Shown: positions 1 through 44,325 of the stretch, piece by piece
Numbering within the stretch: position 1 is the first letter of the stretch
Layout: each line of letters opens with the position of its first letter
Source of the DNA: Oceanospirillaceae bacterium
Lineage (GTDB): Bacteria; Pseudomonadota; Gammaproteobacteria; Pseudomonadales; Balneatricaceae
Length of the DNA stretch: 44,325 nt
NCBI GenBank assembly: GCA_013373085.1
Contig: JABXIM010000084.1
Coordinates: 1-44,325, forward strand
Reading direction: 5' to 3'
Translations under genes and position numbers: made by a program
Notes under the pieces: model-generated
Seen by the model: the letters and a program-made list of their open reading frames with translations, nothing else
Databases searched by the model: none
What the model was told of the DNA's origin: nothing

Positions 1-1602
1 ATCGTTGATCTGCTTGAAGTTGTCCAGGTCGAGGTAGAACAGCGCCAGCTGCTTGCCGGTACGGCGCATCTTACGCAGCTCCTGATCGAGCTGTTCACGG
101 AACAGGCGGCGGTTGCCGAGCTGGGTCAACGGATCGTAGAACGCCAGTTGCTCGATCTGCGCCTGGCTCTGCTTCTGCGCCGAAATATCCTCGCTGATAC
201 CAACGAAATGGTTCACGCTGGCGTCATCCTCCACGATCGGCGATACCGAAAGCGTCGACCAGAACAACGCGCCGGACTTCTTGCGCGCCCGCAGCTCGCC
301 GTGCCAGTCGCGTCCGCTTTTCAGCAGGTTCCACATCTCGCGGAAGGTTTCATCATCGGTATCGTCGCCCTGCAGCAGGCGCAACTGCTGCCCCTGAACT
401 TCCTCGGCGGCGTAACCGGTTACCTGGCAGAACTCTTCGTTGACATATTCGATCGCGCCGCTGGCGTCCATCACGATCACCATGCTGGAACTCTGCTCCA
501 CCGCCCGCGACAGCTTGCGCAACTGCTCCTCCTGGCGACTGCGCTCCACCGCCAGGCTGATCAGCCGCACCACCTGCTCGATCAGCGTAAGCTGGGCCGG
601 TGTAGGCAGGCCGGCCTGGTAGCTGTAGATACAGAAAGTGCCAAGCACCTCGCCCTGACTGCCGAGCACAGGTTCTGACCAGCAGGCCGCGATACCGGCC
701 TCGCGCCCAAGCTCACGCAGAACTTCGCACCAGGGATGTGTCCGCGCATCCTCGATCAGTACCCGGCGCCCGGTGGCCACCGCAGCGCCGCAAGCGCCGT
801 TACCCTCGACCGCAGGCAGTCCGTCGGCCGCCTGGCAGAAAGCCCCGTTCAAACTCGGCGCCGCGGCAAGCCGCAACCGGCGCTCGTTGTCCAGCAGCAT
901 CACCGAACAGGCGATGTCACTGTAGGCCTCCTCGACCATCCCCACCAGGCGCTTGAGTACCTTGTTGAGCGACTCGCCGCGGACCAGACAGTCCAGCGTC
1001 ATACTCTGCAGCCGGACGCCGACCTCCTCCTGACGCTGCAGGGTGATGTCCTGACCCAGTGACAGCAGGCCGACGCCATTGCGCAGCGGCCGGCGCTGAA
1101 TACTGAAGAGCCGTGGCCGCTGGCCGGCAAACTGCAGCCAGTCCTCGTCGTTCTGGGCACTGCCCTTGCCCAGTGCCAGGCGGTCCTGGGCGATGATGCG
1201 CAGCGCCATCGGCGGCGGGTAAATATCACTGGAACTTTGACCAATAATCTTCTCGGCCGGCAGACCGCAGAGTGTCTGAAAGGCTTCGTTGCAGTCGAGG
1301 TAGCGGCCGTCGCCGCGCTTGATCGTGATCGGATAGGGCACGGCATCGAATGCCGCGCGCAGGTCGTCGATGCCGGACTCGAGACGTTCGATCCGCCCGA
1401 GTAGCTCGCGCCGGTGTACGTACCAGTAAAGCAGCAACAGCGCCGTCGACAGCACCACCAGCCCGGCCAACAGCAGCGTGACATCGGGTTGCCAGAGTCG
1501 TTCGGCGGCCTGTACGGGGCGGGAGAGCAGTAACGTCGCAAAGCATAGCCCGGCCGATAACCGGCCGGCGATGGCGAGCTTTAACGAGCGTCCTGCTGTC
1601 AT
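1..1602 (-). CDS. PAS/GAF/PAS/GGDEF signalling protein, C-terminus cut by window edge
   Basis: I translated this directly: 534 codons stay open to the window edge. A signal-peptide-like start (Ala-x-Ala near residue 32, PVQAAE) is followed by a membrane helix near residues 41-63. Next come a PAS domain (about 80-190), a GAF domain (about 205-355), a second PAS domain (about 365-485) and the start of a GGDEF domain ([14 protein letters not shown], then [11 protein letters not shown]). The GG[DE]EF signature and any EAL domain lie outside, so cyclase activity cannot be judged. The layout is that of a membrane-bound sensor controlling cyclic di-GMP. The ATG overlaps the nfo stop by four bases (ATGA), implying translational coupling. 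Domain calls come from reading motifs and should be good; the ligand is unknown. Confidence 0.88.
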
Positions 1603-2492
1603 AGTGACCTCCTGGTCGTTTGGCCACCGGAAATAGTGCTGGCGGCAAACCGCCGCAGTAGTTGTATTTCTTCGGCCCAGATACCGCTATCGATGGTCTC
1701 CAGTACCAGCGGTATACCACGAAAACGCCCATCCTGCATGATGAACTCGAACACGGCAAACCCGATCTCGCCGCGGCCGAGTGACTGATGACGGTCAACG
1801 CGACTGCCAAGCGCCGTCTTGGAATCATTCAGATGCATGCCACGCAACCACTCGAAACCGACGATGCGATCGAATTCTGCGAACGCTTGGGCGCAGGCTT
1901 CGGCGCTTCGCAGGTCGTAGCCGGCGGCAAACAGGTGGCAGGTATCGAGGCAGACGCCAACCCGCTCCGGCTGGGCCACCTGTTCCAGTATCCGTGCCAG
2001 ATGCTCGAAACGGTAGCCGAGATTGGTACCCTGACCCGCGGTGCACTCGATCACCGCGACCACCTCCGGTACCGCGCGGTGCGCGATGTCGAGCGACTCG
2101 GCGATACGCGACAGGCAGGCATCGGGCTCGATCTGCTTCAGGTGGCTTCCCGGATGGAAGTTGAGGTAGCGCAGTCCGAGCTGATGGCAGCGCCGCATCT
2201 CATCGATGAAGGCGGTGCGCGAGCGCTCCAGGGCTTCGGGGTCGGGGTGCCCGAGATTGATCAGGTAGCTGTCGTGGGGCAGGATCTGCTCCGGCCCGAA
2301 CCCCAGGCGTTCGCAGTTGGCCTTGAAGGCGGCGATCCGCTCCGCAGTCAGCGGCGGCGCTTCCCAGCGCCGCTGGTTGCGGGTGAACAGCGCGAAGGCG
2401 TTGGCCCCGATCCGCGCGGCGTTGAGCGGCGCCTGGTCGACGCCGCCGCTGGCGCTGACGTGCGCACCGATAAAGTAGGGTTGCTGACTCAT
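1599..2492 (-). CDS. nfo: Endonuclease IV (AP endonuclease)
   Basis: This enzyme cleaves the DNA backbone 5' to abasic sites in base-excision repair, using a three-zinc centre in a TIM barrel. All nine expected metal ligands can be placed: H73, H113, E149, D183, H186, H220, D233, H235 and E265, each offset by four from the E. coli Nfo numbering as I remember it. Typical strings are HPGSH, ECTAGQG, CLDTCH and HLNDSK. The length, 297 aa, is slightly above the usual 280-285 because of an unconserved C-terminal tail. That tail carries the overlap with the downstream GGDEF gene. The start [17 protein letters not shown] fits the family. Confidence 0.96.
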
Positions 2493-2533
2493 CGCTACGG
2501 TGCGCTCCGGACGCCACTCGTGTTAGCGTGGAA

Positions 2534-2716
2534 TTACAGTTTGCAGGCGCCGCCGAGGCAGTCGTCAAAATCCATGCTCTCGAGTTCGGCGCGCTCGTCA
2601 CGGCTAACGCGCAAGCGGGCCATCAGCGCCCCTTCGGCGCCCTCGCCTTCGACCACGGCGGCACGTTCGAATACGGCCAGCAGGGTGTTGAGCTCATCGA
2701 GTGTCAGGTCGTTCAT
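2534..2716 (-). CDS. Small conserved-type hypothetical protein downstream of recJ
   Basis: This is a 60-aa acidic protein (MNDLTLDELNTLLAVFERA...) ending in CLGGACKL, with two cysteines five residues apart. I do not recognise a family. Reasons to believe it: a GGAG ribosome-binding site 11 bases before the ATG, same-strand placement 29 bases after recJ and 41 bases before nfo, and a composition suggesting a short helical region. No signal peptide or membrane segment is visible. The two cysteines could bind metal or form a disulfide, but that is a guess. Confidence 0.6.
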   Translation of the reverse strand: MNDLTLDELNTLLAVFERAAVVEGEGAEGALMARLRVSRDERAELESMDFDDCLGGACKL

Positions 2717-2745
2717 CGATTTTTATCTCCAGGCAGCAAACCCCT

Positions 2746-4476
2746 TCAGGGGATGATTTCAAGGTATTCCACCATCAGTTGCAGATTGCGCTGGCCGCGG
2801 AACTCGTTGACGTCGAGCCGGTAGACAACGCGCACGCGCTGCGCCGACTCGTCCGGCCAGGACAGGGTGTCCACATTAAACCAGATGGCGTCTAGGGCAA
2901 GCCCGGATGCCGGCTCCATCAGCACCAGCTTGAGGTGACGCTGGCCCACGATGCGCTGCTGCAGCAGGGCGAATTCGCCGTCGAACAGCGGTTCGGGGAA
3001 CTGTTGCCCCCAGGGGCCGCCCTCTCGCAGGCGCTCGGCCAGTTCCAGGTTCAACTCCGCCGCCGTCAGGGCGCCATCGGTCAGCAGCCGCCGCTGCAAC
3101 GCACCCTGGTCCAGCTGGCGCCGGACCTCGGCGTCGAAGGCATCGCTGAAACGTCCGAGGTTGGCGGTATCCAGGGTCAACCCCGCGGCCATGGCATGGC
3201 CGCCGAACTTGCTGACCAGCCCCGGATTCTGCGCCGCGATAGCATCGAGGCCGTCGCGGATATGGAAACCCGGGATCGACCGCGCCGACCCCTTGACCTC
3301 ATCGCCGTCGCCCGGGGCGAAGGCGATGACCGGCCGGTGCACGCGGTCCTTGATACGCGACGCCAGGATGCCGATCACACCCTGGTGCCAGCCCTCGTCG
3401 TAGAGACAGAGCCCCATCGGCAGCGAATGCTCGTCCAGCGACAGCCGCTCCAGCGAGCTCAGCGCCTGCTGCTGCATTTCCTGCTCGATGCCGCGCCGCT
3501 CGCGGTTGAGGTCATCAAGGGTACGGGCCAGCTCCAGCGCCCGGTCCCAGTCGTCGCACAGCAGGCACTCGATACCGATCGACATGTCCTCGAGACGCCC
3601 GGCCGCATTGAGACGCGGCGCCAGCGCGAAACCCAGATCGCTCGCCACCAGCCGTTCCTGTCGCCGCCCCGAGACCTCGATCAGGGCCCGGATACCGGGC
3701 CTTGTCTGACCGGCGCGGATACGCTGCAGGCCCTGGTGTACCAGCACCCGGTTGTTGTGTTCCAGCGCCACCACGTCGGCCACGGTACCGAGCGCCACCA
3801 GATCCAGAAGCGACGCCAGATTCGGCGGGGTACGGCCCTGGAACCAGCCCTGTGCCTGCAGCGCCCGGCGCAGCGCGATAAGGACGTAGAAAATCACCCC
3901 GACGCCGCAGGTCGACTTGGCGATGAAGTCACAGCCGGGCTGATTCGGATTGACGATGGCGCAGGCCGCCGGCAACTCGCGGCCAGCCAGGTGATGATCG
4001 GTGACAATGACATCGAGGCCGAGCTCATTGGCCCGCGCCACGCCGTCGATGCTGGAAATGCCGTTGTCGACGGTGATCAGCAAGCGCGGCTCCTGCTGCG
4101 CCGCGACCTCGACGATCTCGGGGCTCAGGCCGTAGCCGTATTCGAAGCGGTTGGGCACCAGGTAGTCGACGCGACCGGCTCCCATCATGCGCAGCCCCAG
4201 CACCGCCACCGCGGTGCTGGTCGCCCCGTCGCAGTCGAAATCGCCGACCACCAGCACCGGCTCGTTGCCGGTCACCGCCGGCACCAGGCGCTCCACCGCG
4301 GCATCGAGCCCCTGCAGCCCTGCGTCAGGCAGCAGCTCGTGCAGGGTGCGGCCAAGCCGGTCCAGCGACTCGATGCCACGGGCGGCGTAGATCCGGGCCA
4401 GAACAGGATCGGTCTCGCTGAAGATCGGCAGCGAGGTATCGGGCGTGGGACGGCGTTCAATCAGTACGTCTGGCAT
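2746..4476 (-). CDS. recJ: Single-stranded-DNA-specific exonuclease RecJ
   Basis: RecJ degrades single-stranded DNA 5' to 3' in RecF-pathway recombination, mismatch repair and base-excision repair. DHH phosphoesterase motifs are clear: DFDCDGATS (79-87), DNG (137-139), TDHH (159-162) and, in the DHHA1 part, GGHAMAAG (425-432). The remaining C-terminus matches the OB-type domain that follows in RecJ. The length of 576 aa is normal. The gene begins seven bases after the ElyC-like gene and is followed by the 60-aa protein and nfo, so the set may form one repair-related transcript, which also carries the GGDEF gene. Confidence 0.97.
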   Translation of the reverse strand: MPDVLIERRPTPDTSLPIFSETDPVLARIYAARGIESLDRLGRTLHELLPDAGLQGLDAAVERLVPAVTGNEPVLVVGDFDCDGATSTAVAVLGLRMMGAGRVDYLVPNRFEYGYGLSPEIVEVAAQQEPRLLITVDNGISSIDGVARANELGLDVIVTDHHLAGRELPAACAIVNPNQPGCDFIAKSTCGVGVIFYVLIALRRALQAQGWFQGRTPPNLASLLDLVALGTVADVVALEHNNRVLVHQGLQRIRAGQTRPGIRALIEVSGRRQERLVASDLGFALAPRLNAAGRLEDMSIGIECLLCDDWDRALELARTLDDLNRERRGIEQEMQQQALSSLERLSLDEHSLPMGLCLYDEGWHQGVIGILASRIKDRVHRPVIAFAPGDGDEVKGSARSIPGFHIRDGLDAIAAQNPGLVSKFGGHAMAAGLTLDTANLGRFSDAFDAEVRRQLDQGALQRRLLTDGALTAAELNLELAERLREGGPWGQQFPEPLFDGEFALLQQRIVGQRHLKLVLMEPASGLALDAIWFNVDTLSWPDESAQRVRVVYRLDVNEFRGQRNLQLMVEYLEIIP

Positions 4477-4483
4477 TCTATTC

Positions 4484-5275
4484 TCAGGCCTCCGGGGCCG
4501 GGAACAGCGCGTCGGTGCGGCCCAGCAGATGATAGATCAGCAAACCGGTCCACTCCCGCGTTCCGGTGACGAAATCACGCAGGTTGACCGCGAACTGCGG
4601 CCGGTAGCGGCCATCGGTATCGTAGTAGTCGACCGGATAGGGAATCACCTGCCAGCCGAGTTCACGGAAGATGCCGACCGAACGCGGCATGTGATACGCC
4701 GACGTCACCAGCAGCCAGGGTTCGGACGGCACGCCGCCGAGGCGCTGCGCACTCTCGTGGGCGTTTTCCCAGGTGTTGCGGGCATCGCGCTCGAAAATGA
4801 CCTTGCCGGTATCGAGCGGCAGGCTCTCGAGCCAGGCACGGGCCACGTCGGCGCCGCGGTGCTCGGGGTGCAGCACCGAGGCCGAACCGCCGGTTACCAC
4901 GACCCGGGCGTCCGGGTAACGCTGCATCAGCGCCGGCAGCAGCATCAGCCGCTCGGCGGCCATGTTGAACTGCGGCTGCCCCCAGCGGACGCTCAGCTCC
5001 GCGTCCTCGCTGCCGCCCAGCACCATGATGCCGGCGACCTGCTCCGGCAACGGCGCGCGGGGAAAGCGGGTTTCCAGCGGCTGCAGCAGCAGGTCGCCGA
5101 CAGGCAGCGCCAACAGCAACGCCGCCGGGACCGCAATCAGCGTCAGCAGCACCCGGGCGTAACGCCGGCCCAGCCAGAGCCCGACGACGCCAGCGAGCAG
5201 CAGCAGCACCAGCAGGTTGTCGGGCTGCAGCGCCAGCCAGAGGGTCTTGGATAGCAGAAAGAGTGCGTTTTCCAT
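4484..5275 (-). CDS. YdcF/ElyC-like DUF218 envelope protein
   Basis: This 263-aa protein has two N-terminal membrane helices (about residues 14-35 and 40-62) followed by a periplasmic DUF218 domain. Signature pieces are IMVLGGS (84-90), VVVTGGSAS, ARNTWENA and VTSAYHMPRS. E. coli ElyC, with the same layout, affects peptidoglycan and lipid-carrier metabolism; that function is family knowledge, not shown here. The start codon lies one base from a palindromic element, so the native leader has been replaced. No good Shine-Dalgarno is visible beyond an AGG inside the element arm. It lies directly upstream of recJ. Confidence 0.9.
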   Translation of the reverse strand: MENALFLLSKTLWLALQPDNLLVLLLLAGVVGLWLGRRYARVLLTLIAVPAALLLALPVGDLLLQPLETRFPRAPLPEQVAGIMVLGGSEDAELSVRWGQPQFNMAAERLMLLPALMQRYPDARVVVTGGSASVLHPEHRGADVARAWLESLPLDTGKVIFERDARNTWENAHESAQRLGGVPSEPWLLVTSAYHMPRSVGIFRELGWQVIPYPVDYYDTDGRYRPQFAVNLRDFVTGTREWTGLLIYHLLGRTDALFPAPEA

Positions 5276-5276
5276 A

Positions 5277-5439
5277 GGAGCCTGTCGGACTTACCACCGG
5301 CCTACTGCGGAAAAGCCGATTCTGGCCATTTTTTGAGCTCTTCCTTGTTAAATAGAACCACTATTCTCCGCAAAAGAGCTCAAAAACTGGCTCAGAACGG
5401 TCTTCCCCTCGCTACGACCGGGTAAGTCCGACAGGCTCC
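5277..5439. repeat. 163-bp palindromic MITE-like element
   Basis: It is bounded by a perfect 19-bp inverted repeat; the outer bases are GGAGCCTGTCGG on the left and CCGACAGGCTCC on the right. A second, internal inverted repeat (TTTTTGAGCTCTT with its complement) surrounds a small AATAG/CTATT hairpin. There is no coding capacity. It fills most of the gap between thrC and the ElyC-like gene and abuts the latter's ATG. I cannot assign it to an insertion-sequence family and see no clear target duplication. Confidence 0.75.
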
Positions 5440-5510
5440 AGAGAGCCTATCGGACTTAACACTGGCCTACTGCGGCCGAGCCGACGACCGGCTAAGCCCG
5501 AAAGACTCCT
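5440..5510. repeat. Internally deleted, degenerate copy of the adjacent palindromic element
   Basis: The first 30 or so bases (AGAGCCTATCGGACTTAA then CTGGCCTACTGCGG) and the last 25 (ACGACCGGCTAAGC then GAAAGACTCC) match the two ends of the neighbouring element with several changes. The whole middle is missing. The two copies are head to tail with no spacer. It sits after the thrC stop codon and may act as a weak transcription terminator through its inverted ends. Confidence 0.6.
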
Positions 5511-5545
5511 AGCGCCAGTCTCAGTTCAGCCCGGATGCGATACAG

Positions 5546-6940
5546 TCAGGCCTTGTGAACGTGGGAAGCCAGGAACTGCTGTACCGTCGCCAGGTCGTTG
5601 GCCAGCACTTCGTAGCGTTCCTCGCGCTCGAACAGGTCTGCCATATGTTCCGGCAACTGCGGCGACTCGAGGCCTGCCTTGACCACCGGGTCCGGGAACT
5701 TCACCGGGTGCGCGGTCGCCAGGGTGATCATCGGCACGCTGTGGTCGCGGTTGCACTCGCGCGCGGCCTTCACGCCGATCGCGGTGTGGGGGTCGAGCAG
5801 GTAACCGCTGGCGTCGTGCACCTCGCGGATCACCTGGCAGGTGGTTTCGTCATCGACCGCATAGCTGTCGAACAGCTCACGCACCTTGCTCCAGCGCGCC
5901 TCGTCCAGCTGTACCGCTTCGTTGCGGAAACGGGCCATCAGGTCGGCGACGGCGACGCCGTCACGGTCGTAGACGTCGAACAGCAGGCGTTCGAAGTTCG
6001 ACGACACCATGATGTCCATCGACGGCGACAGCGTGTGCACCAGCTCGCCACGACTCATGTCGTTGCCGGAAATGACGCGATGCAGGATGTCGTTGCGGTT
6101 GGTGGCGACCACCAGCTGCGCGATCGGCAGGCCCATTTGCTTCGCCAGGTAGCCGGCGAAGATGTCACCGAAGTTGCCGGTCGGTACCGAGAACGCCACC
6201 GGGCGGTGCGGACCGCCCACCGCCAGCGCGGCGGCGAAGTAATAGACGATCTGGGCCATGATGCGGGCCCAGTTGATCGAGTTGACCGCACCGAGCTTGA
6301 GGCCCTTGAGGAAGCCCTGGTCGGCGAAGCTGTCCTTGACCATCTGCTGGCAGTCGTCGAAGTTGCCTTCCAGCGCGATGTTGAAGACGTTATCGGCCAG
6401 CACCGTGGTCATCTGGCGACGCTGCACTTCGGATACACGCTGGTACGGATGCAGGATGAAGATATCGAGGTGATCGCTGTGGCGGCAACCCTCGATCGCC
6501 GCGGACCCGGTGTCGCCGGAGGTCGCACCCATGATCACCAGGCGCTCGCCGCGCTTGGCCAGCACATGGTCCATCAGTCGGCCCAGCAGCTGCAGCGCGA
6601 AGTCCTTGAATGCCAGGGTCGGGCCGTGGAACAGCTCCAGCACCCACTCGTTGGCGTCCAGCTGTACCAGCGGTGCCACCGCCTTGTGCTGGAAGCTGGC
6701 ATAGGTCTCGTCAACCATGCGCTTGAGGTCGGCGTCGTCGATACAGTCGGAGACGAACGGCTGAATGATCTTGAACGCCAGCTCGTGGTACGGCAGGCCG
6801 GCCCAGGAAGCGATCTCCTCGGTGCTGAAGCTCGGCAGCTGTTCCGGTACATAGAGGCCGCCATCGCTGGCGAGGCCCGCCAGCAGCACTTCTTCAAAGT
6901 TCAGCGCCGGAGCCTGGCCCCGGGTGGAAATGTATTTCAC
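5546..6940 (-). CDS. thrC: Threonine synthase
   Basis: This PLP enzyme makes threonine from O-phosphohomoserine. The Schiff-base lysine is K112 in HGPTLAFKDF, and the phosphate/PLP-binding loop is GATSGDTGS (136-144). The N-terminus, MKYISTRGQAPALNFEEVLLAGLASDGGLYVP, is characteristic of the proteobacterial form (split here only for reading: MKYISTRGQ, then SDGGLYVP). The length of 464 aa is normal. The start is GTG, with GAGG about 11 bases before it. The gene begins ten bases after hom, so the two are almost certainly co-transcribed. Confidence 0.97.
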   Translation of the reverse strand: MKYISTRGQAPALNFEEVLLAGLASDGGLYVPEQLPSFSTEEIASWAGLPYHELAFKIIQPFVSDCIDDADLKRMVDETYASFQHKAVAPLVQLDANEWVLELFHGPTLAFKDFALQLLGRLMDHVLAKRGERLVIMGATSGDTGSAAIEGCRHSDHLDIFILHPYQRVSEVQRRQMTTVLADNVFNIALEGNFDDCQQMVKDSFADQGFLKGLKLGAVNSINWARIMAQIVYYFAAALAVGGPHRPVAFSVPTGNFGDIFAGYLAKQMGLPIAQLVVATNRNDILHRVISGNDMSRGELVHTLSPSMDIMVSSNFERLLFDVYDRDGVAVADLMARFRNEAVQLDEARWSKVRELFDSYAVDDETTCQVIREVHDASGYLLDPHTAIGVKAARECNRDHSVPMITLATAHPVKFPDPVVKAGLESPQLPEHMADLFEREERYEVLANDLATVQQFLASHVHKA

Positions 6941-6950
6941 GTTAGTATCC

Positions 6951-8252
6951 TCAGTCCTTCAGCTGCTCGACACGGATGCGGGTGATCTTGCCGAGGATGT
7001 CGTCCAGCGCCTCGATCTGGGCGATAGCATCGTTCATCACACGCTCTTTGACGCGCTGGGTCAGAATGATCACCGGCACCTGATCGGCGGTGGTTTCCTT
7101 CTGGATGATCGCCTCGATATTGATGCCGCTGTCACCGAAGATCTTGGTGATATGCGCCAGGACGCCCGGACGCTCGATCGCGTGGATGCGCAGATAGTAA
7201 GCGGATTCGATTTCCTCGGCCGGCAGCACCGGCAGATCCGACAGCGCACCCGGCTGGAACGCCAGGTGCGGCACACGATTGCCGTTTTCCAGAGTCAGGG
7301 TGCGGACCACGTCGACAACGTCGGCCACCACCGCCGAAGCGGTCGGCTCGGCGCCGGCGCCGGCGCCGTAGTAAAGGGTCTGTCCAACGGCGTCACCATC
7401 GACCATCACGGCGTTCATCACGCCCTCGACGTTGGCCAGCAGCAGCTCCTTCGGAATCAGGGTCGGGTGCACCCGCAGCTCGATACCATCCGGCGTGCGG
7501 CGGCTGATCCCCAGGTGCTTGATGCGGTAGCCGAGCTCCTCGGCGAACTTGACGTCGTCCTGGGTAATCTTGCTGATGCCCTCGGTATAGGCCTTTTCGA
7601 ACTGCAGCGGGATACCGAACGCCAGCGAGGCCAGAATGGTCAGCTTGTGCGCGGCGTCGATACCCTCGACATCGAAGGTCGGATCGGCTTCTGCGTAGCC
7701 CAGCGCCTGCGCTTCGGCCAGCACGTCGGCAAAGTCGCGGCCCTTGTCGCGCATCTCGGTCATGATGAAGTTGCCGGTGCCGTTGATGATGCCGGCCAGC
7801 CAGTTGATCTGGTTCGCGGCCAGGCCTTCACGGATCGCCTTGATGATCGGAATGCCGCCGGCAACCGAAGCTTCGAACGCCACCATGACATTGTTCTTCT
7901 GCGCCGCCTCGAAGATTTCGTTGCCGTGCACGGCGATCAGCGCCTTGTTGGCGGTGACAACGTGCTTGCCGTGTTCGATGGCGGTAAGCACCAGCTTGCG
8001 GGCGACGTCGTAGCCACCGATCAGCTCGATGACGATATCGATTTCCGGGTTGGTGGCCACCGCAAAAATATCGGAGGTGACATCAATGCCGCTGGTATCG
8101 CAGTTCGGGTTTTCGCGACGCGCGCCCACCTGGGCGACGATAATTCGCTGGCCGGCGCGACGGCTGATTTCGTCTTCGTTGCGCTTCAGTACGTTGAAAG
8201 TACCGCTGCCTACGGTACCCAGCCCACAGATACCAACTTTAACCGGTTTCAA
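6951..8252 (-). CDS. hom: Homoserine dehydrogenase
   Basis: This enzyme reduces aspartate semialdehyde to homoserine, the branch point to threonine and methionine. A Rossmann motif GLGTVGSG (10-17) opens the NAD(P)-binding domain. The catalytic domain follows (GIINGTGNFI, LAEAQALGYAEADPTFD). A C-terminal ACT domain (about 352-429, IHAIERPGVLAHI) is the usual site of threonine feedback. Monofunctional, 433 aa, typical of Pseudomonas-like genomes. Translation starts at TTG with GAGG nine bases upstream; a weak start codon on a biosynthetic gene is worth confirming. thrC follows immediately. Confidence 0.97.
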   Translation of the reverse strand: MKPVKVGICGLGTVGSGTFNVLKRNEDEISRRAGQRIIVAQVGARRENPNCDTSGIDVTSDIFAVATNPEIDIVIELIGGYDVARKLVLTAIEHGKHVVTANKALIAVHGNEIFEAAQKNNVMVAFEASVAGGIPIIKAIREGLAANQINWLAGIINGTGNFIMTEMRDKGRDFADVLAEAQALGYAEADPTFDVEGIDAAHKLTILASLAFGIPLQFEKAYTEGISKITQDDVKFAEELGYRIKHLGISRRTPDGIELRVHPTLIPKELLLANVEGVMNAVMVDGDAVGQTLYYGAGAGAEPTASAVVADVVDVVRTLTLENGNRVPHLAFQPGALSDLPVLPAEEIESAYYLRIHAIERPGVLAHITKIFGDSGINIEAIIQKETTADQVPVIILTQRVKERVMNDAIAQIEALDDILGKITRIRVEQLKD

Positions 8253-8607
8253 ATCAATACCTCACTCGTTGCGGAGTCGATCCGGACGCGCCCGCGGCCA
8301 CGAAGGCCCTGGCTTCGCACCGCCGCGTCCGCGGCAAAAATGGGCAGGTATTATAGCGGTTGTTGGCGCCAACTTGGATAGGGTGACGGGAATAAAGGGG
8401 AAAGGAGGAAGGCGTTACAGCTGAGGCGTGACGGGTAACGCGGAAATGACGCCACCCAGCCAACCCCCCGCCCCGGAACGGAGCCTTCCATGATGGGTTA
8501 CGCGACGCCCGAAAGCCGCTGGAAACGACCAGATGATCGTGATCGCGCCACTCCACCCATCCTACGCCTGGCCCGCCCCGCGTCCTGCGCGAGGTTACAT
8601 ATCGCGG
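8253..8607. other. Intergenic region between hom and dsbC holding a mosaic repeat
   Basis: No gene of convincing quality lies here. From about 8428 the bases belong to the dispersed repeat family listed separately. The remaining part, next to hom, is the hom leader. A possible -10 (TATAAT-like ATTATA read on the minus strand, near 8350-8355) is visible without a good -35. Confidence 0.5.
8428..8573 (-). repeat. Dispersed repeat, mosaic copy E
   Basis: On the minus strand the segment ending at 8428 (GTGGCGTC, then GTTACCCGTCAC) matches 25 of 28 bases with the end module of the copy before dapB. The next portion (GGGTTACGCGACGCCCG then CCACCCATCCTACG) resembles other modules but runs the opposite way. 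It therefore looks like a rearranged fragment of the family. Confidence 0.5.
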
Positions 8608-9357
8608 TTATTCGGAAACGATGCCCAGCATCTGTGCCAGACGATCAGCGGGCACGTAACCGGGCACCAGGCTGCCGTCGGGGAATACCAGCGCCGGGGT
8701 GCCGGTGACGCCGACCTTCTGACCCAGCATGAACTGATCCATCACCGGCGAGTCGCAGTCCTTGGGCTCGATGGAGCCGCCGCTTTTCACCTTGGTCAAG
8801 TCGTCGGGCCGCTGCGCCGGGTCGTCGCACCAGATCGACTGCATCTTGGCGTAGGCGCCGGAACGCTGACCACCGCGCGGGAAGGCCAGGTAATCGACCT
8901 GGATACCGAGCTCATTGAGTCTGGACACCTCCTGGTGCAGCTTGCGGCAGTAGGGACAGTCGACATCGGTAAAGACAGCGATGGTCGCCTTGACCTCACC
9001 CTCGGGCTTGAACGAAATGCGGTCTTCCGCCGCGACTTCGGCGATCAGCGCCTGGCGCTTGGTTTTCAGCTTTTCCTCGGTCAGGTTGACGAAGCCCTGC
9101 TCGTCGCTGAGGCGGTAAAGCTGGCCAAGCATGAAGTATTCACCCTTCTCGTCGGCATAGAGCACTTCGCCGGTGCCCAGCACCACCTCGTAAATGCCCG
9201 GCATCTTCGACGGAACCACCGAATCCACCGGAATACGGGCGTCGACTTTCATCAGCTGGCTGGTGATGGTATCGACCACACCCTGCTCCACTTCGGCCGC
9301 CTGCAGCGCCCCGCTTACAGTCATCGCCAGCAGGGCGCCCAGGATAGTTTTACGCAT
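8608..9357 (-). CDS. dsbC: Thiol:disulfide interchange protein DsbC
   Basis: A periplasmic disulfide isomerase that reshuffles wrong disulfides and is kept reduced by DsbD. It has a signal peptide with LQA-A cleavage near residue 20, an N-terminal dimerisation domain, a linker helix and a thioredoxin domain. The active site is CPYC (C134, C137), the cis-proline loop is TGTP (218-221), and the structural pair C177/C201 is present. The length of 249 aa is slightly more than in E. coli. GAGG precedes the ATG by about six bases. Position between xerD and hom is the conserved Pseudomonas arrangement. Confidence 0.96.
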   Translation of the reverse strand: MRKTILGALLAMTVSGALQAAEVEQGVVDTITSQLMKVDARIPVDSVVPSKMPGIYEVVLGTGEVLYADEKGEYFMLGQLYRLSDEQGFVNLTEEKLKTKRQALIAEVAAEDRISFKPEGEVKATIAVFTDVDCPYCRKLHQEVSRLNELGIQVDYLAFPRGGQRSGAYAKMQSIWCDDPAQRPDDLTKVKSGGSIEPKDCDSPVMDQFMLGQKVGVTGTPALVFPDGSLVPGYVPADRLAQMLGIVSE

Positions 9358-9460
9358 AATGTCCTCAATCTCAGATCAGGTTGTCCGTTACCGCTCAGAC
9401 GGATTCGAGTGCCGCTAGTTCCCAGAGTATATCTCAAAGACCATAAGGCAGGCGCGGTGA

Positions 9461-9579
9461 GCCGTAGGATGGGTCAAGCGTTGCAACCGCACGGTTTTCA
9501 ACCACCACCTCATCGCCCGGGCATCGCGGCCCCATCATATCGATCACATTACAGATCGATTGGTTTCGGCGGGCACGGG
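9461..9579 (-). repeat. Dispersed repeat, copy D
   Basis: Read on the minus strand it opens with AATCGATCTGTAATGTGATC, continues with a diverged middle (GCGATGCCCGG, GATGAGG) and ends in GACCCATCCTACGGC. This follows the order of copies B and C but with more substitutions. It lies in the 261-base gap between xerD and dsbC; nothing else is seen there. Confidence 0.65.
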
Positions 9580-9618
9580 TGTAGTCAGCTGGGTTTCACG
9601 GCTGCGCGATTTCCCCCC

Positions 9619-10560
9619 TCACCCCCGAGGATGGTGTTCACGGTGCAACGACTGCAGCCGCTGCTGCGCGATATGGGTATAGATCTGGGTGGTGGAAAGA
9701 TCGCTGTGACCCAGCAGCATCTGCACCACACGCAGGTCGGCGCCATGGTTGACCAGATGAGTGGCGAAGGCATGCCGCAACACGTGCGGTGACAGCGGCT
9801 TGTCTATGCCCGCTTCCAGGGCATGGCGCTTGACCCGGTGCCAGAAGGTCTGTCGTGTCATCTGCTGACCGCGCAGGCTCGGAAACAGCACTTCCGAACC
9901 CGGCGGCGCCAGCTCCGGACGTGCCTCGCGCATGTAGCGCTGCAGCCAGTCGGCGGCTTCCTCGCCCAGCGGCACCAGCCGCTCCTTGCTGCCCTTGCCA
10001 AATACCCGAATCAGACCCTGCCGCAGGTTCAACTGCCCCCGGGTCAGTTCCACCAGCTCGGAAACCCGCACACCGGTCGCATAGAGCACCTCGAGCATGG
10101 CGCGATCCCGCAGCCCCAGGGCATCGTCCAGCGGTGGCGCCGCGAGCAGACGCTCGACATCCTCTTCGGTCAGCGTTTTCGGCAGCGGACGGCCTCGGCG
10201 CGGACTGTCGATATTGAGAGTGGGATCTTCTGCCAGACGCTCCTCTCGCAGCCAGTAGCGGTAGAAGCCCCGCAGACAGGAGAGCTGCCGAGCCGTGGAA
10301 CTGGCCTTGAGTCGCTGCTGCAGACGCCAGTCGAGGTAGCGCCGCAACCAGCCACGATCAGCTTGCAACAAGACGCAGCCCTGCTCGTTCAACCAGCAGG
10401 CGTAGTGCGCCAGGTCACGTCTGTAGGATGCCAGCGTATTGCGACTCAGCCCCTTTTCAAGCCAGACGGAATCGAGATAGCGCTCGATATCCCGCTGATC
10501 CCGTTCTTCAGGCAGGCGACGTCGCAGGCGACGGTCCCCCTCAGCAATGACATCGGCCAC
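9619..10560 (-). CDS. xerD: Site-specific tyrosine recombinase XerD
   Basis: XerD with XerC resolves chromosome dimers at dif under FtsK control. The catalytic residues can all be placed: R165 (ATGVRVSEL), K189 (GKGSKER), H259 and R262 (HVLRHAFATH), H285 (LLGHSDLSTTQIYTHI) and Y294. The N-terminal SAM-like core-binding domain spans about 22-110. With 313 aa it has about 15-20 extra N-terminal residues, so translation might begin at a later codon. The position upstream of dsbC, as in Pseudomonas, argues for XerD rather than XerC or a phage integrase. Confidence 0.95.
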   Translation of the reverse strand: MADVIAEGDRRLRRRLPEERDQRDIERYLDSVWLEKGLSRNTLASYRRDLAHYACWLNEQGCVLLQADRGWLRRYLDWRLQQRLKASSTARQLSCLRGFYRYWLREERLAEDPTLNIDSPRRGRPLPKTLTEEDVERLLAAPPLDDALGLRDRAMLEVLYATGVRVSELVELTRGQLNLRQGLIRVFGKGSKERLVPLGEEAADWLQRYMREARPELAPPGSEVLFPSLRGQQMTRQTFWHRVKRHALEAGIDKPLSPHVLRHAFATHLVNHGADLRVVQMLLGHSDLSTTQIYTHIAQQRLQSLHREHHPRG

Positions 10561-10563
10561 GGA

Positions 10564-12045
10564 TCAGCGGTATACGGACAGTTCTGCAACCTTGTCGGCG
10601 GCGATCGGGAACACCGCGACGCCGCGATCCATGCGCTGCTCGACTTCCAGCGTGCCGTTGCTGACACGCACCAGGGTGCCCTCGATATTGCGGCCGAAGT
10701 AAGTACGCAGCCGGACCGGACTGCCTGAGAAGGCGTGGGCGTCCTTGACGGAGGTACGCTTGAAGGTTTTCTCCGCTTCCTTCGTCTTGACGACGATGCC
10801 GGGCATTACCTCGACGACATCCGGATCGGTGATGGTTATGGCCGGACGCTGCGGCTCGGGCTCCTGCACCTCGAGCTCCACCACCAGATCAGGCTCCGAA
10901 TCTTCGGGGACAGCAGTCGCGACATCTGCGTCGACGGCGCCACCTTCCTGCGAAGCTTCGGCGACGGAGGCTGATTCTGCGGCGGCGGACGCCGCCTGGG
11001 CAAGCGCCTCGTCATCGAGCAGCGACCAGCGGACGCCACTCAGGTCCTGACGCGCGCCATTGACCGACACGTTCAGGTTGAACAGATCGAGCAGCTGCTC
11101 CGGCGACGTCAGCGTACCCATCGACTCGGGCCCGAACCCTGGCGGCGGTGCAGCGGTGATCTGCATGATGGCGCGCGGCCGCTGCATATCCGCATAGGCA
11201 CTGACAAGGTCATCGGGGATCGACCAGCCAAGGCGTTTCAGCTCGGCCCGGAGCAATGCGCTGTGATGCTGTGGATAATCATCCGGCGCCAGGCCGGCCT
11301 GCTTGGCGCAATAGCTGTTGCGGCGCGGGTTGTAGCCGAGATCGCTGTAATCGAAGGTGATGCGCTGGAGCGTGGGTTGCGCCGTTGCCAGCGCCTGCGT
11401 CGAGAGCTCCCCGGTTCCGGTCGACAGGTCGACCGTCACGCCGGTTTGCGCCATGCCATCGACCGTCACATCGCTACGAACACGCAGCGTCTGGGGCCGC
11501 GGCATAAAGTCCAGCGCCAGCTCAATGTCCATTTTCAGACGCTGATAGCCCATTGCTCGGGTTGCGGCCAGATCGAAACGCTGCACGTCTCCGCAGCCGA
11601 GCGCCTCGAAGCTGGTAGCTGTCTGGGCCGGCATGCCGCTCTGCGCCTCCAGCGAATTGGCCAGCTGCTCCCAGCGGGTCAGGTAATCAGACCCGAGCTC
11701 GAGCTGAAGCCCCTTGATCTCGAGTGACAGGTGCTCGGGCCAGGCTTCCTGACGCAGCGTTTTCTCTGCATTGAGATAGAAAAGCGGGTCCGGTGCATGG
11801 AGCAGCACCGACTCGATCGCAATCGCATCATTGCTGCCGGCCGGAACCAACTGCGCACCACTGATACCGGCGCTGCCATCGAGCCCCGCGACAACCCGGT
11901 TGTAGCTGAGCCGGGCGAAGGGCGCCATCGATTCGGCAAGACGGTCGACGTTGGTTTTGACCTGATACCAGTAATACCCGTAGGCCCCTCCCGCCACGGC
12001 TACCGGCACCAGCAGTACACCCAGCCCTTTGACCAGCTTCCCCAT
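10564..12045 (-). CDS. Uncharacterised membrane-anchored periplasmic protein upstream of xerD
   Basis: I do not recognise this 493-aa protein. An N-terminal hydrophobic helix (about residues 5-25, VLLVPVAVAGGAYGYYWY) without a lipobox should anchor it in the inner membrane. The bulk looks like mixed beta structure (about 30-340). An Ala/Glu/Val-rich low-complexity linker (about 345-400) leads to a compact C-terminal domain ending in VAVFPIAADKVAELSVYR. That last part (LRTYFGRNIEGTLVRVSNGTL) resembles a small barrel. Two or three cysteines occur in the body. It is three bases upstream of xerD and likely shares its transcript. Coding quality and ribosome-binding site (AGGAGCTG before ATG) are good. 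Confidence 0.85.
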   Translation of the reverse strand: MGKLVKGLGVLLVPVAVAGGAYGYYWYQVKTNVDRLAESMAPFARLSYNRVVAGLDGSAGISGAQLVPAGSNDAIAIESVLLHAPDPLFYLNAEKTLRQEAWPEHLSLEIKGLQLELGSDYLTRWEQLANSLEAQSGMPAQTATSFEALGCGDVQRFDLAATRAMGYQRLKMDIELALDFMPRPQTLRVRSDVTVDGMAQTGVTVDLSTGTGELSTQALATAQPTLQRITFDYSDLGYNPRRNSYCAKQAGLAPDDYPQHHSALLRAELKRLGWSIPDDLVSAYADMQRPRAIMQITAAPPPGFGPESMGTLTSPEQLLDLFNLNVSVNGARQDLSGVRWSLLDDEALAQAASAAAESASVAEASQEGGAVDADVATAVPEDSEPDLVVELEVQEPEPQRPAITITDPDVVEVMPGIVVKTKEAEKTFKRTSVKDAHAFSGSPVRLRTYFGRNIEGTLVRVSNGTLEVEQRMDRGVAVFPIAADKVAELSVYR

Positions 12046-12091
12046 CTATACAGCTCCTTGTGTCCTAACGGTACCGGCTTACTGAATTTGT

Positions 12092-12120
12092 ATTCTAGGA
12101 CTGTTGCCAAAAAATGGCTA
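12092..12120 (-). promoter_or_regulatory. Candidate sigma-70 promoter for the anchored protein-xerD transcript
   Basis: On the minus strand TAGCCA and TAGAAT are separated by 17 bases, about 45 bases before the ATG. Each hexamer matches consensus at four or five of six positions. Confidence 0.4.
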
Positions 12121-12218
12121 TCGGTCTGTCAACTCTACTGAACAGCAGTTGACCGCATCCGGGAGGAAATAGAGGAAGAATGGCGTGCGCACCGGCGTGA
12201 GGCGAGGCCTCCACAACG

Positions 12219-12248
12219 AAAAAAGGCGACCCGAAGGTCGCCTTTTTA
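12219..12248 (-). terminator. Rho-independent terminator after rplS
   Basis: The stem AAAAAGGCGACC pairs perfectly with GGTCGCCTTTTT around a TTCG loop on the minus strand, giving a C(UUCG)G tetraloop followed by T-rich sequence. It ends the rpsP-rimM-trmD-rplS transcript, 16 bases after the stop codon. The A-run on the other side may make it work both ways. Confidence 0.92.
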
Positions 12249-12263
12249 AGGATTCGCCGAAAC

Positions 12264-12620
12264 TCAGCCCAGCTTTTCCTTGATACGTGCAGACTTGCCG
12301 CTACGCTCGCGCAGGTAGTACAGCTTGGCCTGACGAACGTCGCCGCGACGCTTGACGTCGATGCTGTCAACGGTCGGGCTGAAAGTCTGGAAGGTACGCT
12401 CAACGCCCACGCCGTGGGAGATCTTGCGCACGGTGAAAGCGGAGTTCAGGCCGCGGTTACGCTTGCCGATAACAACGCCTTCGAACGCCTGCAGGCGGGT
12501 ACGGGTGCCTTCAGTGACCTTGACCTGAACGACAACGGTGTCACCCGGGCCGAATTCAGGTACCTGCTTACCCATCTGCTCAGCTTCGATCTGCTGAATG
12601 ATAGAGTTTTTGCTGCTCAT
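12264..12620 (-). CDS. rplS: 50S ribosomal protein L19
   Basis: L19 sits at the 30S-50S interface of the ribosome. The 118-aa sequence carries the family strings [26 protein letters not shown] and [13 protein letters not shown], and ends [20 protein letters not shown]. The start is preceded by a strong AGGAGC. It is the last gene of the classical rpsP-rimM-trmD-rplS operon, 22 bases after trmD, and is followed by a strong terminator. Confidence 0.99.
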
Positions 12621-12642
12621 CGCTCGCTCCTAGAGAGAGTAT

Positions 12643-13392
12643 TCAACCGTCCGACCCCCGGGTCTCGCGGATGTATTCGTTTAACAACGTCTGCTGCTCG
12701 CGATCCAGTTCGAGGCCTTCCAGCAGGTCCGGACGTCGTTGCCAGGTCCGTCCCAGTTGCTGTTTCAGGCGCCAGCGCCTGATCTCCTCGTGATTGCCGC
12801 CCAGCAGCACCTCGGGTACTTGCATTCCGTCAAACTGTTCCGGCCGGGTGTAATGCGGACAGTCCAGCAACCCCTCGCTGAAGGAGTCCTCGGCCGCCGA
12901 ATCCTGATGCCCCAGCACACCGGGTACCAGTCGGGACACCGCATCGATCAGAGTCATGGCGGGCAATTCGCCCCCGCTCAGGACGAAATCCCCAAGCGAC
13001 CACTCCTCGTCGATCTCCGTTTCCAGCAACCGCTCGTCGATACCTTCATAACGACCGGCTACCAGTATCAGCTTGTGCCTTGAGGCCAGTTCACGCACGC
13101 CGGCATGATCGAGCTTGCGCCCCTGGGGCGACAGGTAAATCACCTTCGCGCCCTCACCCAGCGCTTCCCGGGCCGCACCTATGGCGTCCCGTAGCGGCTG
13201 GACCTTCATCAGCATGCCGGGGCCGCCCCCGTATGGGCGATCGTCGACGGTACGGTGCTTGTCGTGGGTAAAATCCCGCGGATTCCAGCACTCGACCTCG
13301 ACCAGCCCGTTGCGTACGGCCCGCCCGGTGACGCCGTAAGCCGTGACGGCCTCGAACATCTCCGGGAACAGGGTGACCACACCAAACCTCAC
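12643..13392 (-). CDS. trmD: tRNA (guanine-N1-)-methyltransferase TrmD
   Basis: TrmD methylates G37 of tRNAs next to the anticodon to prevent frameshifting, using SAM bound in a trefoil knot. Motifs seen: [13 protein letters not shown] at the N-terminus, [30 protein letters not shown] and [11 protein letters not shown], the last forming the knot. The 249-aa length is typical. Translation starts at GTG, three bases after the rimM stop, with GGAG about nine bases upstream, so it is coupled to rimM. Confidence 0.98.
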
Positions 13393-13395
13393 GGC

Positions 13396-13911
13396 TCAGA
13401 ACTCCGGATCCCAGTCGACCCGAATGCAACCCTTTTCCAAGTCAATTTCCTTGATCACCTGTTCCGGCAGGTAAGGAATCAGTCGCTCGCGGCGATCGAT
13501 ACTCTCTGCCGTACCTCGGATCACCAACACATCGTTGGCGCCGGTTTCCATCAGGTGATCCACCCGTCCGAGCAGTTCACCGGACAGGGTGTATACCAAC
13601 AGCTGCTCCAGCTGGCTCCAGTAGTACTCGCCCTCCTCCAGCTCGGGGAGAGCGCTTTCGTCGACCGCGATCTCGGCACCGCAGTAAAGCCGTGCCACTT
13701 CCCGGTCGTCGACACCGGCCAACTTGGCGACCAGGCCTTTGCCATGGACCTTGCCGCTCTCGACCTCGATGGGTTTCCACACACCGCCGATCTTGAGCTG
13801 CCATGGCGAGTACTCGAGGATGTTTTCCATGGGCTCGGTGCTCGAATGCACCTTGACCCAACCCCGGACACCATACACCGACGTAATCTTACCCAGTGTT
13901 ACCAGAGACAT
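13396..13911 (-). CDS. rimM: Ribosome maturation factor RimM
   Basis: RimM binds S19 and assists 30S head assembly. The N-terminal domain begins VTLGKITSVYGVRGWVKVHS and the C-terminal PRC-barrel contains YYWSQLEQLLVYT and DVLVIRG, ending in IPYLPEQVIKEIDLEKGCIRVDW. At 171 aa it is normal. It begins 21 bases after rpsP and leads straight into trmD. Confidence 0.98.
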   Translation of the reverse strand: MSLVTLGKITSVYGVRGWVKVHSSTEPMENILEYSPWQLKIGGVWKPIEVESGKVHGKGLVAKLAGVDDREVARLYCGAEIAVDESALPELEEGEYYWSQLEQLLVYTLSGELLGRVDHLMETGANDVLVIRGTAESIDRRERLIPYLPEQVIKEIDLEKGCIRVDWDPEF

Positions 13912-13932
13912 CCTGAATCCCGGCCCGTCGAA

Positions 13933-14181
13933 TTAAGAGGCCTTGCGGGCTTCTTTAACCAGCTGTGCAACGCGCTCGGACAGGCTAGCACCGCGCTCCT
14001 GCCAGTACTCGACTCGCTCCAGGTTGACGCGCAGACGCTCTTCCTGACCGCGAGCGACCGGGTTGAAGAAACCGACGCGCTCAATAAAGCGACCATCACG
14101 CGCATTGCGAGAGTCAGCGACGGTAAGGTGGTAGAAGGGGCGCTTTTTGGAGCCGCCACGTGCCAGACGAATTGTTACCAT
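13933..14181 (-). CDS. rpsP: 30S ribosomal protein S16
   Basis: The 82-aa protein begins [19 protein letters not shown], the standard S16 start, and includes [12 protein letters not shown]. An open frame extends 24 codons further upstream, but the conserved N-terminus and an AAGGGA ribosome-binding site about ten bases before this ATG decide the start. It is the first gene of the rpsP-rimM-trmD-rplS operon. Confidence 0.98.
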
Positions 14182-14263
14182 GTGAATGGTCCCTTTATCT
14201 TCGCGAGTTTTGAGATCGCCCGCGGTTTTGGATTCCGGTCCACTTCGCAGCATTCGCTGCCAG

Positions 14264-14310
14264 GCAGATACCGGGCCTATAAAAATCAGGGCGGAGATTT
14301 TACGTCAAAC
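14264..14310 (-). promoter_or_regulatory. Weak candidate promoter for the rpsP operon
   Basis: On the minus strand TTGACG lies in the loop of the hairpin that follows ffh. A T/A-rich stretch (TTTTTATAG) comes 17-20 bases later. No crisp -10 is present, so the assignment is tentative; the operon must start somewhere between ffh and rpsP. Confidence 0.3.
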
Positions 14311-14318
14311 CTCCGCCC
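14280..14318 (-). terminator. Probable terminator after ffh
   Basis: Arms GGGCGGAG and CTCCGCCC form an 8-bp GC stem with a 14-base loop, followed on the minus strand by TGATTTTTAT. It lies about 55 bases after the ffh stop codon. Confidence 0.6.
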
Positions 14319-14373
14319 GACAAAAGCGTTTTCTGGATATTTTTTAGGCAGCTTTCACCACCGCCTCCAGCGG

Positions 14374-15753
14374 TCACATCGGGAAGCCGCCCCCGCCACC
14401 CATGCCCGGCGGCAGCATACCCTTCATGCCGCGCATCATCTTGGCCATGCCGCCCTTGGCTGACATTTTCTTCATCATCTTGGACATCTGCTTGTGCTGC
14501 TTCAGCAGACGGTTGACGTCCTGGATCTGAGTACCGGAACCCAGCGCGATACGACGTTTGCGCGAGCCGGAAATAATGTCCGGATTGCGACGTTCGCCCG
14601 GCGTCATCGAGTTGATGATCGCCTCCATCTGATGAACGCCTTTTTCGGCCTTGGCGGCATCGGCCATCTGCGCCATCTGGCCCATGCCCGGCATCTTGTC
14701 GAGCAGCCCCATCATGCCGCCCATGTTCTTCATCTGCTGGATCTGCTCGCGGAAGTCCTCGAGGTCGAAACCCTTGCCTTTCTTCAGCTTCTTGGCGAAT
14801 TTTTCCGCCTTGTCCTTGTCGAGCTTGCGCTCCGCCTCCTCGATCAGCGACAGCACGTCGCCCATGCCGAGGATACGCGAGGCCACGCGATCCGGATGGA
14901 ACGGCTCGAGGGCGTCGATCTTCTCGCCGACACCGATGAACTTGATCGGCTTGCCGGTGATATGGCGCACCGACAGCGCAGCACCGCCGCGGGCATCGCC
15001 ATCGGTCTTGGTCAGGATCACACCGGTCAGCGGCAGCGCCTCGCCAAAGGCGCGGGCGGTATTGGCGGCGTCCTGGCCGGTCATGGCATCGACCACGAAC
15101 AGGGTCTCGACAGGATTGACGGCTGCGTGCAGGCGCTTGATCTCATCCATCATGTCGCTATCGATATGCAGACGACCGGCGGTATCGACGAGGACCACGT
15201 CATGATGCTGGATACGGGCGTGACCGATGGCGCCATTGGCAATATCGACCGGATCCTGGTCGGCGCTGGACGGGAAGAAGTCCACGCCGACCTCGCCAGC
15301 CAGGGCTTCGAGCTGGCGGATTGCGGCCGGTCGATAGATGTCGGCCGACACCACCAGCACCTTTTTCTTCTCGCGCTCCTTGAGGTTGCGCGCCAGCTTG
15401 GCCACGGAGGTAGTCTTACCTGCACCCTGCAGGCCCGCCATCAGCACAACGGCCGGCGGCTTGGCGGCCAGGTTCAGCTTCTCGTTCGCCTCCCCCATGA
15501 CCTTGACCAGCTCTTCCTGGACGATCTTGACGAACACCTGCCCCGGCGTCAGGCTCTTGCTGACTTCCTGGCCGACGGCCCGCTCCTTGACGCCGGCGAC
15601 GAACTCCTTGACGACCGGCAGCGCGACGTCCGCCTCGAGCAGCGCCATGCGCACTTCGCGCAGCGTGTCCTTGATGTTGTCTTCGGTGAGTTTCGCCTGG
15701 CCGGTGACGGCCTTGAGCGTTTTCGTGAGCCTTTCTGTCAGATTCTCGAACAT
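14374..15753 (-). CDS. ffh: Signal recognition particle protein Ffh
   Basis: Ffh binds signal sequences and 4.5S RNA and targets membrane proteins with FtsY. The N domain starts MFENLTERLTKTLKAVTGQ. The NG GTPase has GLQGAGKTT (107-115), the DTAGR loop (190-194), TKTDGDARGG and GVGEK. The C-terminal M domain is methionine-rich with the RNA-binding RKRRIALGSGT segment, ending in a glycine-rich GGGGGFPM tail. Length 459 aa. The frame is open 46 codons further upstream, but the conserved start and an AGAGG about nine bases before this ATG settle it. Confidence 0.98.
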   Translation of the reverse strand: MFENLTERLTKTLKAVTGQAKLTEDNIKDTLREVRMALLEADVALPVVKEFVAGVKERAVGQEVSKSLTPGQVFVKIVQEELVKVMGEANEKLNLAAKPPAVVLMAGLQGAGKTTSVAKLARNLKEREKKKVLVVSADIYRPAAIRQLEALAGEVGVDFFPSSADQDPVDIANGAIGHARIQHHDVVLVDTAGRLHIDSDMMDEIKRLHAAVNPVETLFVVDAMTGQDAANTARAFGEALPLTGVILTKTDGDARGGAALSVRHITGKPIKFIGVGEKIDALEPFHPDRVASRILGMGDVLSLIEEAERKLDKDKAEKFAKKLKKGKGFDLEDFREQIQQMKNMGGMMGLLDKMPGMGQMAQMADAAKAEKGVHQMEAIINSMTPGERRNPDIISGSRKRRIALGSGTQIQDVNRLLKQHKQMSKMMKKMSAKGGMAKMMRGMKGMLPPGMGGGGGFPM

Positions 15754-16069
15754 ATTCTGCCTCTGTATCTCTACGCCGGCGATGGGCGGGCGGCGACTTG
15801 CCCGGGTCGAATCGGTCAGATCCGGTAACCGGCGCCGCAAAGGTCCGGCATTATACAGGAGCGCTCTGCCGCGGGGCACCTCATATTTCACCCCTGCCCA
15901 AATTGTGACAAACTAGGCCGGCTTTTTTGTCTGGCCGGATCGGCGAGCGGCGACGTCTTGCCTTTCAATCAGTTAACATCATCTTCTTTCAGCCTAAGCA
16001 CGAAACACCACCCAGGTCTGAACCCCTCATGACATACGCGGGCTGGCGCCTTTCCATGGAGGACCCCGG
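15754..16069. other. Divergent promoter region between ffh and ypjD
   Basis: The 316 bases hold the ffh leader and promoter on the minus strand and the leader of ypjD on the plus strand. A perfect GGAGG lies about ten bases before the ypjD ATG. No separate gene, repeat or RNA was recognised; the part from 15905 to 16000 is unremarkable. Confidence 0.6.
15850..15879 (-). promoter_or_regulatory. Promoter of ffh
   Basis: A perfect TATAAT on the minus strand lies about 97 bases before the ffh ATG. Upstream at 18-base spacing is only a weak -35 (GTGCCC). The AT-poor surroundings make the -10 stand out. Confidence 0.55.
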
Positions 16070-16864
16070 ATGCTGCCGACATCAATTCTAGTTGCCGCGC
16101 TCTGCTATCTGGCAGCGACTGCGCTGCAGTGGCGGGTTCTCAAGGGCCTCGCCAGGCCGTCGCGCAACCTGATCCGCGGCCTCGGGCTCGCAGGCCTTGT
16201 CGCCCACAGCGTCGCGGTCGCCCAGGTCATGAACCAGCCCGACGGCCTGAATCTCGGCTTTTTCAGCGTCGGTTGCCAGGTCGCCTGGCTGCTATCGGCG
16301 CTGGTGCTGCTCAGCAGCTGCCGCCAGCAGATCGACAACCTCTTCGTCGGCGTCTTCCCGCTGGCCGCCATCGCCGTGCTCACCGCCAGCCTCGATCCCG
16401 ATACCAGCCTGCACCGCAGCTATGGGGCGGGCCTGATCGTGCACATCCTGCTGTCGATCCTCGCCTACAGTATTTTCACCCTGGCGACAATTCAGGCGAT
16501 ACTGCTGTGGCGTCAGAATACGGCGCTGAAACAACACCATACCCGTGGGCTGGTCGCCAGCCTGCCGCCGCTGCAGACGATGGAGCGCCTGCTGTTCGAA
16601 ATGCTCTGGACCGGCTTCATCCTGTTGTCGGCCTCGCTGCTCAGTGGCTTCCTGTTCGTCGAAAACCTCTTCGCCCAGCACCTGGTTCACAAAACCACGC
16701 TGTCGATCCTCGCCTGGCTGGTGTACGGCATCCTGCTGGCCGGCCACGCCCTGCTGGGCTGGCGCAGTACCCGGGCAGTGCGCTGGACCATCGGCGGCTT
16801 CGTCATGCTGATGCTGGCGTTCTTCGGCACCAAACTGGTGATCGAGTTTCTCGTCACACCCTGA
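16070..16864 (+). CDS. ypjD: YpjD/CcsA-like integral membrane protein
   Basis: This 264-aa protein has about eight membrane helices. It carries the CcsA/CcmF-like cytochrome-assembly fold with histidines typical of the family, in HSVAVAQ near residue 46, HILLSILAYSIF near 126 and HKTTLSILAW near 208. Such proteins next to ffh in Pseudomonas are annotated as inner-membrane or cytochrome c assembly proteins. The true role is unsettled and no other cytochrome c maturation gene is near. Divergent from ffh and same-strand with the CorC-type gene downstream. Start backed by GGAGG. Confidence 0.88.
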   Translation: MLPTSILVAALCYLAATALQWRVLKGLARPSRNLIRGLGLAGLVAHSVAVAQVMNQPDGLNLGFFSVGCQVAWLLSALVLLSSCRQQIDNLFVGVFPLAAIAVLTASLDPDTSLHRSYGAGLIVHILLSILAYSIFTLATIQAILLWRQNTALKQHHTRGLVASLPPLQTMERLLFEMLWTGFILLSASLLSGFLFVENLFAQHLVHKTTLSILAWLVYGILLAGHALLGWRSTRAVRWTIGGFVMLMLAFFGTKLVIEFLVTP

Positions 16865-16942
16865 GTTTGCCCCGTAACGGCCGCGACAACGTCAGCAAAA
16901 TCAGCGAATTCGGCGCTAAAGGGGCAATTGCCGGCACAGTCC

Positions 16943-16971
16943 TTGACAGCCCCGGGAACCGGCCAGACAAT
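16943..16971 (+). promoter_or_regulatory. Promoter of the CorC/HlyC-type gene
   Basis: A consensus TTGACA is followed after exactly 17 bases by GACAAT (four of six). The predicted start of transcription is about 30 bases before the TTG initiation codon. Confidence 0.6.
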
Positions 16972-17006
16972 GGACCTCCACTTGGTAATCCTAAGGTCCG
17001 CCAGTC

Positions 17007-18293
17007 TTGGAAGACGCATCGATAAGTGCCCTGATCGGGATCCTCATCTTCCTTATCTTCTGTTCCGCATTTTTCTCCAGCTCCGAAACCGGCATGATGT
17101 CCCTGAACCGGTACCGGCTGCGTCATCTGGTGAAGAACAAGCATCGCGGTGCCCGCAAGGCAAGCCATCTGCTGGAGCGGCCGGACCGCCTTATCGGCGT
17201 TATCCTGATCGGCAACAACTTCGTCAACATCCTCGCGTCCGCCATCGCCACCGTCATCGCGGTGCGGCTCTGGGGCGACGCCGGCATCGCCATCGCCACC
17301 GCTGGCCTGACGCTGATTATCCTGATTTTCGCCGAAGTCTCCCCCAAGACGGTGGCGGCGATGTTCCCGGAGCGCATCGCCTTTCCCGCATCCTATATCC
17401 TGCTGCCGTTGCTGAAGCTGATCTATCCGCTGGTCTGGATCGTCAACGGTATCACCAACGGGCTGCTGCGTATGTTCGGCATCCGCAACAGCACCGGCAA
17501 CAACCATCACCTGAGCACCGAGGAGCTGCGCACTCTGGTGCACGAGGCCGGCGCACTGCTGCCGCAGTCCAACCAGTCGATGCTGCTCGGCGTACTGGAA
17601 CTGAGCGAAGTCACGGTCAACGACATCATGATCCCGCGCAACGAGGTCGAGGGGATCGACCTGGATCACGATCTCGACCAGTTGCTCGAACAGCTGTCAC
17701 GTACCAGCCACACCCGCCTGCCGGTCTATCACGGCGACATCAACAAGGTGGTGGGCATCCTGCACATGCGCAACCTGGCCCAACTGATCCAGCAGGGCAA
17801 GGTCACCAAGGCCGCCATCCTGCAGGTGGTGCGCGAAGCCTACTTCGTGCCCGAAAGCACGCCGCTGCAGACCCAGCTGCTGAATTTCCAGAAGGAAAGC
17901 CGCCGCATCGGCCTGGTGGTCGACGAGTACGGCGACATCCAGGGCGTGGTGACACTGGAGGACATTCTCGAGGAGATCGTCGGCGAGCTGTCGTCGACCA
18001 ACAAGGCCAGCAACCAAGAGATTCACCCGCAGGAAGACGGCAGCTACTTCATCGAAGGCACCGCCTACATCCGCGAGATCAACAAGAACCTCAACTGGGA
18101 CCTGCCCACCGACGGCCCCAAGACGCTCAACGGCCTGATCACCGAGCACCTGGAGTCGATCCCGGACGCCAACGTCTGCCTTGATCTCAACGGCTACCGC
18201 ATCGAAACGCTGCAGATCAGCGACAACCTGATCAAGACCGTACGGGTGGTACGCAATATCCAGAGCATCGGCGATCAGGACGAGGAGAGCTGA
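17007..18293 (+). CDS. CorC/HlyC family protein (CNNM-CBS-CBS-CorC_HlyC)
   Basis: The 428-aa protein begins with a CNNM (DUF21) membrane domain: ILIFLIFCSAFFSSSETGMM, then three more helices to about residue 155. A CBS pair follows (about 195-330, with MIPRNEVEGIDLD and RIGLVVDEYGDIQGVVTLED) and then a C-terminal FAD-like CorC_HlyC domain (about 345-420). Relatives are linked to magnesium/cobalt resistance and cation export; the substrate here is not shown. It corresponds in position to the Pseudomonas gene after ypjD. The start is TTG with AAGG upstream, since no ATG precedes the conserved helix. Confidence 0.93.
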   Translation: MEDASISALIGILIFLIFCSAFFSSSETGMMSLNRYRLRHLVKNKHRGARKASHLLERPDRLIGVILIGNNFVNILASAIATVIAVRLWGDAGIAIATAGLTLIILIFAEVSPKTVAAMFPERIAFPASYILLPLLKLIYPLVWIVNGITNGLLRMFGIRNSTGNNHHLSTEELRTLVHEAGALLPQSNQSMLLGVLELSEVTVNDIMIPRNEVEGIDLDHDLDQLLEQLSRTSHTRLPVYHGDINKVVGILHMRNLAQLIQQGKVTKAAILQVVREAYFVPESTPLQTQLLNFQKESRRIGLVVDEYGDIQGVVTLEDILEEIVGELSSTNKASNQEIHPQEDGSYFIEGTAYIREINKNLNWDLPTDGPKTLNGLITEHLESIPDANVCLDLNGYRIETLQISDNLIKTVRVVRNIQSIGDQDEES

Positions 18294-18336
18294 TTACAGG
18301 AGACGGGAGACGGGGCCTACCCGCTTACCCTCTGCC

Positions 18337-18553
18337 CGCCGATACCAATCGATCTGTACTGCGATCGATATTGCGGGTTCCCTTAAAGCAAAGCCGCTCC
18401 TGCGCATTAAGGATTCCCGCCATCCCTGACGGTGACGCGATGCCCGGAAACCTGTGCCGGCGTAAAACGCGCTGCGATGCATCGCTCTACCCACCCTCCG
18501 GTCCGGGGGTTCGGGACGGTTGGGCGCAATATCTTTTTCGCGTCACGCGTCAC
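18337..18553 (+). repeat. Dispersed repeat, copy A (with internal insertion)
   Basis: Opens with CAATCGATCTGTACTGCGAT, reaches GGGTT and is then interrupted by roughly 55 bases bounded by CCTTAA and TTAAGG. It then resumes with ACGCGATGCCCG, GATGCATCGCT, ACCCACCCTCCGGTCCG and the end module CGCGTCACGCGTCAC. The end runs into the last codons of the neighbouring minus-strand gene. Confidence 0.75.
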
Positions 18554-18857
18554 CCGAAAGCTTCTCTTCCACGCTGGCGACCTTGTCGGCCATGGTCTGC
18601 TCGCGGTCGGTGCGGGTACCAACCCGCATCGAGGTGGTGATGCGTGGCGCGCCCATTTCATGCAGCACCTCGTGGCAGCGCTTCACCGCGGCGAAGACTT
18701 CGTCCCAGCCGCCCTCGACGTTGGTGCCGTAGGCATGCATCTGGTGGTTGAGTCCCGCATCCTGGAAAACACGTTGGCAGGCGGTGACGTATTCGGACAC
18801 CGAAACGCCGACGCCGAGCGGCACCACGCACAGATCGATCATGACCCGCATCAGCAT
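18543..18857 (-). CDS. MTH1187/YqgV-type thiamine-binding protein
   Basis: A 104-aa single-domain protein of the thiamine-binding (formerly DUF77) family: MIDLCVVPLGVGVSVSEYV, YGTNVEGGWDEVFAAVKRCHE and GAPRITTSMRVGTRTD. Members bind thiamine or a similar ligand as ferredoxin-fold tetramers; their physiological role is unclear. The chosen ATG has AGGGG seven bases upstream and overlaps the end of the DUF1289 gene by seven bases, so the two are coupled. The final codons (SGDA and stop) are supplied by the end of a dispersed repeat. Confidence 0.9.
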   Translation of the reverse strand: MLMRVMIDLCVVPLGVGVSVSEYVTACQRVFQDAGLNHQMHAYGTNVEGGWDEVFAAVKRCHEVLHEMGAPRITTSMRVGTRTDREQTMADKVASVEEKLSGDA

Positions 18858-19042
18858 ATATCCCCTTTCTCACGGCGGCGAATGCGCGCCAGCACCTCGC
18901 GTTTCTCGTCGTTGCTCAACACGCCCCATTCGGCGATTTCCATTGCGTTGCGCAGACAGCCGGTGCAAAGGTCCCGAGGGCCGGGACAACAGACGCCTAC
19001 GCAGGGACTGCGAATCGGCGCTTCATTCTCGATTTCGATCAT
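18851..19042 (-). CDS. DUF1289 small cysteine-rich protein
   Basis: A 63-aa protein with the DUF1289 pattern SPCVGVCCPGPRDLCTGCLR followed by EIAEWGVLSNDEKREVLARI. The CxxxC and CxxC cysteines suggest metal or iron-sulfur binding; the biochemical role of the family is unknown. It overlaps the thiamine-binding-type gene and lies 30 bases after the CoA-pyrophosphatase gene, all on one strand. Confidence 0.92.
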   Translation of the reverse strand: MIEIENEAPIRSPCVGVCCPGPRDLCTGCLRNAMEIAEWGVLSNDEKREVLARIRRREKGDIC

Positions 19043-19072
19043 GGCGTTCCTGAAAAATAAGTGACAGCACCC

Positions 19073-19669
19073 TCAGGCAGGCGCCTGCTGATGCTCGGGG
19101 CGTGGTTTCATCGGAATGCCGGCATCGAAACCGACATTAAGCAGTTCCACCAGCATATAGGCCGTCAGCCCCCAGATGATGTAGTCCCCGTACTGATAGG
19201 CCGGCACATAGTGGGTCATGCCGCGAAAGTTGATCACGTCGGTACGCTGCCGGCGGTCCTCCAGGAAAAAGCTCAGCGGCACCTGGAACAGGCTCTCCAG
19301 CTCATGGGGATTGGGTTCCAGCCGCACCCCCCCCGGCACTACGCCGACCCAGGGCGTAACCTGCAACTGATGCTTCGACATCACCTGCCCCAGCGGGCCA
19401 ATCACGTCCACCAGTGCCGGATCCAGCCCGACTTCCTCCTGCGCTTCGCGCAGTGCCGTGAACAGGAGATCCGGATCGGTATTGTCCTGCTTGCCGCCCG
19501 GAAAGGCGACTTCACCCTGATGGGTCGACAGGTGGGAGGCGCGCCGGGTGAGGATCACCTTCGGGTCCGACTCATCCGTCAGCGCGATCAGCACACCGGC
19601 CTGCGGCCGACCGGTCTGAAGCTGCCGGGGGCGATAAGAGGCCAGTCTGCGACGTAACAACTCAAGCAT
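19073..19669 (-). CDS. Nudix hydrolase, CoA pyrophosphatase type
   Basis: This 198-aa enzyme should cleave CoA to 4'-phosphopantetheine and 3',5'-ADP. The family-specific string LTRRASHLSTHQGEVAFPGG precedes the Nudix box (GGKQDNTDPDLLFTALREAQEEVGL, split: FPGGKQDNTD and ALREAQEEVGL), which has the catalytic REAQEE glutamates. The open frame runs 29 codons further upstream, but MLELLRRRLASYRP is the usual start; its ribosome-binding site is weak. Same strand and next to the DUF1289 gene; divergent from another Nudix gene. Confidence 0.9.
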   Translation of the reverse strand: MLELLRRRLASYRPRQLQTGRPQAGVLIALTDESDPKVILTRRASHLSTHQGEVAFPGGKQDNTDPDLLFTALREAQEEVGLDPALVDVIGPLGQVMSKHQLQVTPWVGVVPGGVRLEPNPHELESLFQVPLSFFLEDRRQRTDVINFRGMTHYVPAYQYGDYIIWGLTAYMLVELLNVGFDAGIPMKPRPEHQQAPA

Positions 19670-19820
19670 CGGAATTCTGTTTCGAGGGATAATGCTTTCA
19701 TGATACCCCGGCTCGCAGGCAAAGACGAATGCCGGCGAGCGGCGCTTGCGGTGCATGGAACGGGGCCAGTAAAATGGCCGTGAAGCAGACAGTCGAATAG
19801 CGGAATACCGAGGTCAGGGT

Positions 19821-20375
19821 TTGAAATATTGCAGCCAGTGCGGCGAAAGCCTCAGCAAGAAAATTCCGCCGGGTGACAACCGCCCGCGCCACGTCTGCGA
19901 TGCCTGCGGCACCATTCACTACCTAAACCCCAAGATCATTGCCGGCTGCCTGCCGGTCTACGGCGACCGGGTACTGCTGTGCCGGCGGGCGATCGAGCCC
20001 CGTCTCGGCTACTGGACGCTGCCGGCGGGCTTTATGGAAAACGGCGAATCCACCGAGCAGGCCGCGGCCCGCGAAACCCTGGAGGAAGCCCGGGCCCAGG
20101 TACGCGTCGGCGAGCTCTACACCGTCACCTCGATCATTCACCTCGGCCAGGTACAGATGCTCTACCTCGCGGAACTGCCGCAGCCCGAATTTGGCCCGGG
20201 CGACGAATCGCTCGAGGTAGCATTGTTCCGCGAAGAGGAAATCCCCTGGGACGAGCTGGCCTTCCAGACCATCCGCAACGCGCTGCGATTCTATTTCGAG
20301 GACCGGCGCAGCAACCGCTTTCCGTTACGCCATATCGAGCTCGAGACGCGGCCAGGTACCTATATCAGCAACTGA
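19821..20375 (+). CDS. Zinc-ribbon Nudix hydrolase (NudC-like)
   Basis: The 184-aa protein starts with a four-cysteine zinc ribbon (CSQCGESL at 4 and CDACGTIHYLNP at about 33). A Nudix domain then begins at about residue 40, with GFMENGESTEQAAARE and EEARAQV at about 73-97. The conserved glycine after the EE pair is replaced, as in several related proteins, so the box is slightly non-canonical. The natural substrate is probably a nucleoside diphosphate derivative such as ADP-ribose or NADH, but this is inference. Start is TTG, with AGGTCAGGG just upstream. Confidence 0.88.
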   Translation: MKYCSQCGESLSKKIPPGDNRPRHVCDACGTIHYLNPKIIAGCLPVYGDRVLLCRRAIEPRLGYWTLPAGFMENGESTEQAAARETLEEARAQVRVGELYTVTSIIHLGQVQMLYLAELPQPEFGPGDESLEVALFREEEIPWDELAFQTIRNALRFYFEDRRSNRFPLRHIELETRPGTYISN

Positions 20376-20416
20376 CAGAGCATCAGCTGCAGACACAGCC
20401 CGGCCGTTCCCGCGGC

Positions 20417-21376
20417 CTATGCCTTGCCGAGTCCGTAGAGATCGGCGAACTTCGCCTTGATCGACTTGAGGTTGTCCTGCACGTAGGCCAGAAACGCCTC
20501 GGCAACCGGCGTCAGATGCTTGCTGCGCGGATACACGGTGCACCAGGAGCGGCGCAGCGGAAATCCGGCCAGATCGGCCTGCTCCAGCAAACCGTTTTCC
20601 AGCTCCAGCTGCACGCTCAGACGCGGCATCACCGCCACACCCAGCCCCGCCAGAACGCCATGTTTGACAGCGGCGTTGGAGCCCAGCTCCATGATGCCGT
20701 TAAGCTGCAGCCGTTGCTCGACGCAGAAGGCTTCCAGCGCCTTGCGGGTACCAGAGCCCTGCTCCCGCAACAGCAGCGGGCTCTCGAGAAAATCGGCGAG
20801 CGAGACATCTTTCCTGCCCGCCAGCGCATGCCCCTTGGGCAGCACCGCGATCAGCTCGTTGTCGAGAAACGGCATAAAGGTCAGCGAGCGGTCTTCCGGC
20901 ACCATTCCCATGATCACCAGGTCATCGTGATTCTCCGCCAGCCGCTCGATCGCCTGAGCCCGATTCACCACCTTGAGCTTGACGTCGACCTTGGGGTACT
21001 CCTGGAGGAAGCCCGCCAGCAGATGCGGCACGACGTACTGGGCCGTGCTCACCGCCGCCAGGTTCAGGGTACCCCACACCGTGCCCTCGAGCTCGGACAG
21101 CTGCATCTGCAGGTTCTCCAGCTCACCGAACACCTGCTGTACCGAGCGCGCCACCTGCTCTCCGGCCGCGGTGGTATAGAGTTTCTTGCCGACATAATCG
21201 AACAGCGGCTGGCCGAGCGCCTGCTCCAGTTGCCGGATCTGGGCACTGATCGCCGGCTGCGTCAGCCCGAGTTCTGCGGCAGCACGGCTGTAACCTTTAA
21301 GCCGATAGACTGCGGCAAACACCTGTAACTGCCGGAACGAAAGCCGGTTCAGCAACTGCGGCAGCGTGTAGGGCAT
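20417..21376 (-). CDS. pycR: LysR-family regulator of the pyruvate carboxylase genes
   Basis: 319 aa. The N-terminal winged helix-turn-helix (about 12-70: LSFRQLQVFAAVYRLKGYSRAAAELGLTQPAIS, split at VYRLKG / YSRAAAELGLTQPAIS) and a PBP2-like effector domain (about 95-300) are typical of LysR. It is divergent from pycA-pycB, as PycR is in Pseudomonas, which is the basis of the name. The effector is unknown. The ATG has GAGGTGACC immediately upstream. Confidence 0.85.
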   Translation of the reverse strand: MPYTLPQLLNRLSFRQLQVFAAVYRLKGYSRAAAELGLTQPAISAQIRQLEQALGQPLFDYVGKKLYTTAAGEQVARSVQQVFGELENLQMQLSELEGTVWGTLNLAAVSTAQYVVPHLLAGFLQEYPKVDVKLKVVNRAQAIERLAENHDDLVIMGMVPEDRSLTFMPFLDNELIAVLPKGHALAGRKDVSLADFLESPLLLREQGSGTRKALEAFCVEQRLQLNGIMELGSNAAVKHGVLAGLGVAVMPRLSVQLELENGLLEQADLAGFPLRRSWCTVYPRSKHLTPVAEAFLAYVQDNLKSIKAKFADLYGLGKA

Positions 21377-21480
21377 AAGGTCACCTCAATCATCAATACA
21401 GTGGCAGTCAGCGTGTCCGTCATCGAACGGCATCGAAGCGACCCCGTCCCAACGTTTTGCCGCGGCCCATCCTAGGCATA

Positions 21481-21522
21481 AGCAGAAATTTATACAAATT
21501 AAAAAAAATATCAATTTCAGCT
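21481..21522. promoter_or_regulatory. Candidate LysR-type operator between pycR and pycA
   Basis: A strikingly AT-rich patch within GC-rich DNA contains AGCAGAAATT and AATTTCAGCT, complementary at nine of ten positions and separated by 22 bases. The patch lies between the divergent genes, where a LysR regulator would bind. No sigma-70 promoter could be assigned confidently in this gap. Confidence 0.4.
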
Positions 21523-21601
21523 AACCACCCACACTGTACTACTTTAGAACGCTCATAGGCGCCCGATGCCACCGTGCATTCCGCCCTGACGGAGGAGCAG
21601 C

Positions 21602-23017
21602 ATGTTCAAGAAGTTACTGATCGCCAACCGCGGCGAGATCGCCGTGCGAATCGTGCGCGCCTGCGCCGAAATGGGGATCCGCTCGGTGGCGATCTACACC
21701 GAACCGGACCGCTACGCACTGCACGTCAAGCGTGCCGACGAAGCCCACTTCATGGGCGATGACCCGCTGGCCGGTTACCTGGACCCGCGACGCATCGTCA
21801 ACCTCGCCGCTGAAACCGGCTGCGATGCCATCCATCCCGGTTACGGCTTCCTGTCCGAGAACGCCGAGTTCGCCCGCATCTGCACCGAGCGCGGAATCGC
21901 CTTCATCGGTCCGGACGCCGACGTTATTGCCCGCATGGGCGACAAGACCGCCGCCCGCGACAGCATGATCAAGGCCGGCGTACCGGTTACCCCCGGCTCC
22001 GAGGGCAACCTCGCCGACCTCGACGAGGCGCTGGAAGTTGCCGGCAAGATCGACTATCCGGTCATGCTGAAGGCCACCTCCGGCGGCGGCGGCCGCGGTA
22101 TCCGTCGCTGCGACAGCGCCGACGAACTGCGTGCCCAGTACCCGCGCGTTATTTCGGAAGCCACCAAGGCATTCGGTTCGGCCGAGGTCTTCCTCGAGAA
22201 GTGCATCGTCGACCCCAAGCACATCGAGGTTCAGATCCTCGCCGACAGCCAGGGCAGCGCCATCCATCTGTTTGAGCGCGACTGCTCCATCCAGCGCCGT
22301 AACCAGAAGCTGATCGAAATCGCTCCGAGCCCGCAGCTGACGCCTGAACAGCGCGCCTACGTCGGCGACCTGGCGGTGAAAGCGGCCAAGGCCGTAGGCT
22401 ACGAGAACGCCGGTACCGTGGAGTTCCTGGTCACCGACAACGAAGTCTACTTCATGGAGATGAACACCCGGGTGCAGGTGGAGCACACCATCACCGAACA
22501 GATCACCGGCGTAGACATCGTACGGGAGCAGATCCGCATCGCCGCTGGACTGCCGCTGCAATACCGCCAGCAGGACATCCAGCACCGCGGTTTCGCGCTG
22601 CAGTTCCGTATCAACGCCGAAGACCCGAAGAACAACTTCCTGCCGAGCTTCGGCAAAGTGACACGCTACTATGCGCCAGGTGGCCCGGGAGTACGGACCG
22701 ATACCGCCATCTATACCGGTTACACCATTCCGCCCTATTTCGACTCGATGTGTCTGAAACTGATCGTCTGGGCGCTGAACTGGGATGATGTGCTGGATCG
22801 CGGCGCCCGAGCGCTGGCGGACATGCGCGTCCAGGGCATTCGCACCACAGCCCCGTATTACCAGGAAATCCTCAAGAACCCGGATTTCCGCAGCGGCGTA
22901 TTCAACACCAGTTTCGTACCGAACCACCCGGAGCTGCTGCAGTATTCGGAAAAACGCGACCCCAGCGAAATCGCCCTGGCGATCGCCGCAGCCATCGCAG
23001 CCCACGCCGGGCTTTGA
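21602..23017 (+). CDS. pycA: Pyruvate carboxylase subunit A (biotin carboxylase)
   Basis: This subunit carboxylates biotin with ATP and bicarbonate. The 471-aa sequence has the biotin carboxylase N-domain (MFKKLLIANRGEIAVRI), HPGYGFLSENA, the glycine-rich ATP-grasp loop GGGGRGIR and EMNTRVQVEHTITEQITG with the catalytic residues. It could be confused with AccC, but its partner directly downstream is a carboxyltransferase/biotin-carrier chain, so pyruvate carboxylase of the two-subunit type is favoured. GGAGG lies just before the ATG. Confidence 0.94.
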   Translation: MFKKLLIANRGEIAVRIVRACAEMGIRSVAIYTEPDRYALHVKRADEAHFMGDDPLAGYLDPRRIVNLAAETGCDAIHPGYGFLSENAEFARICTERGIAFIGPDADVIARMGDKTAARDSMIKAGVPVTPGSEGNLADLDEALEVAGKIDYPVMLKATSGGGGRGIRRCDSADELRAQYPRVISEATKAFGSAEVFLEKCIVDPKHIEVQILADSQGSAIHLFERDCSIQRRNQKLIEIAPSPQLTPEQRAYVGDLAVKAAKAVGYENAGTVEFLVTDNEVYFMEMNTRVQVEHTITEQITGVDIVREQIRIAAGLPLQYRQQDIQHRGFALQFRINAEDPKNNFLPSFGKVTRYYAPGGPGVRTDTAIYTGYTIPPYFDSMCLKLIVWALNWDDVLDRGARALADMRVQGIRTTAPYYQEILKNPDFRSGVFNTSFVPNHPELLQYSEKRDPSEIALAIAAAIAAHAGL

Positions 23018-23039
23018 CCCGGGACTGAAGGAGTACAAC

Positions 23040-24836
23040 ATGAGCAAGATAAAGGTTACCGACGTCATCCTGCGCGACGCCCATCAGTCCCTGATCGCCA
23101 CGCGGATGCGCACCGAAGACATGCTGCCGATCTGCGACAAGCTCGACCAGGTCGGCTACTGGTCCCTGGAAGTCTGGGGCGGCGCCACTTTCGACGCCTG
23201 CGTCCGCTTCCTCAAGGAAGATCCGTGGGAACGCCTGCGCCAGCTGCGCGCGGCGCTGCCGAACACCCGCCTGCAGATGCTGCTGCGCGGGCAGAACCTG
23301 CTGGGCTACCGCCACTACGCCGACGACGTAGTCGAGGCGTTCGTCGAGAAGGCCGCCAGCAACGGTATCGACGTGTTCCGTGTCTTCGACGCGCTGAACG
23401 ACCTGCGCAACCTCGAAACCGCGATTCGTGCGGTGAAGAAGGCCGGCAAGCACGCCCAGGGCACCATCTGCTACACCACCAGCCCGGTGCACACCACCGC
23501 GCTCTATGTCGAGCAGGCGAAAGCGCTCAAGGCGATGGGGGCGGACTCCCTTGCGCTCAAGGACATGGCCGGCCTGCTCACGCCCTACGCCACCTATGAC
23601 CTGGTCAAGGCGCTGCGCGAGGCGGTGGATCTGCCGATCTTCCTCCACTCTCACAGCACCGCGGGCCTTGCGGCGCAGTGCCAGCTGAAAGGGATCGAAG
23701 CCGGCGCCGAGCATATCGACACCGCCATTTCCTCGTTCGCCTGGGGCACCAGCCATCCGGCCACCGAGTCCCAGGTTGCGGCGCTGCGCGACAGCCAGTA
23801 CGACACCGGTCTCGACCTGGAACTGCTGCAGGAGATCGCCGACTACTTCGCCGAAGTGCGCAAGAAGTACCACCAGTTCGAGAGCGAATTCACCCGCGAG
23901 GACGTCTCGGTACAGATCAACCAGGTACCGGGCGGCATGATGTCGAACCTCGCCAACCAGCTAAAGGAGCAGCATGCCCTGGGCCGTATCCGCGAAGTGT
24001 TCGCCGAGATCCCGCGGGTGCGCGAAGACCTCGGCTACCCGCCGCTGGTCACGCCGACCTCCCAGATCGTCGGCACCCAGGCGGTGCTCAACGTGCTGGC
24101 GGGCGAGCGTTACAAGACCATCACCAACGAGGTCAAGCGCTACCTGGCGGGCGGTTACGGCCAGCCGCCGGCGCCGGTCAACGCCGAACTGCAGAAGCAG
24201 GCGATCGGCAACGGTGAAGTCATCGACGGCCGCCCGGCCGACCAGCTGCCGCCGGAAATGGCGCGCCTGCGCGCCGAAATCGGCGAACTGGCGCAGAGCG
24301 ACGAGGACGTGCTGACCTTCGCCATGTTCCAGGATATCGGCCGCCAGTTCCTGTCCGAACGCGCCGCCGGCACCCTGCAGCCGGAAGCGCTGCTGCCGCC
24401 GGCCGGCAGCGATCAGCGTCCGGTCGACGAAGGTGTTCCGACCGAGTTCAACATCGACGTGCATGGCGAGACCTACGAGGTTTCGATCACCGGCGTCGGC
24501 AACGTCGGCACCGGCAAGCGTCATGTATTCCTGACCCTCGACGGCGTGCCGCAGGAAGTGCTGTTCGAGCCCAAGAACCTTTACGTCGCCAGTGGCGCCA
24601 GCGGCCGCGCCAAGGCCACCGCCCCGGGCCACGTCACCACCGCGATGCCGGGCAACATTGTCGATGTCCTGATCGCGGTCGGCGACAAGGTCGACGCCGG
24701 CAAGGCCGTGCTGGTGACCGAAGCGATGAAGATGGAAACCGAGGTGCAGGCGCCGATCGGCGGCACCGTCGTCGCAGTGCACGTGGTCAAGGGCGACCGC
24801 GTCACCCCGGGCGAGGTGCTGATCGAGATCGAATAG
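23040..24836 (+). CDS. pycB: Pyruvate carboxylase subunit B (carboxyltransferase with biotin carrier)
   Basis: 598 aa. The N-terminal carboxyltransferase TIM barrel starts VTDVILRDAHQSLIATRM and contains FRVFDALNDLRN and LKDMAGLLTP with the metal-binding lysine and histidines (HSHSTAG). A PYC/OADA linker follows. The C-terminal biotinyl domain carries EAMKM with the biotin lysine at K564. It makes oxaloacetate from pyruvate with PycA, feeding the TCA cycle. Similar chains serve as oxaloacetate decarboxylase alpha, but no beta/gamma membrane subunits are present. An open frame runs 85 codons further into pycA, but GGAG and the conserved start fix this ATG. Confidence 0.95.
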   Translation: MSKIKVTDVILRDAHQSLIATRMRTEDMLPICDKLDQVGYWSLEVWGGATFDACVRFLKEDPWERLRQLRAALPNTRLQMLLRGQNLLGYRHYADDVVEAFVEKAASNGIDVFRVFDALNDLRNLETAIRAVKKAGKHAQGTICYTTSPVHTTALYVEQAKALKAMGADSLALKDMAGLLTPYATYDLVKALREAVDLPIFLHSHSTAGLAAQCQLKGIEAGAEHIDTAISSFAWGTSHPATESQVAALRDSQYDTGLDLELLQEIADYFAEVRKKYHQFESEFTREDVSVQINQVPGGMMSNLANQLKEQHALGRIREVFAEIPRVREDLGYPPLVTPTSQIVGTQAVLNVLAGERYKTITNEVKRYLAGGYGQPPAPVNAELQKQAIGNGEVIDGRPADQLPPEMARLRAEIGELAQSDEDVLTFAMFQDIGRQFLSERAAGTLQPEALLPPAGSDQRPVDEGVPTEFNIDVHGETYEVSITGVGNVGTGKRHVFLTLDGVPQEVLFEPKNLYVASGASGRAKATAPGHVTTAMPGNIVDVLIAVGDKVDAGKAVLVTEAMKMETEVQAPIGGTVVAVHVVKGDRVTPGEVLIEIE

Positions 24837-24916
24837 TGGGAGCCGCGCCCCGCGGCGAACAGAGCCGGCACCGCATTGATTTGCGGTGGCATTCGCGGCG
24901 GGGGCGCCGCTCCCAC
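24836..24916. repeat. REP-type doublet (REPIN-like) after pycB
   Basis: Two inverted units begin GTGGGAGCCGCGCC and end GGCGCCGCTCCCAC, each followed inward by a CGCGGCGAA-like segment, over 81 bases starting at the pycB stop codon. The outer motif resembles the GTGGGAGC REP cores common in Pseudomonas. It probably stabilises or ends the pycAB mRNA. No RAYT transposase lies in the window. Confidence 0.65.
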
Positions 24917-24949
24917 GGGTGCGGCGGGCCAGCCGAAACGTTTTTTCTA

Positions 24950-25852
24950 CTACACCGTTTCCAGCGCGCCGGAGCGCCGTGGCGGCTGCCACTGGCTGAG
25001 GATGACGCCACCGATGACCAGCGCCGAGGCGGCCAGCTGCTCGGCGTTCAGCGTCTCGCGCAGCAGCAGATAGGCCAGTAGCAGCGTGAATACCGGAATC
25101 AGGTTGATGTAGGCCGACGCCTGGCTGGCCGGAATCCAGGATACGCCGAGGTTATACAGGCCATAGGCGAAAATGTTCACGGCGATACCGAGGAACAGGA
25201 TGGCGGCCACCGCTTCCGGCACCCAGGCCTGCGGCAATGCCACCTGCGGCAGCGCCAGCGACGGCAGGAAGAACAGCGTGCCGCAAAACGACTGCAGCGC
25301 GGTCAGCAGCCAGGGTGAATAGCGCGACGACAGCTGCTTCAGGCACAGCGTGTAGACCGTGGCGCAGAGCATGGCGCAGAACTCGAGGAAGTTGCCCAGC
25401 AGCGGATTCGGCGCCATCGCGCTCTCTTCAGCGGCAAGACTCAGCCAGATGGCACCCACAACCGCCAGACCGAAACCGCCCCAGGCCTGCTTTTGCAGCC
25501 GCTCGCGCAGACAGAACCAGGCACCGACCGCCACCAGCAACGGCAACAGCGCGGTGATCATGCCGGCCTGGGCGGCGCTGGTGTACTGCAGCGCGTTGGC
25601 CTCGAACAGAAAATACAGACAGGGCTCGGCCAGCATCAGCGCGCCGATCAATTTCCATTCGCCGGCACGGTAGTCGACCGGACCGAAACGCCGTAGCAGC
25701 CAGACAAAGCAGCAGGACGCCACCAGCATCCGCCCCGTCAGCACCACCATCGGATCGTAATAGGCGAACGCGAACTTGAGCACGACGAAGGAACTCGCCC
25801 AGAGCAGCATGGCGAGCATCAGGCAGAGCATTGGCAAAGCACGGTTAAACAT
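24950..25852 (-). CDS. EamA-family DMT transporter
   Basis: A 300-aa membrane protein with ten predicted helices in two EamA repeats (about 5-135 and 150-285). Diagnostic phrases are LLWASSFVVLKFAF, ALQYTSAAQAGMITALLPLLVA and SWIPASQASAYINLIPVF with the conserved LRETL. Members export amino acids, metabolites or drugs; the substrate cannot be told. An in-frame extension of 18 codons upstream is open, but MFNRALPMLCLML leads straight into the first helix. The start has a weak ribosome-binding site. It is divergent from marC. Confidence 0.92.
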   Translation of the reverse strand: MFNRALPMLCLMLAMLLWASSFVVLKFAFAYYDPMVVLTGRMLVASCCFVWLLRRFGPVDYRAGEWKLIGALMLAEPCLYFLFEANALQYTSAAQAGMITALLPLLVAVGAWFCLRERLQKQAWGGFGLAVVGAIWLSLAAEESAMAPNPLLGNFLEFCAMLCATVYTLCLKQLSSRYSPWLLTALQSFCGTLFFLPSLALPQVALPQAWVPEAVAAILFLGIAVNIFAYGLYNLGVSWIPASQASAYINLIPVFTLLLAYLLLRETLNAEQLAASALVIGGVILSQWQPPRRSGALETV

Positions 25853-26042
25853 GGCACCAGTCCTCGATCCGACGGTCGCACGGGCGCGAACCGGACCGGG
25901 CAGCATAGCGCCGGCAAATCATAAGTGAAGTGAATAATTTTTACTCTGCATTAGGAAATCTTATCCACCAACACAGCACGGATGGCTACGGCAGCGGCCT
26001 GGCGGGTGATAAACTGCGCGCTTTGCGAGTGAGCCCGCCGAC

Positions 26043-26648
26043 ATGTCGCTGCTGATCACCACCTGGATCAAGTTTTCCTTTCTCTTCGCACCTTTCTTCG
26101 TGGTGTCGATGTTTTTATCCCTGACCCGCAACGACAGCCGGGCGGAACGACGCTCGATTGCCAACCGGGCCGTGTTCGCCGCCTTCTGCATTTCGCTGGT
26201 GCTGTTCTTCTTTGGCACGCCGCTGTTCGAAGCTCTGGGTATCACGCTGAACTCCTTCCGTATCGGCGCCGGCATCCTGCTGTTTCTATCCGGCGTCAGC
26301 CTGGTGCGCGACGGCGTGCGCCACAACGCCGAGGTCCCCAACGAGCAGCGCGAAGATGTCTCGGTGGTCCCACTGGCGCTGCCGACCATCGTCGGTCCGG
26401 CCACCATCGGCGCCATCCTGGTCTACGGCGCAGAACTGAAAGGGCTGGACTTGGCCTGGGGCATCGGCGGTATGGTACTGGCGCTGGGCTGCCTGCTGGC
26501 GCTGCTGCATATGGCCAGCGGCATCGAGCGGCTGCTCGGCCGTACCGGACTCAATATCCTCAGCAAGATCACCGGCCTGATCCTGTCGGCGATGGCCTCG
26601 CAGATCGTGCTAACCGGCATTCATGGCTTCATGCTAAGGAACCTATGA
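26043..26648 (+). CDS. MarC-family integral membrane protein
   Basis: A 201-aa protein with six helices and the MarC/UPF0056 pattern: LFAPFFVVSMFLSLT, FGTPLFEALGITLNSFRIGAGILLF (split at LGITLNSF / RIGAGILLF), PLALPTIVGPATIGA and MASQIVLTGIHGF. Despite the name, a drug-resistance role for MarC was not upheld; function is unknown. The last codons and the stop are supplied by a MITE inserted at the end of the gene. Removing the element and one CTAA copy would give an end reading MLSNGL instead of MLRNL. Confidence 0.93.
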   Translation: MSLLITTWIKFSFLFAPFFVVSMFLSLTRNDSRAERRSIANRAVFAAFCISLVLFFFGTPLFEALGITLNSFRIGAGILLFLSGVSLVRDGVRHNAEVPNEQREDVSVVPLALPTIVGPATIGAILVYGAELKGLDLAWGIGGMVLALGCLLALLHMASGIERLLGRTGLNILSKITGLILSAMASQIVLTGIHGFMLRNL

Positions 26649-26902
26649 ATAAGTCCCAATGCGGCTCTGGCTTACAGCGCAATCCGGAATCGCGGCGCAG
26701 TTTCGAAAGCATGCCGGGGCCTGTCGAGGAACTGCAACAAAGAATCCGGTTCGCGCTGAAAGCCCCGAAGGGCGGGCCCTGAAGCATGCATCTGCGTTGT
26801 TGCAGTGCTTGATAAGGACTAAGGCCATTGTCTGCGCACTGCGCCTAGCATCTGCACGCTTCAGGGCTCGCAGAGCGCAACTGGGACTTGTTCATAGGTT
26901 CC
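26638..26902. mobile_element. IS5-like miniature inverted-repeat element (265 bp)
   Basis: Terminal inverted repeats start GGAACCTATGAATAAGTCCC on the left and, read inward from the right end, GGAACCTATGAACAAGTCCC, with one mismatch over 21 bases. A perfect 4-bp direct duplication CTAA flanks it (26634-26637 and 26903-26906). From memory, IS5 ends begin GGAAGGTGCGAA(C/T)AAG and IS5 elements duplicate YTAR, so this looks like a non-autonomous IS5-group relative. No transposase frame is recognisable inside. It accounts for nearly all of the 315-base gap after marC. Confidence 0.85.
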
Positions 26903-26963
26903 CTAAGCAACGGCTTGTGATTTCTCGGCTAGTATTGATCTGTCGACGACAGGGAGGCCCGAA

Positions 26964-27140
26964 ATGTTCAGGTTGATGATGATAGCGGCGGTGATCGCCG
27001 TCGGGTTTGTCAGCATGAAAAGCTGCGATAGCGCGGTTTCGCTGCAGAATCAGCAGATACTGTCGCACGAGCAGGAACTCGAGAACAAACTGCAACAAAG
27101 CGAAGCCGCGGTGCGGGAGCGGCTGGAACAGAGCGAATAG
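26964..27140 (+). CDS. Tiny single-pass membrane protein (58 aa)
   Basis: I translated MFRLMMIAAVIAVGFVSMKS followed by CDSAVSLQNQ and a charged tail rich in Glu and Gln, ending RERLEQSE. The N-terminal 17 residues form one hydrophobic helix. The cysteine at 21 is not in a proper lipobox, so lipoprotein status is unlikely. The tail looks like a short coiled coil. AGGGAGG seven bases before the ATG is an excellent ribosome-binding site. It ends eight bases from the convergent EAL gene. The family is not recognised. Confidence 0.6.
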   Translation: MFRLMMIAAVIAVGFVSMKSCDSAVSLQNQQILSHEQELENKLQQSEAAVRERLEQSE

Positions 27141-27148
27141 CCGCTACG

Positions 27149-30073
27149 TCAGCAGCGCGAGGCCTGGCACAACACCGCTTCGTCCTCTTCCGCGCGCGCC
27201 TCAAGCAGCAGCGCGGTCATCGCCTCCATCGGCAGCGGTCTGGCGAACAGATAGCCCTGCCCCTCTGCGCAGCCGATACCGTTGAGAAACGCCTGCTGCT
27301 CGGGCGTCTCGATCCCTTCCGCCACTGTCGCCAGCCCCAGGTGTCGCGCCACTTCCAGCACCGCCCGGATGATGGCGCAGCCATCAACGTCAGCCGGCAG
27401 TCCCTGCACGAAGGCGCGGTCGATCTTCAACTTGTCGATTGGAAAGCGCTTCAGGTAGGCCAGGCTGGAGTAGCCGGTGCCGAAGTCATCCATCGCCAGC
27501 CTCACACCCAGCGTCCGCAACTCCTGCAACAGCGCCCGTGTTTCGTCCTGACGCTGCATCAGCACGGTTTCGGTCAGCTCCAGCGTCAGCAGGTCGGCGG
27601 GTAGCCGACTGTCCGCCAGCGCACCCGCCACTTCGTTGACCAGTCCCGGCCCCAGCTGACAGGCCGAGACATTGACCGCCACCGGGACCTCCAGCCCCTG
27701 CGCCCGCCAGAGCGCTGCCTGCCGGCACGCGGTGTGCAGTACCCAGCGACCGATGGAATCGATCATGCCGGTTTCCTCGGCCAGCGGTATAAAGCGGTCC
27801 GGCCCGACCGGTCCCAGCTCCGCCGAGTGCCAGCGCAGCAGGGCTTCGCAGCCAATCAGGGCGCCATTCGACAACCGGTACTGGGGCTGGTAGTGCAGGC
27901 TCAGCTCATCGTTGCCAAGCGCCTGGCGCAACGCCTGCTCCATCTGCAGCCGCTGCGCCAGGCTGTCGTTGATTTCCCGGGTGAAGAACTGCGACCGGTT
28001 GCGCCCCTGCACCTTGGCGTGATGCAGCGCCGCCGCGGCATTGCTCAACAGCGCTTCCACATTCTCGCCATCCGCCGGGAAAGCGGCGATACCGATACTC
28101 TGGGTCACGACCAGGTCGACGCCGCTCTGCCGCAACGGCTCCGCCAGATGTTTCAGCAGCCGGCGTGCCAGCCCCGCGACCTCGAACATCGAGTGCCCGT
28201 CCTGCACCAGCACAGCAAAAACATCGCCGCCGAGACGAAACACCGTATCCTCCGCGCGTACCTGTTGCGACAGCCGCTGCGCCAATTGCTGCAGCACCCG
28301 ATCGCCGGTACCGTGACCAAGCGAATCGTTGATGTATTCGAGACGGTCGATGCCGACCAGCAGCAGCGCGAAACCGATTTCAGGGTGGCGCCGCGACAAC
28401 GCCACCGCCTGCGCGATCCGCTCTTCCAGCATGCGCCGGTTCGGCAGATCCGTCAGCGGGTCGAAGTTGGCCAGATAGCTGAGCCGCTCCTCGACCCGCT
28501 TGTGTTCGCTGATATCGCTGAGGGTGGCGATATAGTGCTCGATATCGCCTGCGGCGTTGCGGCAGACGCTTATCGACAGCCACTGCGGGTAGATTTCGCC
28601 GCTCTTGCGCCGGTTCCAGACCTCGCCCTGCCAATGGCCATCGCGGTGCAGGTCGTGCCAGAGCCTCTGGTAAAACGCCTTGTCGTGGCGCCCCGAGCCC
28701 ATGAATCCCGGATCCCGACCCACAGCCTCGTCGGCCGCGTAGCCAGTAATCTGGCTGTAGGCGCTGTTGACCGTCAGGATGCGGTTGCCGGAATCGGAGA
28801 TGATGATGCCCTCGCGCGCCGCCTGGAACACCCGCGCCGCCAGCTGTAACTGCTGGGCGTTGTGCTCCAGCGCCGCCTGGCTGCGGTCGATGCTGGACTG
28901 ATACTGCCGGAACAGCCGGCGCAGCCAGCGCGAGTAGATCAGCGACAGCAGCAGCGTGACCAGCGCCGCGACACCCAGCGCCACCAGCAGCCGGTAGATG
29001 TTGTGCCGTAGCCCGTCCCGCATCTGCGCCCACTGCTGCTGCAACTGCTGACCGGCATCCTCCGGAAAGATACCCGACACCAGTACCCAGTCTGCCAGCG
29101 GCAGGCTTTCCGCCCGCAGCAGCACCGGCGCCAGCTCGCCCGTAACCGGCTGGCGCCAGCGGGTCTCGATGAAGCCTCCGCCCGCCTGCGCCCGCTCGAG
29201 CAGCGGCCGCAGGTTGCCCGCGTCCTGCAGCGCCCGCACCTCGAAGATGCCCCCCTCAGGCAGCGCGACGCTGGGATAACGCACCACATGCCCACAGCCG
29301 TCCAGTACCGCCAGAAACGTGTTTCCATCCCGCTCCAGCCGGTCGAGACGATCGAGCACCAGCGCCTTGAGATCCTCGCGAATCCGGAACACGTAATCGC
29401 CGGTGCCGAGAATCCAGCCATAGGGATCGAAACGGCGCACATAGGTGATTTTCTGCGCCTTGGAGCCGTCGCCGCCCGGCACATACCAGTCATAGCTGAC
29501 GAATCCTGCTCCGTCGCCATTGGCGACGGTATCGAGGATCGCGCGCGTGCTTTGCCGCATCAGCGGGTCGCTGTTCTCGAGCTGATTCGTGCCTTCGACG
29601 CTCGGCGTGATCGGGGACAGCAGCGACCAGCCAGTGCCGTCATCGACGAAGAAATAGCCGCGGCCGTTGAAAAAGCGCTGCTCGCGCAGCGCGGCGAGAA
29701 TCAGGGACTGTATCTCGCTGTCCGGCAGGCGCCCGCGCTCGCGCCGGTACAACGCCGTGGCAATGCTGTGGGCCTGATCCACCTGTTCCTGCGCCTCTTC
29801 GCGCAGCAACGATTCAGCGCGATCGAAGACAAAGCCCGCCTGCTCCATAACCGTCTCGATGTTGGCTTGCAATTGTGCATGCAAGTCGGCATCGAACTCG
29901 GCTTCCAGCGCTTGCAGCTGCGCTTCGCGCTGTGAATAGTTCGCCGCCAGCAGATAACCAATGATCACCAGCAGCAGGACCGCCACGGTCCCCACCATGC
30001 CGATGACCAGGTAGCGAGAAAGAGCTTGCGATTTGATTCGATAATCCAAGATCAGCGGTATCCCTGCCAGCAT
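27149..30073 (-). CDS. Two-Cache/PAS/GGDEF/EAL protein with degenerate GGDEF
   Basis: 974 aa. Membrane helices near 22-45 and 361-380 enclose a periplasmic region with two Cache-type units (ending GYFFVDDG...GWILGTGDYV and WVLVSGIF). A PAS domain (about 412-525), GGDEF domain (about 535-695) and EAL domain (about 708-960) follow. The cyclase signature reads GGDVF (615-619): the essential second acidic residue is valine, so cyclase activity is probably lost. The EAL domain keeps EALLRW (743), DDFGTGYSSL, KIDRAFV and EGIET, so it should hydrolyse cyclic di-GMP. The ATG has a poor ribosome-binding site; a TTG seven codons on (LDYRIKSQ), preceded by AGGGATA, is an alternative. Confidence 0.93.
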   Translation of the reverse strand: MLAGIPLILDYRIKSQALSRYLVIGMVGTVAVLLLVIIGYLLAANYSQREAQLQALEAEFDADLHAQLQANIETVMEQAGFVFDRAESLLREEAQEQVDQAHSIATALYRRERGRLPDSEIQSLILAALREQRFFNGRGYFFVDDGTGWSLLSPITPSVEGTNQLENSDPLMRQSTRAILDTVANGDGAGFVSYDWYVPGGDGSKAQKITYVRRFDPYGWILGTGDYVFRIREDLKALVLDRLDRLERDGNTFLAVLDGCGHVVRYPSVALPEGGIFEVRALQDAGNLRPLLERAQAGGGFIETRWRQPVTGELAPVLLRAESLPLADWVLVSGIFPEDAGQQLQQQWAQMRDGLRHNIYRLLVALGVAALVTLLLSLIYSRWLRRLFRQYQSSIDRSQAALEHNAQQLQLAARVFQAAREGIIISDSGNRILTVNSAYSQITGYAADEAVGRDPGFMGSGRHDKAFYQRLWHDLHRDGHWQGEVWNRRKSGEIYPQWLSISVCRNAAGDIEHYIATLSDISEHKRVEERLSYLANFDPLTDLPNRRMLEERIAQAVALSRRHPEIGFALLLVGIDRLEYINDSLGHGTGDRVLQQLAQRLSQQVRAEDTVFRLGGDVFAVLVQDGHSMFEVAGLARRLLKHLAEPLRQSGVDLVVTQSIGIAAFPADGENVEALLSNAAAALHHAKVQGRNRSQFFTREINDSLAQRLQMEQALRQALGNDELSLHYQPQYRLSNGALIGCEALLRWHSAELGPVGPDRFIPLAEETGMIDSIGRWVLHTACRQAALWRAQGLEVPVAVNVSACQLGPGLVNEVAGALADSRLPADLLTLELTETVLMQRQDETRALLQELRTLGVRLAMDDFGTGYSSLAYLKRFPIDKLKIDRAFVQGLPADVDGCAIIRAVLEVARHLGLATVAEGIETPEQQAFLNGIGCAEGQGYLFARPLPMEAMTALLLEARAEEDEAVLCQASRC

Positions 30074-30245
30074 CGCGCCCGAACGGGCCTAAGGGTGACA
30101 AACCGCGTCTTGTAGCAGAGCGAAAATGGCCTTGCAAACGCGGCCACGGGTTTGACTGACCTGAATCAATAGGTGCAGTGAAATTGCATCTTCGGTGGAA
30201 TTGGCCGCGGCCAATATGGGCCGATCACAGGTGCGCCGGCAGACG

Positions 30246-30557
30246 TCAGAATGCTTCCAGGCGCCAGACGTCGAACGCGACCTCTTCATAGGGATGGGCA
30301 AGCTTGAGCGCGGCGACAACGGCCTCGATCCGCTCGTCAGGGCAGACCAGCTCGACTTTCCACTCCTCGAGCTGTTCCAGCGCGCCCTGCTCGCCTATAT
30401 GGGGATTGCTGCCGGCGAGCGGACGGAACTGGCCGATGCCCCTGGTCTGCCAGCAACAGCTGTCATAGTCGCCGATACGGCCGGCGCCGGCGTCGAACAG
30501 CGCCTGCTTCACGGCGTCGAGATTCGCGTCCGGCACGAAAAAGCAGAGTTTGTACAT
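30246..30557 (-). CDS. YqfO/NIF3-associated small domain protein
   Basis: A 103-aa ferredoxin-fold protein: MYKLCFFVPDANLDAVKQALFDAGAGRIGDYDSC, here MYKLCFFVPDANLDAVKQAL then GAGRIGDYDSC, followed by GQFRPLAGSNPHIGE and AHPYEEVAFDVW. These match the CutA1-like domain inserted in some NIF3/YqfO proteins and found alone in many proteobacteria. Its function is unknown. It stands alone between the EAL gene and dapB on the same strand, with AGGAGCC before the start. Confidence 0.92.
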   Translation of the reverse strand: MYKLCFFVPDANLDAVKQALFDAGAGRIGDYDSCCWQTRGIGQFRPLAGSNPHIGEQGALEQLEEWKVELVCPDERIEAVVAALKLAHPYEEVAFDVWRLEAF

Positions 30558-30584
30558 GAGCAGGCTCCTTTGCTTTTACGCAGG

Positions 30585-30618
30585 CTGGGTGAAGCGCCGA
30601 AGGTGCGTAACCCAACAG
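30585..30618. repeat. TTGGGTTACG-type hairpin repeat before repeat copy B
   Basis: The imperfect palindrome runs from CTGGGTGAAGCGCC to GGTGCGTAACCCAAC, with a GCCGAAGG centre. A second member of the type lies after recN. It is placed just before the AATCGATC module of copy B, in the same relative orientation as its counterpart at copy C. Confidence 0.6.
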
Positions 30619-30629
30619 CCGTGCTGGCT

Positions 30630-30788
30630 GGCATCAATCGATCTGTACTGCGATCGATATTGCGGGTTACGCGATGCTCGTACAGCGAGGAAACCTATCA
30701 AATTCATCGGGATGCATCGCTAGACCCACCCTCCGGTCCGTGGATTCGGGACCTTTGGGTGTGGCGTCTTTTACGCGTCACCCGTCAC
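30630..30788 (+). repeat. Dispersed repeat, copy B (most complete)
   Basis: Modules in order: GCATCAATCGATCTGTACTG with the ATCGATC/GATCGAT hairpin, GCGGGTTACGCGATG, GTCAAATTCATCGG-like middle, GATGCATCGCT, ACCCACCCTCCGGTCCG, and the end module GTGGCGTCTTTTACGCGTCA then CCCGTCAC. It ends about four bases before the dapB stop codon. Confidence 0.8.
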
Positions 30789-30792
30789 GAGC

Positions 30793-32449
<1,657 letters not shown>

Positions 32450-32461
32450 GCTTCCCCCTGA

Positions 32462-33595
32462 TCAGGTCATGTCTTCGAAGAACTGCTTCACCGAATCGAA
32501 GAAAGACGACTTCTTCGGGCTGTGCTTGTGGCCCTCGTCTGCCGTTTCCTGGAACTCCTTGAGCAGCTCTTTCTGGCGGCTGGTCAGGTTGACCGGGGTT
32601 TCGACCACGACGCGCACCAGCAGATCGCCGGTCGGACCACCGCGCACCGGGCTCACGCCCTTGTTGCGCAGCCGGAACAGCTTGCCGGTCTGGGTCTCGG
32701 CCGGTACCCGCAGCTTGACGCGGCCATCGAGGGTCGGCACCTCGAGTTCGCCACCGAGCGCAGCGTCGACGAAGCTGATCGGTACCTCGCAGTATAGGTT
32801 GCGTCCGTCACGTTCGAAGATCGGGTGCTGCAACACATTGACCTGAACGTAGAGGTCGCCCGCCGGACCGCCATGGCTGCCCGCCTCGCCCTCGCCGGAG
32901 AGACGGATGCGGTCGCCGGTATCGACGCCGGGCGGAATCTTCACCGACAGGGTCTTCACCTTTTCGACGCGGCCATGGCCGCGACAGCTGCCACAGGGAT
33001 CGGAGATCACCTTGCCTTCGCCACGACAGGTCGGGCAGGTCTGCTGCACCGAGAAGAACCCCTGTTGCATGCGCACCTGGCCGTGGCCGCCGCAGGTACC
33101 ACAGGTCTTGGCGCTGGTGCCCGGCTTGGCGCCGGAACCGTCGCAGGTGTCGCACGGCACCAGGGTCGGGACCTTGATGGTCTTCTCGACACCGCGCACC
33201 GCCTCTTCGAGGCTCAGGTCGAGGTTGTAGCGCAGATCCGCGCCGCGCTGCACCGAGCTGCGACGACGGCCGCCGCCCCCTGCGCCGCCGAAGATATCGC
33301 CGAAAACGTCGCCGAAGATATCGGAGAAGCTGCCGTCGAAACCGCCGCCGCCGAAGCCGCCGGCGCCCTGCTCGACACCGGCATGGCCGTACTGGTCATA
33401 GGCGGCCTTCTTCTGCGCATCGGACAGTACCTCGTAGGCCTCGTTGACCTCCTTGAACTTGTCCTCGGCCTCGGCATCCCCCGGGTTGCGGTCCGGGTGA
33501 AACTTCATGGCCATGCGCCGGTAGGCCTTCTTGATATCGCGGTCGGAGGTATCCCGCGACACCCCCAGCACTTCGTAATAATCTCGTTTCGACAT
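32462..33595 (-). CDS. dnaJ: Chaperone protein DnaJ
   Basis: DnaJ stimulates DnaK ATPase and delivers substrates. The J domain starts [15 protein letters not shown] with HPD at 33-35, followed by a Gly/Phe-rich linker ([18 protein letters not shown]). Four zinc-binding repeats [24 protein letters not shown] and CGSCRGHG follow, then the C-terminal substrate domains. Length 377 aa. An in-frame ATG five codons upstream (MTDPH) and a further extension exist; the conserved start is preferred, though its ribosome-binding site is weak. Heat-shock operon third gene. Confidence 0.98.
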
Positions 33596-33648
33596 ATGCG
33601 GATCTGTCATGTTTCGGCGGTCAGGCCGCCGGGAACCGGACACGACAA

Positions 33649-33666
33649 CGCGGGCTATCGCCCGCG
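33649..33666. other. Intercistronic hairpin between dnaK and dnaJ
   Basis: CGCGGGC and GCCCGCG form a perfect 7-bp stem with a 4-base loop and no T-run. Such a hairpin after dnaK may protect the dnaK message and lower dnaJ output. This is inference from position. Confidence 0.5.
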
Positions 33667-33741
33667 CTGCCTCGTTTCAGAGCTTGGCGCGCCACCACGG
33701 GCATCGATTGCTCCGGGGTGGTGCACCGAACGTCCGACGAC

Positions 33742-35667
<1,926 letters not shown>

Positions 35668-35736
35668 TCGTCTTCACTCCAGTGTTTGCAGTGCCCGCTT
35701 CAGGAGCGGCAGCACGAAATCCGATTAAAACAGCTT

Positions 35737-35834
35737 GAATCTCTATATGAGTCCGCCGTGCTGAGTTTCAAGGGCGGACGCGCAATCTTTGATCAAAAGC
35801 CAGAGCCCCATTGGGACTTGTTTGCAGGCTCTCA
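35737..35834 (-). mobile_element. Degenerate relative of the IS5-like MITE, after grpE
   Basis: Read on the minus strand, the grpE stop is followed by a segment matching the left end of the element at 26638 in 29 of 36 positions. This includes a run AAGTCCCAATG, one change, then GGCTCTGGCTT. The far end (CTATATGAGTCC on the plus strand) is only weakly similar to the other terminus. It is about 98 bp and looks like an internally deleted, decayed copy. Confidence 0.6.
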
Positions 35835-36443
35835 GCCCTTGGCGACCATGACCATCGCCGGACGCAGCAGGCGGCCGCTCAGGGTGTAACCCTTCTGCAC
35901 CACGGCTACGACGGTGTTGGCGGCGGTACCCGGCACCTCGACCATCGACATCGCCTGATGCAGCGCCGGATCGAAGGCCTCGCCCTGGGGGTCCACCGGC
36001 TCGATGCTGAACTTGCCGAGGCCCGACAACAGCATGTTCAGGGTCATTTCGACGCCTTCGCGGATCGCCTTGTTGGCCTCGTCTTCTCCGCAGGCTTCGA
36101 CGGCGCGCTCCAGGCTGTCGACGATCGGCAGCATCTCGTTGGCGAACTTCTCGACGCCGAACTTGTGCGCTTTCTCGACATCCTGCTCGGCACGACGACG
36201 CACATTCTGGGCTTCAGCCTGGATGCGCAGCATCTGATCGCGCAGTGCTTCCGCTTCAGCAGTGGCCTTGTCCAGATCGGCGGCCAGGGTGGCGGCGTCG
36301 GGCAGCTCGGCGGCATCGGCCTCGGGCGCGTCTGAGGCGTTGTCGGCTGCCTGGGCTTCCGCGTCGACGCCCTGCGCCGCGGAGTCTTCGGTTACCGGGG
36401 TCTCAAGCGTTTCGTCCGCCGGATGCTTCTGCTGTTCTGCCAT
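35832..36443 (-). CDS. grpE: Nucleotide exchange factor GrpE
   Basis: 203 aa. A long acidic, Ala/Glu-rich N-terminal tail (to about 60) leads to the coiled coil (LDKATAEAEALRDQMLRIQAEAQNVRRRAEQD, in short LRDQMLRIQAEAQNVRRRAE). Then comes the beta domain with KFSIEPVDPQGEAFDPALHQAM, VQKGYTLSGRLLRPAMVMVA. It releases ADP from DnaK and acts as thermosensor in relatives. First gene of grpE-dnaK-dnaJ-cysE-dapB, driven by a sigma-32 promoter. The stop codon lies at the edge of a MITE-like end. Confidence 0.98.
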   Translation of the reverse strand: MAEQQKHPADETLETPVTEDSAAQGVDAEAQAADNASDAPEADAAELPDAATLAADLDKATAEAEALRDQMLRIQAEAQNVRRRAEQDVEKAHKFGVEKFANEMLPIVDSLERAVEACGEDEANKAIREGVEMTLNMLLSGLGKFSIEPVDPQGEAFDPALHQAMSMVEVPGTAANTVVAVVQKGYTLSGRLLRPAMVMVAKG

Positions 36444-36480
36444 TCGTTATCTCCAACAGTAGGATCAATACTGCTGCTCT

Positions 36481-36508
36481 ATATGGGGCTATTCGTCAGT
36501 GATTCAAC
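36481..36508 (-). promoter_or_regulatory. Sigma-32 heat-shock promoter of grpE
   Basis: On the minus strand GTTGAA is followed after 14 bases by a perfect CCCCATAT, the RpoH -10 box. It lies about 40-65 bases before the grpE ATG. GGAG in the leader gives the ribosome-binding site. Confidence 0.85.
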
Positions 36509-36548
36509 CGCCGCGAGGAAATTTTTTGCACGCCTGACCGCTTGCTGA

Positions 36549-36577
36549 TTGCAACGCCTGTGGAAATGACCTATACA
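36549..36577 (+). promoter_or_regulatory. Sigma-70 promoter of recN
   Basis: TTGCAA and TATACA are spaced by exactly 17 bases. The predicted start near 36584 is directly before the LexA box. Confidence 0.7.
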
Positions 36578-36586
36578 GTGAAAACA

Positions 36587-36602
36587 CTGTATGAAAACAC
36601 AG
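36587..36602. promoter_or_regulatory. LexA box (SOS operator) of recN
   Basis: CTGTATGAAAACACAG fits CTGT-N8-ACAG perfectly and overlaps the expected transcription start, 13 bases before the ATG. recN is a classical SOS gene. An adjacent palindrome TACAGTG-AAAA-CACTGTA is in the wrong half-site order for LexA. Confidence 0.85.
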
Positions 36603-36615
36603 GTATGAACACATC

Positions 36616-38283
36616 ATGCTCAGTCAGTTGACGATTCGCAACTACGCCATTGTCGAAAGTCTGGACCTTGAACTTCAAACCGGCATGACGGTGGTCAGCG
36701 GCGAAACCGGCGCCGGCAAGTCCATCATGCTGGACGCCCTCGGCCTGGCCCTGGGTGACCGCGCCGAGGGCGGCGCGGTGCGCGTCGGCGCCGAGCGCGC
36801 CGAAATCGTCGCCCGCTTCGACCTCAGCCAGCTGCCCACCGCCGCGGCCTGGCTCCAGGCCCAGGAGCTGGACATGGACGGCGAATGCCTGCTGCGCCGC
36901 GTCATCACCGCCGAGGGGCGCTCGCGCTCCTACATCAACGGCCAGCCCTGCCCGGTGGCCGCGGTGCGCGCACTGGCCGGCCACCTGGTCGACATCCACG
37001 GCCAGCACGAGCACCAGCGCCTGCTCAAGCGCGAGTACCATCGCACCCTCCTCGACGAGTACGCCGGCCAGGTGCGCCGCGCCGACGAGGTGCGCGAACG
37101 CTACCAGGAGTGGCGCCGCCTCGACCAGGAGCTCAAGACGCTGACCGAACAGAGCGAGGAGCAGACCGCCCGCATCCAGCTGCTGAGCTACCAGACCGAG
37201 GAACTCGACCAGCTGGGCCTGGCCGAGAACGAGCTGGAGGCGCTGGAAGAAGAGCAGAAGATGCTCGAGAACGCCGGCCAGATCCTGCACACCGGACATC
37301 AGCTGCTGCAGCTCACCAGCGATAGCGAAGGCGAGAACTGCCTCAGCCTGCTGAACCACTGCGAGCAGCTGCTCGCCTCCCTCGACAGCCAGTCGCCGGC
37401 GTTGCGACAGGCCGCCGAAATGCTCAGCAGCGCCCAGATCCAGATCGACGAGGCGAGCCAGGAAGTGCGCCACTACCTCGACCGCGTCGAGATCGATCCC
37501 GGCCGCCTGCAGGAAGTCGAAGAGCGCCTGACGACGATCTACGACATCGCCCGCAAGCACCGCATCCAGCCGGAGGAACTGATCGAATTCCACCAGCGCC
37601 TGCGTCAGGAACTCGACTCCCTGAGCCGCTCCGACGAGGAGCTCGACGCCCTCGCCGAGCGGGCTCGCAAAACCCGCGACGCCTACCTCGAAGCCGCCAC
37701 CAAGCTGAGTCAGGCGCGGCAGAAAGCCGCGCGCAAGCTGGCCAAGGCCGTCGACGGCCAGCTGCACGAACTCGGCATGCCGGTGGCGCAGTTCGAAGTC
37801 GCCCTGACCGAACTGCCGGCCGACCGCCGCGGCCCGCAGGGGCTCGAGGAGGTCGAGTTTCTGATCACCGCCAACCGCGGCCAGCCGGCACGGCCGCTGG
37901 CCAAGGTCGCGTCCGGTGGCGAACTGTCACGCATCAGTCTGGCGATCCAGGTGATCACCGCCGAAACCTCCTCGACCCCGACGTTGGTATTCGACGAAGT
38001 CGACGTCGGCATCGGCGGCGCCATCGCCGAAGTGGTCGGCCGCAAGCTGCGGGAACTGGGCGAGCGCGCCCAGATCCTCTGCGTCACTCACCAGCCGCAG
38101 GTCGCCTCCCAGGGCCACCAGCACCTGTTCGTCAGCAAGAACAATGGCACCGCCCGCACCCAGACCCGCATCCGCAACCTCGGCCGCGACGACCGCGTAC
38201 AGGAAGTCGCCCGTATGCTCGGCGGCATCGATATTACCGAACGCTCGGTCGCCCACGCGCGCGAAATGCTGGGGCTGGGGTGA
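36616..38283 (+). CDS. recN: DNA repair protein RecN
   Basis: RecN is an SMC-like ATPase helping double-strand break repair. The N-terminal MLSQLTIRNYAIVESLDLEL leads to Walker A GETGAGKS (29-36). Long coiled coils occupy about 160-360. The C-terminal half has KVASGGELSRISLAIQ (ABC signature) and FDEVDVGIGG (Walker B). 555 aa, close to E. coli. SOS-regulated by a LexA box and separated from grpE by a short divergent promoter region. Confidence 0.98.
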   Translation: MLSQLTIRNYAIVESLDLELQTGMTVVSGETGAGKSIMLDALGLALGDRAEGGAVRVGAERAEIVARFDLSQLPTAAAWLQAQELDMDGECLLRRVITAEGRSRSYINGQPCPVAAVRALAGHLVDIHGQHEHQRLLKREYHRTLLDEYAGQVRRADEVRERYQEWRRLDQELKTLTEQSEEQTARIQLLSYQTEELDQLGLAENELEALEEEQKMLENAGQILHTGHQLLQLTSDSEGENCLSLLNHCEQLLASLDSQSPALRQAAEMLSSAQIQIDEASQEVRHYLDRVEIDPGRLQEVEERLTTIYDIARKHRIQPEELIEFHQRLRQELDSLSRSDEELDALAERARKTRDAYLEAATKLSQARQKAARKLAKAVDGQLHELGMPVAQFEVALTELPADRRGPQGLEEVEFLITANRGQPARPLAKVASGGELSRISLAIQVITAETSSTPTLVFDEVDVGIGGAIAEVVGRKLRELGERAQILCVTHQPQVASQGHQHLFVSKNNGTARTQTRIRNLGRDDRVQEVARMLGGIDITERSVAHAREMLGLG

Positions 38284-38285
38284 TC

Positions 38286-38395
38286 GGAGGGTGGGTGCAG
38301 CGATGCATCCCACTGAATTTGACCGGTTACCTCGCCGTGCGGGCATCGCGTAACCCGCAATATCGATCGCATTACAGATCGATTGATGTCGGCGG
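38286..38395 (-). repeat. Dispersed repeat, copy C
   Basis: On the minus strand it reads GACATCAATCGATCTGTAAT, GCGGGTTACGCGATGCCCG, GGTCAAATTCAGTGG, GATGCATCGCT and ACCCACCCTCC. That is the same order as copy B with strong identity, but it stops before the end module, three bases after the recN stop. Confidence 0.8.
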
Positions 38396-38489
38396 GCATG
38401 TCGGTGGGCGAAACCCACGTGGAACGCCGATCCCAACCGTCCAGGTCCCCTGGTGCCGGTGACCTGCGGCTTCGCCGGGTGTTGGGTTA

Positions 38490-38517
38490 CGGACCTCCGG
38501 TCCTCCACCCAACCTAC
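38490..38517. repeat. TTGGGTTACG-type hairpin repeat after recN
   Basis: GTTGGGTTACGGACC and GGTCCTCCACCCAACC form an imperfect hairpin. It resembles the hairpin preceding copy B, and both lie on the same side of the AATCGATC module. Confidence 0.6.
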
Positions 38518-38537
38518 AATCTACAAACCACAAACGC

Positions 38538-38565
38538 ACAAAAGCCGGCAATTGCCGGCTTTTGT
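38538..38565. terminator. Bidirectional terminator between recN and fur
   Basis: A perfect 28-bp palindrome: ACAAAAGCCGGCAA is followed directly by its complement. The A- and T-runs on either side allow termination from both convergent genes. Confidence 0.88.
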
Positions 38566-38592
38566 CGTTACAGCTCTACCGCTATGCAAGCC

Positions 38593-39018
38593 CTACTTCG
38601 CCTCGCAGCCATCCTTGCAGACGCCGTACAGGTAAAGCGTGCGGTCGGTGATGGTGAAGCCCAGTTGCTCGGCGATCTCGTTCTGACGCTTGACCAGCTC
38701 GGGATCGGTGAATTCGCGGACCTTGCCGCATTTCACGCAGACCACGTGGTCGTGCTGTTCGTCGCGGGACAGCTCGAACACCGAATGGCCGCCTTCGAAG
38801 TGGTGACGGGACACCAGGCCCGCTGACTCGAACTGCGTGAGGACGCGATAGACGGTCGCCAGGCCGACATCCTCGCCCTGCTCCATCAACAGCTTATAGA
38901 TATCCTCGGCACTGAAATGATCACCCTCGCCGGCTTTTTCAAGAATCTGGTAGATCTTAACCCTGGGCAGGGTGACTTTCAGTCCTGCTTTACGCAGTTC
39001 CTGATTTTCAAGCGCCAT
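38593..39018 (-). CDS. fur: Ferric uptake regulator Fur
   Basis: Fur represses iron-uptake genes with Fe2+. The 141-aa sequence begins MALENQELRKAGLKVTLPRV, with the winged helix containing GLATVYRVLTQFESAGL. The dimerisation domain has HFEGGHSVFELS and DEQHDHVVCVKCGKV. Unlike the P. aeruginosa protein as I remember it, both CxxC pairs are present (CVKC, and CKDGC at the C-terminus), so it may hold a structural zinc. Divergent from bamE, as in Pseudomonas. Confidence 0.97.
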   Translation of the reverse strand: MALENQELRKAGLKVTLPRVKIYQILEKAGEGDHFSAEDIYKLLMEQGEDVGLATVYRVLTQFESAGLVSRHHFEGGHSVFELSRDEQHDHVVCVKCGKVREFTDPELVKRQNEIAEQLGFTITDRTLYLYGVCKDGCEAK

Positions 39019-39072
39019 ACAGTTCTGTCTCTATGCTATTCGCGTTTTGAAATCGTTCGGCCACTGAACAAA

Positions 39073-39101
39073 TTGACACCCATCCAGCGGCTCCTTAGAC
39101 T
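39073..39101 (+). promoter_or_regulatory. Promoter of bamE
   Basis: TTGACA, 17 bases, then TAGACT (four of six). It starts transcription about 35 bases before the ATG in the fur-bamE divergent gap. Confidence 0.6.
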
Positions 39102-39143
39102 CCATTATCTTTATTTATGCACGAAAGTGGAAGTTTAAAGCAG

Positions 39144-39476
39144 ATGCGAAAGTTTCTCGTAAGCATCGCCGCCAGCCTTCTGATCGCCGGCTGCACGGAG
39201 TTCCCCGGCGTTCACAAGATCGACATCCCGCAGGGCAATGTCGTGACCCAGGAGATGGTCGACAAATTGCAACCTGGCATGACCCGCAACCAGGTCCGCT
39301 ACGTCATGGGCACCCCGCTGGTGACTGACACCTTCAGCCCCGATCGCTGGGATTACATCTACAGCATGCGCAAAGGCGGCGAGAAGCGGACCCAGAAAAC
39401 CCTTTCGCTGTACTTCAAAGACGACCGTCTGGAGCGCGTCAGCGGCGACTACCGCCCCGGCGGCGCTGCGCAGTAA
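39144..39476 (+). CDS. bamE: Outer membrane assembly lipoprotein BamE (OmlA)
   Basis: A 110-aa lipoprotein of the BAM complex inserting beta-barrel proteins. The signal peptide is MRKFLVSIAASLLIAGC with the lipid-modified C17. The mature part, with IPQGNVVTQEMVDKLQPGMT, RNQVRYVMGTPLVTDTF and RWDYIYSMRKGG, is typical SmpA/OmlA. A frame open nine codons upstream starts at ATG too, but would spoil the signal peptide. Divergent from fur. Confidence 0.96.
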   Translation: MRKFLVSIAASLLIAGCTEFPGVHKIDIPQGNVVTQEMVDKLQPGMTRNQVRYVMGTPLVTDTFSPDRWDYIYSMRKGGEKRTQKTLSLYFKDDRLERVSGDYRPGGAAQ

Positions 39477-39479
39477 GCA

Positions 39480-39641
39480 AGCGCTGCCCTTCCCCCTCTA
39501 ATCCCCCGCAGCGAGTCGCCAAGGGATCACTCGCACGACGCATTTTTGAAGGCACAGTGGGCCTATGTCGAGAAAATGCAACACAGCGGATGGCGAATTG
39601 GGGGGGGTCTGAAGGGAGACTAGTGGGGCAAGGGCAGCGCT
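39480..39641. repeat. 162-bp long imperfect inverted repeat
   Basis: Outer arms AGCGCTGCCCTT and AAGGGCAGCGCT are perfect over 12 bp, extending imperfectly to CTAATC and its partner. Inner arms pair CGCAGCGAGTCGCC with GGCGAATT-like sequence and GCATTTTT with GAAAATGC. It takes up most of the gap between convergent bamE and rnfH. It may be a MITE or a bidirectional terminator; no coding content. Confidence 0.5.
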
Positions 39642-39677
39642 AGAGGCGGTGCCGCCCGGCGCCGCCCATCAGCCCCT

Positions 39678-39983
39678 TCAGCCGTTATCGGCTTCCTTTT
39701 TCGCCTTCATCTTCGCCGCCCGCTTGGCCCGAGCCTCCTTTGGATCGGCAATCAGCGGACGGTAGATCTCGACACGCTGGCCATCCTTCAGCACATAGTC
39801 GCGCGGCTTCGCGATCGCCTTGCCGAAGACCCCCATCGGCGCGGTCGCCGGGTCGATCTCCGGAAACAGCTCGACGATACCGGAGCGCATCACCGCCTCG
39901 TGGGCAGTGCAGTCGTCATCGACATGCAGCGAAATGATTTTCTGTTCGTGCGGCAGTGCATAGGCCACTTCGACTGTGATCAT
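39678..39983 (-). CDS. rnfH: RnfH family ubiquitin-like protein
   Basis: A 101-aa beta-grasp protein: MITVEVAYALPHEQKIISL, then GIVELFPEIDP, GVFGKAIAKPRDYVLKDGQRVEIYRPL. Basic Ala/Lys-rich tail. Named for linkage to rnf genes, none of which are here; the role is not firmly known. The frame continues five codons upstream to a TTG overlapping ratA, but GAGAGG in front of this ATG makes it the better start. It is next to ratA as in many gammaproteobacteria. Confidence 0.92.
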   Translation of the reverse strand: MITVEVAYALPHEQKIISLHVDDDCTAHEAVMRSGIVELFPEIDPATAPMGVFGKAIAKPRDYVLKDGQRVEIYRPLIADPKEARAKRAAKMKAKKEADNG

Positions 39984-39994
39984 CCTCAATCCTC

Positions 39995-40432
39995 TCAACC
40001 GTAGATCTGGTCCGCGCGGGTGACGAAGGCGTCCACCAGGGTGGTCGCGACCTGATTGAACACCCTGCCCATGGCAAGCCCGGTGAGCTTGCCGGTGAAG
40101 TCGAAGCTCAGGTCGAGGCTGACCTTGCAGGCCTCGTCACTAAGCGGCTTGAAGGTCCAGACACCGCTGAGCGACGAAAACGGGCCTTCGACCAGTTCGA
40201 TGGTCATCCTGCCGGGACGCTCCAGCCGGTTGCGGGTGGCGAAGCTGTACTTCAGCCCCGCCTTGGACAGATGCAGGCGCGCCACCAGCTCCTCATCGGT
40301 GTCTGTGATCACGTCGACCGAGGCGCACCAGGGCAGAAACTGCGGGTACGCCCGGACGTCGTTTATCAGATCGAACATCTGTTCAGCGGTGTGAAATACC
40401 AGAGCGCTGCGCTCTACACGGGTCATTGCCAT
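39995..40432 (-). CDS. ratA: RatA-type START/SRPBCC protein
   Basis: 145 aa with a SRPBCC lipid/coenzyme Q-binding fold: VERSALVFHTAEQMFDLIND, YPQFLPWC, VEGPFSSLSGVWTF and the C-terminal helix MGRVFNQVATTLVDAFVTRA. E. coli RatA was reported to bind 50S subunits; related COQ10 proteins bind quinone. The function here is undecided. It is paired with rnfH, which in E. coli is the proposed partner in a toxin-antitoxin pair. Confidence 0.92.
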   Translation of the reverse strand: MAMTRVERSALVFHTAEQMFDLINDVRAYPQFLPWCASVDVITDTDEELVARLHLSKAGLKYSFATRNRLERPGRMTIELVEGPFSSLSGVWTFKPLSDEACKVSLDLSFDFTGKLTGLAMGRVFNQVATTLVDAFVTRADQIYG

Positions 40433-40437
40433 CTCGG

Positions 40438-41802
40438 TCAGGCCAGTTTCTGGTACAGATTAAGCGCAAAAATAATCGCCACTGCAACCGGCGACACGAA
40501 ACGCAACACCTGGTACCAGAGGCGGAAATGCAGCGGCGCCGCGACTGCCAGTTCGTTCTCGACCAAGTTCCGCTTCAGGAACCAGCCGACATAGACCGCC
40601 AGGAACAGACCGCCCAGCGGCAGCAGGATATTGGCGGTGACGAAGTCGAGGAAGTCGAAGGTGTTCATCCCCAGCAGCGTGAAGCCGGAGAGGAAGTTGA
40701 ACGACCCCAGGCAGGCGATGCCGACGCCCCAGCCGGCGAAGCCCAGCAGCAGGCAGGCCGGCAGACGTTCGAGTCCGAAACGCTCCACCAGCCAGGCGGT
40801 GGCCGGCTCCATCAGCGAGATCGCCGAGGTCCAGGCGGCAACGCCGACCAGCAGGAAGAACAGGAAACCGAAGATCTGACCGCCCGGCATCTGGCCGAAC
40901 GCCACAGGCAGCGTGATGAACATCAGGCCGGGGCCCGCGCCGGGATCGAGCTCGTTGGCGAACACGATGGGAAAGATCGCCATGCCGGCGACCAGCGCCA
41001 CCACGGTATCGAGCAGACCGATGGTCATCACGGTGCCGCCGATCGAGGCGTTCTTCGGCATATAGGCGCCGTAGGCCAGGATCGCGCCCATACCCAGCGA
41101 CAGCGTGAAGAACGAATGGCCCAGCGCCACCAGCACGCTGTCCCAGGTCAGCGCATCCAGCGAGAAGCTGAACAGGAACGACAGGCCCTCACCGAAGTGA
41201 CCGGTGGTGAAGGAGTAGCCCAGCAGCAGCAACAGCAGCACGAACAGCGCCGGCATCATGATGCGCGTGGCGCGCTCCAGGCCCTTGTTGACGCCGCCGA
41301 CCACGACCACCATCACCAGTACCACGAACACCGAATGCCAGATCAGCATGGTTTCCGGCGCCGCCAGCAGCGCCTCGAAATGGCTGCCGGCCTGATCGCG
41401 GCCGATATCGGTGTAGTCGCCGTTGGCCATGCCGGCAATATAGTGCAGCACCCAGCCGGCGATGACGGAATAGAAGGTGAAGATAAGGAAGCCCGCGATC
41501 GCGCCCATCCAGCCCAGCAGCTGCCAGCGGCTCGACAGCCCGGACTCCAGCGCGGTTTCCTTGACCGAGTTGATCGGGCTGCAGCGGCCGCGACGGCCCA
41601 CCAGCACCTCGCCCATCATGATCGGAATACCGACGAGCAGGATGCAGACCAGATACACCAGCACGAAGGCGCCGCCGCCGTTCTCGCCGGTGATATAGGG
41701 AAACTTCCAGATATTGCCGAGTCCCACTGCGGAACCGGTCGCGGCTAGGATGAACACCCAGCGGCTGGCCCAGGTACCATGAATAGACTGCCGTTCCTGC
41801 AT
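40438..41802 (-). CDS. SNF-family sodium-dependent transporter
   Basis: A 454-aa protein with about 12 helices of the neurotransmitter:sodium symporter fold. The N-terminal signature ATGSAVGLGNIWKFPY with GENGGGAFVLVYL forms the substrate and sodium site of TM1-2. It also has ITLPVAFGQMPGG and WTSAISLMEP. The substrate is likely an amino acid. The ATG chosen (MQERQSIHG) has AGAGGTAAAG just upstream; 36 further codons are open but not conserved-looking. It lies between ratA and smpB, five bases after ratA start. Confidence 0.95.
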   Translation of the reverse strand: MQERQSIHGTWASRWVFILAATGSAVGLGNIWKFPYITGENGGGAFVLVYLVCILLVGIPIMMGEVLVGRRGRCSPINSVKETALESGLSSRWQLLGWMGAIAGFLIFTFYSVIAGWVLHYIAGMANGDYTDIGRDQAGSHFEALLAAPETMLIWHSVFVVLVMVVVVGGVNKGLERATRIMMPALFVLLLLLLGYSFTTGHFGEGLSFLFSFSLDALTWDSVLVALGHSFFTLSLGMGAILAYGAYMPKNASIGGTVMTIGLLDTVVALVAGMAIFPIVFANELDPGAGPGLMFITLPVAFGQMPGGQIFGFLFFLLVGVAAWTSAISLMEPATAWLVERFGLERLPACLLLGFAGWGVGIACLGSFNFLSGFTLLGMNTFDFLDFVTANILLPLGGLFLAVYVGWFLKRNLVENELAVAAPLHFRLWYQVLRFVSPVAVAIIFALNLYQKLA

Positions 41803-42006
41803 CTTTACCTCTTCTACAGGGTCCCAGATGAAACGTTGCTGCCTTCGCCGGAGCACCGGCCGACGCGAAAAGCCGGCGTACATTTGCAGACGAACGGTTA
41901 TGCAACGCAAAGCGGGGCATTGTTCATATTTCGCGCGGAACAGGCAACTTTTTTACGCCTGATGCCCCAATCTGGACCCATTGTGAGCGAAAGCGTAGTT
42001 GCTCTC

Positions 42007-42035
42007 TTTCCAGCCTCCCTGCACACCGATATAAT
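42007..42035 (+). promoter_or_regulatory. Promoter of smpB, very close to the start codon
   Basis: TTTCCA (four of six) and a perfect TATAAT are separated by 17 bases. The ATG begins nine bases after the -10, so the mRNA would have at most about three leader bases and no Shine-Dalgarno. Confidence 0.6.
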
Positions 42036-42043
42036 CGCCCGCC

Positions 42044-42517
42044 ATGGCAAAGAAGAAACCAAAGAACACCGGCTCGACCATCTGTCTCAACAAGAAGGCG
42101 AAGCACGAATACCACATCGAAGAGAAATTCGAGGCGGGGGTCGCGCTCACCGGTTGGGAGGTCAAGAGCCTGCGCGAAGGCCGCGGCCAGCTGGTCGACT
42201 CCTACGTCGTGCTCAAAAATGACGAAGCCTGGCTCGTCGGGGCGCACTTCACGCCATTGATCAGCGCCTGCACCCACGTCGTCGCCGACCCGCGACGCGA
42301 CCGCAAGCTGCTATTGCACCGGCGCCAGATCGACAAGCTGTCCGGCGCCGTTCAGGCAAAGGGCTACACCTGCGTGGCGCTGGCGCTCTACTGGAAGCAG
42401 GGCCGCGTCAAGTGCGAGATCGCGCTGGTGAAAGGCAAGAAGCTGCACGACAAGCGTGCCGCCGAGAAGGACAAGGACTGGGATCGCCAGAAGCAACGCC
42501 TGATGACGGCCCAGTAA
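42044..42517 (+). CDS. smpB: SsrA-binding protein SmpB
   Basis: SmpB carries tmRNA into stalled ribosomes in trans-translation. The 157-aa chain has the OB-fold sequence [38 protein letters not shown] and the C-terminal [25 protein letters not shown] tail (split: [17 protein letters not shown]) that mimics mRNA. It is followed by the tmRNA gene. No ribosome-binding site is present because the promoter is almost on the ATG. Confidence 0.97.
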
Positions 42518-42656
42518 GGGCCTGTTCGCGGGTTCTTAAAATTTTTTGTGGCAACCGCCGAACTTTCTGACATGACCGGTTGTCACATTGAAAGAGCCAA
42601 GGAACACGGATTCAGCGGCACGGGCAAAAGAGATACCACCCGTGCAACAAACTCCG

Positions 42657-42662
42657 TATAAT
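42657..42662 (+). promoter_or_regulatory. -10 box of ssrA
   Basis: A perfect TATAAT stands about 12 bases before the mature tmRNA 5' end. The matching -35 position (TACCAC) is poor; a CACGGG/CCCGTG inverted repeat overlaps it and may be a regulatory site. Confidence 0.7.
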
Positions 42663-42674
42663 GGCCGTTAATTC

Positions 42675-43034
42675 GGGGGTGACTTGGCTTCGACGCCGAT
42701 TACGAACCCTTGGGTGCATGTCGAGTTCGTAGTGAATCTCGTAAATCCGTCACTACACTAGTTATAGTTGCTAACGACGATAACTACGCTCTGGCTGCTT
42801 AAGTCAGCCAGCGCCGCGCTTTAAGGTGTCTGTAACTTAAAGATTTTGCGGTGTCATACGAGACAGGATCGCCCGGAAGCTTTGCCCTAAGCTGAACGGT
42901 TAAAACTAAAAGGGCTCGCCCACAACACCCTGGCTCTCGGGTCGTGACGGGTTAATCCAATAGAGAAGCCTAAACATGTAGAGCTTAAGGCAGAGGATTG
43001 GCGGACGCGGGTTCGAAACCCGCCACCTCCACCA
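42675..43034 (+). ncRNA. ssrA: Transfer-messenger RNA
   Basis: A one-piece tmRNA of 360 bases. The 5' end GGGGGTGACTTGGCTTCGAC and the 3' end CCGCCACCTCCACCA form the tRNA-like acceptor stem (GGGGGUG with CACCUCC). The T arm is GCGGGTTCGAAACCCGC, and CCA is encoded. Pseudoknot-like segments surround the tag frame. It rescues stalled ribosomes with SmpB. A terminator follows nine bases later. Confidence 0.97.
42770..42802 (+). other. tmRNA tag reading frame
   Basis: GCT AAC GAC GAT AAC TAC GCT CTG GCT GCT TAA is described residue-wise: it encodes ANDDNYALAA, ending in the ALAA degradation signal read by ClpXP. The preceding alanine comes from the charged tmRNA. Confidence 0.92.
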
Positions 43035-43042
43035 AATTCAAG

Positions 43043-43079
43043 AAAACGGGGTTACCGGCACGGTAACCCCGTTTTTTTT
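43043..43079 (+). terminator. Strong terminator of ssrA
   Basis: AAAACGGGGTTACCG pairs with CGGTAACCCCGTTTT around a 3-base loop, followed by a T-run of eight in total. Confidence 0.95.
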
Positions 43080-43105
43080 GAATTTTAGTTAAGGCGGGCT
43101 TGAGA

Positions 43106-43216
43106 ACCCGCGGAGCGGGTTCGAGTCGGACGCACGTAGTGCGGGAGACAACGTGGCCGCTTGCGGCAACGGCCCGAAGGGCGAGGGTCGAAGACCCGAG
43201 TAATCCCGCCACCTCC
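43106..43216. repeat. tmRNA-linked hairpin-chain repeat, unit 1
   Basis: Five small stems follow one another: ACCCGC-GGA-GCGGGT (extendable to eight pairs), CGCAC-GTA-GTGCG, GCCGC-TT-GCGGC, GCCC-GAA-GGGC and GGGTC-GAA-GACCC. The unit ends in CCCGCCACCTCC, the sequence that ends tmRNA just before its final ACCA. It is 93 percent identical to unit 2 by my count (8 differences in 111). Confidence 0.85.
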
Positions 43217-43290
43217 TGTGTCCGTGTGGCACCTGTCCTACCGAAGCGAAAGCTCCATTTCTTTGGCATTTGCGTTCGGGCGAGTTAATC

Positions 43291-43401
43291 ACCCGCGGAT
43301 CGGGTTCGAGTCGGACGCGCGCAGCGCGGGAGACAATGGTGCCGCTTGCGGCAACGGCCCGAAGGGCGAGGGTCGAAGACCCGAGTCATCCCGCCACCTC
43401 C
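43291..43401. repeat. tmRNA-linked hairpin-chain repeat, unit 2
   Basis: Same length and hairpin order as unit 1, 185 bases downstream. In the second stem the arms are CGCGC and GCGCG instead of CGCAC and GTGCG, so paired positions changed together. It also ends in CCCGCCACCTCC. Confidence 0.85.
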
Positions 43402-43602
43402 GGCTCCCGTTCCAAACTACCTCAGAAGCAAGCCCCGAACAGAGATGGGCAGGATGGGTGGAGCCGCCACTATACCTTCCTCGCCGGTTGGCTCCGGGTT
43501 CCTGGCGGCACCCCATCAGCCACGTCCCTTGATGAATTCAGGGTCCCGCCAGAAGACCAAAGCACCCGGCCAGACCGGCTCCCGCCAGTGACCCGAATCG
43601 TA

Positions 43603-43631
43603 TAGGCAAAACACCGGAGCTGGGCTAGGAT
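43603..43631 (+). promoter_or_regulatory. Possible promoter of the DUF2726 gene
   Basis: TAGGCA and TAGGAT at 17-base spacing, each four of six matches, about 90 bases before the ATG. Only a weak proposal. Confidence 0.3.
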
Positions 43632-43722
43632 TGCTTGCAGCCATCAGGAAGTGTGGCCGGAATCAGGATGAGCGAGCCCGAGAAGGCTTGCTGCAACGTC
43701 TAACACAGGGACAGGTACAATC

Positions 43723-44262
43723 ATGGAGCTTTTTCTAATTGCGCTGGCTTTTCTGGTCATCGTTTTATTCGTCAAAACCAGGAAGAAAAACAGCATCGAA
43801 GCATCATCCGATGCTGCAGAAAATCCCTTTTACCTGAAGAGCCGGCTTTTCACACCGCCGGAACTCAAGTACCTCGAAGCGCTTGAACAGGCCGTAGGCA
43901 GCCAGTACAGGATAATGGGAAAGGTCCGGATTGCGGATATTTTCGGCGTCAGGAAAAGTAAACACTCCTACAGCCACTTCAACAGGATCAAGGCCAAGCA
44001 CTTCGACTACGTGCTTTGCGATGCCAGAACCTACAAGCCCGTTGCGGCGATAGAACTCGATGATGCCTCACATCAGCGCAAATCGCGCGCAGAGCGCGAT
44101 GACTTCGTCAACCGTATCTGTCTAGCCAACGACTTCCCCCTTCTTCGTGTGGCCTTGCAGCACGACTACGACCTCGGCGTTATCAAACGCTCGATCGAGG
44201 ACAGCATCGGCGAACACCCCACCGGTGATTTGGACCTGGGCATTCGGGCCCAGCCCGAGTAA
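43723..44262 (+). CDS. DUF2726 protein with N-terminal membrane anchor
   Basis: 179 aa. A membrane helix (about residues 3-18, LFLIALAFLVIVLFVK) is followed by a DUF2726 domain (about 40-165): FTPPELKYLEALEQAV, FDYVLCDARTYKPVAAIELD, DASHQRKSRAERDDFVN and DFPLLRV. The arrangement of acidic and basic residues around IELDDASH resembles a PD-(D/E)XK nuclease-like fold, as suggested for this family, but activity is unproven. AT content is a little higher than its neighbours, and its position behind ssrA suggests accessory DNA. AGGTA lies before the ATG. Confidence 0.85.
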   Translation: MELFLIALAFLVIVLFVKTRKKNSIEASSDAAENPFYLKSRLFTPPELKYLEALEQAVGSQYRIMGKVRIADIFGVRKSKHSYSHFNRIKAKHFDYVLCDARTYKPVAAIELDDASHQRKSRAERDDFVNRICLANDFPLLRVALQHDYDLGVIKRSIEDSIGEHPTGDLDLGIRAQPE

Positions 44263-44325
44263 ACGCACCCGCAAGGAAGCAATCACCAATAACGTGGGGT
44301 CCGGATATGGGGCTGCAAGGCAGGG
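44263..44325. other. Window end, nothing recognised
   Basis: The final 63 bases after the DUF2726 gene show no gene start, hairpin with T-run or repeat. Confidence 0.5.

Follow-up and report, generated by a model that had tools for sequence, protein, structure and literature searches.

The window (the whole stretch of DNA that was analyzed, 44,325 nucleotides of a contig from an Oceanospirillaceae bacterium) contains, close to its right end, the tmRNA gene ssrA, followed on the same strand by two copies of a repeat. According to Pfam, smpB lies upstream of ssrA (42044-42517) and a DUF2726 gene lies downstream of the repeats (43723-44262). The features of the locus are:

42675..43034, + strand: ssrA (tmRNA), donor of the copied 3' end (ARAGORN; Rfam RF00023, 206.9 bits)
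43040..43078, + strand: intrinsic terminator of ssrA, located ahead of RtT copy 1 (inverted repeat 43040-43057/43061-43078 and a T run; positive in the terminator test)
43078..43220, + strand: RtT (tRNA-linked repeat) copy 1 (RF00391, 58.7 bits for a cut-off of 45; our model R1, 60.1 bits)
43093..43111, + strand: inverted copy of the ssrA 3' end in copy 1; it supplies the 5' side of both the outer stem P1 (43093-43098) and hairpin P2 (43104-43111), and folds with 43205-43210 and GCGGGTTC
43118..43124, + strand: GGTTCGA, which corresponds to the T-arm half of the ssrA end and precedes the body of copy 1 (sequence; motif of alignment A2)
43125..43202, + strand: body of copy 1, a chain of hairpins at the T-loop position (alignments A2 and A3; model R2 match 43127-43202)
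43203..43216, + strand: copied ssrA end of copy 1, ATCCCGCCACCTCC (13 of 14 positions equal to ssrA; final ACCA lost)
43264..43405, + strand: RtT (tRNA-linked repeat) copy 2, left part decayed (RF00391, 48.3 bits; folding z 0.01)
43310..43387, + strand: body of copy 2 (model R2 match 43312-43387)
43388..43401, + strand: ssrA end as copied in copy 2 (agrees with ssrA at 13 of 14 positions; without ACCA)

Both copies are members of the Rfam family RF00391, RtT, which they match over the full model (positions 1-130) with E-values of 4.8e-9 (copy 1) and 1.7e-6 (copy 2). The Rfam match of copy 1 begins at 43078 and ssrA ends at 43034: the element is on the same strand, directly downstream of a stable-RNA gene. 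The original prediction, made from the sequence alone, knew of no named family that fits; RtT is in fact the Rfam name for the tRNA-linked repeats of E. coli. It described two 111-bp units, 185 bp apart, that finish with 12 bases of the ssrA end, and this is accurate. A comparison of 43106-43216 with 43291-43401 gives 103 identities over 111 positions. On the + strand of the window, CCCGCCACCTCC is present three times only: at 43019 (the ssrA end), 43205 and 43390. The ungapped repeat is longer, 153 nt with 82% identity (43073-43225 and 43258-43410). The compensatory change that it saw in the second stem (CGCAC/GTGCG) is also real, and consists of one pair (43134 A>G with 43140 T>C), the third change (43137 T>C) being in the loop; the two window copies give a single covariation event only. 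The outer stem had been missed, as had the inverted copy of the ssrA end that precedes the units: upon folding of copy 1, 43093-43098 pairs with 43205-43210.

The window holds two degenerate RtT elements behind ssrA. Copy 1 folds with a z score of -3.26, which none of 200 shuffled sequences equals, and copy 2 with a z score of 0.01, which 90 of 200 shuffles equal. Both retain 12 contiguous nucleotides of the ssrA end and have lost the last four, the yardstick being the 18-19 bp of the E. coli repeats. They are probably relics, since ACCA is lost in both, copy 2 folds like its shuffles and copy 1 stands behind the terminator of ssrA. The body loops of copy 1 are GTA, CTTG, GAA and GAA; from fold and sequence, neither body has GGA in its loops. 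The P2 loop of both copies contains GGA, and may be a residual CsrA site. In itself, the window is thus ordinary and of modest interest: two decayed members of a family, behind ssrA.

The genome from which the window comes has two other members. The first is behind tRNA-Pro (contig C35); its inverted strand is specific to Pro and its sense end is lost. The second is behind tRNA-Phe (contig C94:32776-32870), and its body is reversed inside the copied end. An ssrA-linked unit in a congener (G529, locus L290) has a nearly complete end (18 of 19 positions), and three more ssrA-linked members were found, in G554 (L292, from the window's family), G048 (L038) and G442 (L126).

The family has a long history. 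PMC8144298 cites a first description in 1978 and, from Rudd 1999, 22 tRNA-linked repeat genes at ten loci of E. coli K-12. It states that the 3' end of the repeat reproduces 18-19 bp of the tRNA or rRNA gene upstream, that the rrn-linked repeats are conserved within Enterobacteriales, that an early starvation phenotype was later withdrawn, and that no function is established. The name of the family and the end rule were therefore already known in E. coli. Almost half a century of description has left these repeats without an agreed function or origin, and the present comparison makes both testable.

RF00391 matches occur in 66 of the 369 genomes of the window's class (129 matches; 24 genomes above the cut-off), and our own model finds the family in 58 of the 99 genomes of the window's family, both counts being obtained with strict filters. 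A tRNA or tmRNA gene lies upstream, on the same strand and within 1 kb, at 103 of the 129 matches. The end test was restricted to these 103; the other 26 include 18 with no same-strand tRNA at all, seven of which have less than 100 nt of upstream sequence. At least 14 nt are shared with the last 19 nt of the upstream gene in 84 of the 103 units, and at least 18 nt in 76. As a control, the unit was compared with the end of a gene of different amino acid specificity, and 0 of 2060 such trials reach 12 nt. Less than 12 nt are common to the match and the upstream gene end in 16 cases. The 84 end-sharing units stand behind thirteen kinds of genes, tmRNA included. The original prediction asked about further copies close to tRNA or tmRNA genes: they exist in many genomes.

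Outside Gammaproteobacteria the Rfam model detects only one of nine motif-bearing genomes (a tenth, that of E. whittamii, has 7 matches), and the internal motif and our own models were therefore used. The scan of genome contigs with the internal motif, chosen to avoid selecting for tRNA ends, gave at least 118 stretches, of which 80 loci were used; it is not a census of the spread of the family. Among the matches listed, 76 of 85 have a tRNA upstream, with at least 14 nt shared in 58 of these 76 and at least 18 nt in 52. These 58 involve 15 kinds of tRNA, and 18 kinds stand upstream among the matches listed. According to the titles of the records, Alphaproteobacteria, Verrucomicrobiota (Spartobacteria, L130 and L186) and one bin of Bacteroidota (L134) are represented among these 58; the non-gammaproteobacterial records are metagenome-assembled bins whose labels are possibly wrong. 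A zetaproteobacterial unit (L172) agrees with the tRNA end at 18 of 19 positions, with one mismatch. L177 (Trp), L146 and L156 (Flavobacteriales) have less than 10 contiguous nucleotides in common with the end of their own tRNA. In alphaproteobacterial bins from the rumen (L152, L177, L180, L200), the RtT core that follows tRNA-Asn, Trp and Met is highly uniform. Two of these genomes (L152, L200) were tested with the Rfam model, which has no match in them. An Rfam scan of 20 loci, most of which have no tRNA upstream, looked for stable RNAs of other kinds (e.g., 5S) and found only RtT and tRNA.

The anatomy of the unit was deduced from alignment A2, which comprises 60 hand-chosen units (59 of 110 dereplicated units and copy 1 of the window). 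All have the same order: the inverted tRNA end, a short loop, GGTTCGA, the hairpin body and ATCC...CCA. This order places the body, a chain of hairpins of 62-98 nt, in the T-loop of the copied tRNA end, where it interrupts the sense copy (GGTTCGA^ATCC). The outer stem changes with the tRNA because the copied tail pairs with its own inverted copy: 87.7% of its cells are paired, compared to 70.1 in shuffles, and 107 cells are changed on both sides, compared to 39.4 ± 4.5 in shuffles (0 of 500). This in-register count is preferred to an earlier, looser test (8.3 of 12, compared to 7.0 in the control). For the whole structure of the 60 units, 90.7% of cells are paired, compared to 75.2% when shuffled (0 of 500). 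The paired changes sought in other copies are therefore seen, as strong covariation over 60 units from many genomes.

The end of the unit is copied from the DNA of the gene, and not from the mature tRNA. Indeed, tRNA genes that lack CCA have units that lack CCA (L130 from Spartobacteria, the nearly identical L191, titled Proteobacteria, and L134 from Owenweeksia), and in L134 and L152 the copy extends into the native downstream DNA of the gene and its terminator. An RtT unit is thus built from the gene that precedes it: it contains a DNA copy of the last 18-19 nt of this gene and an inverted copy of the same end.

The body behaves differently from this gene-specific shell. In genome G015, the bodies of the Gln and Val units are 95% identical, whereas their ends agree at just 67% of positions. 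Among 138 units with a labelled tRNA and intact ends, 22 pairs that belong to different amino acids have a body identity of at least 0.85; the G015 pair is within a genome and the other 21 are between genomes. In a comparison of 97 of the 129 matches (those with the GGTT motif, a CA end and no N), the identity of bodies is 0.753 between different loci of the same genome (n=49) and 0.682 between units of the same amino acid in other genomes (n=1111); these pairs lack independence, and two of the closest pairs within a genome (G335, G055) are located at contig ends, so that each may represent one array split by the assembly.

The orientation of the body also varies. A reversed body is present behind tRNA-Phe in seven genomes, which are the window genome (L276), four congeners (L323-L326, L370, L374) and, as judged by eye, G014 and G551 (L365, L373). 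Forward bodies also occur behind tRNA-Phe (L295, L314). The T-loop of tRNA-Phe contains GATTC, compared to GAATC in most others; the orientation may follow the GAATC strand, but forward cases exist (L295, L314, L038). Contexts outside the T-loop were read by eye and carry no control count. They are D-loop bodies in partial copies of tRNA-Ser (L308, L368), bodies in the loop of another palindrome (L310, L313), bodies in other intergenic contexts in G504 (L357-L362) and head-to-tail body-body junctions (L374). In L368 (G015 C54:101364-101595), RtT-like bodies are located at the D-loop of 5' copies of tRNA-Ser upstream of the real gene, a mirror of the 3'-end layout. In G504, a genome of 2.4 Mb in which the model has 16-21 matches, the bodies (L357-L362, L310, L313) are beside or inside other palindromic repeats of the GTAGGAGCGCATT type.

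Some loci show larger duplications. In G122, G223 and G237 (L070, L057, L050, L095), what appear to be whole copies of tRNA-Gln or tRNA-Ser, with a T-loop interrupted by an RtT body, are found upstream of the intact gene; L070 (G122 C1:491261-491811) consists of three tandem copies of 213 bp. The array at E. coli proK differs in length among the seven sequences compared (six from E. coli and one from another Escherichia), with half a unit, one unit, one and a half units or two units. In E. coli strain 2011C_4037 (L259), an IS110-like IS621 transposase gene is near the half unit at proK, and other strains have REP-like sequence there. At L010:2248-2395, a match to a group II intron domain (Rfam RF02012, 115.5 bits) lies several hundred bases downstream of an RtT unit. 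Searches within the genera of G014 and G122 yielded a single genome apiece, and no empty site.

These observations, namely a shell copied as DNA from the local gene, bodies shared between shells, both orientations and other contexts, lead us to favor, with modest confidence, the reading that the RtT body is a small non-autonomous DNA cassette which is copied into the hairpin loops of duplicated tRNA ends, and whose arrays vary by recombination. The last 18-19 nt of the gene are duplicated as DNA, in sense and inverted forms, together with the downstream terminator at some loci. The cassette would then be copied into a hairpin loop, mainly that of the duplicated tRNA ends, presumably in a transposition-like event that would depend on a putative enzyme acting in trans, and the arrays would expand and contract by recombination between direct repeats. 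A more ambitious version is proposed only tentatively: the body would be a cassette present in at least three phyla (based on record labels), copied in trans into DNA hairpin loops, chiefly those of inverted duplications of tRNA or tmRNA 3' ends, in either orientation, by an insertion machinery that makes both copies of the target end. In this version, the cassette would be a type of tRNA-directed mobile DNA that differs from integrase elements, from REPs and from retroelements. Among the points against the cassette are that a mobilizing gene was not found, a confident body match being present near one of the 31 RAYT-like (Y1_Tnp) loci fetched, that 16 of the 103 matches have less than 12 nt of the gene end, and that forward bodies also occur behind tRNA-Phe.

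RAYT was considered as a mobilizer of RtT. Y1_Tnp was searched in 20 hand-picked genomes, ten with RtT and ten from the window's family with no match to the model. Divergent RAYT-like genes are present in all ten RtT genomes (below the cut-off only in G551) and in two of the ten others, according to our own sorting of 43 places by score and length. The 31 loci that were fetched cover 32 of the 43 places, the remainder being mainly canonical IS200-like genes. Body matches were found at L393 (confident, E 0.0004) and L386 (weak, E 0.24), and blastn returned mainly L393 and short weak matches. The flanks of the RAYT-like genes are generally devoid of bodies, so the relation between RAYT and RtT amounts to a weak co-occurrence, and the lead was not confirmed.

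A possible, if doubtful, alternative to the cassette is that RtT is a regulatory small RNA, produced by read-through of the terminators of tRNA, rRNA or tmRNA genes, whose GGA loops titrate CsrA (with Hfq), the tRNA end serving as a 3' module and selection acting on the RNA. According to PMC8144298, the E. coli repeats rrA, rrB and rrF, located downstream of rrn operons, yield processed transcripts that bind Hfq and CsrA via GGA motifs; PMC4986893 mentions Actinobacillus RtTs visible on Northern blots, and PMC7657543 tandem GA in RtT. Of 356 body loops, 122 contain GGA (58 ± 5.7 when the loops are shuffled) and none contains TCC, and the P2 loop contains GGA in both window copies and in 8 of 99 relatives. 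The strong covariation would also be expected under this proposal. The conserved GATGAG...GAGTA motifs of the units and the strand-specific GGA loops point to a role of the + strand as RNA. However, 37 of 110 units, and both window bodies, have no GGA in a body loop, reversed bodies behind tRNA-Phe would yield a transcript of the opposite strand, and a hairpin resembling a terminator lies upstream of 35 of 80 and 32 of 69 units (about 45%; less than 0.6% when shuffled). The helices of RtT contain 44 GU and 31 AC (p 0.17), unlike the tRNA stems of the fetched loci (65 and 2); this count is not significant alone and decay could give the same pattern. The wobble asymmetry in hairpins with one internal non-Watson-Crick pair (14 and 10) is too small, and the count given above, made on fixed columns, replaces it. 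The wobble counts and preceding terminators fit maintenance at the DNA level or by copying. A CsrA-binding RNA is kept as the main rival for part of the family, because of the GGA loops and of the binding of CsrA by the E. coli rrn repeats; the DNA-cassette and CsrA-binding RNA readings are mutually compatible. The original prediction hesitated between a structured RNA and a structured DNA that uses the end of the gene: this end is indeed part of the element, and DNA fits the relatives better than pure RNA, but the integrase-like copying that it evoked is not supported. The 3' ends of tRNA and tmRNA genes are classic integration sites, and the repeated 18-19 nt could recall the attR core of a tyrosine recombinase. 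tmRNA is described as an integration site in PMC11915505. That the units are the attachment-site debris of integrative elements specific for tRNA or tmRNA is nevertheless very improbable: the ends are copied anew for each tRNA while the bodies are common, so the core is not constant, an inverted copy of the end is present, the internal motif has 0 matches in 2.9 million viral contigs, and the two window genes beside the locus encode SmpB and a DUF2726 protein. The swapped ends, the inverted copies and the empty viral search led us to discard att sites.

Gene conversion alone, in which old units would diverge vertically with each tRNA gene and swap bodies via short homology (GGTTCGAC ... TAATCC), with no transposition, seems rather unlikely. 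The aligned units do have these flanks in common, same-genome bodies are more alike and arrays change through recombination; conversion between existing units could thus explain much of the likeness of the bodies, but not the reversed bodies. Bodies in the D-loop, non-tRNA contexts, body-body junctions and the patchy presence of RtT in the window's class and family (66/369 and 58/99, strict filters) also argue against it. A retro-copy, in which a mature tRNA with its CCA tail would act as primer and supply the end, by analogy with the primer-binding sites of retroviruses, is scarcely credible. An 18-nt reading of the copied part (positions 59-76) speaks for it, since of 75 units 62 have A at position 58, ten have C and three have T, but genes with no CCA give units with no CCA and copies run into gene-flanking DNA; the CCA content of the units where tRNA genes lack CCA made us reject this candidate.

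The comparison distinguishes a swappable, gene-specific shell, made of the inverted and sense tRNA ends and derived from DNA, from a shared body, which may be reversed or occupy other loops, and it also marks which units carry CsrA-type loops. This separation goes beyond the published accounts found in a literature search that left aside most subscription papers and all preprints.

RtT has features in common with several known systems. Like REP/BIME sequences, which are associated with RAYT, RtT elements are short intergenic hairpin DNA repeats, and RAYT-like genes exist in all ten RtT genomes tested, but these genes are mostly not flanked by RtT bodies; PMC2965389 mentions that rtT resembles some BIME-borne elements. 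RtT resembles the CsrA sponge RNAs of the CsrB/CsrC type in being a chain of hairpins, and 73 of 110 units carry GGA in a body loop, but each unit offers only a few sites (a window copy has a single one, in P2, and its body has none) and the position of RtT is tied to tRNA ends. With respect to RF00391, the consensus GGAUGAG...GGUuCGA...CCCGaAGgg...AUCC is shared and both window copies exceed the gathering score; RefSeq describes RtT as processed from the tyrT transcript, whereas the RtT of the window is behind ssrA, with copy 1 past the terminator and the ACCA end gone. The E. coli tRNA-linked repeats are also directly behind a stable-RNA gene, have a 3' end copied from that gene, often occur in multiple copies and have no established function. 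The window copies differ from them in that they retain just 12 contiguous nucleotides of the end. The tRNA and rRNA operons are those that PMC8144298 names for E. coli, whereas the present comparison adds tmRNA, other classes and phyla, and reversed and D-loop bodies.
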